From NCBI RefSeq assembly GCF_040256745.1, contig NZ_CP138335.1:1922001-1986000 (forward strand): a stretch of DNA of 64,000 bases, in the 5' to 3' direction. Source of the stretch: Scrofimicrobium sp. R131. Lineage in GTDB: Bacteria; Actinomycetota; Actinomycetes; Actinomycetales; Actinomycetaceae. The stretch's first letter is position 1. Each line of letters starts with the position of its first letter. The position numbers were made by a program, and so were the translations under genes. Of the stretch, positions 1 to 64,000 are shown one piece after another. The notes below the pieces were generated by a model, which was not told the origin of the DNA, searched no databases, and was given only the letters and a program-made list of their open reading frames with translations.

Positions 1-609
1 GAGTCGGGTCGCATAGACCTTGACGGTGTTCGCCGACAGGCCCATACTTTGGGCAATCTGGCGATACGATCCCTCTTGCACCAACGCCTTCACCAGTTCC
101 CGCTTTCGACGCGTAAGCCGCTCCACCTTTCGGATCAGGACTTCGTCAATCTCGGAGGCATTGACATCGGCGGCCCTGAATACTGAACGCCGGACTATCC
201 CGGCAGGGTCGTCGTTGAACATCATTAGTCCGGCATTGACCGCCAGAATCGCAGACGCCACTTGGTCAGACGAAACCCCCTTGGAGATATAGCCGCTCGC
301 CTTCGCCGCCATGACTTCTTTTAAGTAGGCTTCTGACAGAAGAGCACTGTGAATTAGGGTTCGTACCGGGGGATAGTCCTGGCTGACAACAAGCGCCACG
401 TCAATGCCGTCCACATTTGGCATTCCAACATCGAGGAGCGCCACATCTGGGCGCGTCTTGGAGATAATCCGGAGGGCCTCCGTGCCGTCAGACGCGGTCC
501 CCACCACCAGAATGTCGTCGCGGCGCCCAAAGGCCGACACGAGCGCTGCCACAACCGCTGGATCGTCATCGGCGATCACCACCCTTACCGGCTCAGTCGA
601 CTCAGTCAT
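1..609 (-). CDS. Response regulator, NarL/LuxR family (partial, C-terminus beyond window)
   Basis: DNA-binding output half of a two-component system. Translating the minus strand from the ATG at 607-609 gives an open frame of 203 residues to the window edge. The receiver domain has the acidic pocket D14-D16, phospho-acceptor D60 in 'LLDVGMP' and a 'YISKG' lysine segment. A LuxR-type helix-turn-helix follows at about 160-203 ('SYRQIAQSMGLSANTVKVY'). Only the last part of the HTH is missing. The start overlaps the stop of the upstream sensor kinase by 8 nt, so the pair is co-transcribed and translationally coupled. The target genes are not shown; the two neighbouring exported proteins are candidates only by position. 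Confidence 0.9.
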   Translation of the reverse strand, partial: MTESTEPVRVVIADDDPAVVAALVSAFGRRDDILVVGTASDGTEALRIISKTRPDVALLDVGMPNVDGIDVALVVSQDYPPVRTLIHSALLSEAYLKEVMAAKASGYISKGVSSDQVASAILAVNAGLMMFNDDPAGIVRRSVFRAADVNASEIDEVLIRKVERLTRRKRELVKALVQEGSYRQIAQSMGLSANTVKVYATRL

Positions 610-1972
610 CGGAATTCTCCCGTCTTGGAATATCGGCCAACACCATCCATCGTCCTTCCGTCTGCCATGCCGTGATGGACCCACCGAACCTACTCAGGAT
701 GCCTGTGAGCCTGGCCAACCCGCTGTGCCCGGAGGCCCCCTCCAAACTGAGCCTCTCCTCGGACACTTCATTTCTTACTTCGATTTCCAGGCATTCATCG
801 GGGCCCAAGTCGAAGCTCACCGTTACCGTTGACTTCTGGCGCCCATACTTCATGGTATTGGCCAGGCATTCACCCAACACCATTTCGGCCAGGTTCACCT
901 GGCGCTTGCTCAACCTGCCATCAAGTTGGTCAGCGCCTTCCACCCTCAACTTCATGGCGCGCGCTGACAAGCGCTGCGAACTGGTGGCTAGCGTTCCTTC
1001 GATTCCCCTGTCCGACAGGGCATTGCCGCGATCAGACGTCAGCTGGCGCAGAGTCGTGAGTGAGTCCTCCACCAGCACTGCCGTGCGCCGGATGGCTGGA
1101 TCAGTGGCCCCACGGGCACTGCACTGGCGCAGGAGGATCGAGGCTTCCACTAGACTTTGCGCCAAAGTGTCATGTAGCAGACCGGCGATCGTTTCCTCGG
1201 TTTCCGCCCGAACCATCAGCCTGGTTGCCTGCATCTTCTTGGAGATCCGGATTGGGAGAGTATCGACAAACCTCACCAGCACGGCCGCCAACAAGCTCAG
1301 AGCAATACCAACCGCCAGGACCCCGATATCGTGCGCGAGGCGGTCATCATAGCTAAACAGGGTCACCACGGTCGCGACGAAGAGAATGGAGGCGACTACA
1401 ATCTTGCCCCGGGCCACATAGAACCCAATCGCCGCATAGATCGCGAGCGAAGTGTATGAGATGGGAATCTGGTACACGTTGGCGATTACCAGGACCAGGC
1501 CAAACCCAATTGGACTGAGGGGTTTCCACCCCAAAATCAGCACGAGTGAGAAGCAGGACAAGGCCGACAACTTTAGCAGCGCAGGCGTTCCCGGCACCTG
1601 CCACAGCGAAACAAGCCGGACGACCTCCCCGACGAACAGAAACATGGCCGCAGCCAGGACACCAATTCTGATGGTCAGTTCTGAATCAGTGGCAATTCGG
1701 TCCATGAGGGGACTCAGCCGCCCGTCCAGTCGCCAGAGAGCATTTGGCTCTTTTGCGGCCATCGGATCGTGTGCCCGAGGGGAACGGCGCGCACCGAGCC
1801 GGGAGACAGCTCTTGACCATCCCTTCCGGAACCAGTGGGCACCCATCTCGAACTTCACCAGCTCGGACGACTGCAGAGGTAACTTCTCATATCGGGAATC
1901 ATACACTACCGCCCTCGTCGCCCAATGGGACAATAAACCGCTGATCTCATTTGCCTTTTTGCGTTCAAGCAC
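602..1972 (-). CDS. Membrane sensor histidine kinase, NarL-partner type (HisKA_3 + HATPase)
   Basis: Sensor kinase of about 456 aa. Residues 100-235 contain about five or six hydrophobic membrane segments with no large extracellular domain, so sensing may be intramembrane. The dimerisation/phospho-acceptor helix carries H267 in 'GLLHDTLAQS', as in kinases that pair with LuxR-type regulators. The C-terminal ATPase has an N-box ('GECLANTMKYG', about 370) and a G-box-like 'GHSGLARL'. The chosen start is a GTG at 1970-1972 with a modest AAGGT upstream; in-frame ATGs near residues 43 and 71 are possible. The signal is unknown. It overlaps the response regulator by 8 nt. Confidence 0.85.
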   Translation of the reverse strand: MLERKKANEISGLLSHWATRAVVYDSRYEKLPLQSSELVKFEMGAHWFRKGWSRAVSRLGARRSPRAHDPMAAKEPNALWRLDGRLSPLMDRIATDSELTIRIGVLAAAMFLFVGEVVRLVSLWQVPGTPALLKLSALSCFSLVLILGWKPLSPIGFGLVLVIANVYQIPISYTSLAIYAAIGFYVARGKIVVASILFVATVVTLFSYDDRLAHDIGVLAVGIALSLLAAVLVRFVDTLPIRISKKMQATRLMVRAETEETIAGLLHDTLAQSLVEASILLRQCSARGATDPAIRRTAVLVEDSLTTLRQLTSDRGNALSDRGIEGTLATSSQRLSARAMKLRVEGADQLDGRLSKRQVNLAEMVLGECLANTMKYGRQKSTVTVSFDLGPDECLEIEVRNEVSEERLSLEGASGHSGLARLTGILSRFGGSITAWQTEGRWMVLADIPRRENSDD

Positions 1973-2141
1973 AGGTCTCGATTTACCTTAAAAGCACCCC
2001 TGACCTGCGGTTATGTGATTCTGTAGCGGTAGTCATCGGTCAAAACCACCCTTCCCAAACCAGGAGCCGATGCTCAACGCTAGGCCTGCCGAGGCATGAC
2101 GCATCCTGGCTAGCGGGTTCAGTAGCTTTGCCTGCGGTCGT

Positions 2142-3143
2142 TCACTGCTCGCCTGATTTGTGGGCTACGATGAACTCGTTCAACTCTGCGACGCGGGCGT
2201 CTCTTCCCCGCTTCATTGCATCGAGATCCTTTTGATGCGCTTTGACGAAACTGTCTGCAATTTGCCACTCGTAGTCATAGAGCTCATCAAACCAACCCGA
2301 ACTCTCACGACACTTGGCATCAAAGACAGCAACCCTAATCTGATCAGCCGATGCCGGCTCTCCACTTCCCCAGTTCCACGCCTCAACCAAAGACTCAGGT
2401 GGACGCGCGCCCGGGATCCAAGGTGAAGCTGGCAGATCGACAATCCCCAACGGCGCCATACACTCGCGCCACCTGGCGGCAGCTTCATCCAACTGCGGAA
2501 CACCGCTATACCTGAACAACGCCTGATACCCCTTTTGCAGGTCCCGTTCGACCTGAGTAGGCTCAGGGACCTTATGGCGTTCGACCACGCTCTGGCCGTA
2601 GCACTCGTCCCACTTCTCCTGGTAACCTGGCACATCCTCATCCGGCTGGACCGGGTTGATCATTCGCGGATCCGGCGCCAGTTGGTAGCCATACTTGGCC
2701 GCGATCTCTTCGTCGAACAGCTGCCTTCCGTTACCTGTCGGCTGTTCAGTCTCGGGTGCCGGCCGGGTGTTGTCAATGTGGACCCGATAGTCAAACCCCG
2801 CGTCCTTCATACAGTCACGAACTTCCCAGAGGTCATGTTCAATTTGATAGTCAAACGTGCGCAAATCGAAATACGGATCGGTTGGAAGAATCCACTTCTT
2901 TCGATCCTTCACAACTTCTGACACCGCAGTCAGAGATCTGGACGCATTCGCACCAGCCTCTTTTGTCGGCTCACTAACCGGCTCACTCACCGGCTCCGAC
3001 TGACCCGACTGTTCCACCCCCGCAGACTCCGGCCCAGCCACACTAGTACACCCACCAACAGTCACCACAGCAAGCACCAAACCAGCCAACTGCAACCCCA
3101 CGCGATACCGCCAAGGACGGCTATTTGAACACCGCTGCCGCAT
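2142..3143 (-). CDS. Putative lipoprotein of unknown function
   Basis: Predicted exported lipoprotein of 333 aa. The start at 3143 is fixed by a strong GAGGAG 4-5 nt upstream. The N-terminus is basic, then hydrophobic, then has a lipobox 'VTVGGC' giving lipidated Cys32. A low-complexity linker with 'SEPVSEPVSEPT' leads into a hydrophilic, Cys-containing domain with several 'W..C' and 'W.EC' patterns and a charged helical C-terminus. I do not recognise the family. A TATAAA at 3205-3210 on the minus strand could be its -10 box. It lies in the AT-richer left segment between a two-component system and a secreted peptidoglycan-binding protein, which suggests an envelope-related accessory role (inference). 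Confidence 0.75.
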   Translation of the reverse strand: MRQRCSNSRPWRYRVGLQLAGLVLAVVTVGGCTSVAGPESAGVEQSGQSEPVSEPVSEPTKEAGANASRSLTAVSEVVKDRKKWILPTDPYFDLRTFDYQIEHDLWEVRDCMKDAGFDYRVHIDNTRPAPETEQPTGNGRQLFDEEIAAKYGYQLAPDPRMINPVQPDEDVPGYQEKWDECYGQSVVERHKVPEPTQVERDLQKGYQALFRYSGVPQLDEAAARWRECMAPLGIVDLPASPWIPGARPPESLVEAWNWGSGEPASADQIRVAVFDAKCRESSGWFDELYDYEWQIADSFVKAHQKDLDAMKRGRDARVAELNEFIVAHKSGEQ

Positions 3144-3266
3144 AATTCTCCTCACCGTTTTAATGGCCGCTTGGCGATCAAAAGCGCTGTCGATCTCGTC
3201 GCCCTTTATAATGCAATTGTCCAGCTGATTAGTTTGCACACATAAAGACGGCTCTTTAAACGGCTA

Positions 3267-3716
3267 TTACTTCCACTGGGAGATGCTGTCGTAATAGTCT
3301 CCCCACCACATCACACTACCGGTTAATTTTCCATACACTCCGTCAACAGCCAGTCCTGCATGCGCATGTTGAACCTTGATAATGGCGGATTGCGTAGCAG
3401 CGCCGTAATATCCATCAGCGTCTAGTTCATGAAAGCCCTCGCCTTTAATGAGCCCATAATATTGGAGCATAAAGGTGCCATGATTATAATTTTGCACGTC
3501 ATAATCCAGCCAACAATCAACGGAGCCAGCATATGCAGGCGCAGCTGTACTCCGTCCACTTTGCAATAGTTTCCCGATAGCGGAATCACACTCGTATGTC
3601 GCTCTTGGCTGAATCGCCCCAGAAGCAGTCGATTCCGAGTCTGCTGCCAGTGCCGGGGTGACGATTGCGCCTGACAAAAACAGGCCAACTGCCGCAGTTA
3701 TGATTGACCTTTTCAT
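3267..3716 (-). CDS. Small secreted peptidoglycan-binding-domain protein
   Basis: 149-aa secreted protein. The signal peptide is clear: 'MKRSIITAAVGLFLSG' then 'TPALA' as likely cleavage site. The C-terminal half fits the PG_binding_1 fold: 'LDADGYYGAATQSAI', 'VQHAHAGLAVDGVYG'. No catalytic domain is visible, so it may only bind the wall or be a small regulator/inhibitor. The ATG at 3716 is preferred because AGGTGG lies 8 nt upstream; a GTG at 3728 would prepend four residues before the signal peptide. Base composition is clearly AT-richer than the rest of the window, suggesting acquisition by transfer. Confidence 0.75.
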   Translation of the reverse strand: MKRSIITAAVGLFLSGAIVTPALAADSESTASGAIQPRATYECDSAIGKLLQSGRSTAAPAYAGSVDCWLDYDVQNYNHGTFMLQYYGLIKGEGFHELDADGYYGAATQSAIIKVQHAHAGLAVDGVYGKLTGSVMWWGDYYDSISQWK

Positions 3717-3826
3717 TCCTCTAACCACCTGTTCGCATCGTTGCGTTGGTCCCGTGGAGGTTTCACCTGCCCGATTGACGGTGACGGGATGCTCTCATCG
3801 TGACACGGCGGGGGCGGTAACTGCCA

Positions 3827-3862
3827 TATACTTTTGTATACTTTTGACCGACCGAATGTCAC
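3827..3862 (-). promoter_or_regulatory. Candidate promoter with 10-bp tandem direct repeat
   Basis: On the minus strand GTGACA (3857-3862), a 16-nt spacer and TATACA (3835-3840) form a plausible promoter for the secreted peptidoglycan-binding protein, giving a leader of about 110 nt. A perfect 10-bp direct repeat TATACTTTTG x2 (plus-strand 3827-3846) overlaps the -10 region, a spacing of one helical turn that could hold a dimeric regulator. No other gene lies in the 276-bp gap 3717-3992. Confidence 0.4.
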
Positions 3863-3992
3863 AGATTGGTCTTTGAAGGCCCTGACCTGGCCCTTCGTCA
3901 GCCGGGCTGGATTCAGTATTCCCAAGTTCCGTTACCGGTTGTCCGCATGTTGGAACACTGTCCAGGTTCGGATCGGACAAAAGGGGAATCCG

Positions 3993-4298
3993 CTACTTGG
4001 GCGGCATCATGCTCATTTCCACCACCCAGGGTGAGAGCATGATCAGCGCGACCCCCAGCGCAATATAGGCCACCACATCAAGCCATCGGAAGCGACTGCC
4101 GAACCATGGGTCACCCGGCCAGAGTCCCCGCAGTAAGCCCAGCGTGGCAATGGTCCCGCCCAGCACCCACACCGCTCGGTAAGGGTGATGGTTCAGGGTT
4201 AAGACCACCGTGGCAACCAGCATCGAAGCCGAAAACAGGGCGGTGATCACCCCGAAGATCAGGGAAGCTCGGCTGTGTTGAAAGGATATCTTCCTCAC
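3993..4298 (-). CDS. DUF3017-type small membrane protein
   Basis: 101-aa integral membrane protein with three hydrophobic segments (about 12-33, 42-58, 72-92) and a conserved-looking 'SRFRWLDVVAYIALG' stretch that matches my memory of the actinobacterial DUF3017 family, which has no known function. The GTG start (4296-4298) overlaps the stop of the perM-like gene by 4 nt (GTGA), so it is translated in tandem with it. It is the last gene of the sucC-sucD-perM block; downstream the synteny expected in actinobacteria (purN/purH) is replaced by AT-richer DNA. Confidence 0.75.
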   Translation of the reverse strand: MRKISFQHSRASLIFGVITALFSASMLVATVVLTLNHHPYRAVWVLGGTIATLGLLRGLWPGDPWFGSRFRWLDVVAYIALGVALIMLSPWVVEMSMMPPK

Positions 4299-5614
4299 TG
4301 ATCTTCCCCCGTTTCTGTCGCCACCGCTTCGGCCTCAGCTTCGGCCACCTCTTCGGCCTCAGTGGTTGAGTCTACGTGGTCGGCCGGCTGACGCCACAGT
4401 GAGATCTGCCGCCGGCAGGCCGCAATGGTGCTCGGATGCAAAAGCAGGGGCGGAACGGTCGCAGGCAGCAGGAAGGTGAGCGCGAAAGCGACGGTGGCTG
4501 GCCCAACCTGGGGGCCCAGGTGTGCCAGGGCGCCCGTCCCCAGACCGCCCGTTGACAGGGCCAACCAAGCTGCGAAAAGTCCAGCTCCGACCACTGCCCC
4601 CAGTCCTACGGTCAGGGCCACCAACTTGAGGTTCCGGCGGCGCAGGTGCAGCCAGGTGAAGAGTGAGTAGCAAATCGCCACCAGCAGGAACACCCACCAG
4701 GGAGAGGCCCCGGCTTCGGTGGGCACCAGGGCCCAAGCCGGAAGGGGAACAGCCGCAGTGGGAGGCTGGGCCGCCGAAAACACTTCCCCGCCTACGCCAA
4801 CCAGAGTGGCGCCCAGGAGCCAAGCCAGGGCCCAGACCGCAGCCACCGGCAGGTATGCCAGCTGGGCCAACCAGAGGATAACCGCTTGGCCCCCAACGGC
4901 CCCCACACTGGCCGCTGCCTGCCCCATCTGCTCATGGTGCACGCCCGCACTGACTGTCAGCGCCACCAGGCCGATCACCAGCATCACCCCCAGGTATCCG
5001 AAGGCGAGCGCCAGACCTGAACCGATGGGACGAATCCGCTGCAGCCAGCGAGGGAAGCGCCGACCAGAGCGCCAGAACACCCAGGCGGCAGCCACGGTGG
5101 CGATCAGCAACGATCCAAGGGTGGCCCGCCACCAGATACCTTCGGTTGGAATGGAGAGAGACAGAACTAAGGCCGGCAGCACGAAGCCCGGGATTGCGGC
5201 CCAAATCGAGTTGGCGGAGAACTGGCGCATCCTCCCCAGCAGCAGCCGCAGCGACAGCAGTTGAAACAGCGACCATCCGAGCGGGATCAGCGTCAGACTC
5301 AACAGGCCAAGTTGGGCGGGTGAGCCCAACGACAGAGCCCAAAACGAGCTTCCCAGCGCCACGGCATCCTGCCAGTTCTGCTGGCGCAGCCAGGGACTGT
5401 CCGCAACGGCCCAGAAGCCGACCATGGCCACGGCCACGGGCACTACCCATCCGAGCAGAGCCGCCATTAGGCCGGCCGCCCCAGCGCGGCCCCAGCCGCT
5501 GGGAAGCTCAATGGTAATGGTTGGCCGTTCTGGTGTGGGCGTGCCGGTGCGAGGGGTACTAGTAGTCATCGGTTCCATCTTCGACCCAGCCCCCATTTTT
5601 GGGCGCACCGGCAC
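4295..5614 (-). CDS. PerM-like multi-pass membrane protein (DUF6350)
   Basis: About 439-aa membrane protein with roughly nine to ten transmembrane segments, a Pro/Thr-rich cytoplasmic N-terminus and a Glu/Ala-rich acidic tail ('EAEEVAEAEAEAVATE'). Position directly after sucD and overall build match the DUF6350 / PerM family; mycobacterial PerM supports cell division under stress through the divisome (family knowledge). The start is uncertain: in-frame GTG at 5614 and ATGs at 5596, 5578 and 5569 are all possible and none has a good ribosome binding site. It lies 23 nt after sucD, probably in the same operon. Confidence 0.7.
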   Translation of the reverse strand: MPVRPKMGAGSKMEPMTTSTPRTGTPTPERPTITIELPSGWGRAGAAGLMAALLGWVVPVAVAMVGFWAVADSPWLRQQNWQDAVALGSSFWALSLGSPAQLGLLSLTLIPLGWSLFQLLSLRLLLGRMRQFSANSIWAAIPGFVLPALVLSLSIPTEGIWWRATLGSLLIATVAAAWVFWRSGRRFPRWLQRIRPIGSGLALAFGYLGVMLVIGLVALTVSAGVHHEQMGQAAASVGAVGGQAVILWLAQLAYLPVAAVWALAWLLGATLVGVGGEVFSAAQPPTAAVPLPAWALVPTEAGASPWWVFLLVAICYSLFTWLHLRRRNLKLVALTVGLGAVVGAGLFAAWLALSTGGLGTGALAHLGPQVGPATVAFALTFLLPATVPPLLLHPSTIAACRRQISLWRQPADHVDSTTEAEEVAEAEAEAVATETGEDQ

Positions 5615-5637
5615 GCGGAGCAGCCCGAAGGTGAGTC

Positions 5638-6567
5638 CTACGGGTGCAAACGCTGGTAGGCTGCCCGGGCCAGTTCAGCCGTCTGGGTGGGGGTACGGCC
5701 AACCGCCACACCCACCGCTTCAAGGGCTTCCTTCTTTGCTTCGGCCGTTCCAGCTGAGCCGGAGACAATTGCCCCCGCGTGGCCCATAGTCTTGCCTTCC
5801 GGGGCGGTGAACCCGGCCACATACCCCACCACCGGCTTGGTGATCGACTCGGCAATGAACTGAGCGGCCCGCTCTTCCGCATCGCCGCCGATCTCGCCGA
5901 TCAGCACAATCACCTCGGTGTTCGGGTCCGCTTCAAAAGCGCGAAGAGCGTCGATGTGAGTGGTTCCCACCACCGGGTCGCCGCCAATCCCAATCGCGGT
6001 GGAGAAGCCCAGATCCCGCAGCTCGTACATCATCTGGTAGGTCAGGGTGCCGGACTTGGACACCAGCCCGATCGGCCCGGGCCCGGTAATGTCGGCCGGG
6101 GTAATCCCCACGTTCGATTGGGCCGGGGAAATAATCCCGGGGCAGTTGGGTCCAATCAGGCGCACGCCTGCCTGCAACGCCCGGCCCACAAACTCAACCG
6201 AGTCAGCCACCGGAATGCCTTCGGTGATCACCACCACCAGGTCCATTTTGGCCTCGACCGCCTCCAGCACTGCATCCTTGGCGAAACGGGGTGGGACGAA
6301 CACGACGGAAACGGTGGCGCCGGTCTGGTCCTTGGCTTCCTGTACGGTGCCGAAGACGGGGACATCCACCTGTTTGGTCCCAACCTGGTCGGCCAGGGGC
6401 CCGTAGCCCTCCACTTCAAAGGTGACGGAGGTGCCGGCCTTTCGCGGATTGACGCCGCCGACCACATTGGTCCCGGCACCGAGCATCCGGCGGGTGTGCT
6501 TTGAGCCTTCCGCCCCGGTCATGCCCTGCACGATCACGCGGTCTGATGAATCCAGGAAAATAGTCAT
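5638..6567 (-). CDS. sucD: Succinyl-CoA ligase (ADP/GDP-forming), alpha subunit
   Basis: Alpha subunit of the TCA-cycle enzyme that interconverts succinyl-CoA and succinate with substrate-level phosphorylation. 309 aa, slightly longer than the usual ~290-300. Residues include the CoA-binding N-terminal fold ('[13 protein letters not shown]'), '[10 protein letters not shown]', and the active-site loop '[13 protein letters not shown]', whose His is phosphorylated during catalysis. It follows sucC by 19 nt on the minus strand and forms the heterodimer with it. Start ATG at 6567 has AAAGGG upstream. Confidence 0.95.
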
Positions 6568-6586
6568 GAAATTACCCTTTGCTCTC

Positions 6587-7750
6587 TCAGTTCGCGGCCA
6601 GTTCGGCGGCCCGGGCGGCGGCTTGGTCCATGGTGGGCACCATGGTTACCAGCGGATGGTTGGCTTCCTGCAGAATGTCCCGGCCCTCTTCGACCCGGTT
6701 CCCGTCCAGGCGCACCACGATCGGTTTGCTGGCACTGTCGCCCAGCAGCTCAAGGGCCCCGATGATCCCCCGGGCCACCTCGTCGCAGGCGGTGATGCCC
6801 CCGAAGACGTTCACGAACACGGAACGGACCTGGGGGTCGCCCAAAATCACGTCGAGCCCCTTGGCCATCACCTCGGCCGAGGCGCCACCCCCAATATCCA
6901 GGAAGTTTGCCGGTTTGACGCCGTAGGGTTCCCCGGCCAGGGCAACCACGTCCAGCGTCGACATAACCAGACCGGCACCGTTGCCGATGATCCCGACCTG
7001 TCCGTCCAGTCGGACGTAGTTCAGGCCAGCTGCCTGGGCAGCGACTTCGCGCTGATCCTCGCTACGGTTGTCCGCCAATCCCGCGTGCTCCGGATGGCGG
7101 AACGCCGCATTGTCATCCAGGGTGATCTTGCCATCCAGGGCAATAATCTGACCGGATCCGGTCTGCACCAGCGGGTTCACCTCAACCAGGGTGGCGTCCT
7201 CTCCCCGGTAGGTGTCCCACAGGGTGACCAGCACCGGGGCAATCCGCTCCTGCTCATCGGGGGCGAAGCCGGCCTCGGTCAGGATCTTACAGGCCACTTC
7301 CAGGTCGATCCCGGTAGCCGGGTCGAGGGCCACGCGGGCCAGGGCGTCGGGTCGTTCCACCGCCAGCGTCTCAATGTCCATCCCACCTTCGCGTGAGCAC
7401 AGAGCGATGTGACACCGGTTGGCCCGATCCAGCAGGATCGAGAAATAGTATTCGGCGGCGATGTCTGCCCCTTCGGCAATCATCACCGAGTGCACGGTGT
7501 GCCCGCGAATGTCCATTCCCAAGATCTGGGAGGCCCAAGCTTCCGCATCGGCGGCGCTGTGAGCCAGCTTGACCCCACCGGCCTTCCCGCGTCCACCAAT
7601 TTTCACCTGCGCCTTCACCACCACGGGGAATGCCCCCAGGTCTTCGGCGGCCAGACGGGCTTGCTCCGGGTCGGTAGCAACGATGCCTCTGAGCACGGGG
7701 ACGCCGTGGGCTTCAAAGAGATCCCGGGCTTGGTATTCGTATAGATCCAC
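6587..7750 (-). CDS. sucC: Succinyl-CoA ligase, beta subunit
   Basis: Beta subunit, 387 aa, with the N-terminal ATP-grasp fold ('[19 protein letters not shown]', '[17 protein letters not shown]') and the C-terminal CoA-ligase domain ('[10 protein letters not shown]', '[14 protein letters not shown]', '[12 protein letters not shown]'). These match SucC along its full length. The start is a GTG at 7750. First gene of the sucC-sucD-perM-DUF3017 cluster; the 147-bp gap to pcrA (7751-7897) must hold its promoter, but I see no convincing -35/-10 pair. Confidence 0.95.
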
Positions 7751-7897
7751 TGTGGCTCTAACCTTTCACGCTGGGTGATACCTGTCGGTCACATCGCCGA
7801 GACCACTAGATAGCTCGACTTCGAGACACTTCTCTTAGGGTAGCGCGATTGGAGGGCTCTGTCCCGTGTTGTGACGCACAGCGGGTAAATCCTCCCG

Positions 7898-10366
7898 CTA
7901 CAGTTTCTTCAACGGTGCCATCCGGAGCAGCAGCCGCTTGGTGGTGCTGCCGAAATCGATTCGAGCCACGGAGGTTTTCCCGCTTCCTTCCATTCCGATC
8001 ACCACCCCTTCGCCCAGGGTGCCGTGTTGGACGCGATCCCCGACCTTCAGCTGCAAGACGGGCTTGTCTTCACTCTCACCTAGGCGCCCACCCAGCCTCC
8101 TGGTGGGAGCCGACGACGGGGCAGTTTGGCGGACAAAAGTCCGTTTCAGCGACCCGGGCGCACCAGCGCCAAACACCCGACCGCCATCGGAGCCACCGGG
8201 CCTGGACGCCAGTCGTTCCCGCGTGGTTTGGTGCCGGCGCTCAATGTTCTCTTCGGGCAGGTTGTCCAGGAATCGCGAGGGCGGCATTTCCTCGGGCAGT
8301 CCCCAGGCCGAGCGGGTGGCCGCCCGGGTCAGGTAGAGACGCTGCCGAGCACGCGTGATCGCCACGTAGGCCAGGCGCCGTTCCTCTGCCAACTCGGCCG
8401 GGTCCTCCAGCGAGCGCCGGTGCGGGAAGGTGCCGTCTTCCATCCCGGTGACGAACACGTAGGGAAACTCAAGCCCCTTGGCCGTGTGGACGGTCATCAG
8501 CGTGACCTCTCCCCCACGTTTTCCTTCGGAGGGAACCTGATCCGCGTCGGCCACCAGCGCCACCCGCTCCAAAAATGCGTCCAAGCTGCCCAGCTGTTCC
8601 CCCTCTTCCGGGGGTGCCTCCCGCCGGGTGGTGTCGAAGTCCTCCGCCACCGAGAGCAGTTCGGCCAGGTTGTCGACCCGGGAAGCATCCTGAGGGTCCT
8701 CGGAGGCACGCAGGGACTCCAGGTAACCGCTGCGGGTCAGGACTTCGTCAAGAATGTGAGCCGCTGGTTCGTCCGCCCGAGCCAACGCCCGCAGGTCCTG
8801 CATCATGGCCCAGAACTCGGCCACTGACTTCGCGGCCCGCGGGGCCAGTCCCTCAATCGGTCGGTCCGCCCCTTCCCGCGCATCCGCCAGCGCCTCCCCG
8901 AGCGAGATTCCGTATCGGTCGGCATGCGCCATCAGGGCGGCCTCGGCCCGGGCACCCACCCCTCGCCGGGGGGTGTTGATGATGCGGCGCAAAGCCACCG
9001 TGTCGTCGGGGTTGGTGATGGCCTGCAGGTAGGCCAGAGCATCCTTGATTTCCTGGCGCTCATAGAACCTGGTCCCACCCACGATCCGGTACGGGATCCC
9101 CATTCGCAGCAGCAGTTCCTCCAGGGCCCGCGACTGGGAGTTGGTCCGGTAGAACACGGCGATGTCACCCATGTCTACCCCTTTGGCCCCCAGGTCGTCG
9201 ATCTCTCGCACCACCAGGCGCGCCTCGTCATGCTCACTGTCGGCGGCATCCACCACAATCGGGTCCCCGGCCCCCTGGGCGGTCCACAGGTTCTTGGGCC
9301 TCCGGCCCCCGTTATGTTTGATCACCGCGTTGGCAGCGCTGAGAATGTTCTGGGTGGAGCGGTAGTTTTGCTCCAGCAAAATCGTGTGAGCGTTCGGGAA
9401 GTCCAGTTCAAACTCTTCAATATTGCGGATCGAGGCCCCGCGGAAGGCGTAGATCGACTGGTCCGAATCGCCGACCACGGTCAGTTCGGCCGGAGGCAAA
9501 GCCGACCGATCCACCCCGACCAGCGTTCGCACCAACACGTACTGCGCGTGGTTGGTGTCCTGGTACTCATCCACCAGGATGTGCCGGAATCGGCGCTGGT
9601 AATACTCGGTTACGTCCGGGTGGGCCTGCAGGGTCTGCACGGTTCGCATGATGATGTCGTCGAAATCGACGGCGTTGGCCTGGGTGAGGCGCTTTTGATA
9701 CTCGGCGTAGGCGTCGGCCACCACCTCTGACACCGGATCCGAAGGAACCTGCTCAAAGTATTGGGACGGGGTGATCAGCTCATTTTTCAGGTCGGAAATG
9801 CGGGCTGAAATCAGGCGGGGGGTGAACCGCTTCGTGTCGACGTCGTGGGCGCGCAGGATCATTCCCAGCAGGCGCTGGGAGTCCTGCTGATCGTAGATAC
9901 TGAAGGTGCTTTTGAGGCCGGCGGCCCGGTACTGTTCACGCAGGATTCGAACGCAGGCCGAGTGGAAAGTTGACACCCACATCCGCCGCGCCTGGGGGCC
10001 AACCAGGGCCCCAACCCGCTCACGCATTTCAGCGGCCGCCTTGTTGGTGAAGGTGATCGCCAGGATCTGACCGGCAGTGGCCCGCCCGGTGGCCAGCAGA
10101 TAGGCGATTCGATGGGTCAGCACCCGGGTTTTGCCCGAGCCGGCCCCCGCCATGATCAGCAGCGGACCCCCCTGATAGGCCACCGCCTCCGCCTGCTGCT
10201 GGTTCAGTCCCTCGAGCAGTGTTTCTGGGTTTTGCTCCCGATCAGAGAAGGCGTCGGTCCCCTCCCAGCTGACGGTCAGGGCGGAAGCCGCCTGCTGCGC
10301 AGCGCGCGACCGGGGCCCACTGGGAGCGGCAGAATGCGAGTTGGCGAAAGCGTCAAAGAGATCCAT
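7898..10366 (-). CDS. pcrA: ATP-dependent DNA helicase PcrA/UvrD (SF1)
   Basis: 822-aa superfamily 1A 3'-5' helicase for repair and replication restart. Motifs in order: 'LNQQQAEAV' (Q-motif), Walker A 'GAGSGKT', 'ITFTNKAAAEM' (Ia), 'VDEYQDTN' (II), 'VGDSDQSIYAFRGA' (III), 'LEQNYRST' (IV), 'VTLMTVHTAKGLEF' (V), 'YVAITRARQRLYL' (VI). The C-terminal Tudor-like RNA-polymerase-interaction segment 'VGDRVQHGTLGEGVV' is present. The ATG at 10366 has AGGAGGG close upstream. Its position before sucCD matches many actinobacteria (uvrD1 in Mycobacterium). Confidence 0.95.
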   Translation of the reverse strand: MDLFDAFANSHSAAPSGPRSRAAQQAASALTVSWEGTDAFSDREQNPETLLEGLNQQQAEAVAYQGGPLLIMAGAGSGKTRVLTHRIAYLLATGRATAGQILAITFTNKAAAEMRERVGALVGPQARRMWVSTFHSACVRILREQYRAAGLKSTFSIYDQQDSQRLLGMILRAHDVDTKRFTPRLISARISDLKNELITPSQYFEQVPSDPVSEVVADAYAEYQKRLTQANAVDFDDIIMRTVQTLQAHPDVTEYYQRRFRHILVDEYQDTNHAQYVLVRTLVGVDRSALPPAELTVVGDSDQSIYAFRGASIRNIEEFELDFPNAHTILLEQNYRSTQNILSAANAVIKHNGGRRPKNLWTAQGAGDPIVVDAADSEHDEARLVVREIDDLGAKGVDMGDIAVFYRTNSQSRALEELLLRMGIPYRIVGGTRFYERQEIKDALAYLQAITNPDDTVALRRIINTPRRGVGARAEAALMAHADRYGISLGEALADAREGADRPIEGLAPRAAKSVAEFWAMMQDLRALARADEPAAHILDEVLTRSGYLESLRASEDPQDASRVDNLAELLSVAEDFDTTRREAPPEEGEQLGSLDAFLERVALVADADQVPSEGKRGGEVTLMTVHTAKGLEFPYVFVTGMEDGTFPHRRSLEDPAELAEERRLAYVAITRARQRLYLTRAATRSAWGLPEEMPPSRFLDNLPEENIERRHQTTRERLASRPGGSDGGRVFGAGAPGSLKRTFVRQTAPSSAPTRRLGGRLGESEDKPVLQLKVGDRVQHGTLGEGVVIGMEGSGKTSVARIDFGSTTKRLLLRMAPLKKL

Positions 10367-10410
10367 AGCCCTCCTACTCTAGGCCACGCCTCCGACAAGT
10401 GAATAACCGG

Positions 10411-12924
10411 TCAGCGGGGGCGAAGAGAGCGCCCCAACTCCACCGTCTGCACGAAGCGTAGGTCCGGCAAATAGGCGTGTCCGATCGCCAATCCGGCGCC
10501 GGGCAGAGCCCCCAGAGTCGGCACCGTCAGGTAGATTGGCTCGTACCTCGGTTTGAATTTCGCTTTGAACTGAAGCAGGGACCGGAACCCGTACACCGGC
10601 TCCAAGGCCTCCCCCAGCAGGTTCAGCACCCAGTCCAGCGGGGCGGAAGAATCCGCATCCTCGCTGCCGGCAGCGCGGGCCAGCGGCGCACCCGAAAGGG
10701 AGAGTTGGCGGTACCCCTCCTCCTGGGCCCAGAGGGCGGCCGAGGCGATCAGGAACTCCATCACCGGCTTGAACCCGCCGTCGCGGCGGCGCATGAAATC
10801 CAGCGTCCACCCGGTCACCTCGCCCCGCTGATAGATCGGCATCCACGAAGTCACCCCGTGGACCCGGCCCTCACCGTCCACCGCCAGCAGAATCCGAACC
10901 TCCGGATCGTCCAGCTCATCCAGGCCCCCCAGCGTGAACCCCATTTCCGGCAGGGGTTTCTCTTCGACCCACTGCTTGGAGATGGCGCTGATCTGCGCTT
11001 TGAGCCGGGAATCACAGCTCTCCCACCGGACCCACTGGGCCGTGATTCCCTCCTTCTGGGCCCGGTTCAGCGCGGTGCGGACATCCTGGAACTTCTTGCC
11101 GGTAAAAGCCAGAGTGGGCAGGTCCAACACGGTCTCCTCCGCCACTTGGAGCACCGGCCACCCCCACTGGCGCGCGACCTCGGCACTGTCCTGATGAATC
11201 GAGTAGAAGGCGGGGACCAGGCCCTGCTCCAGGCTGAACGCGACGAACTCCTCCATCGTGGCCCGGGCCCGCTCGGGAGCGCAGACGGGGTCGGTGACCG
11301 TCAGGGCCACTCCGCCCCCAGCTCGGTAGGCGACCGCCCCCTCGCCCGTTTGGGAACTCCAGTAGTGGTTGCCGCGCCAAGTGGCAATCCACCCCATTGA
11401 CCCCGCCCCAAAGCGTCTGGTCATCTCAATGAACTGGGACCGGCCAATCGCCTGGGGCAGCTGCTGCTGGCGGAAAGCCGCCAGCATCAACACTCCGAGC
11501 ACCACCCACGGCACCAGCGCCAGGTAGGTGCCCACCGGCCAAATCGGGTCGGTTCCGGCCGCACCCAAATCCACAATTAGGGACGGTGAGGGCAGCAGCG
11601 CCAGGAGGAACGAGCCGGAGGTGCGCAGCACGGCCGCGCCCGGATCGTGAGCCCCCGCCCAGAACAGGGCAACCAGCACCGCGACCGCCCAGCTCACCAG
11701 CGTGGCCACGCCGACCTTGATCAGCAGGTTCCGAGCCGTCCCCGGAGCGGTCCGAACCGTGAACAGGGACCGAGTGGACCAGACAATCAGACCGATGATC
11801 AGCGGAATGGCCACGGTGGCCGCCAAGCGTGAGAGCGCCACCACCGAGGAGTTCATCCCGTACACGTCCCAGTGGTCCCGGTGGCCCCACAGGATGATCA
11901 GGTTCGCCAGCCCCAGGGCGACGCTGGTGCCCTGCAGGGTCAACGTCCCCACCAGAGCGGCGTGCCGACCCCGGTGCAGGCCCCACGCCAGCGCCAACTG
12001 AAGCAACTGCGGGACCAGAATGTGCAGGCCGCGGGGGCTGAGCAGGCCCTGATAGTACCCGCAGTTATCCACCACCTCTCCGGTGCAGGTACCGAGCGCC
12101 GGGTCAATCATCTCCATCCCCGCCAGGTACTGCAGGTGAGCCAACACCCCCACCATGTGGGTGGTGGAGATCGACATGACCGAGCCGACCACAACCCCGC
12201 TGACAATCAGCGCCACCAGGAAGCGGCCGTCCTGGGGGCCGCCGCCAACCAGTTCGGTCCGGGACGTGCGCGGGTGCTCCCTGCCCGCCAGCAGTGCCCC
12301 GGCCAGCAGCCCGCAGGCGGTGGCATAAACGGTGAACAGTGCGCCCAAATATCCGGCAAAGAGCACCAGGATCACCAGCACCGTCACGACAAATGTTTGC
12401 AGCCGCCGGCGCCAGAGGGGAGCCAACCGCACCGAGGCCGCAGCCGCCACCGCCAGCAGCAGAGCCGACACCCCGACGATGGCTTCCCGACTCATCAGGT
12501 CGCCCCACCTCGGATCAACCACCTCGACCAACTTGACCGTGGCCAGGGCCAGCAGCGCCCCCACCCAGTAGGACAACGCCCCCACCAGCAGAAAGATCCG
12601 TGAACCGAGCACGCGCTCAAGCGCGATCCCCAGGGTCACCAGCAGCAGCACGTCAAAGACCAGCTGAGCCAGCGAACGCACGGCTGCCCAAGCGGTGAAA
12701 ATGGTCCACCAGGCCTCCCCCAGGCCGGCTCGCAAGGCGCCCTCAACCTCCTGGGAGGGCAGCACCAGGGACAGGACGAACACGCCGACCAGCACCACCG
12801 CGATGGCCAGGCTGATCGGTCCCGAGGTCAGCCACCGGCCGGTTGCTCGCCCCCAATGGGCCCAGCGACGCGAAAAGATCCTGTTGTCTGGCACGGCGAT
12901 CATCCTCTCGGTCAGTTCTGACAA
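10411..12924 (-). CDS. MprF/LysX-like aminoacyl-phosphatidylglycerol synthase with rhomboid-like N-terminus
   Basis: 837-aa membrane protein. The C-terminal soluble part (about 500-837) is a DUF2156 aminoacyl-transferase domain: 'MTRRFGAGSMGWIATWRG', 'GKKFQDVRTALNRAQKEG', 'LDFMRRRDGGFKPVMEFLI'. Family members transfer Lys or Ala from tRNA to phosphatidylglycerol, making the membrane less anionic and resistant to cationic peptides. About 12 hydrophobic segments precede it. Residues ~65-125 ('WWTIFTAWAAVRS', 'LGIALERVLGS') resemble a rhomboid core but lack a GxSG serine. Start: TTG at 12924, or ATG at 12903 directly after GAGAGG; a TAGAGT at 12926-12931 (minus) favours the shorter form. No LysRS domain is attached, unlike mycobacterial LysX. 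Confidence 0.8.
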   Translation of the reverse strand: MSELTERMIAVPDNRIFSRRWAHWGRATGRWLTSGPISLAIAVVLVGVFVLSLVLPSQEVEGALRAGLGEAWWTIFTAWAAVRSLAQLVFDVLLLVTLGIALERVLGSRIFLLVGALSYWVGALLALATVKLVEVVDPRWGDLMSREAIVGVSALLLAVAAAASVRLAPLWRRRLQTFVVTVLVILVLFAGYLGALFTVYATACGLLAGALLAGREHPRTSRTELVGGGPQDGRFLVALIVSGVVVGSVMSISTTHMVGVLAHLQYLAGMEMIDPALGTCTGEVVDNCGYYQGLLSPRGLHILVPQLLQLALAWGLHRGRHAALVGTLTLQGTSVALGLANLIILWGHRDHWDVYGMNSSVVALSRLAATVAIPLIIGLIVWSTRSLFTVRTAPGTARNLLIKVGVATLVSWAVAVLVALFWAGAHDPGAAVLRTSGSFLLALLPSPSLIVDLGAAGTDPIWPVGTYLALVPWVVLGVLMLAAFRQQQLPQAIGRSQFIEMTRRFGAGSMGWIATWRGNHYWSSQTGEGAVAYRAGGGVALTVTDPVCAPERARATMEEFVAFSLEQGLVPAFYSIHQDSAEVARQWGWPVLQVAEETVLDLPTLAFTGKKFQDVRTALNRAQKEGITAQWVRWESCDSRLKAQISAISKQWVEEKPLPEMGFTLGGLDELDDPEVRILLAVDGEGRVHGVTSWMPIYQRGEVTGWTLDFMRRRDGGFKPVMEFLIASAALWAQEEGYRQLSLSGAPLARAAGSEDADSSAPLDWVLNLLGEALEPVYGFRSLLQFKAKFKPRYEPIYLTVPTLGALPGAGLAIGHAYLPDLRFVQTVELGRSLRPR

Positions 12925-12956
12925 GACTCTACCCGAGGCGGCGATAGGGTGTTCTC

Positions 12957-13772
12957 ATGAACCCGCCACCACGCCGCCTGCGCCTCTCCTCCGGGCGCTC
13001 CCTGAGCTGGGTGGAGTGCGGTTGCCCCACCGGACCGGTCCTCCTGTATTTTCACGGGGCGCCCGGCTCGGCCTTGGAAGCACTGGTTTTGGACGAGGCG
13101 GCCCGCGCCCAAGGAGTTCGAGTGGTGGCCCCGGACCGACCCGGAATCGCCGGCTCAGACCCGGAACCGGGTCGAACCGTGGGCGACTGGGTCCCGGTGG
13201 TGGAGGAACTGGCCCGCGCCCTGGACCTGACTGAGGTAACCGTCCTAGCCTGGTCCGGCGGCTCCCCCTATGCGCTCGCGTGCGCGCGGGCGCGACCGGA
13301 CCTGGTGCGCGCAGTGGGGCTGGTGGCTCCCCTAACCGAGCGGGAAAACTGGCTGACACGGCTCGAGCGGGTGAGCGCCCGGCCGTGGCTGGCGACGGTG
13401 CGAGTCCTGACCCGGGTTAGCCCCGCCCTGATTGCCGGGGCGTTCCGACTCGGAGGGGGTGGCCCCCGAAGTGCGCTGCTGGCGGCCTCGCTCACCCGAG
13501 CACTGCAACCCGGCTCGACGGGAGCGGCCACCGACCTGGCCGTCCTGGGGCGGGCCCCCCAACCGGGGCCCATTCCCCAACCGGTGACCATCTGGGCGGG
13601 TGGGCGCGACGCCTACATTTCCGCCCGCCAGGTGGTGAGCCTGGCCCGCCGGCTGGGCCAAGCTCAAGTGCGCTTCATTGCCCGGGCCACCCACGCGCAG
13701 TTGCTGGTGGACCACGCAGATGAGATCGTCGCGGCCATTCGGGGCCCCAACTGGGGATTGAACGTAAACTAG
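12957..13772 (+). CDS. Alpha/beta hydrolase
   Basis: 271-aa soluble alpha/beta-hydrolase fold protein. Oxyanion-hole motif 'HGAPGS' (about 34-39), nucleophile elbow 'LAWSGGSPYA' (Ser about 101), acid candidate in 'GGRDAYI' (about 221) and catalytic His in 'ATHAQLL' (about 243) are all present. The substrate cannot be told from sequence; esterase, lipase-like or lactonase roles are open. A TAGGGT at 12945-12950 lies 6 nt before the ATG with no Shine-Dalgarno, so the mRNA is probably leaderless. It is divergent from the MprF-like gene and precedes the FtsX-type permease by 36 bp. Confidence 0.8.
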   Translation: MNPPPRRLRLSSGRSLSWVECGCPTGPVLLYFHGAPGSALEALVLDEAARAQGVRVVAPDRPGIAGSDPEPGRTVGDWVPVVEELARALDLTEVTVLAWSGGSPYALACARARPDLVRAVGLVAPLTERENWLTRLERVSARPWLATVRVLTRVSPALIAGAFRLGGGGPRSALLAASLTRALQPGSTGAATDLAVLGRAPQPGPIPQPVTIWAGGRDAYISARQVVSLARRLGQAQVRFIARATHAQLLVDHADEIVAAIRGPNWGLNVN

Positions 13773-13808
13773 CTGAAGAAGCCGTCACTAGTTCGAGGGG
13801 AGCCGCCC

Positions 13809-16379
13809 ATGCCAGCAGTCGACCTCCCGTCGGCGCGTTCCCCCCTCGTGAAAATTACCCTGCGTGGCATTCGCTCACAGTTTGGCCGATTCCTGATGAC
13901 GCTGCTGGCCGTCTCGTTGGGAACCGCTTTCCTCAGCGGTGTGCTTGGGCTGCGCTCCGCCCTCGACGGGGTGGCCGAGTCAACCCTGGGCGGGGTGGCT
14001 GTGTACGACGGGTACCTGCTGGGGCCAGAGGAGACGACTCCCGGTGGGACCAGCATTTACGGCAGCGTTGACGCCAGCGAGGTCGACCGCATTCGCGAGA
14101 TTACCGGGGTGGAGGACCCGCTGGCCCTGTGGACGGGAACCGGACTGCTGTACGACGCCGCGGGCAACCTGCTCACCACCGGGGGCGCTCCCGTCCTGAT
14201 CACCCCCACCATGGCGGGCAGTTTGGGGCCAACCTGGGTGGAGGGCGTCGCCCCGCAGCGGGCCGGGCAAATCGCCGTCGAGGAGTCCGCTGCCAACCAG
14301 CATCAGCTGCAGGTGGGCGACCGGCTCGAGCTGGCCGTCGGCGGTCAGATCCTGCCCCAAGAGGTCACCGGCATCTACAGTTACGACCATCCGATGCTCG
14401 GGATGGTCAGCCTTTACGTCGATCCCGACACCGCCGACCAGCTGTTAGGGGAGGGCGGGCAGGCCCCCATGGTGGTGTTCAACCTGGCCCCGGGGGCGGA
14501 TCCAACCCAGGTGCTGGACCGGGTGGCCCAGCCGGATCTGACGGTGCTGGACAACGCGCAGTACCGCGCCTACCTGCAGGAACAGGCCGACACGGCCCTG
14601 AGCTTCCTGACCACTTTCCTGCTGATCTTCATCGGGATCGCCCTGTTCGTCAGCACCTTCATCATCTCTAACACCTTCCAGATGTCCGTCCGGGCTCGGC
14701 AGGGTGAGTTCGCCCTGCTGCGCGCCATTGGCACCTCTCGGCCGCAGGTGTTCCTGGTGGTGGCCGCCCAGGCGGTGGTGGTCGGGCTGCTCGGAGGCGG
14801 ACTGGGGGTGCTGCTGGGCCGGGGACTGACCTGGGCGGCAGAGCGAGCCCTGGCCGGGATTGGCATGAGTCTGCCCGGCGGGATACCCCTCACCGCCTCC
14901 ATGGTCGGTTGGAGCCTGCTGGTGGGACTGGTGGTGACGGTGATTTCCGCACTCTTGCCCGCCCTGGAGGCATCCCGTACCTCCCCGCTGGAGGCGCTCC
15001 GCTCCTCGGCCGGTGCCAACCAGCGTGCCCTCTGGCCGCGAACCGTGCTCGGGGCGATGGCTTTGGCCGGGGGCCTCGCCCTCGTCCACCTGGGGGTGAC
15101 CCGACAGGTGGCCGGGCCGGGCGTCAGCTTCGGGGTGGGGGCTGCCCTCCTGATCCTCGGCATCCTCGCGGTCTCACCCGCGCTGTCCCGTCCGGCCGCC
15201 CAGCTGCTAGCCAGCCCCATCCGGCTCGTCTCCCCCACCCAGGGCCGCCTCGCCGTGAAGAACCTGTGGCGTAACCCGCGCCGAACCTCCACCACGGCGG
15301 GGGCCCTGATCATTGGCGTCACCCTGGTGAGTGCCGGGGCCGTGCTGGCCACGACCGTGAAGGACTCCATTGCCGGCCTGGCTGACGATCAGGTCCTCTC
15401 CAACCTGGTGGTGCAAAGCGCCGACCCGTTCTCACCAATCCCACCGCAGGCGCAGGAACTGATCGAGCAGGTGAAGGGGGTCGAGTCGGTCCACGGTGAC
15501 GTCAGCACCGGGCAGGTCAGTTTCGAAAACGCCGAGGGGGAGTACGCCATCCAGAGCGCCACCTTCTACGGCCCGGGCTACCTGGGACGGGACGTGCAGA
15601 TTCCCCTGTCGGAAGGCAGCGCGGACGGCCTGTCCGACGGGGAGTTCCTGGCGCTGAGCTCCTGGGCTCGCGAGCAGGGGTTCGAGGTCGGCGACGAGGT
15701 CACCTTCCGGGATGGAGATCAGACTCAGGAGCACCGCCTGGGGGGCCTGATGGACTTCAACGTGGTCGGGTCCACCCTGGTGTTCGATGCGAAGTACTCG
15801 CAGTTGGCCGCGGGCGGGCAGTTCCCCGTCACCAAGCCGGCCGCCCTCTTCGTCTGGACGGAGCCGGGGGCCGACGTGCAGCAGGTCAAGGCTGCGATCC
15901 AGCAGCAGGTGCGGCCTCTGCGTACCCTGTCGGTCGGCACGGCGGCAGACTTCTCAAACCAGGCGGCGCAGGCCGTCGACCAGGTGATGGCGGTGCTCTA
16001 CGCACTGCTGGGACTGTCGGTTGTGGTTGCCGCCGTCGGTATTGTCAACACGATGAGCCTGTCGGTAGCGGAACGGACCCGAGAGTTCGGGCTGCTGCGA
16101 GCGGTCGGGATGGGCCGCGGCGGGGTGGCGGCCCTGGTCATCATCGAATCGACCCTCACCTCGGTGTACGCGGCGGTCCTGGGGGCAGCGACCGGAGTGG
16201 GACTCGGGGCGGCATTGCAGCAATACCTGCAGGACTCTGGCCTGTCGCGGCTGACCGTCCCCTGGGGGCAACTGGGACTGTTCGTGCTGGCGGCTGCAGT
16301 GTTGGGCGTGCTGGCGGCCATCGTGCCGGCCTGGCGGGCAGCGCGCATCCCCGTGCTGGTGGCGATCGCGGAGGATTAG
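13809..16379 (+). CDS. FtsX/MacB-type ABC transporter permease (two FtsX domains)
   Basis: 856-aa permease of the exporter/mechanotransmission class. A transmembrane anchor near 22-45 is followed by a periplasmic-type MacB domain, a three-helix FtsX domain at about 260-390, then an internal second anchor (about 480-505), a second MacB domain and a second FtsX domain (about 735-850) with the typical 'VNTMSLSVAERTREFGLLRAVGM' region. Such proteins work with a LolD/MacB-like ATPase and move lipids, peptides or lipoproteins. No ATPase gene is adjacent, which is unusual. GAGGGGAG precedes the ATG. The downstream flank is the repeat array. Confidence 0.85.
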   Translation: MPAVDLPSARSPLVKITLRGIRSQFGRFLMTLLAVSLGTAFLSGVLGLRSALDGVAESTLGGVAVYDGYLLGPEETTPGGTSIYGSVDASEVDRIREITGVEDPLALWTGTGLLYDAAGNLLTTGGAPVLITPTMAGSLGPTWVEGVAPQRAGQIAVEESAANQHQLQVGDRLELAVGGQILPQEVTGIYSYDHPMLGMVSLYVDPDTADQLLGEGGQAPMVVFNLAPGADPTQVLDRVAQPDLTVLDNAQYRAYLQEQADTALSFLTTFLLIFIGIALFVSTFIISNTFQMSVRARQGEFALLRAIGTSRPQVFLVVAAQAVVVGLLGGGLGVLLGRGLTWAAERALAGIGMSLPGGIPLTASMVGWSLLVGLVVTVISALLPALEASRTSPLEALRSSAGANQRALWPRTVLGAMALAGGLALVHLGVTRQVAGPGVSFGVGAALLILGILAVSPALSRPAAQLLASPIRLVSPTQGRLAVKNLWRNPRRTSTTAGALIIGVTLVSAGAVLATTVKDSIAGLADDQVLSNLVVQSADPFSPIPPQAQELIEQVKGVESVHGDVSTGQVSFENAEGEYAIQSATFYGPGYLGRDVQIPLSEGSADGLSDGEFLALSSWAREQGFEVGDEVTFRDGDQTQEHRLGGLMDFNVVGSTLVFDAKYSQLAAGGQFPVTKPAALFVWTEPGADVQQVKAAIQQQVRPLRTLSVGTAADFSNQAAQAVDQVMAVLYALLGLSVVVAAVGIVNTMSLSVAERTREFGLLRAVGMGRGGVAALVIIESTLTSVYAAVLGAATGVGLGAALQQYLQDSGLSRLTVPWGQLGLFVLAAAVLGVLAAIVPAWRAARIPVLVAIAED

Positions 16380-16429
16380 GCGGGCTGGGGTGGCGCGGCC
16401 GGGACTGATGGGTCCAGCGCCTGGCGGAC

Positions 16430-16473
16430 GCCCGAACCTACCCCGAACTTGCCCCGAACCTGCTCCGAACACT
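16430..16473. repeat. 11-bp tandem repeat, four imperfect copies
   Basis: Four consecutive 11-mers of the form CCCCGAACCTG at 16430, 16441, 16452 and 16463 (the last degenerate). They directly precede and merge into the larger repeat array. Confidence 0.75.
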
Positions 16474-16891
16474 GGCAAACATGCCCAAACACTGGCAAAA
16501 CCCAGGTCAACCGGCCCAAATCAGCCCAAAACCCCAACGTTTGCCACCAGTTGGATACGTTTGCCAACACTAGGGCCCGGCAAACCGGCCCGAACCAGCC
16601 AAACGCTGGCAAAACCCAGGTCTACCAGCCAAACACTGGCAAACATGCCCAAACACTGGCAAAACCCGGGTCTACCAGCCCGAATCAGCCCAAAACCCCA
16701 ACGTTTGCCACCAATTGGATACGTTTGCCAACGCCAGAACCTGGCAAACATGCCCAAACGCTGGCAAAACCCAGGCCCACCGGCCCGAATCAGCCCAAAA
16801 CCCCAACGTTTGCCACCAGTTGGATACGTTTGCCAACACCAGGGACCGGCAAACATGCCCAAACCAGCCAAACCCTGGCAAACCCCAGGTC
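16474..16891. repeat. Phased GGCAAA/TTTGCC repeat array between convergent genes
   Basis: A noncoding array separates the permease and metG, which converge. A 47-bp core occurs at 16522-16568, 16686-16732 and 16791-16837 with one substitution in total. Sixteen GGCAAA/TTTGCC hexamers occur, with first bases (counting the G of GTTTGCC) at 16474, 16494, 16539, 16559, 16579, 16608, 16638, 16658, 16703, 16723, 16743, 16763, 16808, 16828, 16848 and 16877, so gaps are mostly 20, otherwise 29-30 or 45. Inverted pairs GTTTGCC...GGCAAAC of 27 bp sit at 16559, 16723 and 16828. The array ends about 10 bp from the metG stop. Function unknown; long frames here are by-products of the 105-bp period. Confidence 0.9.
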
Positions 16892-16901
16892 TACCAGGCG
16901 C

Positions 16902-18701
16902 TCAGGCGCCGAAGCGGGCCAGCTCCTCCTCGATGATTGCCTCGTCCAGCTTGACGAACGCCGGCTTCGGCTTGGCCACCGGGGTTCCCACCACCACGGC
17001 CCGCCGCTCCCAGGTTCGAGCCGACCGGTAGTCACCGGTAATGATCGGGTAGCGCCGAGCGGACCCGTCGTCGTTGGTCACATCCAGGTCTTCCACCCAG
17101 TCGATTCTCGGCATCGGGGCCACGTCCCCGCGACCGCCCATCACCTCGTCCACCGCATTGGCCGAATGCGGCAGGAACGGTGCCATCATTGTGTTCAGGT
17201 CGCTGACCGCCTGGGCCAAAACCCACAGCACGGTCCGCAGGCGGGGCTGCTGCTCTTCCGACTTCAGTTTGAAAGGTTCGGTCTCGGTCACGTACCGGTT
17301 GGCTTCGCCCACCAGGCGCATGATGGCCGCCAGCGCCGCCTTCTGGTGGTGGGTCCGGATCAGGTCCCCCACCTCGCCAAAACCTGCGGCCAGCTGATCC
17401 AGCAGGTGCTCGTCGCGGGGGTCGAGGGCGTCGGGTTCGGGAATCTCCCCGAACCGCTTGTGGATCATCGAGGCGGTCCGGTTGACCAGGTTGCCCCAGC
17501 CGGCGACCAGCTCGTTGTTGGTCCGGCGGACAAACTCTTCCCAGGTGAAGTCGGCGTCCGCAGTTTCGGGGCCGGCCGCGCTGATGTAGTAGCGCAGGGC
17601 GTCGGGCTGGTAGCGTGCCAGCAGGTCGCGGACGTAAATTACGATCCCGCGCGAGGAAGCGAACTTCCGCCCCTCCATCGTCAGGAACTCGGATGAGACC
17701 ACTTCGGTGGGCAGGTTCAGTTCGCCGTATTCCCCCGGCTTGCCGCCGCGGGTGCCCTTGCCGTTGTAGGCCAGCAGTTCGGCCGGCCAAATCTGGGAGT
17801 GGAACACGATGTTGTCCTTACCCATGAAGTAGTAGGACAGGGCTTCGGGGTCATTCCACCACTTGCGCCAGGCGTCGGGATCGCCGGTGCGGCGCGCCCA
17901 CTCGATCGAGGCGGACAGGTAGCCGATCACCGCGTCGAACCAGACGTAGAGGCGTTTGCCCGGCTGATCCTCCCACCCGGGCACGGGGATCCCCCAGTCG
18001 ATGTCGCGCGTCATCGCACGGGGGCGGATCTCTTCCAGGAAGTTCTGGGAGAAGCGGATGACGTTGGGACGCCAATCCCCCTCTTTGGTTTCGAGCCATT
18101 CGGTCAGCACTTCGGCCAGGGCCGGCAGGTCCAGGAAGTAGTGGGTGGTCTCCACGAACTCGGGCACTTCGTTGTCGATCCGAGAATGCGGGTTCAGCAG
18201 GTCGGTCGGGTCCAGCTGGTTCCCACAGTTGTCGCACTGGTCGCCGCGGGCACCCTCGTAGCCGCAGATGGGACAGGTCCCCTCAATGTAGCGGTCGGGC
18301 AGGGTCCGCCCCGTGCTGGGGGAGATCGCCGACAGGGTGGTCTGCTCAATCAGGTACCCGTTGTCCCGCACCACCTTGAACATTTCCTGCGCCACCCGGT
18401 AGTGGTTGCCGGTGGTGGTCCTGGTGAACAGGTCGTACGACAGGCCCAGCTTGGCCAGGTCCTCCACGATCAGCTCGTTGTTCCGGTCCGCCAGCTCCCG
18501 AGCCGTGACCCCCTCCTGATCGGCCGCGACCAGGATCGGGGTGCCGTGCTCGTCAGTCCCGGACACCATCAGCACGTCGTGGCCCGCCATGCGCATGTAG
18601 CGGGAGAAAACATCTGAGGGAACGCCGAACCCGGCGATGTGTCCAATGTGTCGCGGACCGTTGGCGTAGGGCCAGGCAACTGCGGAAAGAATTGTGCTCA
18701 T
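16902..18701 (-). CDS. metG: Methionyl-tRNA synthetase
   Basis: 599-aa class I synthetase charging tRNA-Met in the cytoplasm. HIGH motif '[11 protein letters not shown]' near residue 17, zinc-knuckle cysteines '[17 protein letters not shown]' (about 145-161), and the KMSKS-loop equivalent 'RKFASSRGI' (about 350), a variant normal for this clade. The anticodon-binding helical domain follows, without the C-terminal tRNA-binding (EMAP) domain of longer forms. A -10 box TAGGCT (18708-18713, minus) ends 6 nt before the ATG, with TTAGCG 17 nt further upstream; no Shine-Dalgarno, so probably leaderless. Divergent from pncA with overlapping promoters. Confidence 0.95.
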
Positions 18702-18775
18702 AGCTTTAGCCTAGTTGCTTGACCGGTCCACGCTAAACTGGGGTGCGAGAACTGGTCTCCGAGAGAGGATTTGTC

Positions 18776-19345
18776 ATGGGGAACGCCCTGCTGATCGTGG
18801 ACGTGCAGCCGACATTTTGTGAGGGCGGCGAGCTGCCGATCGATGGGGGCAACGCCTGCGCCCAGCGAATTGCCCAGTACGCCGACGAACACACTGACGA
18901 CTACGACCTGATTGTCACCACGCAGGATTGGCACATTGAGCCCGGCGGCCACTTCTCAACGGAACCCGACTTTGTTGACACCTGGCCTCCGCACGGGGTG
19001 GCCGGCAGCCCCAACGCCGAGGTCCACTCGGCCCTCGCCGACCTGCACGTGGACTACGCGGTGAAGAAGGGCCAGTATCGGGCCGCCTACTCGGGTTTCG
19101 AGGGGGAGACGCCCGACGGGACCACCTTGACTGAGGTCCTGCGCTCGGAGGGGATCGACCAGGCCGACGTGGTCGGGTTGGCTCTGTCGCACTGCGTCAA
19201 AGAGACCGCACTGGATGCCCGTCGCCTGGGTTTGCGGGTCCGCGTGCTCGAAGACCTGTCCGAGCCGGTTTCCCGCGAGTTGGGCGAGGCGGCCGTCGCC
19301 CAGTTGCGCGAGGCGGGGGTTTGCGTCACTCGGTCGGGGAAGTAG
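18776..19345 (+). CDS. pncA: Nicotinamidase / isochorismatase-family hydrolase
   Basis: 189-aa enzyme converting nicotinamide to nicotinate for NAD salvage. The triad is visible: D9 in 'LLIVDVQPTF', Lys about 97 in 'AVKKGQY' and C140 in 'ALSHCVKETA'; the metal-binding region 'TQDWHIEPGGHFS' is also conserved. The ATG at 18776 is chosen over an upstream in-frame start because AGAGAGGA lies 6-7 nt before it and the homology starts there. A TAAACT at 18734-18739 is its likely -10. Its 3' end overlaps rsmI by 20 bp, tail to tail. Confidence 0.88.
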   Translation: MGNALLIVDVQPTFCEGGELPIDGGNACAQRIAQYADEHTDDYDLIVTTQDWHIEPGGHFSTEPDFVDTWPPHGVAGSPNAEVHSALADLHVDYAVKKGQYRAAYSGFEGETPDGTTLTEVLRSEGIDQADVVGLALSHCVKETALDARRLGLRVRVLEDLSEPVSRELGEAAVAQLREAGVCVTRSGK

Positions 19346-20162
19346 CCAGGGCCGCTCGGTACAGGTCGTTTTTCCGGGCACCGGTTTGGCGGGCCACCTC
19401 GGCCGCCGCGTCTTTCAGTCGCATTCCTTTCGCCACCAGCTGGTGCACCCGCTCCACCGGGAGCGGTTCGGTCCCGTCGAGCACAGCCCCGCCCACCACC
19501 AGGGTGATCTCTCCGCGCAGGTCCTCCCCGACTTGGGCGGACAGTTCCGCCAGCGTCCCGCGCAGGACTTCCTCGTAGGTTTTCGTCAGCTCCCGGCAGA
19601 TGGCCGCGGGCCGGTTTTCCCCCAGTATTTCGGCCATCAGGGCCAGGGTGCGGGCGGTCCGTCGGGGCGATTCGAACCAGATCTGCGTCCGCGGATCGGC
19701 CTGCAGCTGTTCCAGGCGGCGGCGCCCCTCGCCCTCTTTCCTCGGCACGAATCCCTCGAAGGTGAATCGGTCGGAGGGAAGCCCGGAAACGGACAGGGCC
19801 GCCAGCGCCGCTGACGGTCCGGGAATTGGGCGCAGCCGCACCCCGCGGGCGATGGCCAGTTGCCCCAGCCGATAGCCCGGATCCGAGACGGTGGGGGTGC
19901 CCGCGTCGGACACGATCAGGACCGTCTCTCCGGCGGCGGCCCGCTCGATCAGCTCCGGGCCTCGCTCGGCCTCGTTGTGGTCGTGCAGCGCCACCACCCG
20001 GCCGCGGTAGGTTACCCCCAGTCGCTGACAGAGGGCCTTCAGTCGGCGGGTGTCTTCGGCTCCAATCCAGTCGGCCTGCTCCAGCGCCGCTCGCAGTCGC
20101 GGCGAGGCGTCTTCGGTGTTGCCGATGGGGGTGGCCGCCAACCAGATCGTTCCTTCGTTCAT
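19326..20162 (-). CDS. rsmI: 16S rRNA (cytidine1402-2'-O)-methyltransferase
   Basis: 278-aa tetrapyrrole-methylase-fold enzyme that methylates the ribose of C1402 in the ribosomal P site, using SAM. Motifs: 'LAATPIGNTEDASPR' at the N-terminus, 'VALHDHNE', 'VSDAGTPTVSDPGYRL' and 'GPSAALAALSVSGL'. TAGCCT (20169-20174, minus) lies 6 nt before the ATG, suggesting a leaderless transcript. In mycobacteria rsmI lies head to head with the protein mannosyltransferase gene; here a three-gene stress operon sits between them. Confidence 0.93.
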   Translation of the reverse strand: MNEGTIWLAATPIGNTEDASPRLRAALEQADWIGAEDTRRLKALCQRLGVTYRGRVVALHDHNEAERGPELIERAAAGETVLIVSDAGTPTVSDPGYRLGQLAIARGVRLRPIPGPSAALAALSVSGLPSDRFTFEGFVPRKEGEGRRRLEQLQADPRTQIWFESPRRTARTLALMAEILGENRPAAICRELTKTYEEVLRGTLAELSAQVGEDLRGEITLVVGGAVLDGTEPLPVERVHQLVAKGMRLKDAAAEVARQTGARKNDLYRAALATSPTE

Positions 20163-20204
20163 GGTTCCAGGCTAGACGACCGGCTGGTCCGGGTCACTTC
20201 CCGG

Positions 20205-20257
20205 TTGCGGAACTTCGGCCGAGCGGTACGCTGGAAATGTAGTCAGCAGCATTTCCA
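20205..20257 (+). promoter_or_regulatory. Promoter and palindrome before the stress operon
   Basis: TTGCGG (20205-20210), a 16-nt spacer and TACGCT (20227-20232) form a candidate promoter. It runs into an 8-bp inverted repeat, TGGAAATG (20232-20239) and CATTTCCA (20250-20257), covering the expected transcription start: either an operator or a 5' hairpin in the leader of the csbD-glsB-dps operon. Confidence 0.5.
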
Positions 20258-20277
20258 ACCGCAATTAGGAGGCTCAA

Positions 20278-20451
20278 ATGACTATCAAAGATAAGTTCGA
20301 AGCTGAGGCCGAGGAACTCAAAGGAAAGGCCACCGAGGCGATTGGGCGCGTCACTAAGGATGACGAGAAAATCGGTAAGGGTGAGGCCGAACAGTTGGTG
20401 GCCAAGGGCAAGAAGGTCGCCGAACAAGTAAAAGACGTCTTCAAAAAGTAG
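20278..20451 (+). CDS. CsbD-family small stress protein
   Basis: 57-aa very hydrophilic protein: 'MTIKDKFEAEAEELKGKA', then 'GRVTKDDEKIGKGEAEQ' and a Lys-rich tail. This is the CsbD pattern of general-stress proteins; the molecular role is not established. The start is fixed by AGGAGG 6-7 nt upstream of the ATG. First gene of a compact operon with glsB (6 bp downstream) and dps. Confidence 0.85.
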   Translation: MTIKDKFEAEAEELKGKATEAIGRVTKDDEKIGKGEAEQLVAKGKKVAEQVKDVFKK

Positions 20452-20457
20452 GTCATC

Positions 20458-20721
20458 ATGGGTTTCATTGCTTTTCTTGTGCTCGGGCTAATCGCCGGGG
20501 CCATCGCGAAACTAATTCTGCCCGGCGAGCAGGGCGGCGGTTGGATCGCCACCCTGATCCTGGGTGTCATCGGCGCACTGGTGGGCGGCTGGCTTGGAAG
20601 CCTGCTGTTCAACGCGCCGCTGGAGAACTTCTTCTCTATTCAAACCTGGCTGGTAGCAATCGGCGGCTCCATCGTGGTGCTGCTGATCTACGGGCTGATC
20701 GTTGGTCGAAAGGAACGATAG
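20458..20721 (+). CDS. GlsB/YeaQ/YmgE-family stress membrane protein
   Basis: 87-aa membrane protein with three hydrophobic segments and the family's typical 'AGAIAKLILPGEQGG' and 'GALVGGWLGSLLF' glycine-rich stretches. Family members are stress-induced inner-membrane proteins, once called transglycosylase-associated; biochemical function is unclear. It lies 6 bp after the CsbD gene and 3 bp before dps, so one stress transcript is likely. Confidence 0.88.
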   Translation: MGFIAFLVLGLIAGAIAKLILPGEQGGGWIATLILGVIGALVGGWLGSLLFNAPLENFFSIQTWLVAIGGSIVVLLIYGLIVGRKER

Positions 20722-20724
20722 CTG

Positions 20725-21237
20725 ATGGCTAAGAGCTTGCGGGGTGCAACCACTACCAACTTGCAGAACACCGAGGCTGGTTACGTCGCCCCGGCTCGCC
20801 TGCGAGACAACCTGCAGGCCGTCGTGGTCGATTTCATTGCGCTGGGTAACCTGGGCAAGCAGGCTCACTGGAACCTGGTCGGTCCCAACTTCCGGGATCT
20901 GCACCTGAACATTGACGAGGTGGTCGAGATTGCCCGGGAGGGTGCCGACACCTTTGCCGAGCGGATGAGGGCGCTGCACGCCACCCCTGACGGCCGACTC
21001 GAAACCGTGGTGGAGCAGACCTCTTTGCCCACCTTCCCCGCGGGGGAAATCACCACCACCGAAGCGGTGGAGCTGATGGTCAAGGCCATCGAAGCGACCA
21101 CCGGTCGGATGCGGGAAGTACACGACGCGGTGGACGCGGATGACGCTTCCACCGCCGACCTGCTGCACGAGTTCCTGATCAAACTGGAGCAGCAGACCTG
21201 GTTTATCGGCTCGGAGCTACGCTCCGCCGACAAGTAG
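20725..21237 (+). CDS. dps: Dps-family DNA-protecting ferritin-like protein
   Basis: 170-aa ferritin-fold protein that stores iron, detoxifies peroxide and can compact DNA as a dodecamer. Ferroxidase residues typical of Dps appear in 'LGKQAHWNLVGPNF' (His) and 'LHLNIDEVVEIAREGADTFAER' region (Asp/Glu positions), the inter-subunit site. The N-terminus is short and weakly basic. Third gene of the csbD-glsB-dps unit, closed by a strong hairpin 7 bp after the stop. Confidence 0.92.
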   Translation: MAKSLRGATTTNLQNTEAGYVAPARLRDNLQAVVVDFIALGNLGKQAHWNLVGPNFRDLHLNIDEVVEIAREGADTFAERMRALHATPDGRLETVVEQTSLPTFPAGEITTTEAVELMVKAIEATTGRMREVHDAVDADDASTADLLHEFLIKLEQQTWFIGSELRSADK

Positions 21238-21243
21238 TCCCCG

Positions 21244-21271
21244 GTGCCCAGCCCTCCCGAGGGCTGGGCAC
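21244..21271 (+). terminator. Hairpin terminator after dps
   Basis: Perfect 11-bp stem GTGCCCAGCCC / GGGCTGGGCAC with a 6-nt loop, 7 bp after the dps stop. No clear U-run follows on the plus strand. Confidence 0.7.
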
Positions 21272-21293
21272 TTCGGCCCCTATACTGGGAGCC

Positions 21294-22601
21294 GTGACCT
21301 CCCTTCGCTCCTCGGCCGGCCTAGCGTGGCTGTTCACCGCCCTGGCCACCGTCCTGGCCGCGGCCACCCGCCTGACGAACCTGGGGCGCGTCCCCGACCT
21401 GATTTTCGACGAGGTCTATTACGTTAAGGACGCCTGGTCGCTGGCCCAACTGGGCTACGAGGGCACCTGGGGCGACACCTTCCCCGCCGGGCTGGACCCG
21501 TCCGCCTCGTTCGTCGTCCACCCCCCGGTGGGCAAGTGGCTGATTTCCCTCGGGATGCAGTGGCTTGGACCGGAAAACCCGGTCGGGTGGCGCCTGGTCC
21601 CGGCCCTGATGGGCGTCCTCGGGGTCTTTTTTCTGTGTCGCTGGGCGTGGCTCCTGTTTCGCTCCCCGGCCGTTGTCGGCCTGGCGGGACTGTTCCTGGC
21701 GACCGACGGAATGCACCTGGTGCTGTCCCGCACGGCCCTGCTCGACGGAATTCTGACCACCTTTGTCCTGGGTGCCCTCTGGGCCTTGACCCACGACCAG
21801 TTGGGTCCCGCTACCGGTTGGCGCCGCCCCTGGCTGGTGGTGACCGGACTGTTCCTGGGGTTGGCGGTCGGCACCAAGTGGTCCGGCCTGTACGTGGCCG
21901 CCGCCCTCGGCCTGTTCGTGGTCGCGCGGGAGCTGGTGCTCGGCCGGCGCACGCGAGCTGTCTGGCCCGACGGGGTGGCTGCCTTCGGCTCCATGATTGG
22001 GACGGCGGCGCTGGTTTACCTGGTTAGCTGGACCTCCTGGTTTACCCACCCGGCCGCCTGGGGGCACGCCGGGGGCAATGCGCTGGGCGACTGGTGGCGC
22101 TATCAGCGCCAGGTGTTCAACTTCCACGCGGGCCTCGCCACCCCGCACCCCTACCAGTCCCACCCGGCCGGGTGGCTGCTTCAGCTGCGCCCCACCTCGT
22201 TTTGGTACCAGGCCGGCGATCAGACCATTTTGGCGCTCGGCAACCCGCTGCTGTGGTGGTTCGGGGTGGCGGCTCTGCTGACCTTCGCGGTGGCTGCGCT
22301 CTGGCGGCGCACCTGGCCCTACGCCCTGGTGCTGGTCGGCTGGGCCAGCGCCTACCTGCCCTGGTTCCTCTACCCAGACCGGACCGTGTTCACTTTCTAC
22401 ACGGTGGTGCTCTCACCGTTCGTGGCGCTGATGAGTGCCTGGGCGCTGGCCGAGTTGGGGCGGCGGGTCAGCCGGGTGCTGGCCGGCGTCCTGGTGGTGG
22501 CCATTTTGGCGAGCGCCTGGTTTTTCTGGCCGATCTGGACCGGGGCCACGCTGGGACCCGGCGGCTTCATGGCCCGAATGTGGCTCCGCAGCTGGATTTA
22601 G
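21294..22601 (+). CDS. pmt: Dolichyl-phosphate-mannose-protein mannosyltransferase (PMT family)
   Basis: 435-aa polytopic glycosyltransferase (GT39) that O-mannosylates exported proteins from polyprenyl-phosphate mannose. The acidic first-loop motif 'FDEVYYVKDAWS' (catalytic D/E), 'HPPVGKWLI' and the C-terminal four-helix region ('ALGNPLLWW') are present; about ten membrane segments. Somewhat shorter than corynebacterial and mycobacterial Pmt (~500-520 aa) but both ends look intact. A TATACT (21281-21286) lies 7 nt before the GTG start: probable leaderless mRNA. Its 3' end overlaps the GH112 gene by 4 bp, tail to tail. Confidence 0.9.
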   Translation: MTSLRSSAGLAWLFTALATVLAAATRLTNLGRVPDLIFDEVYYVKDAWSLAQLGYEGTWGDTFPAGLDPSASFVVHPPVGKWLISLGMQWLGPENPVGWRLVPALMGVLGVFFLCRWAWLLFRSPAVVGLAGLFLATDGMHLVLSRTALLDGILTTFVLGALWALTHDQLGPATGWRRPWLVVTGLFLGLAVGTKWSGLYVAAALGLFVVARELVLGRRTRAVWPDGVAAFGSMIGTAALVYLVSWTSWFTHPAAWGHAGGNALGDWWRYQRQVFNFHAGLATPHPYQSHPAGWLLQLRPTSFWYQAGDQTILALGNPLLWWFGVAALLTFAVAALWRRTWPYALVLVGWASAYLPWFLYPDRTVFTFYTVVLSPFVALMSAWALAELGRRVSRVLAGVLVVAILASAWFFWPIWTGATLGPGGFMARMWLRSWI

Positions 22602-24829
22602 AGATCCAGCCAGCGGCCTTCCATTGGGGCCAGCTCCAGCTCTTCGTCCACCCCGGGCCCGGTCAGGTGCGTCCCGGCCGGCTGATCCGTGTTGTTGTAG
22701 ACGAAGCACCGGTTCACGTCCGGGTAGTAGGCCACTTCCACCTGCGGGTTGGTGGAGGCCAGCACCGAGGCCCACTCCGCTTCCGCCCCGGCGGCCCACA
22801 GCAGGGACCGGTGGAGCAGACGCGAGTTTTGCGGGGAGTACGGCAGTCCGGCCAGGTACACGGCCCGGCCCGAGCCGAAGGCGTGCACCGCGATCCGGAC
22901 CGACCCTTCGCTCTGGGCCAGGACGGTGGCTCCCAGCGTAACCACCTCGCCGGGGTCTTCCCCGAAGTCGAAGCGTTCCTGCAGGTCGGTGGTGACGAAG
23001 TGCCCCTCGGTCGCAACCGGGTGGCGGGTGTGGGACAGGGTCCAGCCAATCTCCCGGTCCACCCCGAAGACGTCGGCCAGAGCCAGGAACGGCCCCTGGG
23101 CCGGGGAGGCAGCAGTCGGCTCGCCCACGCCCACCAGGCCGCCGCCGCGCCACACGAACTCGCGGACCGCGGTCTGTAGCCGCGGGTCGGCCCACGCCTG
23201 CCCGCCGGAGAAAGCGGTGTCCCGGGTGCCGGCGTTGATCAGGACAGAGACGTCGGCGGGAATCCCGGTTTCCAGCACCTCGTCAAAGGAGAGGAACCGA
23301 ACGTCGAACGGCAGGCCCGCCAGCGACTCGATCACCCCGAGGTAGGAGTAAATCTGCTTGTACCAGAGGGCGTGGGCCACCATGTGAGTCTGCCAGGTGC
23401 GGAGCTTCCCCCAGGCGTTCAGCACTGCCACCACCGGGCGGGCGTTGGCCGGGCGCAGCCCACCAGACTCGGTGTGCAGGGAGCGGAACTCGCGAACAAT
23501 CGCCTCCATCCGGTCGATGAAGTCCGGGTGTTTGAGCGCCAGGGACAGGTATCCGCCGTAGCCAATTCGGTCGAGCGGGTGGCGGACGATGGCCCGGCGT
23601 GCGGTCAGCCAGGAGTCATTGGCCTCTTTGACCGGGTCCCCCTCCGGGTTGAAGACGTCGGGGAAGAAGTAGGGCAGGAACCGACCCTCCGTGTACTTGA
23701 CCCCGGGGATGTCGGCGATCATCCGGCAGGTGGCGGCCGAACCCACCGAGCCGACCACCGCGTCCAGGCCGATGGCCGGGAAGTGCGGGCCGTAGGGTTC
23801 CATCCCCATCCAGTTGTCGCCCAGGAACATCATGGCTTCCCGGCCGGCCTCGTGAACTTCGCGCACCAGCTCGCCCGCCTTGGCGGCCACCTCGCGCGAG
23901 GTGAAGTCGATCCAGTCCCGGAACCGCTTGGTCGGCAGGCGGAACGGAGTGTTGTAGTGCCCACCGTCGACGAAGTCCTCCGGGGTCAGCTCGTACCCGT
24001 ACTGCTGCGCGAACTTTTCCAGCGCCGGAATCGACACCGAGGCGGAGTAACCGAACCAGTCGACGTACTTTTCCCGGGCCCGGTCATCGAAAACCAGGGT
24101 GAAATGGTAGAAGAACGTGGTGAACCGGACGACGTCCACCTCCGGGTGGTCCTGCAGCCACCGGGCCAGGGCCGAGCGCACGTGTTCCCAGGTGCGGTGG
24201 TAGGCCACGTCGTAGGGCTGATCTTTGGTCCGCTTCGGGTCGTCCGCCCAGTCGTTGGTCAGGTAGTTGTACATCTGGGTCGAGTCCCAGACCTGCTGGG
24301 CCAGGAAGTTGACCGTGTACGAGTGGAAGGGCTCGGGGGCCGCGATCGTGACGATAGCCGAGGCGGCCTCGGCCGGGTACTCGCCCACCTTGGCCACCGG
24401 GTCCACCAGGGGCAGCGGCGCAGCGGCCACCACCGACCATTCCTCCGGGGCCAGGGTCCGGCCGGTCGTGCGGTCAATCACCTGCCAGTACTTGCCCCGA
24501 TCGCAGTCGGTGTCCGGGCGGAACTGGGCGGGCAGGTAGCCGCGCATCACGTTGATCTCAAGCGGGTCGGCGGAGGAGGCGGTGACCGGATCCGACATCA
24601 GGAACTGGCAGACCCGTTCGCCGGCGCTTTGCGCCTCCCACTCTTTGTCGCCGCGGGCCGGGAAGTAGGTGGAGTACACCTTCGCAATCCCTTCGGAGAC
24701 CCAGTCGGGCAGTTCGGTCCCGTCGGAGTTGCGGACCGCGTCGACGCCGAGGCGGTCCATTAGCTCACGAATCTCCCGGTCAATGCCGGTTTCGATGGGC
24801 AGGGTCAGTCGAGCTTCCATAGTCATCAT
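22598..24829 (-). CDS. GH112 1,3-beta-galactosyl-N-acetylhexosamine phosphorylase
   Basis: About 743-aa intracellular enzyme (no signal peptide) that phosphorolyses Gal-beta-1,3-GalNAc or Gal-beta-1,3-GlcNAc to Gal-1-phosphate and the N-acetylhexosamine. The N-terminal signature 'DAVRNSDGTELPDWV', 'VNFLAQQVWDSTQMYNYL', 'FFYHFTLVFDD', 'MFLGDNWMGMEPYGP' and 'PYFFPDVFNPEGDP' match my knowledge of bifidobacterial LnpA (751 aa) throughout. GalNAc versus GlcNAc preference cannot be decided alone, but the aga-type neighbours favour galacto-N-biose. The start is set at the ATG of 24829 by homology; ATGs at 24826 and 24820 and a GTG at 24901 are alternatives. It shares the promoter region with the divergent agaS operon. 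Confidence 0.9.
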   Translation of the reverse strand: MMTMEARLTLPIETGIDREIRELMDRLGVDAVRNSDGTELPDWVSEGIAKVYSTYFPARGDKEWEAQSAGERVCQFLMSDPVTASSADPLEINVMRGYLPAQFRPDTDCDRGKYWQVIDRTTGRTLAPEEWSVVAAAPLPLVDPVAKVGEYPAEAASAIVTIAAPEPFHSYTVNFLAQQVWDSTQMYNYLTNDWADDPKRTKDQPYDVAYHRTWEHVRSALARWLQDHPEVDVVRFTTFFYHFTLVFDDRAREKYVDWFGYSASVSIPALEKFAQQYGYELTPEDFVDGGHYNTPFRLPTKRFRDWIDFTSREVAAKAGELVREVHEAGREAMMFLGDNWMGMEPYGPHFPAIGLDAVVGSVGSAATCRMIADIPGVKYTEGRFLPYFFPDVFNPEGDPVKEANDSWLTARRAIVRHPLDRIGYGGYLSLALKHPDFIDRMEAIVREFRSLHTESGGLRPANARPVVAVLNAWGKLRTWQTHMVAHALWYKQIYSYLGVIESLAGLPFDVRFLSFDEVLETGIPADVSVLINAGTRDTAFSGGQAWADPRLQTAVREFVWRGGGLVGVGEPTAASPAQGPFLALADVFGVDREIGWTLSHTRHPVATEGHFVTTDLQERFDFGEDPGEVVTLGATVLAQSEGSVRIAVHAFGSGRAVYLAGLPYSPQNSRLLHRSLLWAAGAEAEWASVLASTNPQVEVAYYPDVNRCFVYNNTDQPAGTHLTGPGVDEELELAPMEGRWLDL

Positions 24830-24916
24830 TTCAGTCGGGGCGCGCAGCGCCGTGCCGATCCCATTGCACGCCCTATCTTGCCGGATCAACTTCGGAACCA
24901 CAAGATGATCAAGCGA

Positions 24917-24961
24917 TTGATTTTGATTGTTTAAGCCCTTATACTCTCACTAACAATCAAA
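24917..24961 (+). promoter_or_regulatory. agaS-operon promoter with inverted-repeat operator
   Basis: TTGATT (24917-24922), a 17-nt spacer and TATACT (24940-24945) make a near-consensus promoter. A 10-bp inverted repeat, TTTGATTGTT (24922-24931) and AACAATCAAA (24952-24961), brackets the -10 box. This arrangement is expected for repression by a local regulator, most likely the DeoR-family protein at 31876-32661 (inference). Confidence 0.7.
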
Positions 24962-24985
24962 CTTCTGTCCCGTTTCGGAGGAACC

Positions 24986-25858
24986 ATGTCGTTCACCACC
25001 GAGGAAATTTTCTCCCAACCGCAGTGCTGGCGACAGGCCGCCGCCCTGCCCACCGATCATCTCCCCCAGCCCGGCCAATCCGTGGCCGTCATTGGCTGCG
25101 GCACCTCCTGGTTCATCGCCCAGGCCTACACCGCCAAGCGGGAAGCCGCGGGGCACGGGGTTTCGGATGCGTTCACCGCCACCGAGTTCCCCTACGATCG
25201 CAGCTACGATCAGATCATCTGCCTGTCCCGTTCGGGCACCACCACCGAAATCATCGACGTGATGCGCCGCCTGCAGGCCGAAGGCCGGCCCAGCCTGCTG
25301 ATCACCGCGGTGGGAGAGGGCCCGGCCGCTCCCTACGCCCGGGCCGAAGTGGTTCTCGACTTTGCCGACGAGACCTCCGTGGTTCAGACCCGGTTCGCCA
25401 CCTCCGCCCTCGCCTGGCTGCGCCACTCCCTCGGGGACGACATCGAACAGGTTGCCCGCGACGGCGAAGCAGCCCTGGCCCTCCCGCTGGAGTCGTCCTG
25501 GGTGGCAGCCGACCAGGTCACCTTCCTCGGCACCGGCTGGACCGTGGGGTTGGCCACTGAAGCCGGCCTGAAATGCCGGGAAGCAGCCCAGTTCTGGACC
25601 GAGTCCTACCCGGCCATGGAATACCGCCACGGACCCATTTCCATTGCCCAGCCCGGCCGCCTCGTCTGGGTCTTCGGTGCGGTCCCCACCGGCCTGGATG
25701 AGGATGTCGCCGAAACCGGTGCCGAATTGGTAACCTCGGACCTAGATCCGCAAGCCTTCCTGATCGTGGCTCAGCGACTGGCGGTGGCCTGGGCGGAGCG
25801 CAAGGGACTTCATCCCGACACCCCGCGACACCTGACCCGCTCGATCATCCTGTCCTAG
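24986..25858 (+). CDS. agaS: SIS-domain sugar isomerase/deaminase, AgaS-like
   Basis: 290-aa protein with two SIS domains: 'VIGCGTSWFIAQAYTAKREA' near residue 35 and 'CLSRSGTTTEIIDVM' near 80 for the first, 'FLGTGWTVGLATEAGLKCREA' and 'YRHGPISIAQP' for the second. AgaS proteins convert galactosamine-6-phosphate to tagatose-6-phosphate plus ammonia. This one is shorter than the ~385-aa E. coli AgaS, so a related aminosugar isomerase is possible; the neighbouring tagatose-type kinase and aldolase support the AgaS role. GGAGGA sits 3 nt before the ATG. First gene of the plus-strand operon. Confidence 0.75.
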   Translation: MSFTTEEIFSQPQCWRQAAALPTDHLPQPGQSVAVIGCGTSWFIAQAYTAKREAAGHGVSDAFTATEFPYDRSYDQIICLSRSGTTTEIIDVMRRLQAEGRPSLLITAVGEGPAAPYARAEVVLDFADETSVVQTRFATSALAWLRHSLGDDIEQVARDGEAALALPLESSWVAADQVTFLGTGWTVGLATEAGLKCREAAQFWTESYPAMEYRHGPISIAQPGRLVWVFGAVPTGLDEDVAETGAELVTSDLDPQAFLIVAQRLAVAWAERKGLHPDTPRHLTRSIILS

Positions 25859-25885
25859 GTCAGTACAAGCCGAGAGGCCACCCCC

Positions 25886-26758
25886 GTGAAACGAGCGATC
25901 GGGATCGATGTCGGTGGGACCAGCATCGTCGGAGCCGTAGTTGGAACCGACGGCACCTACACCGACACGTCACGCATCCCCACCCCTCGCACGGGGGCGG
26001 CCGACGTCTGCGCCGCCGTGGGACAGCTGGCCCGGGACCTGCGCCTGCGCGACCCGGACGTGGCCGACACGGTTGGGGTCTGCCTGCCCGGAATCATCGA
26101 TCAGCGGACCGGCACCGGCATCACGTCAGCCAACCTGGGCTGGGCCAACTCTCCCCTCCGAGACCTGCTGGAGGCCGCCTCGGGCCACCCGGTCCTGATC
26201 GCCCAGGACGTTCGCTCCGGCGCCATGGCCGAGGCACGCTGGGGCATCGGCCTCGATTCCTTCTACTACCTGGCCCTCGGCACCGGGCTGGGCGCGGCCA
26301 CCATTTTGGACGGACGCCCCCACTCGATCAACCCGCTGGCCGGGGAAATTGGCCAGTATCTAGTGCCAGACCCGGACACCGGCGACCTGGTCCGCCTGGA
26401 AGAACTCGTCTCCGCCACCGGCCTGATTGCCCGGGCCCGTCGCTTCGGCCTGATCGGGCCGGAAGCCGGGGCGCGCGAGGTGATTGAGCTGGGCACGGCT
26501 ACCTCCCGCCGGCTGGTGGAGGACTCGATGCGGATCCTCGGCCAAGCCCTGGCCCCCGCGCTGTTCATGCTCGGCCCCCTGCCGGTGGTGCTCGGGGGCG
26601 GCCCCTCCGGTGGCGGCTCCCTGCTGACCGAACCGCTGGCGGACGAACTGGCCCGCCAACTGCGCCCGCTTGGCGCCCAAGTTCCCGTTTTAACCGCCAA
26701 GCTGGGCGACAAGTCCCAGATGATTGGCGCGGCCGCCCTGGTCTTCACGGAGAAATAA
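25886..26758 (+). CDS. ROK-family sugar kinase (predicted GalNAc kinase)
   Basis: 290-aa ROK kinase: N-terminal phosphate loop 'AIGIDVGGTSIVGAVV', 'GVCLPGIIDQ', 'AQDVRSGAMAEARWG' (catalytic Asp), 'ALGTGLGAATILDG' and 'LAGEIGQYLVP'. The Cys-rich zinc motif (CGCxGCxE) of classical ROK glucokinases is absent and the zinc-ligand His of 'GEIGH' is Gln. Context predicts phosphorylation of the GalNAc released by the GH112 enzyme, as ROK-type AgaK does in Shewanella. GTG start with GAGAGG upstream; stop touches the next start (TAAATG). Confidence 0.8.
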   Translation: MKRAIGIDVGGTSIVGAVVGTDGTYTDTSRIPTPRTGAADVCAAVGQLARDLRLRDPDVADTVGVCLPGIIDQRTGTGITSANLGWANSPLRDLLEAASGHPVLIAQDVRSGAMAEARWGIGLDSFYYLALGTGLGAATILDGRPHSINPLAGEIGQYLVPDPDTGDLVRLEELVSATGLIARARRFGLIGPEAGAREVIELGTATSRRLVEDSMRILGQALAPALFMLGPLPVVLGGGPSGGGSLLTEPLADELARQLRPLGAQVPVLTAKLGDKSQMIGAAALVFTEK

Positions 26759-27661
26759 ATGATCTGGACCATCACCCCCAATCCCGCCATCGACGTCACC
26801 TACCGGATCCCCGAACTTCGACACGGCGAGACTCACCGGGTGAACGAGGTCCAGGTCAACCCGGGCGGGAAAGGAATCAACGTCGCCCGGGTGCTAACTC
26901 AGCTCGGCGAGGAGGCGGGGGTGAGCGGGCTGGTCGGCGGCGCCACCGGCACCCAGCTGCGCGAACTGCTGGCCGAACGCGCCCCCACCCTCATCCAGGA
27001 TTGGGTCCCGGCCCACGTGCCCACCCGCACCTCCATTGCGGTCGTCGACGACCGGGATGCCACCGTGTTCAACGAGGCCGGCGCCCCCCCCCGCCCCGAA
27101 GTTTGGCAGGAACTGCGCGGGTGGATGCGTCGGCGGATCCAGCCGGGCGACGTGGTCACCATCTGCGGGTCGCTGCCCGGGGACACCCCCGGCGACACCT
27201 ACGCGGACCTGGCCCGCACCGCGCGCGAACTGGGCGCCCACACGATCGTGGACACGTCCGGACCGGCCCTGCTGGCCGCCGCCCCCTATGCCGACCTGAT
27301 TAAACCGAACGAGGCGGAACTGCTGGTCGCCACCGGCGCCCCCACGCTGGCCGAGGCGTTGGCCCAACTGCACATTCCGGGGGCGGTGGCCCTGTCCCGC
27401 GGCGCGGACGGGATGGAACTGCACCTGGACGGGCAGACTTGGCGCGGGTGCGCCCCCGAGGTGATCGCGGGAAACCCCACCGGAGCCGGGGATGCGGCCG
27501 TGGCCGCCTGGGCCCAGTTCCTGGCGCACGGCTCCTCCGACTGGGCCGAGGGCCTTCGATCCGCCATTGCCACCTCGGCCGCGGCGGTGGCCCGACCCAC
27601 TGCCGGCGAAATAGACCCGGACCTGCGCGGCGACCTGCTCGCCCGCATCCAGATCAGCTGA
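26759..27661 (+). CDS. PfkB-family kinase, tagatose-6-phosphate / 1-phosphofructokinase type
   Basis: 300-aa PfkB kinase. N-terminal signature 'VNPGGKGINVARVLTQLG' (about 36-53) and C-terminal anion-hole/catalytic 'NPTGAGDAAVAAW' (Asp about 248) are intact; the opening 'TPNPAIDVTYRIPEL' is shared by LacC, FruK and PfkB-type phosphosugar kinases. In this operon the likely substrate is tagatose-6-phosphate made by AgaS, giving tagatose-1,6-bisphosphate. Fructose-1-phosphate is the main alternative but no fructose PTS gene is nearby. Starts directly after the ROK stop and lies 9 bp before the aldolase. Confidence 0.82.
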   Translation: MIWTITPNPAIDVTYRIPELRHGETHRVNEVQVNPGGKGINVARVLTQLGEEAGVSGLVGGATGTQLRELLAERAPTLIQDWVPAHVPTRTSIAVVDDRDATVFNEAGAPPRPEVWQELRGWMRRRIQPGDVVTICGSLPGDTPGDTYADLARTARELGAHTIVDTSGPALLAAAPYADLIKPNEAELLVATGAPTLAEALAQLHIPGAVALSRGADGMELHLDGQTWRGCAPEVIAGNPTGAGDAAVAAWAQFLAHGSSDWAEGLRSAIATSAAAVARPTAGEIDPDLRGDLLARIQIS

Positions 27662-27670
27662 AAGGAAATC

Positions 27671-28504
27671 ATGCTTGCTGATACCGCCGCCCTGGCACGC
27701 CAAGCCCGAGAGGCCGGCCAAGGCCTCGGGGCTTTCAACGTCATCCTGCTCGAACAGGCCGAGGCTTTCGTCGCCGCGGCCGAGTCCACCGGACACCCGG
27801 TGGTACTCCAGCTGAGCGAGAACGCGGTCAAGTACCACCGCGGTTCACTGGCACCCCTGGGTCGAGCCCTGGTGGCGCTGGCGGAGGGAAGTGCGGCCCC
27901 GGTGGCCGTCCACCTGGACCACGCCGAGGACACCGCCCTGTGCTACCAGGCCATTGAGCTGGGTTTCACCTCGATTATGTACGATGGCTCGAAACTGCCC
28001 GACGACGAAAACCGCCGCACTACCGCCGAAATTGTCCGCGCTGCTCACGCCGCCGGGCTCAGCGTCGAGGCGGAGCTGGGCGAGGTCGGCGGAAAAGACG
28101 GCGTTCACGCTCCCGGGGCGCGGACCGATCCGGCTGACGCCGCCCAGTTCGTGGCGGACACCGGGGTGGATCTGCTGGCAGTGGCGGTGGGCACCTCCCA
28201 CGCGATGAGCACCCGGGACGCGGTCCTCGATTTGGACCTGATTGAGCGCCTGGCAGCCGCGGTGCCGGTCCCGTTGGTGCTGCACGGTTCCTCCGGCGTC
28301 TCAGACCTCGGGATGCAGGCCGCCATTCGCGCGGGCATGGTCAAGATCAACGTTTCCACCCACCTGAACGGGGTTTTCACCCGGGCCGCCCGCGTCGAGT
28401 TGGATGCAAACCCCAAGCTCACGGACCCGCGCAAGTATCTGGGCCCCGGCTCGACCGCGATGCAGAAGGAGGCCGCCCGCCTACTGAACCTATACGCGAT
28501 CTGA
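27671..28504 (+). CDS. Class II tagatose/fructose-bisphosphate aldolase
   Basis: 277-aa zinc aldolase that splits ketose-1,6-bisphosphate to dihydroxyacetone phosphate and glyceraldehyde-3-phosphate. Motifs: 'AVHLDHAED' (Asp and Zn-His), 'GFTSIMYDGSKLP', 'EAELGEVGGKDG', 'AVGTSHA', 'LHGSSGV' and 'GMVKINVST' for phosphate binding. Length and the short 'KDG' loop are of the GatY/KbaY/AgaY group; context favours tagatose-1,6-bisphosphate. AAAGGAA precedes the ATG. Last catabolic gene before the importer genes, which have their own promoter. Confidence 0.87.
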   Translation: MLADTAALARQAREAGQGLGAFNVILLEQAEAFVAAAESTGHPVVLQLSENAVKYHRGSLAPLGRALVALAEGSAAPVAVHLDHAEDTALCYQAIELGFTSIMYDGSKLPDDENRRTTAEIVRAAHAAGLSVEAELGEVGGKDGVHAPGARTDPADAAQFVADTGVDLLAVAVGTSHAMSTRDAVLDLDLIERLAAAVPVPLVLHGSSGVSDLGMQAAIRAGMVKINVSTHLNGVFTRAARVELDANPKLTDPRKYLGPGSTAMQKEAARLLNLYAI

Positions 28505-28546
28505 TTACGATTTGACCACGATTCACACCCACCGACTAAATGCCTA

Positions 28547-28580
28547 TTGCCATCGGGCGATGATCGTTTATGATCAAAAT
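28547..28580 (+). promoter_or_regulatory. Promoter of sugar ABC importer with ATGATC repeats
   Basis: TTGCCA (28547-28552), 16-nt spacer, TATGAT (28569-28574). Two ATGATC copies (from 28559 and 28570, 11 bp apart) overlap the -10 box; ATGATCAA also occurs at 24905 upstream of agaS, suggesting a shared regulator. Leader of about 60 nt to the binding-protein start. Confidence 0.55.
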
Positions 28581-28641
28581 AAGCCTGTGGTACTCACGTA
28601 ACATCAGGACAATCTGGAGTCTCGAGGAAGAGGAAGATCAA

Positions 28642-29979
28642 ATGGCTCTGAACAAAAGGAACCTGCTGGCACTGACCGCCGTCATGTCCGCAGCTGCAAT
28701 CGGCCTGGCCGGCTGCGGTGGCTCGACCGGCGAACAGTCCAAGGAAAGCGACCAGTCCGCTCCGCCCGCCTCCGACAGTGGCGAAGCCGTCGAAATCAAC
28801 TACCTGCACCGCCTCCCCGACGGGGACGGGATGACCAAGGTGTCGGAGATCGTGGCTCGCTGGAACGAAGAGCACCCCGACATCCAGGTGACCGCCACCA
28901 AGTTTGATGGCAAGGCCGCCGAAATGATCAAGAAGCTGGAAACCGACATCGCGGCCAACAACGGCCCCTGTCTGGCCCAGCTCGGCTACGCCGAGGTCCC
29001 CGAGATGTTCGTCAAGGGCCTGACCGAGGACGTGACCGAGTACGCCGACCAGTACAAGGACAACTTCTCCGGCGCCTTCAACATGATGAAGGTGGGCGAC
29101 ACCGTCGTGGGTCTGCCCCAGGACACCGGACCCCTCGTCTACTACTACAACAAGGCTGCCTTCGAGGACCTGGGGATCCAGGTTCCCACCAACCTCGAAG
29201 AGTTCAAGACCGCAGCCAAGACCGCGGCTGACGCCGGCAAGTTCATCTCCGCCTTCCAGCCCGACGAAGCCCAGTACTGGTTGTCTGCCCAGGCAGCTGC
29301 CGCCGGTGGCTCCTGGTACAACGTGAAGGATGATGCCTGGGTGGTGACCGCTGACAGCGAAGCCTCCAAGACCGTGGCTGACTTCTGGCAGTCGATGCTG
29401 GACGACAAGACCACCACCGTCCTGGAGCGCTGGGGCGATGCCTTCGGCAAGGCGCTGGTTGACCAGCAGCTGATCGGCCACATTGGCGCCGCTTGGGAAG
29501 CTCCCCTGCTGATGGACGCGATGGCCGGCACCGACAACGAAGGCCAGTGGGCCGTCACCCAGATTCCGGATTACGGCGCGGGCGCCATGACCGGCCCCGA
29601 CGGCGGCTCCGGTGTGGCCGTGATGAAGGGTTGCGAATACCCCGAGCAGGCCATGGAGTTCAACAACTGGTTCAACACCCAGATTGACGACCTGGTCTCC
29701 CAGGGCCTCGTGGTGGCCGCCAAGGGCACCATGACCACCCCGGACAACGTGAAGGAATTCTACGGCGGCCAGGACGTCTTCGGTGAGCTGGCTCAGGCCA
29801 ACGCGAACCTGTCGGCTGACTTCGCCTACATGCCGTACTTCTCCTCGGTTGGCCCGAAGATGAGCGAGGCGGCCGCAGCCGCCGGGGCCGGCACGGGCTC
29901 CGTCGCAGATATCTTCACCGCCGCCCAAAGTGCCTCCATTCAGGCACTGAAGGACGCACAGCTCTCGGTAGCTGAGTAA
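28642..29979 (+). CDS. ABC sugar transporter, solute-binding lipoprotein
   Basis: 445-aa family 1 extracellular solute-binding protein. The start at 28642 is chosen because GAGGAAGAGGAAG lies just upstream and a clean lipoprotein signal follows: 'MALNKRNLLALTAVMS' then lipobox 'GLAGC'. After an acidic/Ser linker the periplasmic-binding fold begins ('VEINYLHRLPDGDGM'). Context makes galacto-N-biose or a related host-glycan oligosaccharide the likely ligand. A strong terminator follows before the permeases, so it can be made in excess over them. Confidence 0.88.
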   Translation: MALNKRNLLALTAVMSAAAIGLAGCGGSTGEQSKESDQSAPPASDSGEAVEINYLHRLPDGDGMTKVSEIVARWNEEHPDIQVTATKFDGKAAEMIKKLETDIAANNGPCLAQLGYAEVPEMFVKGLTEDVTEYADQYKDNFSGAFNMMKVGDTVVGLPQDTGPLVYYYNKAAFEDLGIQVPTNLEEFKTAAKTAADAGKFISAFQPDEAQYWLSAQAAAAGGSWYNVKDDAWVVTADSEASKTVADFWQSMLDDKTTTVLERWGDAFGKALVDQQLIGHIGAAWEAPLLMDAMAGTDNEGQWAVTQIPDYGAGAMTGPDGGSGVAVMKGCEYPEQAMEFNNWFNTQIDDLVSQGLVVAAKGTMTTPDNVKEFYGGQDVFGELAQANANLSADFAYMPYFSSVGPKMSEAAAAAGAGTGSVADIFTAAQSASIQALKDAQLSVAE

Positions 29980-29990
29980 CAAGTGCTAGT

Positions 29991-30029
29991 GGCGGGTCGG
30001 GGTGGCAACACTTCGACCCGCCCTTTTTT
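29991..30029 (+). terminator. Intrinsic terminator/attenuator between binding protein and permeases
   Basis: Stem GGCGGGTCG (29991-29999) / CGACCCGCC (30014-30022), 14-nt loop, then C and six T (30024-30029). Classical rho-independent form, placed inside the importer operon. Confidence 0.85.
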
Positions 30030-30053
30030 CTGACCAACCTGAGGAGGGTTCCC

Positions 30054-31010
30054 TTGTCTGCCTCCACCGTCGACACTAAGCCTCGACGCGCTAGATTCCG
30101 TTCCCGCGAAGCGCGGGACGCCCGGGTGGGTTGGGCGTTTGTCGCCCCCTTCGCCCTGGCGTTCGTCCTGGTATTTCTCATTCCCATCATCGTTTCCATC
30201 CGTCAGTCCTTCTTCCGTCAGCTCCCGTCCGGGGGCGGCGCCTACGGTGGGGGCGAACTGCTCGACACCTTCGTCGGCTGGCAAAACTACGCCGAAGTAG
30301 TTGGCAACGAGCGCTTCTGGGCGGGCATGGGCCGCGTGGTCCTGTACGCCTGCTTCCAGATTCCCGTCATGATCCTGCTGGCCCTGGGGCTGGCGCTGCT
30401 GATCGACTCGTTCATCATCAAGCGGGTGGGGGTGTTCCGCCTCGGAAACTTCCTGCCCTACGCCATTCCCGGTATCGTCGCCGCCATGGTCTGGCTGTAC
30501 CTCTACACCCCGGAGATTTCCCCGATCGTCAAGGGCCTTGAAGCCCTCGGCATGAACGTGGACTTCATGTCCAAAAACATGATGCTCCTGTCCATGGCCA
30601 ACATGACCACCTGGACCTACACCGGCTACAACATGCTGATCTTCCTGGCGGCTCTGCAGGCCATTCCGCACGACCTGTACGAGGCGGCCCGGATCGACGG
30701 CGCCACCGGCTGGCAGATCGTCTACAAGATCAAGGTGCCGCTGGTTTCCGGGGCGGCCCTCCTGGCCGTGCTGCTCTCCATCATCGGCACGATCCAGCTG
30801 TTCAACGAACCGGCGGTGATGGAGACCGCCAACCCGTGGATGGGGAAGGACTACACCCCGATGATGATGGCGTACAACACGATGATGGGGACCATCACCC
30901 CGGCCGGTGACGGTCCCGCCTCCGCCATCTCGATCACGATGGCTGTGATCGCGGGGGCCCTGGCCGTCATCTACGCCCTGCTACAAGGAAAGGTGGCGCG
31001 CAGTGAATAA
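30054..31010 (+). CDS. ABC sugar transporter permease 1 (MalF type)
   Basis: 318-aa inner-membrane permease with six predicted membrane segments and the EAA loop 'LYEAARIDGATGWQIVYKI' (about 208-226) that docks the ATPase. TTG start with GAGGAGG 6 nt upstream. It overlaps permease 2 by 8 nt. Forms the channel with permease 2; the ATP-binding subunit is not in the locus and is presumably a shared MsiK-type ATPase (family knowledge, inference here). Confidence 0.9.
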   Translation: MSASTVDTKPRRARFRSREARDARVGWAFVAPFALAFVLVFLIPIIVSIRQSFFRQLPSGGGAYGGGELLDTFVGWQNYAEVVGNERFWAGMGRVVLYACFQIPVMILLALGLALLIDSFIIKRVGVFRLGNFLPYAIPGIVAAMVWLYLYTPEISPIVKGLEALGMNVDFMSKNMMLLSMANMTTWTYTGYNMLIFLAALQAIPHDLYEAARIDGATGWQIVYKIKVPLVSGAALLAVLLSIIGTIQLFNEPAVMETANPWMGKDYTPMMMAYNTMMGTITPAGDGPASAISITMAVIAGALAVIYALLQGKVARSE

Positions 31011-31857
31011 CGTACCCCGGACGCTGCAGGCGTCGGCCCTAGCGAAGACCCTGACCTGGGTAGCGCTGATTGCCGCCCTGGTCTACTTCCTGGCCCCGAT
31101 CCTGTGGATCATCATCTCCTCAACCAAAACCAACTCGGAACTGGTCTCAACCAACGGGTTCCTGTTCGGGCAGTTCAACCTGGCCGAAAACTACGACAAG
31201 CTGATGAGCTGGACCCAGGACCTGTTCTGGCGCTGGGTCGGCAACTCCCTGCTCTACTCAACCGTGGCGGGGGTGGTCGGGACGCTGATCTCGGTCATGG
31301 CCGGCTATGGGCTGGCGAAATTCGCCTTCCCCGGACGCGGCCTCACCCTCGGTTTCATCATGGGTGGGCTGCTGATGCCGGTGGCGCTGCTGACCATCCC
31401 GCTGTACATCGTCTTCCACAACCTGGGCCTGACGAACACCATGTGGGCGATCATCATCCCGTCCTGCGTCTCCCCATTCGGGGTGTTCCTGGGCCGGGTC
31501 TACGCCGAATCCTCAGTTCCGACCGAACTGATCGAAGCGGCCCGGATCGACGGCGCCTCCGAAGCGCGGATCTTCTTCACCATGGTGCTGCGCCTGCTGG
31601 CCCCCGCCATGGTGACGATCTTCCTGTTCATCTTCGTGGCCACCTGGAATAACTTCCTGCTGCCACTAATGATGGTCTCTTCCCCGGAGATCAAACCGGT
31701 CACCCTGGGTCTGTACGGCATGATGAGTTACTTCGCTCCGCAAAAGGGCGCGGTCATGCTGGGAGCCCTCCTCGGGGTGATCCCGCTGATCATCCTGTTC
31801 CTGGGATTGCAGCGATACTGGCAATCAGGCTTGGCGGCCGGAGCCGTCAAGGGTTGA
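31003..31857 (+). CDS. ABC sugar transporter permease 2 (MalG type)
   Basis: 284-aa permease with six membrane segments and EAA loop 'LIEAARIDGASEARIFFTM' (about 170-188). GTG start inside the 3' end of permease 1, giving translational coupling. It converges with the DeoR gene 18 bp away; CGGGGTGGA (31864-31872) and TCCACCCCG (31892-31900) could form a hairpin there, but one arm is inside the DeoR coding region. Confidence 0.9.
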   Translation: MNNVPRTLQASALAKTLTWVALIAALVYFLAPILWIIISSTKTNSELVSTNGFLFGQFNLAENYDKLMSWTQDLFWRWVGNSLLYSTVAGVVGTLISVMAGYGLAKFAFPGRGLTLGFIMGGLLMPVALLTIPLYIVFHNLGLTNTMWAIIIPSCVSPFGVFLGRVYAESSVPTELIEAARIDGASEARIFFTMVLRLLAPAMVTIFLFIFVATWNNFLLPLMMVSSPEIKPVTLGLYGMMSYFAPQKGAVMLGALLGVIPLIILFLGLQRYWQSGLAAGAVKG

Positions 31858-31875
31858 TCCGCTCGGGGTGGAGGT

Positions 31876-32661
31876 TCAGACCAACTGGACTTCCACCCCG
31901 GCTGCTACCAGCTGCTCCACCCGCTCCGGATCGGCGTCCACATCGGTGATCACCAGGTCCACCTGGTTCAGGTGGCAAATCCGGACGAAAGAACGTGCCT
32001 TCAGCTTGGCCGAGGCCGCGACCACCACCACTTTGGCCGAGCTCTTCACCAGGAGCGCGTTAATCTCCGCCTCCCCGTCGTGGTGAGTGTAAGCTCCCCC
32101 CGCATCAATCGCGTTGACCCCGAGGAACAGCACGTCGATGGAGACGTCGTCCAGCACCCGGGCCGCCAGCGGGCCAATCAGTTCGTAGCTCATGGCCCGA
32201 ACCACCCCGCCGGTCAGCACCAGGCGCAGGTTCCGCCTGATCGCCAGCTCGTTGGCAATGTTGACCGCGTTGGTCACCACCACCACCTGGTGGCGTTCGT
32301 CCGAGTCCACCAGCTCCTGGCGGGTGGCCACCATCCGGGCCACCTCGGTCGTGGTCCGGCCCCCGTTGACCCCCACCACCGCGCCCGGCTCCACCAGTTG
32401 GGCCGCGCGTTCCGCGATCCGCAGCAGCGGGTCGTCCCGGTCGGCAATCTTGTACCGAAACGGGAGGTTGGTCGAGGACGGGTTCGGCGCCGCGCCCCCG
32501 CGGGTGCGCTGCAGCAGCTGCTGGGCCGCCAAATGATCCAGGTCGCGCCGGACGGTAGCCGGGGAAACTCCCAGCTCCTGCACCAGTTCGTCCACCCGGA
32601 CCGAACCGCGTTCGGTGACCAGGTCCAACAGCGCCGTCAGTCTTGCAAGTCGTTCCATCAT
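31876..32661 (-). CDS. DeoR-family transcriptional regulator (predicted aga/GNB locus repressor)
   Basis: 261-aa regulator. N-terminal winged helix 'VRVDELVQELGVSPATVRRDL' (about 21-41) and C-terminal DeoRC sugar-phosphate sensor ('GVNGGRTTTEVARM', 'VVTNAVNIANELA', 'LVLTGGVVR', 'DVLFLGVNAIDAGGAYT'). Family members bind sugar phosphates and control adjacent catabolic operons, so tagatose or galactosamine phosphates are plausible effectors. The start ATG overlaps the murB stop by 4 nt (32658-32661), so it is probably expressed with murB rather than from its own promoter. Confidence 0.85.
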   Translation of the reverse strand: MMERLARLTALLDLVTERGSVRVDELVQELGVSPATVRRDLDHLAAQQLLQRTRGGAAPNPSSTNLPFRYKIADRDDPLLRIAERAAQLVEPGAVVGVNGGRTTTEVARMVATRQELVDSDERHQVVVVTNAVNIANELAIRRNLRLVLTGGVVRAMSYELIGPLAARVLDDVSIDVLFLGVNAIDAGGAYTHHDGEAEINALLVKSSAKVVVVAASAKLKARSFVRICHLNQVDLVITDVDADPERVEQLVAAGVEVQLV

Positions 32662-33770
32662 GCCTTCTTCATTGAAACCAAGACCGGCTCGGGTACCAGC
32701 TGTACCCCAAATTTATCCGCCACCCGCCGCTGAATCTCGGTGGCCAGCGCCATCACATCGGTGGCTTTGGCGCCGCCGCGGTTGGTGAGCGCCAACACGT
32801 GCTTGGTTGACAGGCTGGCCGGCGCGCCCGCGGGATACCCCTTGGAGAAACCGGCGTGGGCGATCAGCCAGGCTGCCGACAGCTTGACCAGGCCCGGCAC
32901 GACCGGGGCCTTCCCGGCAATTGAGTTCACCAGCGAGCGCTGCTCAACCGGGAAGCGGGGCGCGTCCGCGGGCAGCTCCACCGCCTCGTCCACAATCGGG
33001 TTGGTGAAGAACGAGCCGGCGGACCAGGTGTCGTGGTCGCTGGGGTCCAGCACCATCCCCTTGGACCGGCGCAGGTCCAGCACGGCTTCGCGCACGCGCG
33101 CGCTGGGGGCCCGCTCCCCCAGGTTGATTCCAAGGTGGTCGGCCAACTCGCGATAGCGGACCGGAGATGAGAGCGAGGCGTTTCGCAGCTGGAACTCGGC
33201 CTCCAGCACCACCCAGCGGCCCGTCGGCCCCCAGAGGCGCCCGCCCCCGGCTCGTTCACTAACCAGGGAGCGTTTCAGGACCGAGTCGCGGTAGCCCAGG
33301 TGCAGGTCAAACAGGGCGAGCTGCTCGATCCGGCCGGTGAGGCGATCCAGCACCCGGACGGAGGCCAGCGTCTCCGCCACCTCCTGGCCGTAGGCACCGA
33401 TGTTCTGGACCGGGGCTGCCCCCACGGTCCCGGGGATCCCGGCCAGCGCCTCCACGCCCATCCAGTCCTGCTGGACGCAGTAGGCGGAGAAGTCATCCCA
33501 GTTAGTCCCGGCACTGACCCGGACGGAGTTGCCCCCGCACCCGGAGGAGTCGACCACGGCGATGTCCTGACTCAGGTCGCGAATCACCACGCCGGGGAAG
33601 CCCTCATCGGCCACCAGCAGGTTTGAGCCGCCCCCGAGGACCAGCACCGGCTGACCCTCCCGGTCGGCCGTCCGCACCGCCTCAGCGAGCTCCTGGGGGC
33701 CGTTAACGTCGACCAGCGACCCGGCGGGTCCCCCGATCCGGAACGTAGTCAGTTCAGCCAGATTAGTCAT
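32658..33770 (-). CDS. murB: UDP-N-acetylenolpyruvoylglucosamine reductase
   Basis: 370-aa FAD enzyme making UDP-N-acetylmuramate, second committed step of peptidoglycan precursor synthesis. FAD-binding 'VLGGGSNLLVADEGFPG', 'GIPGTVGAAPVQNIGAYG' and the catalytic Ser in 'WSAGSFFTNPIV' are present; 'AAWLIAHAGFSKGYP' marks the C-terminal domain. Start set to the ATG of 33770: homology begins there and GATAAT (33777-33782, minus) lies 6 nt upstream, suggesting a leaderless mRNA. A start 6 residues earlier is possible. In other actinobacteria murB follows thrT-metT-rpmG, as here. Confidence 0.93.
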   Translation of the reverse strand: MTNLAELTTFRIGGPAGSLVDVNGPQELAEAVRTADREGQPVLVLGGGSNLLVADEGFPGVVIRDLSQDIAVVDSSGCGGNSVRVSAGTNWDDFSAYCVQQDWMGVEALAGIPGTVGAAPVQNIGAYGQEVAETLASVRVLDRLTGRIEQLALFDLHLGYRDSVLKRSLVSERAGGGRLWGPTGRWVVLEAEFQLRNASLSSPVRYRELADHLGINLGERAPSARVREAVLDLRRSKGMVLDPSDHDTWSAGSFFTNPIVDEAVELPADAPRFPVEQRSLVNSIAGKAPVVPGLVKLSAAWLIAHAGFSKGYPAGAPASLSTKHVLALTNRGGAKATDVMALATEIQRRVADKFGVQLVPEPVLVSMKKA

Positions 33771-33795
33771 GGGTACATTATCCCCCAAAGCACAA

Positions 33796-33820
33796 AGCCC
33801 CGACCACTGGGGTCGGGGCT
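33796..33820 (-). terminator. Terminator after rpmG
   Basis: 10-bp perfect stem AGCCCCGACC / GGTCGGGGCT with 5-nt loop, 14 bp after the rpmG stop; on the minus strand it is followed by TTGTGCTTT. Confidence 0.75.
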
Positions 33821-33833
33821 GGCAGAACTGCGA

Positions 33834-34004
33834 CTAGCGAGTTTCGCGGTGCAGAGTCGAAGCGTTACACCTGGGGCAGTACTTCTTCATCTCCAGGCGA
33901 TCCGGGGTGTTCCGCCGGTTCTTCTTGGTGATGTAGTTACGCTCTTTGCACTGCGTGCAGGCCAGAGTGATCTTCGGACGAATATCCTTCGAGTTGCTTG
34001 CCAC
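33834..34004 (-). CDS. rpmG: 50S ribosomal protein L33 (zinc-ribbon form)
   Basis: 56-aa protein beginning '[19 protein letters not shown]' and ending '[19 protein letters not shown]'. The two CxxC pairs (CTQC, CPRC) show the zinc-binding C+ paralogue; many actinobacteria also keep a zinc-free copy under Zur control. GTG start with GAGGAA 7 nt upstream. Located after tRNA-Thr and tRNA-Met, the conserved actinobacterial arrangement. Confidence 0.95.
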
Positions 34005-34149
34005 TGTCGTTCCTCACGTTTTCACTTTGATCCAGCCTGAACTAGAACCTTGCTGGCGTGTTACTGACACGATTACCTCATGAGAGGCTATCATGCACGG
34101 CAGCCCAAACCAAGGAATTTTTGATGGGATTACTGCCACATCGAAGAGC

Positions 34150-34181
34150 ATTTGGCGAGCCCCAAGAGGGACCCGCCAAAT
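34150..34181 (-). other. Large stem-loop between tRNA-Met and rpmG
   Basis: ATTTGGCG / CGCCAAAT 8-bp outer stem with an inner GGG/CCC helix and AAGA-type loop, 10 bp downstream of the tRNA-Met 3' end. Without a T-run; could be a terminator, an RNase processing site for the tRNA-rpmG transcript, or an rpmG leader element. Confidence 0.6.
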
Positions 34182-34191
34182 TGCATATCGG

Positions 34192-34265
34192 TAGCGGGGG
34201 CGGGACTCGAACCCGCGACCTTACGATTATGAGTCGTACGCTCTAACCGGCTGAGCTACCCCGCC
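34192..34265 (-). tRNA. tRNA-Met (CAU)
   Basis: 74-nt cloverleaf read on the minus strand: acceptor GGCGGGG with CCCCGCT, anticodon loop CTCATAA with CAU, T-loop GTTCGAGTC. No CCA is encoded. Elongator-type 5' end (G1-U72 pair rather than the initiator mismatch), though CAU alone cannot exclude tRNA-Ile2. Confidence 0.93.
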
Positions 34266-34291
34266 GCAGCATTCCCAGCTTGGGATACCAG

Positions 34292-34364
34292 AGCCCCGAA
34301 AGGGAATTGAACCCTTGACCTTCTCCTTACCATGGAGACGCTCTGCCGACTGAGCTATCGGGGC
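34292..34364 (-). tRNA. tRNA-Thr (GGU)
   Basis: 73-nt cloverleaf: acceptor GCCCCGA / TCGGGGC, anticodon stem TCTCC / GGAGA around GGU, T-arm AGGGTTCAATTCCCT. CCA not encoded. 26 bp upstream of tRNA-Met. Confidence 0.93.
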
Positions 34365-34439
34365 GACGTGAGAACTCTACCGGTCGAAACCGGCCAGTGC
34401 AAACTGGCTGAGAACTCAGTCCAGGACCTCTCGGTCCAG

Positions 34440-34521
34440 TGGCGGAAGAGGGATTTGAACCCCCGAAGCATAACGCGGCTGATTTACAGTCAGCTCCCTT
34501 TGGCCGCTCGGGCATTCCGCC
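34440..34521 (-). tRNA. tRNA-Tyr (GUA)
   Basis: 82-nt class II tRNA with a long variable arm; acceptor GGCGGAA / TTCCGCC, anticodon GUA in a CTGACTGTAAATCAG stem-loop. CCA not encoded. First of the three tRNA genes on this strand. Confidence 0.92.
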
Positions 34522-34625
34522 GTTTGCACCGGGATTACCGGTGCCCGATGAGCGTATCAAAAGTCGCGTCTAAAGTTCCACTTCGCCGACAGTGGCATAC
34601 GCAACGTCGGGCTACACTGGAGCCT

Positions 34626-35120
34626 ATGGCTGACTCATCATTTGACGTGGTTTCAAAACTCGACCGGCAGGAAGTGGACAACGCCGTCAACCAGGCGGCC
34701 AAGGAGGTGTCCCAGCGCTACGACTTTCGCGGGGTGGACGCCTCGATCGAGTTCAAAGGCGACACCATCACGCTGGAAGCCAACACCGCCGAACGGGTCA
34801 ACGCGGTGCTGGATGTGCTCCAGAGCAAGCTGGTGCGCCGCGGGGTGTCGCTGAAGGTCCTGGACCTGGAGGGGCGCGAGCCGCAGGTGTCCGGGAAGAT
34901 TTACCGGCTCCCGATCCCCCTGAGAGAGGGCATCTCCTCAGAGAATGCGAAAAAGATCACCAAGCTGATCCGGGATGAGGGACCTAAGGGCGTAAAAGCG
35001 CAGATCCAGGGCGATGAAGTCCGGGTCTCATCCAAGTCCCGCGACGCCCTGCAGGATGTGATCGCGCTCCTGAAGAACGCGAAGCTGGACGTCGCGCTGC
35101 AGTTCGTGAACTACCGCTGA
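34626..35120 (+). CDS. YajQ-family nucleotide-binding protein
   Basis: 164-aa two-domain protein ('[19 protein letters not shown]', '[14 protein letters not shown]', '[20 protein letters not shown]', 'QFVNYR' end) of the YajQ/UPF0234 family; some homologues bind cyclic di-GMP, while the role in actinobacteria is not known. TACACT (34613-34618) lies 7 nt before the ATG, without a Shine-Dalgarno: probable leaderless mRNA. Its 3' end overlaps htpX by 10 bp on the opposite strand. Confidence 0.92.
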
Positions 35121-35968
35121 GCCTGCGCCCGCAGGCGGGCAATCCGATCCTCCATCGGCGGGTGGGTGGAGAACAGTTTCGCCACCCCCTGGCCCCGGAA
35201 CGGGTTGGCAATCATCATGGATGAGACCGTGTCGTGGGCCGGGTTCGGGGCCATCGGCGCCGCACTCACCCCGCGCTCGATCGTCTCCAGGGCCGAGGCC
35301 AAGCCCAGCGGATCCTGGGTCAGGGTGGCTCCGTCGGCATCGGCCGAGTACTCCCGGGTGCGGGAGATTCCCAGCTGCACCATGGTGGCGGCAATCGGAG
35401 CCAGAATCATCATCAGGAGCCCGGCAATCGGGTTGCCCCCGCGCTCGCGGCCCCCAAAGATGAACGCAAACTGGGCCAGCGACGCAATCAGGCCACCAAT
35501 CGCCGAGGCGACGGAGGCGGTCAGGATGTCGCGGTTGTAGACGTGCATCAGCTCGTGCCCCAGGACCCCGCGCAGCTGGCGCTCGTCCAGCAGCTGCAAG
35601 ATTCCCTCGGTGCAGCAGACAGCCGCGTTCTTCGGGTTCCGCCCGGTGGCAAACGCGTTCGGGGTTTGCGAGGGGGCAATCCAAATGCTCGGGGTGGGCA
35701 TCTCCATGCGGGCGGACAGGTCCTCCACGATGGCGTACAGGCCGGGGGCCTGCTCCCGGGTGACCGGGTAGGCCCGCATCTGACGCAGAGCCAGCTGCGC
35801 CGAGTTCCAGTAGGTGTACAGTGTGGAGGCCAGCCCCAAGCCAGCGAACACCCAAATCCAGGTGGCGCTGCGAGTGGCCCCGGCGATAATGCCCCCCAGG
35901 ATCAGCAGGATTCCCCACATCACCAGGAACAGCACCAGCGTCTTCAGGCTGTTTTCGACCCGTCTCAT
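35111..35968 (-). CDS. htpX: Membrane zinc metalloprotease HtpX
   Basis: 285-aa M48 endopeptidase in membrane protein quality control. Two N-terminal membrane segments, zinc motif HExxH in '[13 protein letters not shown]' (about 139-151), further membrane segments, third ligand Glu in '[10 protein letters not shown]', and '[14 protein letters not shown]' near the end. The start overlaps the fprA stop by 4 nt (35965-35968), so the two are co-translated. Synteny with yajQ and the menaquinone genes is also seen in Mycobacterium. Confidence 0.93.
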
Positions 35969-37437
35969 TGCTTGTAACCCGTGTAGTCGTCGAAGCGTTC
36001 GGGGGCGCTCGGCTTGCCCAGCTCGCCCGGTTCGCCGATGAGCGTCTCCGGCCGGCCCTCGCCGCGCGCAATCGTGGTCATCGCCAGGCGCGACACCACC
36101 TTGACCCGCTCCCGGATCCCCCCGGTCCGCGGCAGTTCACCAAACTCAGAACCGAGCTCCCGCTCGTAGGCGTCCAGCATCTCCCAGCCGTCCCAGGTCA
36201 CCACCGGCACCCCGCGGGCCTCCAGCATGGCCAGCAGCTGCTCGGGCGAGCCGGTGGAGGTCAGCACCCCCGCCTCGGCGTCGGCCACCAGGTTGGCGAT
36301 GGTCTCCTGGGCGTCGGACTTGGTGGACCCGATCAGCCCCACCGGGCCGCGCTTGATCCAACCGGTGGCGTACAGGGCCGGAATCACCTCGTGTGAGCCC
36401 GGCTCCTCCAGCACCCGTCCCCCAGCGTTCGGGACCACCCCGCGAACCGGGTCGAACGGGGCGCCGTCAATCGGCGAAGAGTAGTAGCCGACCGCCCGGT
36501 AGACGGCCTGCACCGGCCACTCGTGGAACACGCCGGTGCCGCGGACGTTGCCGTCCCCCACCAGCTCGGTTCGTTCGGTGCGCAGGGCCCGGACGTTGCC
36601 GTCCTCGTCCGCCAGAATCTCCACCGGCGCCTCGAACAGGTGCAGGTGGATCCGGCGGGAAGCCTGGTGCTTCTCCGGGTCGACCGACGCGTACTGGGTC
36701 AGGGTCTTGACCACCTGCCGCTGCTGGTTAGAGCTGCGCAGGGCCTCCTCCGACCCCTCGTCAAAGTCGAAGTCTTCCTCTGAGATGATCAGGTCGACGT
36801 CCGGCACCTTGCCCAGTTCCCGCAGTTCCAGCGGGGTGAACTTGACCTGAGCCGGACCGCGGCGCCCAAAAATGTGAACGTCGGTGACCGGGTTGGCCAC
36901 CAACCCCTCGTACACGTTCGGCGGAATCTCCGTCGGCAGCAAATCCTCCGGATGCTTGGCCAGGATCCGGGAGATGTCCAGCGCCACGTTGCCCACCCCG
37001 AGGACCGCCACCTCCTTGGCGTTCAGCGGCCAGGTGCGCGGGTAGTCCGGGTTGCCGTCGTACCAGGAGACAAAGTCGGCGGCCCCGTAGGACTGGGGCA
37101 GGCCGATCCCGGGAATGTCCAGGGGCGCGTCGCGGTCGGCCCCGGTCGCAATAATGACCGCGTCGTAGTTCTCTTCCAGCTCGGCAAACGACACGTCCAG
37201 GCCCACCTCGACGTTGCCGAGCAGGCGAATGTCCCCGCGCTGCAGGATCTTGTAGAGGGCGACGATGATCTGTTTGATGCGCGGATGGTCGGGGGCGACG
37301 CCGTAGCGGACCAGACCGTAGGGAGCGGGAAGCCGCTCAAACAGGTCGATCGAAACGTCTAATCCCGATTTGGACAGAATATCCGAAGCGTAGATTCCCG
37401 CCGGTCCGGCGCCAACGACTGCCACTTTCAGGTTCAC
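35965..37437 (-). CDS. fprA: FAD-dependent ferredoxin/adrenodoxin-NADP+ reductase, FprA-like
   Basis: 490-aa flavoprotein moving electrons between NADPH and ferredoxin-type carriers. FAD Rossmann motif 'VAVVGAGPAGIYASDIL', 'LPAPYGLVRYGVAPDHPRIK', NADP-binding 'VAVLGVGNVALDISRIL' and 'GWIKRGPVGLIGSTKSDAQET' are characteristic of adrenodoxin-reductase homologues. C-terminal ~30 residues form a variable tail. GTG start at 37437; TAGAAT at 37471-37476 (minus) is a candidate -10 giving a short leader. First gene of the fprA-htpX pair. Confidence 0.9.
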   Translation of the reverse strand: MNLKVAVVGAGPAGIYASDILSKSGLDVSIDLFERLPAPYGLVRYGVAPDHPRIKQIIVALYKILQRGDIRLLGNVEVGLDVSFAELEENYDAVIIATGADRDAPLDIPGIGLPQSYGAADFVSWYDGNPDYPRTWPLNAKEVAVLGVGNVALDISRILAKHPEDLLPTEIPPNVYEGLVANPVTDVHIFGRRGPAQVKFTPLELRELGKVPDVDLIISEEDFDFDEGSEEALRSSNQQRQVVKTLTQYASVDPEKHQASRRIHLHLFEAPVEILADEDGNVRALRTERTELVGDGNVRGTGVFHEWPVQAVYRAVGYYSSPIDGAPFDPVRGVVPNAGGRVLEEPGSHEVIPALYATGWIKRGPVGLIGSTKSDAQETIANLVADAEAGVLTSTGSPEQLLAMLEARGVPVVTWDGWEMLDAYERELGSEFGELPRTGGIRERVKVVSRLAMTTIARGEGRPETLIGEPGELGKPSAPERFDDYTGYKQ

Positions 37438-37521
37438 GGTACTCGATTCACTAGCTAGACGACAGAGGCTATTCTAGTCAGCCCCGAGCCGCTTTGCCGC
37501 CGCGCGTTGGCAGGATCACAG

Positions 37522-38511
37522 CTAGACTTTGCGGTCGACCATCTGCGCTGCAAAAGCCAGCAGCGCGGTCTTCGCCTCCGAATCGGGCAGCGGGGCCAGG
37601 GCGTCCTCGGCCGCTTTCGCCCAGTCGCGGGCCATCTGCCGGGTCTCTTCCAACACCGGGTGGGCGCAGATGGCGTCCACCACCTCGGCCAGCGCCCGAT
37701 CCGAACTCAGGTCGGTGTCCAGCAGGGCCAAAATGCGCTGCGAGTCGGCGTCCTCCCGGCGGCGCAGCAGCAGCACCGGCAGGGTGTCCACCCCTTCGCG
37801 CAGGTCGGTTCCCGGGGTCTTCCCGGACAGCTCCCGCGGGGAGGTCAGGTCCAGGACGTCGTCGGCAATCTGGAAGGCCACACCGATCCGCTCGCCAAAC
37901 TCCTCGACGATCCGGGCGTGCTCTTCGCTGGCGCCACCGTGCATCGCCCCCAGGTAGGCCGCCGCCGCCACCAGGGCGCCGGTCTTGTCGGCCAGTACCT
38001 GCAGGTAGAACTCCACCGGGTCGTCCTGCGCGGTGGGGCCAAAGCTCTCGTTCAGCTGCCCCTCGCACATCCGCTCAAAGATCCGAGCGTGGTAGCTGAC
38101 CGTCTCCGGCCCCAGCTCAGCGGTCAGCAGCGAGGCGCGCGCAAACAGCACGTCGCCCGCCAGGATGGCCCGGTTGTTCCCCCACAGGTGCTGGGCCGAA
38201 TCCACCCCGCGCCGGGTCGGAGCCGAGTCCATCACGTCGTCGTGGTACAGCGACGCCAAATGGGTCATCTCTACCACGACCGCGGCTTTGATCACCTCGT
38301 CGCGCGGCTCGTCCTGGCCCAGCTGGGCACTGACCAGGGTCAGCACCGGCCGCAACCGTTTGCCGCCGGCCGAACTGAGGTGTCCGATCAGCTCGGACAC
38401 GAAGCCGCGGCGAGAGGAGGTGGATTGGACCAGCAAGTTCTCAACATGCTCCATCCCCGCCAGGACACGTTCTTCCAAGGCGGGGACGGAAAGATCAAGC
38501 GCAGTTGTCAC
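37522..38511 (-). CDS. Polyprenyl (all-trans) diphosphate synthase
   Basis: 329-aa trans-isoprenyl diphosphate synthase. First Asp-rich motif 'YHDDVMDSAPTRRG' (about 91) and second 'FQIADDVLDLTS' (about 218) are intact. By context it makes the side chain of menaquinone (hepta- to decaprenyl class; chain length not readable). The GTG start overlaps the nuoN stop by 4 nt, making it the last gene of the complex I operon. The Mycobacterium equivalent, grcC1, also lies beside the men genes and htpX. Confidence 0.9.
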   Translation of the reverse strand: MTTALDLSVPALEERVLAGMEHVENLLVQSTSSRRGFVSELIGHLSSAGGKRLRPVLTLVSAQLGQDEPRDEVIKAAVVVEMTHLASLYHDDVMDSAPTRRGVDSAQHLWGNNRAILAGDVLFARASLLTAELGPETVSYHARIFERMCEGQLNESFGPTAQDDPVEFYLQVLADKTGALVAAAAYLGAMHGGASEEHARIVEEFGERIGVAFQIADDVLDLTSPRELSGKTPGTDLREGVDTLPVLLLRRREDADSQRILALLDTDLSSDRALAEVVDAICAHPVLEETRQMARDWAKAAEDALAPLPDSEAKTALLAFAAQMVDRKV

Positions 38512-40070
38512 GGGAGAGCAATAACTATCTGTGAGAGGACGTCCAGGATCGGTCCGGGCACCACGCCGAGCAGCACGGTCAGGACTGCGGCGATCGCAAT
38601 AGCTGCGGCCGACAGGCCCTCCGAACTCACCACCGTGGTTCCCTCTTCCGGCTCCTGCAGGAACATGTAGGAGATTACCCGGAAATAGAAGACAGCGGTA
38701 GCAGCCGAGGCGACCAGGGCGATTCCGACCAGCCAGCCGAGCCCGCCGCTAATACCGTTGGCGAACACGACGAACTTCCCGACGAAGCCTGAGGTCAGCG
38801 GAATCCCCGCGAAGGAGAGCAGGAACACCAGCATGGCGAGGGCGGTCATGGGCGAACGCTTGCCCAGACCCTTCCACAGACGCAGGTTGGTCGCCTGTCC
38901 CCCGATGTTGCCGTCCGCATCCTTGACGCGGACCACCGTGACCACCCCGAAGGCGCCGATGGTGGCGACGGCGTAGGCCAGCAGGTAGAACGCGATCGAG
39001 CCGGCCGAACCCTTGACCAGGGAGATCACCCCGATCAGCAGGAACCCGGCGTGGGCAATCGAAGAGTAGGCCAGCAGGCGCTTGATGTCCTTCTGGACCA
39101 GACCGCCGACGGTGCCAACCAGGATGGTCAGCGCCGCAATCACGGCGAACAGCATCCGGAAGTCCCACTGCAGCGGGCCGACCACGATCTGGTAGAAGCG
39201 GACCATGGCGCCGAAGGCAGCAATCTTCACCCCGGCGGCCATAAAGCCGGTGATCGAGGTGGGTGCGCCCGTGTAGACGTCCGGAGTCCAGGCGTGGAAC
39301 GGCACCGCCGCCACCTTGAACAGCAGCCCCACCATCACCATGAAGACGCCGACCACCAGCAGCCACTCCATGTTGTTGAAGGCCGGGATACCCGCCGCGA
39401 TCTGCGAGAAGTCCAGGGACCCGCCGGAGTAGCCGAACAGGAGCGCAGCCCCCATCAGGAAGAACCCGGAGGCGAAGGCGCCCAGGATGAAGTACTTCAT
39501 GGCGGCTTCGTGGGACTGGCCGCGCCGACGACGCGAGGTGGCCGCCAGGATGTAGAGCGGCAGCGACATCACTTCGAGGGCCACGAACATGGTCAGGAGC
39601 GACTCGGTGGCCGGGAAGACCATCATGCCCCCGACGGAGAACAGCAGCAGCGGGAAGATTTCCGAGCGCTGGTACTTCTTCGCGATCGACAGGGCTTCCT
39701 CACCGGAGCCGGGACGGTCCGCGGGCTGCGCGGCAAAGTCGCCGTCACCCAGTTCGGTCCGGTCCGCCATCACCAGCATCGCCAGCAGGGCGACCAGCAG
39801 CAGGATCACCTGCAGGCCCACCGACCAGGGGTCGGAAATGTACTGCCCGGTTTGGCTGGAGCCGGCCACGGCCCCCTTCCACTGCAGCGCCGCTGTCACC
39901 AGGCCGGCGATCAGGACCAGGACGGTCCAGACCACGTTGACCCGGCGGCGGCTGCGACGGGGAGCGAAAGCCTCGATCAGGACGCCGACGACGGCTCCAC
40001 CCAGGACCACCACCACCGGCAGCAGAATCATCCAGTCGATCGCCGGAGCGGTGAAGTTTTGTAGGTTCAC
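38508..40070 (-). CDS. nuoN: NADH-quinone oxidoreductase subunit N
   Basis: 520-aa antiporter-like proton-pumping subunit with about 14 membrane helices. Conserved 'EVMSLPLYILAATSRR' with the TM5 glutamate, 'AAVPFHAWTPDVYTGAPT' and 'DIKRLLAYSSIAHAGF' lysine/His region are present. A charged loop at about 110-130 ('ADRTELGDGDFAAQPADR') is an insertion typical of actinobacterial forms. Ends by overlapping the polyprenyl synthase start; 2 bp after nuoM. Confidence 0.95.
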   Translation of the reverse strand: MNLQNFTAPAIDWMILLPVVVVLGGAVVGVLIEAFAPRRSRRRVNVVWTVLVLIAGLVTAALQWKGAVAGSSQTGQYISDPWSVGLQVILLLVALLAMLVMADRTELGDGDFAAQPADRPGSGEEALSIAKKYQRSEIFPLLLFSVGGMMVFPATESLLTMFVALEVMSLPLYILAATSRRRRGQSHEAAMKYFILGAFASGFFLMGAALLFGYSGGSLDFSQIAAGIPAFNNMEWLLVVGVFMVMVGLLFKVAAVPFHAWTPDVYTGAPTSITGFMAAGVKIAAFGAMVRFYQIVVGPLQWDFRMLFAVIAALTILVGTVGGLVQKDIKRLLAYSSIAHAGFLLIGVISLVKGSAGSIAFYLLAYAVATIGAFGVVTVVRVKDADGNIGGQATNLRLWKGLGKRSPMTALAMLVFLLSFAGIPLTSGFVGKFVVFANGISGGLGWLVGIALVASAATAVFYFRVISYMFLQEPEEGTTVVSSEGLSAAAIAIAAVLTVLLGVVPGPILDVLSQIVIALP

Positions 40071-40072
40071 TT

Positions 40073-41593
40073 TCAGTTCCCTTCGTCCACAGTCACGACG
40101 GTCGGTTCAGCCACCTGGGACAGCGAGTTGACCAGCGGGGCGGACCAGATGCCCAGCGCCAGCATGCCCACCAGGAGCGGGGTAATGGCCAGCTTCTGCA
40201 CGCCGTTCAGGTCGGGCGCGTCCTCCAGGTCGGCCCGTTTCGGGCCGGTGAACATCCGCTGGTAGGGCAGCAGGATGTACATGGCAGCCAGCACGATCCC
40301 GAAGACCGCGAAGATGGCCAGCGGAATGTTGACGCTGTAGGTTCCCATCAGGACCAGGTACTCGGGCACGAAGCCGGACAGACCCGGCAGCGCGATCGAG
40401 GCCATCCCGGCAAAGAGCCAGGTCCCGGCCAGGACCGGGGTCACCCGCTGCATCCCGCGGTAACGGGCGATCTCTTGCGAGCCGCCTCGTTCAATCAGGA
40501 AGCCGGAGATGAGGAACAGGGCCGCAATCGACAGGCCGTGCGCCACCATGTAGAACATCGCGCCCGTCAGCGCCACCTGCGAGCCGATGAAGATCCCCAG
40601 CACCATGAACCCGAAGTGGGACACGGAGGTGAAGGACACCAGCCGGAGCAGGTCCTTTTGCCCGTTGGCCGCGAACCCACCCCAGAGGATGGAGACGACC
40701 GCCAGCACCAGAATGGTCCAACGCGAGGCGTAGGCCGCATCCGGCACAAAGGTCAGGCAGAGGACGATCATCCCGAAGGTACCGATCTTGTCCAGGATCC
40801 CCACCAGCAGCACGGAGGTGCCGGGGCGGGCAGCCGCGGCGGTGTCGGGCAGCCAGGTGTGGACCGGGACCATCGGAGCCTTGATCGCGAAGGCGATGAA
40901 GAACGTGATGAAGATGGCCATCTGGATCCCGAACGCCGTCTGCGGCAGGACCGCGGCCAGCGTGTCGTAGCGGAACAGGACCCCGTTGAACCCGGAGTGT
41001 CCCGCCGACGAGTAGATGGTCACCAGCCCGCCCAGCATGGCGAGCCCGCCCACCAGGGAGTAGATCAGGAACTTCATGGCGGCGGCCCGGCGGTTCTCAC
41101 CGGTCCCGTAGCGGCCAATCATGAAGTACAGCGGCAGCAGCATCGCCTCGAAGGCCAGGTAGAAGACCACCACGTCGAAGGCCGCGAAGATGACGATGAT
41201 GAAGGCGTACAGCAGCAGGATCAGTGCGGCGTAGCCCCCTTCAAATCGACGATCGGACGAGGCGGGGGTGGCCAGCAGCACCAGCGGCACCAGGACCGCG
41301 CTCAGGAGGATCATCACCAGGCCGAGCGCGTTCACCGCGAGCGACCAGCTGACGCCGAGCGGGGCAATCCAGCTGGCCGACTCGAACAGCTGGTAGGCCG
41401 AGGCGGCCGTCCAGTCGAACTGGAACGCGACCACAATGGCCAGCACCAGCTCCACCAGGGAGACCGCGATGGCGAACTCGCGTCCCCGCGCCCGCAGGCT
41501 CGGGACGAGCCACAGGAGGAGGGCACCCAGGGCCGGAACGGCCACCAGGATGCTCAGAAGTGGGAACGAGCCCTCAATCATCTGTAATTCCAT
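40073..41593 (-). CDS. nuoM: NADH-quinone oxidoreductase subunit M
   Basis: 506-aa antiporter-like membrane subunit. 'FEAMLLPLYFMIGRYG' holds the essential TM5 Glu, 'KAPMVPVHTWLPDTAAAARP' the broken-helix region and 'KDLLRLVSFTSVSHFGF' the conserved Lys. Fourteen or so membrane helices. 9 bp after nuoL. Confidence 0.95.
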   Translation of the reverse strand: MELQMIEGSFPLLSILVAVPALGALLLWLVPSLRARGREFAIAVSLVELVLAIVVAFQFDWTAASAYQLFESASWIAPLGVSWSLAVNALGLVMILLSAVLVPLVLLATPASSDRRFEGGYAALILLLYAFIIVIFAAFDVVVFYLAFEAMLLPLYFMIGRYGTGENRRAAAMKFLIYSLVGGLAMLGGLVTIYSSAGHSGFNGVLFRYDTLAAVLPQTAFGIQMAIFITFFIAFAIKAPMVPVHTWLPDTAAAARPGTSVLLVGILDKIGTFGMIVLCLTFVPDAAYASRWTILVLAVVSILWGGFAANGQKDLLRLVSFTSVSHFGFMVLGIFIGSQVALTGAMFYMVAHGLSIAALFLISGFLIERGGSQEIARYRGMQRVTPVLAGTWLFAGMASIALPGLSGFVPEYLVLMGTYSVNIPLAIFAVFGIVLAAMYILLPYQRMFTGPKRADLEDAPDLNGVQKLAITPLLVGMLALGIWSAPLVNSLSQVAEPTVVTVDEGN

Positions 41594-41602
41594 GATTCTC
41601 CC

Positions 41603-43534
41603 CTACAGCCTAAATCCAAGGACGACTGCCAGTGCGATGACAACCCCGCCCAGAATGTACCCGGCGTACGCCCGCACGTATCCGCTCTGAGTCCAGGCGA
41701 CCAGTCGACCCAGCCAGTTGGCGAACCGACCGACCGCGCCGACGGTCCCGTCGATGCCGTACTGGTCCGCCGCGGTGACACCCTTCATCAGGGCCACGCT
41801 CGGAGCCATGAAGACCGCCTCGTTGAACCGGTCCTGGTAGAAGTCCTGCCGGGCCGCCCGGACGAAGGTGTTGCCTTCGGGAACCGCGACCGGCACCTCG
41901 CGCTTGGCAAACATCCACCAGGCGATGACGGCGGCCACGATCACCAGAACCGTGGTGCCCACCTGGATGAACCAGACCGGAACCACCGGTTCGGCGTGGA
42001 CGGTCTCACCCACGGACGGAGCCAGCCAGGTGGTGAAACGCCCACCGGCCAGAGCCCCACCCAGGAAGATGGAGAACAGGGCCAAGATCACCAGCGGCAC
42101 GGTCATAATCGGCTTCGACTCGTGCGGAGTTTCATCGTCCCAGCGGGCCTTCCCGTGGAACGTCATGAAGTAGAGCCGGGACATGTAGAAGGCGGTGATG
42201 CCGGCGGCGATCATGGCGATCGAACCGTACACCCACCCGATCCACGGGGTCTCAGCGTGACCGAAGTTGCCGGCGGCGAACGCGGCCTCAATGATCCGGT
42301 CCTTCGACCAGTAGCCGGAGAACGGCACGATCCCCATGATGGCCAACCAGCCGGCGGTAAACGTCAGCCAGGTCACCTTCATCACCTTCGAGAGCGCCCC
42401 GAAGCGACGCATGTTGACCCCGTCGTTCATGGCGTGCATGACCGAACCGGCCCCCAGGAACATCAGCGACTTGAAGAAGCCGTGCGTCAGCAGGTGGAAG
42501 ATCGCGAACGCCCAGCCGACCGGGCCGAGCCCGGCACCCAGCATCATGTAGCCGATCTGGGACATGGTCGAGGCGGCCAGCACCTTCTTGATATCGTCCT
42601 TCGCCGTCCCAATCAGGGCCCCGACGAACAGGGTGATCACGCCGACCACGGCCACCGCGGTCATCGCCACCGGGGCGGCCAGGAAGACCACGCCGGAGCG
42701 GACGATCAGGTAGACGCCGGCGGTCACCATCGTGGCCGCGTGGATCAGGGCCGACACCGGGGTCGGGCCCGCCATGGCGTCACCGAGCCAAGCCTGCAAC
42801 GGGTACTGGGCGGACTTGCCGGTCGCAGCCAGCAGCAGGAACAGGCCGATCACGGTGGCTTGGCCTTCTGAGACGGTCGGGATGCCCGCGTTCACCACTT
42901 CGAAGTTGACGGAGCTGAAGTTGGCCACCATCGCCATCATCGCGATCAGCAGCCCCATGTCGCCCACGCGGTTCATGATGAACGCCTTCTTGGCGGCGGT
43001 CGCGTTGTCGGGCACCTGGTTCCAGAAGCCGATCAGCAGGTAGGAGCTCAGGCCCACGCCCTCCCACCCGAGGAACAGGGTGGCGTAGGAGTTGCCGAGC
43101 ACCAGGATCAGCATCGACGCGATGAAGAGAGACAGGTAGGCGAAGAAGCGCCGGCGGTCCGGGTCGTGTTCCATGTAGCCAACCGAGTAGACCAGGATCA
43201 GCGAGCCGACCAGGGTCACCAGCAGCACGAAGGTCATGGACAGCGGGTCCACCAGGGTGCCGAAGTTGACTTGGAAGTCGCCGGCCGGAATCCAGGAGAA
43301 CAGGTCCAGACTCAGGCGCCGTTCGGCACCCGGCAGCTGCAGCATTTGCCAGAAGATCACGGCGGCCAGAACGAAGCTGAACCAGGAGGCGGCCACAGCC
43401 AGCCAGTGCCCCCAGCGATCGGCCCGTCGACCTAGGACGAGGAGCAGGGCGGCCACGATCCCGGGAACCAGGAAGAGCAGGTACGCATACGCTGCCGGCC
43501 CGGTGGCCTCACCCACAGTACTAGCTAAAGTCAT
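41603..43534 (-). CDS. nuoL: NADH-quinone oxidoreductase subunit L
   Basis: 643-aa distal proton-pumping subunit. Key segments: 'GWEGVGLSSYLLIGFWNQ', 'KSAQYPLQAWLGDAMAGPT', 'SALIHAATMVTAGVYL', 'DIKKVLAASTMSQIGYMML', and the long C-terminal lateral-helix region ending in a final membrane anchor. Full length for the family. 12 bp after nuoK. Confidence 0.95.
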   Translation of the reverse strand: MTLASTVGEATGPAAYAYLLFLVPGIVAALLLVLGRRADRWGHWLAVAASWFSFVLAAVIFWQMLQLPGAERRLSLDLFSWIPAGDFQVNFGTLVDPLSMTFVLLVTLVGSLILVYSVGYMEHDPDRRRFFAYLSLFIASMLILVLGNSYATLFLGWEGVGLSSYLLIGFWNQVPDNATAAKKAFIMNRVGDMGLLIAMMAMVANFSSVNFEVVNAGIPTVSEGQATVIGLFLLLAATGKSAQYPLQAWLGDAMAGPTPVSALIHAATMVTAGVYLIVRSGVVFLAAPVAMTAVAVVGVITLFVGALIGTAKDDIKKVLAASTMSQIGYMMLGAGLGPVGWAFAIFHLLTHGFFKSLMFLGAGSVMHAMNDGVNMRRFGALSKVMKVTWLTFTAGWLAIMGIVPFSGYWSKDRIIEAAFAAGNFGHAETPWIGWVYGSIAMIAAGITAFYMSRLYFMTFHGKARWDDETPHESKPIMTVPLVILALFSIFLGGALAGGRFTTWLAPSVGETVHAEPVVPVWFIQVGTTVLVIVAAVIAWWMFAKREVPVAVPEGNTFVRAARQDFYQDRFNEAVFMAPSVALMKGVTAADQYGIDGTVGAVGRFANWLGRLVAWTQSGYVRAYAGYILGGVVIALAVVLGFRL

Positions 43535-43546
43535 TTCTTGCCCTTC

Positions 43547-43846
43547 CTAGTTCCGCAAGCTCACGATGTCGTCCAGGTCGGTAGTGGCCCGAGACTTGAA
43601 GATGGCGACGATAATGGCCAGGCCGACTACCACCTCGGCCGCTGCCACCACCATCACGAAGAAGGCCATGACTTGCCCTTCCACCGTTCCCAGGATCCGG
43701 GAGAAGGAGATGAAGGTCAGGTTGGCGGAGTTGAGCATCAGCTCCACCCCCATCAGCGAGATGATGGCGGACTTGCGCACCACCACCGTCACGGCGCCAA
43801 TCGCAAAGAGTACCAGTGCGAGCGCGATGTATAACGCGAGACTCAC
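43547..43846 (-). CDS. nuoK: NADH-quinone oxidoreductase subunit K
   Basis: 99-aa three-helix membrane subunit: 'LALYIALALVLFAIGAV', 'SLMGVELMLNSANLTFISF' with the conserved Glu in TM2, and 'FFVMVVAAAEVVVGLAII' with the TM3 Glu. The GTG start at 43846 overlaps the nuoJ stop by 4 nt and has AGGAGG 8 nt upstream; a longer in-frame extension exists but would add non-homologous sequence. Confidence 0.95.
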   Translation of the reverse strand: MSLALYIALALVLFAIGAVTVVVRKSAIISLMGVELMLNSANLTFISFSRILGTVEGQVMAFFVMVVAAAEVVVGLAIIVAIFKSRATTDLDDIVSLRN

Positions 43847-44778
43847 TTGTCTTCCTCCTGTCCCAGGTCGGATTGGAAGGTCTGGTGCAATCCGGTGGGC
43901 GCAGCTTTGCCGCCCATCCCCCAAGCTTGCGACTGGGGCACCTTCGGTGCCGAACTCCACATGGTTTGGTCACGTCGACCCGCCTTGACCAGCTGCAGCG
44001 CTTCCGCCGCTTCGGGCGAGACGGCGCCGATGGGCTGCTCGAGGCCGCGCAGACGCAGAACGCGCGGAACCGACTCGGGCACCGGCGCCAGGGTGTCGCC
44101 GGCAATGGCCGGGGTGCCGACCGCGTTCGAGTGCGCGTAGACGCCGGGGGCCGCCTGCTGGCCGGGGTGAACCCCCTTGACCCGGAACTCGGTCATCCGC
44201 GCATCGGCCGTGTTGATCTGGTTGAACTTCACGCCCAGGCGATCCGAGTGGGTCAGGAGCACGGCTCCGACCGCGGAGGTGATCAGCAGCATGGCTGCCA
44301 GCTGAATGGTGAACCAGTGGTTCTGGAACAGCGAGACAGCCAGCGAGGTGATCGGGGCGCTCGAGTACGGGTCGAGGCCGATCGAGCCGGACCCCACCAC
44401 GGTCGAGTGCAGCAGCGCGCCCACGGTCAGGACGGCCAGCGCCACCCCGAGGACAACGGCGAAGATAATGTACCCGCGCCGCTGCTCCCGGAAGCCGTCG
44501 GAGGCTCCCAGGCCGATCATCATAATGACGAAGAGGAACAGCATCATGATGGCGCCCGTGTACACGATCACCTGCACGGCCCCGTTGAACGGAGCTTGCA
44601 GCGCGAAGAACAGGACGGCCATTCCCAGCATCACCGCCACCATGCACAGGGCAGAGTAGGCGGCCTTGCGGAACATGAGCACGCCGAGGGCCGCGACGAT
44701 CATGATGACCGCGCACGACCAGAACAGCAGCGCCTCCCCCAGGCCGGACATTTCCGGCCAAGCAATTACCGAGTTCAC
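43843..44778 (-). CDS. nuoJ: NADH-quinone oxidoreductase subunit J
   Basis: 311-aa membrane subunit. Five helices in the first ~190 residues, including '[20 protein letters not shown]' (the pi-bulge TM3). A hydrophilic C-terminal extension of about 110 residues follows, longer than in proteobacterial NuoJ and rich in Pro/Ala, presumably cytoplasmic. GTG start at 44778 overlaps the nuoI stop (GTGA) with AAGGAG upstream; a later ATG at 44751 is less likely. Confidence 0.93.
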
Positions 44779-45416
44779 TGTTCGGCTCCTTCGTCCACGG
44801 CCTTGGCGGTGGCCAGGGTCGGCTCGTCGGGACGGTGCTCGCGCACCCATTCGATCTGCTCCCGGGTAGACCCCTTCACTTCACCGCGGTAGTAGTCCCC
44901 ATCGCTGAGGCCCTTGACCATCGGGTGCGGGGCAGCCACGGCTCCTTCGGGCACCTCGGCCAGCAGCATCTTCTTGTCGTAGATGTCGTCCAACCGGGTG
45001 TACTCGGCCAGCTCGAAGTCGTTGCCCATCGTCAGGGCGCGAGTCGGGCAGGCCTCGATGCAGTAGCCGCAGAAAATGCAGCGCAGGTAGTTGATCTGGT
45101 AGACCCGACCGAACCGCTCCCCGGGCGAGTACTGCTCGTCGGGGGTGTTCGAGGCGGCCTCGACAAAAATAGCGTCGGCGGGGCACGCCCAGGCGCACAG
45201 CTCGCAGCCGATGCACTTTTCCAGGCCGTCCGGGTAGTAGTTCAACTGGTGGCGCCCGTGGAAGCGGGGCTGAACGAACGGGCCCTCGAACGGGTACTGC
45301 TCCGTCACCGTGGGGCGGAACATGGAGCTGAAGGTCACCCCGTAGCCGGCCACCGGCGCAAAGAACTCACCAATTGGCCCCTTGGGGTCCTGCTCATACC
45401 GCAAGTTTTCACTCAT
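44775..45416 (-). CDS. nuoI: NADH-quinone oxidoreductase subunit I
   Basis: 213-aa peripheral subunit with two [4Fe-4S] clusters: '[12 protein letters not shown]' (about 68) and '[12 protein letters not shown]' (about 115). Passes electrons to the quinone-site cluster N2 in NuoB. Start at 45416 fixed by AAGGAGG and by the homologous N-terminus; overlaps the nuoH stop by 8 nt. A Pro/Glu-rich tail follows the ferredoxin fold. Confidence 0.95.
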
Positions 45417-46704
45417 CGGAATCCTCCTTGGTAGCGGTGACCGGAACCCGCCCGGCACGCGGTGAGGGCGGCAGTGCCTGCCCGGGTAGGGGCGGCACCG
45501 GGTATCCGCCCGCGAAAGCGTCGAACTCTCCCGGTTCCTCCTCGACCTTGGGCTTGCGATCGGTCAGCCAGAAGGCCAGGAACACGACCACGACCAGGAC
45601 GCCGATGATGACGCCCATGATGGTCGGCAGGGAGGCTCCCGACCAGAGGCGGACGCCCTGCAGGACCGAGACCATCACCAGCCAGACCAGCGCGATCGGA
45701 ATCAGGATCTTCCACCCGAGCTTCATGAACTGGTCGTAGCGGAAGCGCAGCAGCGTGGCGCGGGTCCAGATCATGAAGAACATGAACAGCCACACCTTGA
45801 GGATGAACCAGAGCATCCCCCACCAGCCGCCGGACAGCGCCGGAATCAGGTTGAAGGGGAACGGCGCGTGCCAACCACCCAGGAACATGGTGGTCGCGAC
45901 GGCCGAAACGTTCAGCATGTTGATGTACTCGGACAGGTAGTACCAGCCGAACTTCATCGACGAGTACTCGGTCATGTGTCCGGCCACCAGCTCGCCTTCA
46001 GCTTCGGGCAGGTCGAAAGGCAACCGGTTACATTCACCCACCATTGAGATGACGTAGATGACGAAGGCCGGGAACAGCGGGATCACCCACCAGAACGGCT
46101 TCTGCGCGGAGACGATTTCCGAGGTGGACATCGAGCCGGACATCAGGAAGACCGACACCAGGGCCAGGCCCATGGACAGCTCGTAGGAGATCACCTGGGC
46201 CGAGGAGCGAACCGCGCCGTAGAGCGGCAGGGTCGAGCGGGCCGACCAGCCACCCAGGACGATGCCGTACAGGCCCAGCGAGGTAATCGCCAGAATGTAC
46301 AGCGCCGACACGGGCATGTCCGCCACCTGCAGCGGCGTCGAGTGACCGAACATGTTCACGTTCGGTCCCATCGGGATCACTGCCATCACCGAGAAAGCGG
46401 TGAACGCCATGATGGCCGGGGCCAGGAAGTAGAGGAACTTGTCGGCGCGCGACGTCCAGATATCTTCCTTGAACAGCAGCTTGCCGGCATCAGCCAGAGC
46501 CTGGAACAGCCCGAAGGGGCCGGCCACGTTCGGGCCGGGGCGGGTCTGCATCCGACCCAGTCCGCGCCGTTCCACCCACAGCGCCATGATCACCGAGAGA
46601 ATCAGGTAGACCACGATGAACAACGCTTTGATCAGCGTCAGCCACCAGGTTTCTTGAGAGAAGTCGGCCGGGATGGGCTCAGCCGACATTAGGGCCAGAT
46701 TCAT
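45409..46704 (-). CDS. nuoH: NADH-quinone oxidoreductase subunit H
   Basis: 431-aa membrane subunit forming the quinone chamber. '[20 protein letters not shown]', '[20 protein letters not shown]' (acidic loop lining the E-channel) and '[19 protein letters not shown]' are diagnostic. Eight core helices, then a cytoplasmic tail of about 55 residues, Pro/Glu rich, which is longer than in E. coli. 4 bp after nuoG. Confidence 0.95.
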
Positions 46705-46708
46705 TTGC

Positions 46709-49192
46709 TCAGACCTCCGCTACTGCGGCGACGCTCACCGCGCTGCCGGCTGTGCCGACTTCGGAATGGACCCCCGCGCCCAGCGAGCACTCGGGCAGCC
46801 ACAGGGTGCCCTCCGTGATTTCGCGGGACTCGATGGGAAGCGTGATCGAACCGCGCTCACCCGTGACCGTGACCTGCTGGTCTTCGGCCAGGCCGAGGCG
46901 TTCCATCGTGGCCGGGGAAACCAGGGCCACGGGAACGCGGGCGGAGTTCGCCAGGTGGTCGGCCCCGTCCAGGAGGCGACCCAGGTCAATCTGCACCTTG
47001 TGGAAGGTGAGCGTGAGCTGATCGGAAGCGGGAGCGGAGGGCGCCTCGTGCGGCACCGCGGTCCGGGCCCCGCGCCAAACCATCAGCGGGTTGACTTCCG
47101 CGTACAGGTCCGGCAGGGTTTCGACCCCCAGGTCGACTCCCATTTCCTTCGCCAGCATGTTCAGCACCAGGCGATCGGTCAGGCTGCGCGATGCGTAGGA
47201 CTGGCCGAAGGGACGCAGGCGACCCTCCCAGTTGATGAAGGTGCCGTTCTTCTCCACTGCCGGGGCCACGGGCAGAACCACGTCGGCCAGCTCGGTCAGT
47301 TCAGAGCGACGCACCTCCAGGCTGACGACGAAGCCGGTCCGCTCGATGGCGGCCCGAGCCGCCGCCGGGTCGGCCCAGTCACGCAGGTCAATCCCGCCCA
47401 GGATCAGGGCGTCCAGCTCACCGGCCAGCATCTGCTCGGCCGACAGACCGGGGGTGGCGGGAATCTGCTCACCCCACGGGAGGGACTCGCGAGCTTCCGC
47501 GTCCTCCACCGGACGACCGAAGGGCAGCAGGTTCGGCAGCAGGCCCGCCTCCACGGCCGCGCGGTCACCGGAGCGCCGCGGGACCCACTGTAGTCGAGCT
47601 CCGGTCTTAGCTGCCAGCGACGCCGCCGCCGACAGCAGACCCGGGGTGCGAGCCGCCCGCTCGCCGACCAAAATGATCGCGCCTTCAGCCAGTTCCACCT
47701 GCTCCAGAGCGGCTACTTCCGCTCCGGGAGCCGCCGGAATCAGCTGGGCAGAGAGCTTCTCGGACCCGCGGGTGAGGAACGGGGCCACCGTCTTCACCTT
47801 GACACCCTTGCGCAGTCGCAGGAAGAGCGAGCCGCACTCGTCTTCGGGCTCCAGGGCCACCAGCAGCACCTCGGGTGCCCGCTCGACGTCCTGGTAGGTC
47901 ACTCCCAGACCCTGGCCGGCCACGAGGGCCCCCAGGAACTGAGCTTCCTCGTCGGACTGTTCGCGCCAGCGAGCATCAATGTTGTTGGTTCCCAGCACCC
48001 GCCGGGCAAACTTGGACCAGGCCCACGCATCCTCAAAGGAGAGGCGACCGCCGGGCAGCAGCCCCACCTTGCCGGTGAGGTTCCGCGCCACGCGGTCCAG
48101 CGCATCGGACCACGAGGTCGGGACCAGCTCGCCGTTTTCGCGCACGAGCGGGGTCCGGAGGCGATCCTCCAGGTCGGTCCAGTGGAACGCGAACCGATCC
48201 TTGTCGGTAATCCACTCTTCATTCACTTCCGGATCGTTCCCGGCCAGGCGGCGAACCACTTCGCCCCGGCGAATGTCGACCCGAATGGCCGAACCGGAGG
48301 CGTCGTGCTCGGTGACGGACGGGGTGGACACCAGGTCGAACGGGCGGGCCCGGAACCGGTACGAGGTCGCGGTCAGCGCCCCGACCGGGCAAATCTGAAT
48401 GATGTTCCCCGAGAAGTACGAGGCGAAGGTGCGGCCCGACAGGTCGCGCTCCGACTCGCGTTGGGGACCGGCGTAAACCGAGGAGATGATCCCCTCCTGC
48501 CCGTAGGGGCCGGAGATGTCGGTTCGGCCGGGGCCTTCCACGCCGGGAACGTAGTAGTCCAGCACCTCGGCGTCAAACGTGCCGACCTGCTCACCCATGA
48601 AGGTGTGATCGTCGGTCGGGGCGGTCCCGCCGCCGCGGCCCTGCAGGTCCAGGAACGCATCCCCGGGGATTTCCTTGGCGAAGCGGACGCAGCGCTGGCA
48701 GAGGATGCAGCGGTCCCGGTCCAGCATGATCTGGGAGGTGAGCCGCATCGGCTTGGCGTAGACGCGCTTGGCATCGATGAAGCGGGAGGTGTCCCGGCCC
48801 TCGGTCATGGCCTGGTTCTGCAGGGGGCACTCGCCGCCCTTGTCGCAGATCGGGCAGTCCAGCGGGTGGTTGATCAGGAGGAACTCCATGATCCCCTCCT
48901 GGGCCTTGTAGGCCACTTCGGAGGTGTGCTGGGTTTTGACCACCATTCCGGGGCTAACCGGAATAGCGCAGGAGGGCTGCGGCTTGGGCATCATCCGAAT
49001 CGAACCGTCCGGGCCGGGCGTTCCCACCTCGACCAGGCACTGACGACAGGCGGCCACCGGCTTCAGCAGCGGGTGATCACAGAAACGCGGGATCCGCACC
49101 CCGGTCTGTTCGGCCGCGCGGATGATTAGCGTCCCCGGCTCGACCTGAACTTCAACGTCATCAATTGTCAGTGAGACCAGCTCGTCGCTCAT
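46709..49192 (-). CDS. nuoG: NADH-quinone oxidoreductase subunit G
   Basis: 827-aa iron-sulfur subunit. N-terminal [2Fe-2S] ferredoxin ('GVRIPRFCDHPLLKPVAACR'), His-ligated [4Fe-4S] ('NHPLDCPICDKGGECPLQ'), a second [4Fe-4S] ('DRDRCILCQRCVRFAKEI') and the 4Fe4S Mo/W-bis-MGD-type domain (about 285-700) followed by a small MopB_CT-like domain. The molybdopterin-like half is catalytically silent in complex I. Overlaps nuoF by 4 nt. Confidence 0.95.
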   Translation of the reverse strand: MSDELVSLTIDDVEVQVEPGTLIIRAAEQTGVRIPRFCDHPLLKPVAACRQCLVEVGTPGPDGSIRMMPKPQPSCAIPVSPGMVVKTQHTSEVAYKAQEGIMEFLLINHPLDCPICDKGGECPLQNQAMTEGRDTSRFIDAKRVYAKPMRLTSQIMLDRDRCILCQRCVRFAKEIPGDAFLDLQGRGGGTAPTDDHTFMGEQVGTFDAEVLDYYVPGVEGPGRTDISGPYGQEGIISSVYAGPQRESERDLSGRTFASYFSGNIIQICPVGALTATSYRFRARPFDLVSTPSVTEHDASGSAIRVDIRRGEVVRRLAGNDPEVNEEWITDKDRFAFHWTDLEDRLRTPLVRENGELVPTSWSDALDRVARNLTGKVGLLPGGRLSFEDAWAWSKFARRVLGTNNIDARWREQSDEEAQFLGALVAGQGLGVTYQDVERAPEVLLVALEPEDECGSLFLRLRKGVKVKTVAPFLTRGSEKLSAQLIPAAPGAEVAALEQVELAEGAIILVGERAARTPGLLSAAASLAAKTGARLQWVPRRSGDRAAVEAGLLPNLLPFGRPVEDAEARESLPWGEQIPATPGLSAEQMLAGELDALILGGIDLRDWADPAAARAAIERTGFVVSLEVRRSELTELADVVLPVAPAVEKNGTFINWEGRLRPFGQSYASRSLTDRLVLNMLAKEMGVDLGVETLPDLYAEVNPLMVWRGARTAVPHEAPSAPASDQLTLTFHKVQIDLGRLLDGADHLANSARVPVALVSPATMERLGLAEDQQVTVTGERGSITLPIESREITEGTLWLPECSLGAGVHSEVGTAGSAVSVAAVAEV

Positions 49193-50490
49193 CGCGCACC
49201 TCCTTTAGCAAAAATCGTTGACTTCTCGTAGGGGAAGAGTTCCCAGGCCGGCGTGTGCAGGCCCGCCTCGAACTCTTCGCGGAACCGCTTGATCCCGCTC
49301 ATGATCGGCGTGGCGGCCGCATCACCCAGAGCGCAGAAGCTGCGTCCGAAGATGTTGCCGGCAATTTCGTCCAGCAGGTCGATATCTCCCGGGACCCCCT
49401 TGCCCGCCTCGAGCCGCAGCATGATCTGCTTGATCCAGTAGGTGCCTTCGCGACACGGGGTGCACTTGCCACAGGACTCGTGCTGGTAGAACTCGGACCA
49501 CTTGAGGATGGTCCGCACCACCGAGGTCGTCTCGTCGAAGACCTGCAGCGCGCGGGTGCCCAGCATCGAGCCGGCCGCCGCCACCCCCTCGTAGTCGAGG
49601 GGAACGTCCAGTTCCTCCTCGGTGAAGATCGGGGTGGAGGACCCACCGGGTGTCCAGAACTTGAGCTGGTGACCGTCGCGCACGCCGCCCGCGTATTCGA
49701 GCAGCTCACGCATGGTGATCCCGAACGGAGCTTCGAACTGACCGGGGTTGTTCACGTGACCGGAAACAGAGAAGATCCCGCAGCCCTTGGACTTTTCCGT
49801 CCCCATGGTCGTGTACCAACCTTCGGGGTGCCGGAAAATCAGCGCCACGTCGGCGATCGTCTCCACGTTGTTGACCACGGAGGGCCGCTGGTACAGGCCC
49901 GCCACCGCCGGGAACGGGGGCTTCAACCGCGGGTGACCGCGTCGGCCTTCCAGCGAGTCCAGCAGCGCGGTTTCCTCGCCGCAGATGTAGGCGCCGGCCC
50001 CCGCGTGGGCGGTGATCTTCAGATCGCCGAGCAGCCCGGCGTCCTCCGCCTCGTGAATCGCTTCCAGCAGTCGGCGGTAGACGTGCACCACTTCGCCGCG
50101 CAGGTAGATGAACGCGTGGTGGCAGTTGATCGCTCGCGAGGCGATGGCCACGCCCTCGACCAGCAGGTGCGGGTCGGCCATCAGCAGCGGCATGTCCTTG
50201 CAGGTGCCGGGCTCGGATTCGTCGGCGTTCACCACCAGGTAGCGGGGTTTGCCGTCGTCGGGGGGCAGGAACGACCATTTCAGGCCGGTCGGGAAGCCGG
50301 CGCCACCGCGCCCACGCACCCCGGCCGCCTTGATCAGCTCGGTGATTTCCCCGGGTTCCATCTCTTGGGCCCGAGCCAGTCCCTCGTAGGCACCGGCTTT
50401 CCGTGCCGAAGCCAGCGTCCAGGATTCGGGCTGGCCCCACCGGGCGGTCAGCGCCGGGGTGAGAGTACCGGGTTCGGTAAAGACGCTCAC
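49189..50490 (-). CDS. nuoF: NADH-quinone oxidoreductase subunit F (NADH/FMN)
   Basis: 433-aa NADH dehydrogenase module. NADH/FMN-binding 'GVRGRGGAGFPTGLKWSF' (about 57-74), 'GAGAYICGEETALLDSLEG', and [4Fe-4S] ligands 'ESCGKCTPCREGTYWI' (about 343). The GTG start at 50490 overlaps the nuoE stop (GTGA) with AAGGGAG upstream; an in-frame start 11 codons earlier lies inside nuoE and is unlikely. Confidence 0.94.
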   Translation of the reverse strand: MSVFTEPGTLTPALTARWGQPESWTLASARKAGAYEGLARAQEMEPGEITELIKAAGVRGRGGAGFPTGLKWSFLPPDDGKPRYLVVNADESEPGTCKDMPLLMADPHLLVEGVAIASRAINCHHAFIYLRGEVVHVYRRLLEAIHEAEDAGLLGDLKITAHAGAGAYICGEETALLDSLEGRRGHPRLKPPFPAVAGLYQRPSVVNNVETIADVALIFRHPEGWYTTMGTEKSKGCGIFSVSGHVNNPGQFEAPFGITMRELLEYAGGVRDGHQLKFWTPGGSSTPIFTEEELDVPLDYEGVAAAGSMLGTRALQVFDETTSVVRTILKWSEFYQHESCGKCTPCREGTYWIKQIMLRLEAGKGVPGDIDLLDEIAGNIFGRSFCALGDAAATPIMSGIKRFREEFEAGLHTPAWELFPYEKSTIFAKGGAR

Positions 50491-51164
50491 TTGCTGTCTC
50501 CCTTCAAAACGGGTGCTTCCCACCCGTGCTCGCGGGCCACTTCCAGTCCACGCTGGGACGGGCTGCCCGCAGACGGTCCCTGGTTGGCCAGGTCGTCACG
50601 GAACCCGGCCAGAGTCCGGCTGACCTCCTTGAAGGTGCGGAGCTGGTCGGGGCCGCGAGTGGGGGCCACCGGCTCCCCGGCCTGCAGCTTGTCCACCAGC
50701 GCCACGGCCGACTCGGGGGTCTGGTTGTCGAAGAACTCCCAGTTGACGATCATCACCGGCGCGTAGTCGCAGGCCGCGTTGCATTCGAGGCGTTCCAGCG
50801 TGATCTTGCCGTCAGCGGTGGTCTCGTCGTGCTCAATCTGGAGGTGCTCGGAGAGGGCCTCGTAGATTTCGTCGCCCCCGAGGATCCCGCAGAGCGCGTT
50901 CGTGCAGACCCCGACGTTGTACTCGCCGTTGGGGTGGCGTTTGAACTGGGTGTAGAAGGTGGCGACCGCGGAGACCTCCGGGCGGGAGATGTCCAGCAGT
51001 TCGGATGCCAGCGCCACCCCGTCCGCGCTCACGTAGCCCTCCACCGACTGCACCAGGTGCAGGATCGGCAGCAGGGCGGAGCGGGCGTGGTCAGACGGGT
51101 AGCGCGCAATGATTTCAGCGGCGTCCGCACGCAGACGCTGTTCAACCTCGGCGGAAAAACTCAT
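50487..51164 (-). CDS. nuoE: NADH-quinone oxidoreductase subunit E
   Basis: 225-aa thioredoxin-like [2Fe-2S] subunit. Cluster ligands in '[13 protein letters not shown]' and '[14 protein letters not shown]'. The C-terminus is extended by about 60 mostly polar residues compared with E. coli. Overlaps the nuoD stop by 4 nt. Confidence 0.94.
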
Positions 51165-52501
51165 CGGTCTACCCCTCCTGCGACGGGATCGAAGGATCCC
51201 AGAGTCACGACTACGTCAGCCAACTGCCCGCCAACCGTGGCCATCGACAGGGACTGCAAATTGTTGAATGAGGGGTCCCGGAAGTGGACGCGGAACGGGC
51301 GCGTGCCCCCGGTCGACACCAGGTGGACCCCCATGATGCCCTTGGCGTGCTCAATCTCTTGGAACACCTGCCCGGCCGGGACCCGGAAGCCCTCGGTCAC
51401 CAGCTTGAAGTGGTGGATCAGGGATTCCATCGACTGGCCCATGATGTTGGCGATGTGAGCGAGGGAGTTGCCCTGCCCATCGGCCCCCACGGACAGTTGC
51501 GCCGGCCAGGCGATCGACTTGTCGGCCACCATCACGGGCGCGCCGTCGGTCTCCTCCAGGCGGCGGAGGACCTGCTCGACAATCCGCAGCGACTGGTAGC
51601 ACTCGTCAAAGCGCACCAGCGTCCGGTTGTAGGCGTCCGAAGAGTCGTAGGTGGGCACGTCGAACTCGAAGTTCTCGTAGCCGCAGTACGGCTGGTCTTT
51701 CCGCAGGTCGGTGGGCAGGCCGGCGGCCCGCAGCGACGGTCCGGTCATGGACAGCGCCATCATGGCGGACAGCGGCATGTAGCCGACGCCGATGAAGCGC
51801 TGCTTGAAGATCGGGTTTTGCAGCGTCAGGTCCTGCATCTCGCCAATGTCGCGCCGCACCTTGGGCAGCAGCGAGCGGATGTAGTCCACGGTGCCCTCGG
51901 GCAGATCCTGCGCAACTCCGCCGGGGCGGACGTAGGCGTGGTTCATCCGGAGGCCGGTGATCCGCTCGAAAATCCGGAGGATCTCTTCGCGACCACGGAA
52001 GCCGATCGTCATCATGGTGGTGGCGCCCAGCTCGTTGCCGCCGGTGCCAATGGCAACCATGTGCGAGGCGATCCGGTTCAGCTCCATCATCAGGACCCGG
52101 ATCAGGGTGGCGCGTTCGGGCGCCTCGACCCCGAGCAGCTTCTCAACCGCCAGGCAGTAGGCCACCTCCTGGAAGAAGGGCGCCACGTAGTCCATCCGGG
52201 TACAGAAGGTCACGCCCTGGGTGAAGGTGCGGAACTCCATGTTCTTTTCGATCCCGGTGTGCAGGTAACCGATGTCGACCCGGGTCTCCCGGACGGTCTC
52301 GCCGTCCAGCTCCAGGACGACGCGAAGCACGCCGTGAGTCGAGGGGTGCACCGGGCCCATGTTGAGGACGACCCGCTCGGTCGAAACCTTGCGAATCTCC
52401 TCAAGAATGTCTTCCCAGTCCCCGCCTTGCGCAATGACGTCGGTAAAGTCGTCGAGGTTGACCTCTTCGGCCCCCTGGGCGGCCTGTACTTTCATATTCA
52501 T
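51161..52501 (-). CDS. nuoD: NADH-quinone oxidoreductase subunit D
   Basis: 446-aa 49-kDa-type subunit lining the quinone site. '[14 protein letters not shown]' carries the quinone-binding His, then '[14 protein letters not shown]', '[10 protein letters not shown]', and 'ARGIMG'-like '[15 protein letters not shown]' near the C-terminus. Start ATG shares one base with the nuoC stop (TAATG). Confidence 0.95.
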
Positions 52502-53226
52502 TAGTTGTACGACCTCCGTGTGTCGGCGGGCGGAACGGTGGCTCCCCGGTACTGGACCGGAATCCCGCCGAGCGGGTAGTCCTTCCGCTGGGGGTGCCCC
52601 ACCCAGTCGTGGGGCATTTCGATCCGGGTCAGGGCCGGGTGACCGTCAAAGACGATCCCCATCAGGTCCCACGCTTCCCGTTCGGGCCAGTCGTTGCCCG
52701 GGTAGATGTCCACGATCGAGGGGATGTGCGGATCCGCATCCGGCACGGCCACCTCAAGCGAGAGGGAACGGTTGTGCGTGAAGGACCGGAAAGTGTAGAG
52801 GCCGTGCAGTTCGCGTCCCACGTCTCCGGGGTAGTTCACCGCGGAAACCCCGAGGCACATTTCGAACCGCAGGTCCTGGTCGTCACGCAGGTGGCGGGCA
52901 ATCCGGCGCAGGTGCTCCCGCGTCACGAAGATGATCAGCTGGTCGTGCTCAGCCACCACCTTTTCAATCGCCTCACCAACCGGGACCCCGTCCACGGCCA
53001 GCAGCTCTTCCAGGATGTCGACGACGGAGTCAAACCAGCCGCCGTAGGGGCGAGCCGACTCGCCCGGCAGGGTGAAGGTCTCAACCAGGCCGCCGAACCC
53101 GGTGGTGTCGCCCGCGTCCTGGACCCCGAAGGAGCCCTGCTGAACTCGGATGACCTCCGGCTCGGCAAAGCCGCGCACCGGCGCCTGAACTTCCTTGTCG
53201 CCGGTGGGCTGAAGATCATTGCTCAT
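52501..53226 (-). CDS. nuoC: NADH-quinone oxidoreductase subunit C
   Basis: 241-aa 30-kDa-type subunit. The hallmark '[19 protein letters not shown]' and '[20 protein letters not shown]' are complete. A ~60-residue N-terminal extension precedes the conserved domain. Not fused to nuoD. Overlaps the nuoB stop by 4 nt. Confidence 0.95.
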
Positions 53227-53777
53227 GCCAGCAGTCCCTTCATCTGGTGGGTGGGGGTCGCCTCGAGCGCGGCCTTTTCGGCGGCGCGGGCAATCTTCTC
53301 CCGGTTGGCGCCCAGCGGCTCCTTCCCGATCTGCTCACGCAGGGTCAGGATGGCGTGGATCAGCGCCTCGGGTCGGGGCGGGCACCCCGGCAGGTAGACG
53401 TCGACGGGGACGATGTGGTCGGCCCCCTGCACGATCGCGTAGTTGTTGAACATGCCGCCGGAAGAGGCACAGGCCCCCATGGAGATCACCCATTTGGGTT
53501 CGGGCATGGAGTCGTAAACGTTGCGGACAATCGGAGCCATCTTCTGGCTGACGCGCCCGGAAATAATCATCAGGTCGGAGTGACGCGGCGAGGCGCGGAA
53601 GACTTCCAGCCCGAACCGAGCCATGTCGAACCGGGGGGTCCCGGCCGCCATCATCTCGATTGCGCAGCAAGCCAGCCCCATCGTGACGGGGAACTGGCTG
53701 TGCTTGCGCGCCAGTCCCAACACGTTTTCAACACTGGTGAGGGCAATCCCCGACGGGAGTTGTTCTTCGATTCCCAC
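53223..53777 (-). CDS. nuoB: NADH-quinone oxidoreductase subunit B
   Basis: 184-aa subunit holding cluster N2 next to the quinone. Ligand cysteines: tandem '[10 protein letters not shown]', '[11 protein letters not shown]' and '[13 protein letters not shown]'. GTG start at 53777 with GAGGAGG upstream; 10 bp after nuoA. Confidence 0.96.
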
Positions 53778-53787
53778 TGTGGCCTCC

Positions 53788-54150
53788 TCAGGTCCAGTCC
53801 AAGCCTTCGCGGCGGAGTTCGTAAATGAATGGCACGGTGATCAGCCCAATGAACAGAACCATGGAGATCAGACCGAAAACGCCAACGTCGGCGAAGGTCA
53901 CCGCCCACGGGTACAGGAAGACCACTTCGATGTCGAAGACGATAAACGTCATCGCCACCAGGTAGTACTTGACCGGGAAGCGACCGTCTTCGATTCGCTG
54001 TGGACCCGGGTCGATCCCGCACTCGTAGTTCTGTGCCTTGACCTTGCTTCTCTGTTTGGGCCCAAGAATGGCTGAAGCGCCCAGACCGCCCAATGACACC
54101 AAGAGGGCCACGGCTCCCATGATGAGGAGCGGCACATATGGATTAGTCAT
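53788..54150 (-). CDS. nuoA: NADH-quinone oxidoreductase subunit A
   Basis: 120-aa three-helix subunit: '[20 protein letters not shown]' loop with the conserved Cys, then '[13 protein letters not shown]' with the acidic residues of TM2. ATG with AGGAGAG upstream, 15 bp after the geranylgeranyl reductase gene. Confidence 0.95.
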
Positions 54151-54165
54151 TTTCTCTCCTGATCC

Positions 54166-55434
54166 TCATACTTTGCTCACCATCTTTGTCAGCCCGGTGA
54201 TTAGGCGATCATCGACATCCCCGCCAGAGCGTTCGAAGCCATCTGACAGCAGTTTATTGACCAGCTTCATCAGCCGACGCCGTGGCAGGCCATAGTAGGT
54301 GCAAAATCGCATGATTTTTGGATTCTCAATCAGCGCGACAAAGACCCGACCCAGCGAGTAATACCCGCCGTACTCGTCAGCTAATTGCTGCGGGTAGGCG
54401 GACAACGCCCGGTCGAAACTGAGCTCGGTGGGCCGCGACAGACCCTGCAGGGCAGCCTGCGCCAACAGCCGTCCGGCCTTGAGCGCGGGCGCAATCCCCT
54501 CGCCGTTGAATGGGGACACCATCCCGCCGGCATCGCCGACCAGCGCCAGCCCGTTCGAATAGTGCGGCTTGCGGTTGAAGGACATCGGCAGGGCGGCACT
54601 GCGCAGGGGCCCCACCTGGTTTTCCGGGGTGAAGCCCCAGTCTTCCGGCAGGTGGTGCGTCCACTGTTGGAACACTTCCTTGTACGGCAGCTTGGTTGCC
54701 TGCGAGCGGGAGGACACGGAGCCGAGGCCCACGTTGACCAGGCCGTTTCCCACCGGGAAGATCCACCCGTAGCCGGGAAGGAGCTCGGATTTGCCCGGCT
54801 CGCCGTTCCACAGTTCGAGGTGGGACTCCATCCACTGGTCGTCGGCGCGAGGCGACCGGAAGTAGGTCCGCGCCGCCACCCCGAGGGGGCGGTTCTGCTT
54901 CTTTTCGATTCCCAGGGAGGTGGCCAGGCGGGCCGCCACCCCGCCGGCATCGACGATGAGCTTGCCGGTGGCGGTGACTTCGCGTGCACCGGCCCCGCGG
55001 CCCACCCGTGCCCGAACCCCGGTCACGCGTCCCAACGAGTTGGTGACCGCCTCGTACACCAGGTGGCCTTCGGCCAGCCGGGCCCCGGCGGCAACCGCGT
55101 GCTGGATCAGCTCGTGATCCAGATCCATCCGCGGGCGAGCCAGGCCGTAGCCGGGCAAAGTTTTCTGGTCGGGCCACTCGAAGTAGAGGTCGTTGCCGCC
55201 ACCGATGACGTGCAGCCCGCGATTGTGGATCCAGGAGGAGGTGTCCACCCCCATCAGCGTCAGTTCGCTGACGGCAGCCGGCGTCAAACCATCGCCGCAG
55301 ATCTTGTCCCGCGGCATAGTCGACTTTTCCAGTACGAGGACGTCTACGCCCGCCTTGGCAAGATGGTAGGCCGCGGATGCACCACCGGGGCCCGCCCCGA
55401 CGATGATGACATCAGCGTGCTGGTCATCCGCCAA
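54166..55434 (-). CDS. menJ: Geranylgeranyl reductase-family FAD enzyme, MenJ-like
   Basis: 422-aa flavoprotein: FAD motif 'VIIVGAGPGGASAAYHLAKA', 'RDKICGDGLTPAAVSEL' and 'ALVGDAGGMVSPFNGEGI'. Homologues reduce isoprenoid double bonds; mycobacterial MenJ saturates one bond of the menaquinone side chain. Position at the head of the nuo operon beside menG supports this. TTG start with GAGGAG 5 nt upstream. The gene is 15 bp before nuoA, so quinone tailoring and complex I share a transcript. Confidence 0.88.
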   Translation of the reverse strand: MADDQHADVIIVGAGPGGASAAYHLAKAGVDVLVLEKSTMPRDKICGDGLTPAAVSELTLMGVDTSSWIHNRGLHVIGGGNDLYFEWPDQKTLPGYGLARPRMDLDHELIQHAVAAGARLAEGHLVYEAVTNSLGRVTGVRARVGRGAGAREVTATGKLIVDAGGVAARLATSLGIEKKQNRPLGVAARTYFRSPRADDQWMESHLELWNGEPGKSELLPGYGWIFPVGNGLVNVGLGSVSSRSQATKLPYKEVFQQWTHHLPEDWGFTPENQVGPLRSAALPMSFNRKPHYSNGLALVGDAGGMVSPFNGEGIAPALKAGRLLAQAALQGLSRPTELSFDRALSAYPQQLADEYGGYYSLGRVFVALIENPKIMRFCTYYGLPRRRLMKLVNKLLSDGFERSGGDVDDRLITGLTKMVSKV

Positions 55435-55454
55435 TTTTGCTCCTCATAGTTTTG

Positions 55455-55515
55455 TGTGCCCCGAGGGGCACAGGCGTCCGCGAACAACTTACCCGGCTGT
55501 ACGGTAAACCGCTAA
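55455..55515 (-). promoter_or_regulatory. Candidate promoter and leader hairpin of the menJ-nuo operon
   Basis: On the minus strand TTAGCG (55510-55515), 18-nt spacer, TAAGTT (55486-55491), then a leader of about 45 nt with the hairpin TGTGCCCC / GGGGCACA (55455-55472) shortly before the menJ ribosome binding site. The hairpin could also end menG transcripts. The other part of the 144-bp gap shows nothing clear. Confidence 0.4.
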
Positions 55516-55578
55516 TCTGTGGCTGTTCCACGCCGATTCGGCAGACCTAAGTCCCGATTAAGATAATCCGCTTGTTGC

Positions 55579-56316
55579 TTAATAAGCCTTATGCGCCCGA
55601 TGGAGAGCAACTATGCCTCCGGACAGGTTCTTGAACTGCACGTCTTCCCAGCCCGACTGCTGAATCATCTCGCCCAGGTGCTGCTGCCCGGGCCAGGCCA
55701 GAATCGACTCGATCAGGTAGTCGTAAGCCACCTCGTCCGAGGAGAACGCTCGCGCCACCGGGGGCATCACCCCACCCAGGTAGAACCGGTAGAGGCCGTC
55801 AAAGAACCGGTTGGTCGGCGAGGAGAACTCGGCAATCACGAGGCGCCCGCCCGGCTTGGTCACCCGAAGCATCTCGGTGAGCGCGGCGGGAACGTCGGCC
55901 ACGTTCCTCAGCCCAAAGGAAATGGTCACCGCGTCGAACTCGTCATCCGCGAACGGCAGGTCGGTGGCGTTGCCCTCAACGAATTCGAGTTCGGGGTAGC
56001 GCTCCTGGCCGACCGCGATCATCCCGGGCGACAGGTCGCAGGCCACCACGGAGGCGCCGGTGCGCGCAATCGCGTGCGCGGAAGTGCCGGTCCCAGCCGC
56101 CAGGTCCAGAATCCGCTCCCCCGGTTCGGGTGAAATGGCCGACACAGTTGCCCGCCGCCAAAGGTGCACCTGTCCGAGGGATCCCAGGGAGTTCATCAGG
56201 TCGTAACGACTGGCAACATGGTTGAACATGGAGGCCACCTGGGAGGGTTCTTTGGCCAGGTCGGCGCGCAGCGGGTCATTGGTCATGGCTCCCATTGTTG
56301 CACCATGCGCGTTCAC
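55579..56316 (-). CDS. menG: Demethylmenaquinone methyltransferase
   Basis: About 245-aa SAM-dependent methyltransferase, last step of menaquinone synthesis. 'VASMFNHVASRYDLMNSLGS' and 'RILDLAAGTGTSAHAIA' (SAM motif I), 'AVTISFGLRNVADVPAAL' and 'RVTKPGGRLVIAEFS' are the UbiE/MenG signatures. TAACTT (56323-56328, minus) lies 6 nt before the GTG at 56316, fitting a leaderless start; ATGs at 56295 and 56286 are alternatives closer to the usual N-terminus. Divergent from menF. Confidence 0.92.
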   Translation of the reverse strand: MNAHGATMGAMTNDPLRADLAKEPSQVASMFNHVASRYDLMNSLGSLGQVHLWRRATVSAISPEPGERILDLAAGTGTSAHAIARTGASVVACDLSPGMIAVGQERYPELEFVEGNATDLPFADDEFDAVTISFGLRNVADVPAALTEMLRVTKPGGRLVIAEFSSPTNRFFDGLYRFYLGGVMPPVARAFSSDEVAYDYLIESILAWPGQQHLGEMIQQSGWEDVQFKNLSGGIVALHRAHKAY

Positions 56317-56362
56317 CTCGCCAAGTTAGTCGATATCATGACAGAAACGAGAGGAGACGGCC

Positions 56363-57565
56363 ATGGAACCCGAGCTGTTTGTTCGAATCGAGCGGACAAC
56401 CACGACCGACCTGCTGTCCCTGGTCCCAAGTGAACTGCTGTGCTGGATCGGTCCGGACCGGAAACTGGTGGGCTGGGGCGAGGCCCTGAAGATCGAGTTC
56501 GTGGGAAATCACGCAATCCGCGATGCCGCCCGCCGGTGGGATGACCTGGTGGACCACTGCGTGCTGACGGACCTGGCGAACTCTGAGCTGGCTCGCAGTG
56601 CCCCGATCGCACTGGCCTCGTTCGGCTTTGCCGCCCACACCCCCGGATACCTGATTGTCCCCAAGGTGCTGCTGGTCCAGGAGGGCGACGAGACGCTGAT
56701 CATCACCGCCTCGACCGAGGGGCCGGCCGAAAGCGCCCCGGAGCTGACCCGGCACGAGTTCTCCACCCCGCAGGGGCTGTGGACCGACCCCGGCCGGATG
56801 ACGCAGAGCCAGTGGCTGACGGCGGTGCGGCGCCTGACAAACCTGCTGCAGGCCGGGGCCGCCTCGAAGGTAGTTCTGACCCGCGACATCGTGGTCTCGG
56901 CCGCAACCGAGATTGACGAACGCTTCCTGGTTCAGCGGCTGACTGAGCTGTACCCGACCACCTGGGTGTACGCGGTGGCGGGCCTGGTGGGAGCCACCCC
57001 GGAAATGCTAGCCGCGATGAACGGCACCTCGGTGGTTTCGCGGGTGTTGGCCGGCACCTCCGCCCCGGGCCAGGGGCAGGAACTGCTGGATTCCCTGAAG
57101 AACCGGTCCGAACACCACTTTGCGGTCGAGTCGGTGGCCCGCGCCCTCGCCCCCCGGGCCGAGAAACTGAACGTCCCGACCGAACCGAAGCTGCTGGATC
57201 TGCCCAACGTCACCCACCTGGCCACCGACGTGACCGCGGAAATCAAGGACGCGAACGTGCTGGACATTGTCGACGCCCTGCACCCAACCGCCGCGGTCTG
57301 CGGCACCCCGACCAAGCTGGCCTTCGACATCCTGGAGGACCTGGAGGGCACCCAGCGTGGGCGCTACTCCGGACCGGTGGGGTGGATCGACGCGTCCGGG
57401 TCGGGCGAGTTCGGCATTGCCCTGCGCTGCGGACAGATCGAAGGCAACAGCATTCGGGTCTTTGCCGGGGGCGGGATTATGCCCGACTCGATCCCCGAGG
57501 TGGAACTGGCCGAAACGCGCGCCAAGATGCGCCCGGTACTGGAAGCACTGGGACTGGAAGACTAG
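56363..57565 (+). CDS. menF: Isochorismate synthase
   Basis: 400-aa chorismate-utilising enzyme making isochorismate for menaquinone. C-terminal chorismate-binding fold: 'KVVLTRDIVVSA', 'FLVQRLTELYPTTWVYAV', 'ALHPTAAVCGTPTKLAF', 'GRYSGPVGWIDASGSGEFG' and 'FAGGGIMPDSIPEVELAET'. No anthranilate or salicylate partner gene is adjacent, so the menaquinone role is favoured. ATG with GAGGAGA upstream, head to head with menG; ends 5 bp from the convergent DUF222 gene. Confidence 0.9.
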   Translation: MEPELFVRIERTTTTDLLSLVPSELLCWIGPDRKLVGWGEALKIEFVGNHAIRDAARRWDDLVDHCVLTDLANSELARSAPIALASFGFAAHTPGYLIVPKVLLVQEGDETLIITASTEGPAESAPELTRHEFSTPQGLWTDPGRMTQSQWLTAVRRLTNLLQAGAASKVVLTRDIVVSAATEIDERFLVQRLTELYPTTWVYAVAGLVGATPEMLAAMNGTSVVSRVLAGTSAPGQGQELLDSLKNRSEHHFAVESVARALAPRAEKLNVPTEPKLLDLPNVTHLATDVTAEIKDANVLDIVDALHPTAAVCGTPTKLAFDILEDLEGTQRGRYSGPVGWIDASGSGEFGIALRCGQIEGNSIRVFAGGGIMPDSIPEVELAETRAKMRPVLEALGLED

Positions 57566-57570
57566 GCACA

Positions 57571-58893
57571 CTACTGCCTGGACACCGGGTGCCACTGTCG
57601 GCTGGGGTCCAGAGACGGGGGTGCCTTCACCATCGGCACGCCCTGCGACATTTTTACCTGCCACCCGGATGTACCCAGGGTCCGGTGATGATGCCAGCAG
57701 AGCATCACCCCGTTGTCGGTGTGGGTTTTGCCCCCGTGCGCCCAGTCCTGCACGTGGTGAACCTCGCACCAGGCGGCCCGGACGTCGCAGCCGGGAATCA
57801 CACACCCCCGGTCCCGGAAGGCAATTGCTTTCCGTTGGACACCGGTGAAGGTACGGGACTCGGAGCTGAGGGCCACCACGCGCCGCTTTTCGTTGAGCGC
57901 CAGGAACACCACCGCCCCCGAACAGGCCCCGTGCAAGACCGTGTCCTGGCTGACGGAGGTGGTCTCAAGGCCCAGCACCTGCCCGCCGCGTCCCTTTGAC
58001 AGTGCCTCCAGGCTGGTCTGAACCATGACGGTGATCGGGGCGCCCCCGTGGGTAGGAATCTCTCCGTTGGCAGCGCGCGCGGCCGTGTGGAAGATAGCGG
58101 GCAACGCGTCGTGGCGCTGCTGGGTGGGGGTGGTTTCAGCCGGCCCGGACCGCTGGCGCGGAGAGTTGATCGCGTCGGCCAACGCCAGATAGGCGGCCGC
58201 CACCTCGGGGGTGAGCAGGCCGCTGACCCGGACCATGCCGTTGGGTTGGGGCGCCAGGTCAAAGGATCGGCTCTCAAACGTCCGCTTTTCTGCCTCACGC
58301 CGACGCGCCCCCAGTTCCCGCTCCCACGAGCCGGCCTGGGCCCGCAACTCACCCAGACTGGCCGCCAGCGCCGGATGCGCCGAACCGTCGCCATCCTGCC
58401 CGCTGGCCCGCGCCACCAGGTCGGCCTCAACCTGGGCACGCTGAATCGGGGTGGCCCCGGCCAGGTGGTCCAGCGTGTTGGCGATGATCTTCCCTGAAGC
58501 CTCAGATACCGTCCCCTGCCCCATCGCAGCGGCCAGTCGGGCCAGCGGCGGTTCAGCACCCGGCTCGCTGGCCTGCGGCAGAATTTTCTCTCCCAGCTGC
58601 TGCCGTTCACGCACGGCCCGGTAGGAGGACCCGGTCATCCGGCGCACCAGCTCATTACTGTCTTTGCATCCGTACTGCTGGCCGATCTCGCGGCCGCCCT
58701 CCCGCTCCACCCGGGCGGCCAACCCCGCCATCGAAGTTTGAGCCGTGTTGACGATTTGTCCCAGGATCTCAAGTGCCTGGACCGCCTCGCCCAACCCCAT
58801 GGTTGCCACCGGGTCCAGCCCGGCCAATTCCTGCAGCTGACGGCGCAGATCAACCAGTGCCTCGATGCCGGTGGTCGCCGTCGCTGTGTCCAT
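57571..58893 (-). CDS. DUF222 / HNH endonuclease-like protein (13E12 type)
   Basis: 440-aa protein with an N-terminal helical DUF222 domain and a C-terminal HNH motif: 'CVIPGCDVRAAWCEVHHVQDWAHGG' region ending 'NGVMLCWHHHRTLG', i.e. paired Cys zinc ligands plus HH and HHH. Such genes are multi-copy in many actinobacteria and behave like mobile or selfish elements; their DNA target is unknown. No inverted repeats or transposase flank it. TTGAAA (58923-58928), 18-nt spacer and TAGGCT (58899-58904) on the minus strand, 5 nt before the ATG, suggest a leaderless mRNA. Confidence 0.88.
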   Translation of the reverse strand: MDTATATTGIEALVDLRRQLQELAGLDPVATMGLGEAVQALEILGQIVNTAQTSMAGLAARVEREGGREIGQQYGCKDSNELVRRMTGSSYRAVRERQQLGEKILPQASEPGAEPPLARLAAAMGQGTVSEASGKIIANTLDHLAGATPIQRAQVEADLVARASGQDGDGSAHPALAASLGELRAQAGSWERELGARRREAEKRTFESRSFDLAPQPNGMVRVSGLLTPEVAAAYLALADAINSPRQRSGPAETTPTQQRHDALPAIFHTAARAANGEIPTHGGAPITVMVQTSLEALSKGRGGQVLGLETTSVSQDTVLHGACSGAVVFLALNEKRRVVALSSESRTFTGVQRKAIAFRDRGCVIPGCDVRAAWCEVHHVQDWAHGGKTHTDNGVMLCWHHHRTLGTSGWQVKMSQGVPMVKAPPSLDPSRQWHPVSRQ

Positions 58894-58969
58894 GTCTCAG
58901 CCTACCATTAATAGAACACTTGTTTCAATCCTCAATTTGAGTGAGGATCCCACCTACCTCGGACAAACA

Positions 58970-59007
58970 CCGGTGGCCCGCTCCAAAACTTCGGAACGGG
59001 CCACCGG
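58970..59007 (-). terminator. Terminator after the HtrA-like protease gene
   Basis: 11-bp perfect stem CCGGTGGCCCG / CGGGCCACCGG with a 16-nt partly paired loop, 14 bp after the protease stop. Confidence 0.75.
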
Positions 59008-59021
59008 CAAATACCGACAGG

Positions 59022-60407
59022 TTACGACTTGGCCTGCAGCGTAACTCCCACCTCAATCAGCTGGCCGTCGCGGGCCACCTGCAGCTGGACGGTGTCGCCC
59101 ACGCTAAAGCGTCGAACAAAACCGGTGAGCGAAGGACCGGACACCACCGGGTGGTCCCCAATCTGCAGGATCACATCCCCCACCTGGAGCCCTGCCTCGG
59201 CTGCGGCCGTTCCCGGCTGCACCTCCGCCACCACGGCCCCCATCCGGGTCTCGCCGTTCACCTCGGCCGAACCGGTCCCAATCTGGACCCCCAGCATCGA
59301 GTGCTGAGCCTGGCCGGTCTGGATGATTTGGTCCGCAATCAGCTTGACCAGGTCAACCGGAATCGCGAAGCCCAGGCCGATCGAGCCCGCCTCGGAACTG
59401 CCCGACGCCATCGAGGCGATCGACGAGTTGATCCCAATGACCGAACCCGTCTCGTCAAACAGCGGGCCGCCCGAGTTCCCCGGGTTGATCGAAGCGTCAA
59501 TCTGGATCGCGTTGGTGACCACTGCCTCGGTCTGCTGAGTTTCCTCTCCGGGCAGCGGGAACCCAAACGGGTTCTCCGGCGAAGAGTTCTTCTGTTCGCC
59601 CGCGACCACCACGGGCCGGTCCAGCGCCGAAATCACGCCGGTGGTAACCGTGTCCGACAGTCCGAGCGGCGAACCCACCGCCATCACCGGCTGCCCGACC
59701 TGCAGGTCGTCCGAAGTGGACAGGCGCGCGGTGGTCAGGTTGTCCGGCGGATTGTCGAGGCGGATGACCGCCAGGTCGGTGGTCTGGTCGACCCCGACCA
59801 CGGTGGCGCTGTAGAGGCGCCCGTCGTTCAGACTCACGGTCAGGGTGCCGCCCTCCAGCACGTTCGACACGACGTGGTGGTTGGTGATGATATTGCCGTC
59901 CTGATCAATGATCACCCCGGAGCCGGTGCCAGCTTCCCCGCCGCCCTCACTCTGAATGGTCACCACGGCGGGACGCACCGCCGCGGCCACCGCCTCCCAG
60001 TCCGGGTTGCCGGACGAGGTGGAGGTCACGGGCGGGGTGGTGCTCTCGGTGGTGGTGGATTGGTTGACGGCGCCGGTGGCATCGGTAATGGCCACGGTCG
60101 CACCGACGGAAACCAGCGCGGTCACCGCCATCGCCGCAATCAGACCTACCCAGCCAGGCCCCTTACTGGGGGCGCTTGGGCGCGGAACAGGTGCCCCGAA
60201 AACCGGCCCGGAAGTGGGCGGAGGGATCGGCCCGGACGGCGGGGGTGTGCCCGGCTGAACGCTGGGGGCCAGCGTCGGGACGGTCGGGCCCGGGTAGACG
60301 GGCCGAGTTGGGTCGGGTACCGGTCGAGCCGGGGGCGCCCACTGGCGCTGGGCCGGGTCGCCGGGCTGCTCCGCAGGGTGGCGGTCAGGTCCGTAACTAT
60401 CACTCAC
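59022..60407 (-). CDS. HtrA/DegP-like membrane-anchored serine protease with PDZ domain
   Basis: 461-aa S1C protease for extracytoplasmic protein quality control. Cytoplasmic Pro-rich N-terminus (~1-90), one membrane segment (about 96-116), Ser/Thr linker, then the trypsin-like domain with His in 'IITNHHVVSN', Asp in 'TTDLAVIRLDN' and Ser in 'INPGNSGGPLF' (about 310), and one PDZ domain at about 365-455. GTG start with AGGAGC 8 nt upstream. It is monocistronic by appearance: own terminator downstream, 60-bp gap to menD upstream. Confidence 0.92.
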   Translation of the reverse strand: MSDSYGPDRHPAEQPGDPAQRQWAPPARPVPDPTRPVYPGPTVPTLAPSVQPGTPPPSGPIPPPTSGPVFGAPVPRPSAPSKGPGWVGLIAAMAVTALVSVGATVAITDATGAVNQSTTTESTTPPVTSTSSGNPDWEAVAAAVRPAVVTIQSEGGGEAGTGSGVIIDQDGNIITNHHVVSNVLEGGTLTVSLNDGRLYSATVVGVDQTTDLAVIRLDNPPDNLTTARLSTSDDLQVGQPVMAVGSPLGLSDTVTTGVISALDRPVVVAGEQKNSSPENPFGFPLPGEETQQTEAVVTNAIQIDASINPGNSGGPLFDETGSVIGINSSIASMASGSSEAGSIGLGFAIPVDLVKLIADQIIQTGQAQHSMLGVQIGTGSAEVNGETRMGAVVAEVQPGTAAAEAGLQVGDVILQIGDHPVVSGPSLTGFVRRFSVGDTVQLQVARDGQLIEVGVTLQAKS

Positions 60408-60467
60408 TGGTGAAGCTCCTTTATCAAAACTTATCCATCAACATCTACATTGTGTGGGCAAGAGCCG

Positions 60468-62147
60468 TTAGTTTTCTGGATTGACCCTGGGAGATAACTG
60501 AGAAACGTGTAACCGGGACAGCGCGGCCTCGGTTCGGGCCGCCAGCTCGCGCAGGAGCGCGTCTGGACGAGGCATCACCACCTCGATCACCGACCGGCCG
60601 GACACCGGGGCAGCCAGCGCCGGCTCCAACTCGTCGAACCGGCTCACCCGCTCCGCCCGCCAGCCGGCCGCCTCCGCCAGCGCCACCACGTCCATCCGCG
60701 GCGCCACCGCAAAGTAGCGTTCGTACAGGTCCGCCGGCGCCCCGCCGTGCTCCAGCGAAGCAAAGATCGAGCCACCACCGTCATTGAGCACCACCACCTG
60801 CAGGTCCGCGGGCAGGCCCGGCTGTTGAACCAGGGTCGAGAGGTCAGCGGCAAACGCCAGATCGCCAATCACCGCTCGCACCGGTCGCCCCAGCCCGGAG
60901 GCGAGCCCCAGGGCACTGGCCACGGTCCCGTCGATCCCCGCCAGTCCGCGATTGGCGTACACCTGCGCCCGCGCGGGGGAAGCCGCCGCCAGGTCGAACC
61001 CACGAACCGCGTTCGAGGCGGACAACCAGAGGGCCACCTCCGGTTGGCTGGCCCAGAGCAGCCGGCTGATCGCCAGCAGGTTCAGTTCGGCGCCGGACAC
61101 CTCCGCCACCACCTGCCCCACGCAGTCGGCCCCGGCCCGCCAGGTGGCCAGCCAACCGGGGTCGCCCGCTCCGCCGTCCGAGGCGGCCAGCCCGGCCACC
61201 ACCACCTGGGCCGTGTAGGACTGGTCGGGATAGTCGGCGCGCGGGCTGACCACGATCTTGCGGACGTCGTGGCGTCCCAGCAGTGCCACCACGGGCCGGG
61301 ACAGGGTCGGCCGCCCGGTCACCACCACCTGCTGAATGTCGCGCTGTTGGTACAGGTACCGCAAGAGCAGGGGGGTGTGCGGGACCCAGCTGGGAGAGGC
61401 CGTCGCCCCGGAGGAGGGCTCGGCCAGGATCGGCACCTGCCGGGCGGTGGCCGCCGCAATCACCGCGGGGTCCGCGCTGTCGCCCGCCACCACGACGGTC
61501 CACAGCGAGGGGTCCACCACCTCGTCCCAACTGGGCAGGGTCGGCGGGGTGGCCAGGTAAGTGGGGACGGGAACGGTCGGCAGCACCAGGTCGGAGGCAG
61601 GGACGAGCGGGTCGGCGAAAGCCACGTTCAGGTGGACCGGCCCGGGGGTGTCGCAGGCAGCGCGCAGCAGCCGGGTGAGGGGTGCCGCGGTCGCCACCCG
61701 CTCGCCGGAGCGGCCCGCCGGAATCGAGGCGGCCACGACGCCCGGGAAGATCCCCTCCTGGATCGTGGTTTGGGAGGCGCCCACCCCTCGCAGTTCGTGC
61801 GGCCGGTCAGCGGTGATCACCACCAGGGCCAGCCCCTGCAGGCGGGCCTCCTCCACCGCGGAATGCAACTCGGTGACCGCGGTGCCCGAGGTGGTGAAGA
61901 CCGGCACGGGGACCGGCTGCCCGGCTTGGGCCGCCAGCGCCTTGGCCATCCCGAGCGCCCAGAACCCGGCGCTGCGCTCATCGGAGAAGGTGCCCACCCG
62001 GATCTGGCCCTCCGCCTCGGCCTGGGCCAGCGCGTAGGCAAACGGGGCGTTTCGGGAGCCGGGGCAGTAGGCCGCGACGGGCACGCGGGCCGCCAGCAGG
62101 GTGGCGATCAGGGTTTGCGCGGTCAGGATGGACGGGTTCTCAGTCAC
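60468..62147 (-). CDS. menD: SEPHCHC synthase (menaquinone biosynthesis MenD)
   Basis: 559-aa thiamine-diphosphate enzyme adding 2-oxoglutarate to isochorismate. 'CPGSRNAPFAYALA' near residue 29, 'FSDERSAGFWALGMA', 'FTTSGTAVTELHSAVEEA', 'NRGLAGIDGTVASALG' and the ThDP site 'VVLNDGGGSIFASLEHG' (about 452-468) are diagnostic. GTG start overlaps the menC stop by 8 nt; both form one operon. Confidence 0.93.
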   Translation of the reverse strand: MTENPSILTAQTLIATLLAARVPVAAYCPGSRNAPFAYALAQAEAEGQIRVGTFSDERSAGFWALGMAKALAAQAGQPVPVPVFTTSGTAVTELHSAVEEARLQGLALVVITADRPHELRGVGASQTTIQEGIFPGVVAASIPAGRSGERVATAAPLTRLLRAACDTPGPVHLNVAFADPLVPASDLVLPTVPVPTYLATPPTLPSWDEVVDPSLWTVVVAGDSADPAVIAAATARQVPILAEPSSGATASPSWVPHTPLLLRYLYQQRDIQQVVVTGRPTLSRPVVALLGRHDVRKIVVSPRADYPDQSYTAQVVVAGLAASDGGAGDPGWLATWRAGADCVGQVVAEVSGAELNLLAISRLLWASQPEVALWLSASNAVRGFDLAAASPARAQVYANRGLAGIDGTVASALGLASGLGRPVRAVIGDLAFAADLSTLVQQPGLPADLQVVVLNDGGGSIFASLEHGGAPADLYERYFAVAPRMDVVALAEAAGWRAERVSRFDELEPALAAPVSGRSVIEVVMPRPDALLRELAARTEAALSRLHVSQLSPRVNPEN

Positions 62148-63189
62148 GGGCGTTCACCTCCGTCAGCATGGCTTCAGTTCGGGCCAGCCAGCGTTCCACC
62201 ACCGAGCGGTCAGCGGCGCCGGCCACGGGCTCGGCCGTGAGTACGCGGGCAGCCCGGGCCACGTCCAGGTTTCCGCCGGCCGAGCGGAGCGGCTCAGCCA
62301 CGACGTCGGTGGCCAGCAGCCGGGCGGTGTCGAGGCCGCAGGCGTGAGGCAGGTCGGGCAGGGCCGCCGCCAGTTGAACCCCCGCCGCCAGCCCGTACGA
62401 GGTGTCGATGGCGGAGGAGACCACCACCGGGAGCGGGAGCTGCCCGGCCAGGTCGAGGGCGGCCCGGACCCCGCCGAGCGGGGCCACTTTGATCACGGCC
62501 AGGTCGACTGCCCCGACCACGCTAAACGGGTCGTCGGCCCGGCGGATCGACTCGTCGGCGGCGATGGGCGGCTCCACCCGCTCGCGCACGGCGGCCAGGT
62601 CTTCAACCTCCCAGCAGGGCTGCTCCACGTATTCCAGCCCACCCACCGGGCCGGCCGCCCGCTGCAGGAACTCAATGGCGGCGCAGGCTTCGTCCCGGCT
62701 CCAACTGCCGTTGACGTCGATCCGAACGCGCGCGTCGGCGCCGAACTGGTCGGCCAGCACCTCGGCCACCGCCGCCACCCGGGCCGCGTCGGCGTCCAGG
62801 TCTACCCGCGGGTCGGCCACTTTGATTTTGGCGGTCCGACACCCCGCCTCCGCCGCCCGGGCGGCCGCCGCTGCGGGCGAGCTGACCGGGATGGTCACGT
62901 TGACCGGCACCTCGGTTCGGACCGGCGCCGGACCCGGCCGTGTCGCCTGGGCGAGGGCGCTGCGCAACCACTGGGCCGCCTCGTCCGGCTGATAGTCCAG
63001 GAACGGCGCGCATTCGCCCCAACCGTGCGGGCCGTGCACCAGCAGGCCCTCCCGGGAGTTCACCCCGCGAAAGGTGGTGGTCAGCGGCAGGTGAAAGATG
63101 ATCGTGCGATCGATTCCGAGGTCCTCCCACCGGGTGGGGTGGCTCCACTCGGTCAGGGGCACATCCGTGAGCATAAGAGAAGTTGACAC
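62140..63189 (-). CDS. menC: o-Succinylbenzoate synthase
   Basis: 349-aa enolase-superfamily dehydratase following MenD/MenH. Catalytic Lys in 'CRTAKIKVAD' (KxK), metal ligands Asp in 'VRIDVNGSW', Glu in 'EYVEQPCW' and Asp in 'PIAADESIR', second Lys in 'AVIKVAPLGG'. GTG start; TAGACT (63196-63201, minus) 6 nt upstream implies a leaderless transcript. Upstream gene of menD. Confidence 0.93.
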   Translation of the reverse strand: MSTSLMLTDVPLTEWSHPTRWEDLGIDRTIIFHLPLTTTFRGVNSREGLLVHGPHGWGECAPFLDYQPDEAAQWLRSALAQATRPGPAPVRTEVPVNVTIPVSSPAAAAARAAEAGCRTAKIKVADPRVDLDADAARVAAVAEVLADQFGADARVRIDVNGSWSRDEACAAIEFLQRAAGPVGGLEYVEQPCWEVEDLAAVRERVEPPIAADESIRRADDPFSVVGAVDLAVIKVAPLGGVRAALDLAGQLPLPVVVSSAIDTSYGLAAGVQLAAALPDLPHACGLDTARLLATDVVAEPLRSAGGNLDVARAARVLTAEPVAGAADRSVVERWLARTEAMLTEVNARD

Positions 63190-63231
63190 ATGCTGAGTCT
63201 ACCTGCGCCGGGGAGCCGCTACGCTGGGGGA

Positions 63232-63531
63232 ATGATCATCCTGGCACTGGCCGCCGGCATCCTGGGGCTGGTGGTGTCGGCCGTCCTGCGCCGCTCCACC
63301 AAACCCCCGACCGGCGGCATCGTCGACGACCGCTTTATCTACCTGTCGCTCCCCGGGTTTTCACTGTTTTTGCTCGGGGTGGGGCTGCTGGGTCTGACCG
63401 TCCCCCTGGCCACCCACGCGCTGGGCCTGGTTGCCACGGTTGGGGCCGGACTGGTGGCGGCGGTCGGCGCCGTGCTGTCCGTTTGGGGGTTGTTTGCGCG
63501 GTCGGTGCCGGGTTGGGCGAAGCCCCGCTAG
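63232..63531 (+). CDS. Small two- to three-helix membrane protein
   Basis: 99-aa protein, function unknown. Hydrophobic segments at about 2-17, 38-62 and 66-88 with a short polar loop 'RRSTKPPTGGIVDDRF'. TACGCT (63220-63225) lies 6 nt before the ATG and no properly spaced Shine-Dalgarno exists, so it is probably leaderless. Divergent from menC; its stop overlaps the downstream carboxypeptidase by 4 bp, tail to tail. Confidence 0.7.
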   Translation: MIILALAAGILGLVVSAVLRRSTKPPTGGIVDDRFIYLSLPGFSLFLLGVGLLGLTVPLATHALGLVATVGAGLVAAVGAVLSVWGLFARSVPGWAKPR

Positions 63532-64000
63532 CGCCCCTGCAGCGCCATCCACTCGGCATAGCCGATTGGGTTCAGCTGCGACTTGATCTTGTACACCACC
63601 GCCGGGGTCGGGCCCAGGAAGTCGGCCCGGTCATTTTCCGAGTAGGAGGTGCCAAACTCGTAGTGCCACGGCTCGGGCCGGTCGGTGTCGGGGCCCAGGG
63701 CTGAGGGCAGGCGGAAACCGTAGCTGGGGCCGTGCTCCAGCATCCAGCTCACCTCGGGCGCGTCCCAGGTGGAGAAAATGTCCCAGTTGAAGTCAATGGC
63801 CTGACCGAACCCGTGGTTGGACTGACCCGGAATCGCGGTCATGTCGGGCGCATCCCAGTGCACCTGGTACTGGGAGGCCAGATCGCGGTAACCGTTCAAA
63901 ATGGGCAGGTCCGTGCCGAACTGGAGGTGGTAGGCCTCGTTCAGGCGGATGAAGTTGTCCATTGCGGCGCACAGGAGCCGCTCGTTTGGCTGCCAGGGAA
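63528..64000 (-). CDS. VanY-type D-alanyl-D-alanine carboxypeptidase (partial, N-terminus beyond window)
   Basis: At least 156 residues of an M15B peptidase; the frame stays open to the window edge ('ERLLCAAMDNFIRLNEAYH' continues upstream of the internal Met). Zinc motif SxHxxGxAxD in 'QSNHGFGQAIDFN' and 'PEPWHYEFG' (catalytic Glu and third ligand His) are present. Trims D-Ala from peptidoglycan stems. Any signal peptide would be outside the window. Confidence 0.87.
   Translation of the reverse strand, partial: PWQPNERLLCAAMDNFIRLNEAYHLQFGTDLPILNGYRDLASQYQVHWDAPDMTAIPGQSNHGFGQAIDFNWDIFSTWDAPEVSWMLEHGPSYGFRLPSALGPDTDRPEPWHYEFGTSYSENDRADFLGPTPAVVYKIKSQLNPIGYAEWMALQGR

Follow-up and report, generated by a model that had tools for sequence, protein, structure and literature searches.

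Dispersed, helically phased GGCAAA/TTTGCC arrays in intergenic DNA of Scrofimicrobium sp. R131

REP/BIME elements (BIME-2 among them) and REPINs are described as species-specific, dispersed and extragenic, with units in alternating orientation and with hits by insertion sequences (IS) (PMC2817692, PMC1525189). Insertion sequences are known to target REPs (PMC1525189), gyrase and IHF are among the proteins that bind BIMEs (PMC2817692, PMC1525189), and BIME-2 elements are cut by gyrase (PMC6379681). Strong gyrase sites span ~100–130 bp, with phased AT/GC flanks around a ~36–40-bp center, and lie beside transcription ends. The Escherichia coli motif covers ~130 bp, with two 10.75-bp periodic GC flanks and a central 36 bp (PMC6379681), and in Mycobacterium tuberculosis more gyrase is bound between convergent genes and past the points where transcription ends (PMC5433769). 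Sites for Noc and SlmA are under-represented around the terminus (PMC4726725; PMC4117426). Phased A-tract DNA of prokaryotes, with A-tracts at the helical period, is described mainly as a genome-wide signal (PMC3431218, PMC3940949).

We analyzed a 64-kb stretch of the Scrofimicrobium sp. R131 chromosome (hereafter the window; 1922001–1986000 of a single 2,221,980-bp contig), in which 16 hexamers of one kind, in both orientations over ~410 bp, had been predicted to form an array between convergent permease and metG genes. Our recount gave 16 GGCAAA/TTTGCC hexamers (10 GGCAAA and 6 TTTGCC) within 16474–16882 of the window, and both neighbors are as described. The rest of the window holds 37 further hexamers, so that ~0.24 would be expected per 418 bp. 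A check for genome-wide recurrence, which the original prediction had proposed, finds the pattern at 18 further intergenic loci of the same chromosome. The best explanation, on sequence grounds, is a lineage-specific family of intergenic double-stranded DNA elements that would be BIME-like in kind. Like REP/BIME elements, the arrays are dispersed extragenic repeats in alternating orientation, with inverted site pairs at 19 intergenic loci. They differ in copy number (19 loci, against often >100 copies for REP/BIME), in having arms that are direct pairs of a non-palindromic heptamer with no covarying palindrome, in their rigid 20/40/105-bp helical spacing, and in the lack of a RAYT-type Y1 transposase.

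Anatomy and spacing of the arrays

Start-to-start hexamer spacings in the window array are 20, 46, 20, 19, 29, 30, 20, 46, 20, 19, 20, 46, 20, 19, and 29 bp; taken between the heptamers GTTTGCC/GGCAAAC instead, they give the 45 and "20 - 20" of the original prediction. The three cores that it singled out (from 16534, 16698, and 16803) do have a one-base difference across CCAACGTTTGCC...GTTTGCCAAC. In the general unit layout, GGCAAA stands at 0 and +20 and TTTGCC at +66 and +86, and the next unit follows from +105 (10 × 10.5). Unit 3 of the window array starts 105 bp past the start of unit 2; owing to the partial stretch at 16579–16613, the interval between units 1 and 2 is 164 bp and not 105. 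Within the left arm, the middle CAAAC, 10 bp from each GGCAAA, is conserved too.

The metG stop codon lies ~20 bp from the last hexamer of the array. The window had been described as compact, with a notable gap at this position. For gene junctions called by a simple codon-score gene caller, the gap at the array's convergent junction is 522 bp, against −20 to +18 bp at the other six convergent junctions of the window; by length alone the gap is not unique, since the window has other long gaps (one divergent of 543 bp and two same-strand of 308 and 2,020 bp). The same caller places no gene over ~2 kb at 1973–3992 of the window, which is possibly foreign or decayed DNA.

A search with the window array returned 17 matches in its own genome, namely the array itself and 16 at 15 other loci; a two-site pattern added the loci at 150, 806, and 2070 kb, for 19 intergenic loci in total (Table 1). 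Two or three units are present at 16 loci, one at two loci, and half a unit at 2070 kb. A sequence profile of the repeat unit, built from 31 units, yielded no convincing extra locus in this genome among the 150 of 1743 candidates scored, so weak copies could be missed. Weak profile matches outside the 19 loci lie at 584 kb (E 0.007) and 1760 kb (E 0.008), neither of them within the array-free gap described below; the stretch at 583950–584250 (profile E 0.007) includes TTTGCC twice and GGCAAA once, perhaps as the remnant of an array. An exact lone site pair occurs inside that gap, at 944,688, and scattered one-mismatch pairs also occur. Read directly, and with no profile match there, the pair at 944,688 was counted as chance and not as an array.

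The spacing of the sites is fixed while the sequence between them diverges. Among 35 units from 18 loci, 34 have a 40-bp spacer and the remaining one a 41-bp spacer, as scored by a unit finder that admitted spacers of 37–43 bp only, allowed ≤5 mismatches over the 24 hexamer positions, and favored 40 bp at equal mismatch; the 35 units exclude partial extra units present at several loci. Intervals between neighboring units (n = 17) are 105 bp in 15 cases, with one of 106 bp and one, in the window array, of 164 bp. Between loci, spacers are on average 0.59 identical and hexamers 0.95, and spacer identity within loci runs from 0.23 to 0.93 (34 units). At 150 and 1715 kb, the same spacing is kept by units whose spacer identity within the locus falls to 0.23–0.40. 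Constancy of spacer length while the sequence diverges suggests that spacing may be under selection; phase and spacing are also in part inherited, since the loci are all homologous.

Table 1. Features of the window array and its neighbors (window coordinates), and positions of the array loci on the chromosome (kb). Orientation + denotes an A/C-rich top strand.
Feature	Position	Strand or orientation	Remarks
Whole window array	16474..16882	+ (A/C-rich top strand)	Three full units and two partial stretches
Unit 1	16474..16565	+	GGCAAA 16474, 16494; TTTGCC 16540, 16560; 40-bp spacer
Partial stretch	16579..16613	+	GGCAAA 16579, 16608
Unit 2	16638..16729	+	GGCAAA 16638, 16658; TTTGCC 16704, 16724; 40-bp spacer
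Unit 3	16743..16834	+	GGCAAA 16743, 16763; TTTGCC 16809, 16829; 40-bp spacer
Partial stretch	16848..16882	+	GGCAAA 16848, 16877; adjoins metG stop codon
ABC-type (FtsX/MacB-like) permease gene	13809..16379	+	Convergent neighbor; best NCBIfam matches below cut-offs
metG, methionine-tRNA ligase	16902..18701	-	Convergent neighbor; above TIGR00398 cut-off
Array loci oriented + (kb)	27.9, 1553, 1557, 1623, 1678, 1785, 1817, 1862, 1871, 1886, 1938, 2070, 2143	+	1938 is the window array; 2070 is a left arm only
Array loci oriented - (kb)	150.7, 231.7, 306.8, 600.1, 806.4, 1715	-	

Helical phase, predicted curvature and proposed protein docking

The helical phasing claimed for the window array is real and extends beyond the 20-bp pairs. 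Over the 105-bp unit, AA/TT steps have a peak period of 10.5 bp, which carries 28.5% of the spectral power, with 17.7% in the second harmonic. When the hexamers are masked, AA/TT power is still highest at 10.5 bp (0.107), barely above 8.1 bp (0.084), and for A+T content periods other than 10.5 bp are stronger. Power at 10–11 bp per array has z values of 6.3–15.3 and a best period of 10.3–10.5 bp at all 18 loci measured, and at each of them 0 of 300 dinucleotide shuffles reach the power of the array. A wedge model predicts a net bend of 7–14 degrees per turn, against 2–4 in shuffles. Across 29 stretches of the same genome, the best 197-bp window scanned outside arrays reached 1.36, and arrays reach up to 4.2. 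Recurrence of AA/TT every ~10.5 bp predicts curved DNA, and on this modeling the arrays are probably curved; A-tracts are phased at the helical repeat, as in intrinsically bent DNA, at 18 of 18 loci measured. The arrays share this trait with the phased A-tract DNA of prokaryotes and differ from that mainly genome-wide signal in forming a discrete family, with sequence-specific sites, in GC-rich DNA.

Fixed spacing, diverging sequence, base-specific sites, and the 10.5-bp phase together point to double-stranded DNA that is bound or wrapped by protein. We infer from them that the arrays bind a protein, that bending and spacing are the selected features, and that the arrays have a function. The reading we favor, in which we place about equal belief and doubt, is that the arrays are docking and wrapping platforms for a putative DNA-bending architectural protein beside operon ends. 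Phased CAAAC/GTTTG tracts in a rigid row would curve the DNA, and TGGCAAAC-type sites would be presented on one DNA face. Candidates for the docking protein are nucleoid-associated proteins and topoisomerases, gyrase among them. Bound next to the end of an operon, such a protein would establish or relieve local topology and help to keep neighboring transcription units apart. The hairpins that precede nine of 15 arrays, the replichore-linked orientation, and the gap near the terminus, all described below, also speak for this reading. Against it, finding no array in any of the five same-genus species is unexpected if the arrays serve a basic function of the chromosome. If the reading is true, it is a compact case of a bacterium making chromosome-architecture sites of its own within a single lineage, with DNA shape (10.5-bp phased bends) and base-specific sites both readable from sequence, and the array would be a ready-made bait for the putative protein. 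A regulator sink and a transcription block, which the original prediction had also put forward, are likewise conceivable.

As a special case of docking, the arrays may be strong DNA gyrase sites, the phased bends of which would be wrapped around the GyrA C-terminal domains at places where positive supercoils accumulate from transcription that converges or ends. The architecture of phased AT/GC flanks around a central region is indeed present, with phased arms ~40 bp apart, and 134-bp windows centered on the spacer have a mean phased power of 1.54 (0.72–2.55, 35 units), above the best coarse window near the phage Mu gyrase site (1.07). That yardstick is loose: the annotated Mu cut site itself has a phased power of only 0.34, which makes Mu a poor measure of gyrase-site likeness. 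We consider the gyrase reading unlikely. Against it, the GGC before AAA is near-invariant, which is more than a bend signal needs, and gyrase is universal and the arrays are not. The M. tuberculosis study also places gyrase at the terminus region, where arrays are missing (PMC5433769). Unlike the strong gyrase sites described, the arrays conserve base-specific TGGCAAAC sites, form tandem 105-bp units, and are restricted to one lineage.

Gene context and arm pairing

No credible gene is interrupted by an array, and doubtful long ORFs cross some arrays. By protein-coding neighbors, seven loci are convergent, nine are same-strand, and two (231 and 1623 kb) are divergent, with 2143 kb not classed. 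When tRNA genes are counted and IS copies ignored, the loci at 150 and 1715 kb are convergent, and 1623 kb is same-strand but not sense. The share of convergent loci, 7 of 19, compares with 7 of 51 junctions in the window (p 0.01). The G/T-rich strand is the sense strand at eight of the nine same-strand loci defined by protein-coding neighbors (p 0.02), and at six of eight when tRNA genes are counted and IS copies ignored.

The first of these sense-strand counts would fit an RNA element, in which hairpins in tandem would terminate or stabilize mRNAs at their 3′ ends; the second weakens it. The left and right arms are imperfect inverted repeats of each other, and folding of the window array is better than that of shuffles on the − strand (z −6.9) and on the + strand (z −4.0). 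Five loci (1938, 1886, 1553, 1678, and 2070 kb) have no hairpin or a weak one between gene and array, which again would suit this reading. Covariation was assessed at variable columns with 2000 permutations of arms among units, comparing arm with arm and not palindromes within an arm. Own arms form 287 Watson–Crick pairs, against a permuted-arm mean of 302, and 457 against 461 with G-U pairs added (G/T strand); they pair no better than permuted arms, and the REP/BIME trait of a palindrome kept by complementary changes is not seen. G-U-compatible differences on the G/T strand are in slight excess (170 against 158.6 in permutations), and those on the other strand likewise exceed permutations (24 against 15.4), which shows that the excess does not depend on the strand. 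The loop length is rigid, and Rfam gave 0 matches up to E 1 in window 15500–17500. Because the arms pair without covariation, the hairpin is not what is kept. We therefore rejected a conserved RNA hairpin, the many G-U-compatible − strand differences being explained by composition, and regard an RNA element of any such kind as very improbable.

Another hairpin comes first at many loci. At 15 loci a gene runs toward the G/T-rich side of the array, and nine of these have a strong hairpin of their own between stop codon and array (−29.1 to −37.6 kcal/mol, given without a shuffle comparison), which fits the earlier view that the array is not a simple terminator. An irregular hairpin of −28.0 kcal/mol lies between gene and array at 1715 kb. 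On the opposite side of the array, a clear hairpin is present at four of eight loci examined (1886, 27, 1678, and 2143 kb).

Chromosome-scale distribution and spread

The arrays are unevenly distributed along the chromosome. The dnaA gene lies at 74.8 kb and its antipode at 1.185 Mb; GC skew, sampled in ten 10-kb stretches, stays positive as far as 1.11 Mb, is −0.002 at 1.15 Mb, and is negative from 1.19 Mb, although local skew is not clean, the sample at 150 kb being negative despite its place in the right replichore. Array orientation is + at 13 of 14 left-replichore loci (the exception is 1715 kb) and − at five of five on the right. Orientation thus follows the replichore at 18 of 19 loci (two-sided p 8e-5 in a test chosen after the map was seen and assuming independence, which does not hold for 1553 and 1557 kb). 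All seven loci that are convergent by protein-coding neighbors obey this rule; with tRNA genes counted and IS copies ignored, 1715 kb is the exception among convergent loci. Because genes tend to run with replication, replichore and sense-gene orientation are not fully separable. The largest array-free gap, 747 kb from 806 to 1553 kb, has its center at 1.180 Mb, near the terminus. Under random placement, a gap this long arises in 1.2% of cases and one also so centered in 0.05% (2.3% and 0.09% for 17 points), again in a test chosen with the map in view.

This exclusion from the terminus is shared with Noc and SlmA sites, which are under-represented there (PMC4726725). Each of those sites is one short palindrome (of 14 bp in the case of Noc) recognized by a ParB or TetR protein, whereas the arrays are long and multi-site and have no known FtsZ link. 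The genome has a single ParB_N gene, at 81 kb near dnaA, and a Noc-like ParB paralogue was rejected on this count. Conceivably, curved multi-site arrays bound by a putative protein label two thirds of the chromosome, on the side of the origin, in replichore orientation and leave the terminus third unmarked. Such marking would resemble Noc and SlmA in pattern, be unrelated to both and recent in this lineage, and might serve nucleoid occlusion, domain organization, or segregation. We hold it to be decidedly unlikely.

The chromosome carries three copies of a 1385-bp IS element encoding a 396-aa transposase that scores above the IS1249 cut-off. Two of these IS1249-family copies lie inside GTTTGCC-type sites of the arrays at 150 and 1715 kb, with 8-bp duplications and in the same orientation relative to the array; the third is outside arrays, at 234974–236358. 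The chance of two of three copies falling in arrays is ~1e-5 (arrays being 0.17% of the genome), rising to 1e-3 if insertion is possible in intergenic DNA alone (taken as 10%). Such insertions would suit a BIME- or MITE-like repeat that was dispersed by transposition or recombination, without a cell function and with its phase a by-product of sequence. Restriction to one species among those searched, local homogenization of units within loci (spacer identity up to 0.93), and the near-identical arrays at 1553 and 1557 kb (0.95), which flank an ABC-transporter pair, favor the same reading. That spacing is unchanged at spacer identities of 0.23–0.40, even within a locus (150 and 1715 kb), argues against it, as does the lack of a target duplication at array edges, examined by eye. 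The Y1 transposase of the REP-moving RAYT type (PF01797) is absent from six of six genus genomes, own included, in a search whose control was positive in 5 of 14 control genomes; a REPIN/RAYT system was rejected on this ground. We find a neutral repeat doubtful. Phage or plasmid origin was likewise rejected, the window array having no match in the plasmid or phage collection.

The two-gene ABC-transporter pair at 1553.4–1557.3 kb (named by eye) has atypical codon usage and lies between smc and ndk; units of the arrays on its two sides are 95% identical in the spacer. Arrays may act as recombination points for foreign DNA. By eye, many arrays show a sharp local skew switch at their left edge, with a G/T-rich top strand in the flank and an A/C-rich one inside.

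Conservation in sister species, which the original prediction had looked to as a sign of function, was not found. Among 213 genomes of the bacterial family, the four-site pattern is present in one, its own, and the other 212 (five of the same genus included) gave no match. The profile, run with strict filters and with 19 candidates scored per genome where listed, likewise matched only its own among the 213, and BLAST only its own among 39. In the five same-genus species, in which metG is 77–83% identical, the 600–900 bp downstream of metG contain no array. Absence from close relatives, one half of what the original prediction had named as counting against it, is therefore what we observe; either the arrays emerged or expanded in this lineage, or other lineages have lost them. 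A literature search within an open-access library found no paper that describes the array family in its title or the opening of its abstract.

Wider collections, from which records near the own genome may be left out, gave 0 matches to the core pattern among genome contigs, 0 to the four-site pattern among viral contigs, and one stretch with the four-site pattern among 84,980 species genomes. That stretch, in an Acidobacteria MAG, is a simple GGCAAAA/TTTTGCC hairpin with no profile match, and was set aside as unrelated. The left-arm pattern found three viral stretches with weak partial profile matches (E 0.0005, 0.0023, and 0.0055 in a 51-kb search), which we read as short direct repeats. Two viral contigs have three direct GTTTGCCAAA repeats shortly past a tRNA-like stretch, perhaps integrase sites, unrelated to the arrays. 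The generic triple CAAAC-N5-CAAAC-N5-CAAA is present in 34 of 396 genomes of the order, own included, and 0 of 9 such loci tested match the profile. Many of the triple matches listed from other genomes are single 10-bp phased CATCAAAC-like repeats, which are perhaps operators of DeoR-type regulators.
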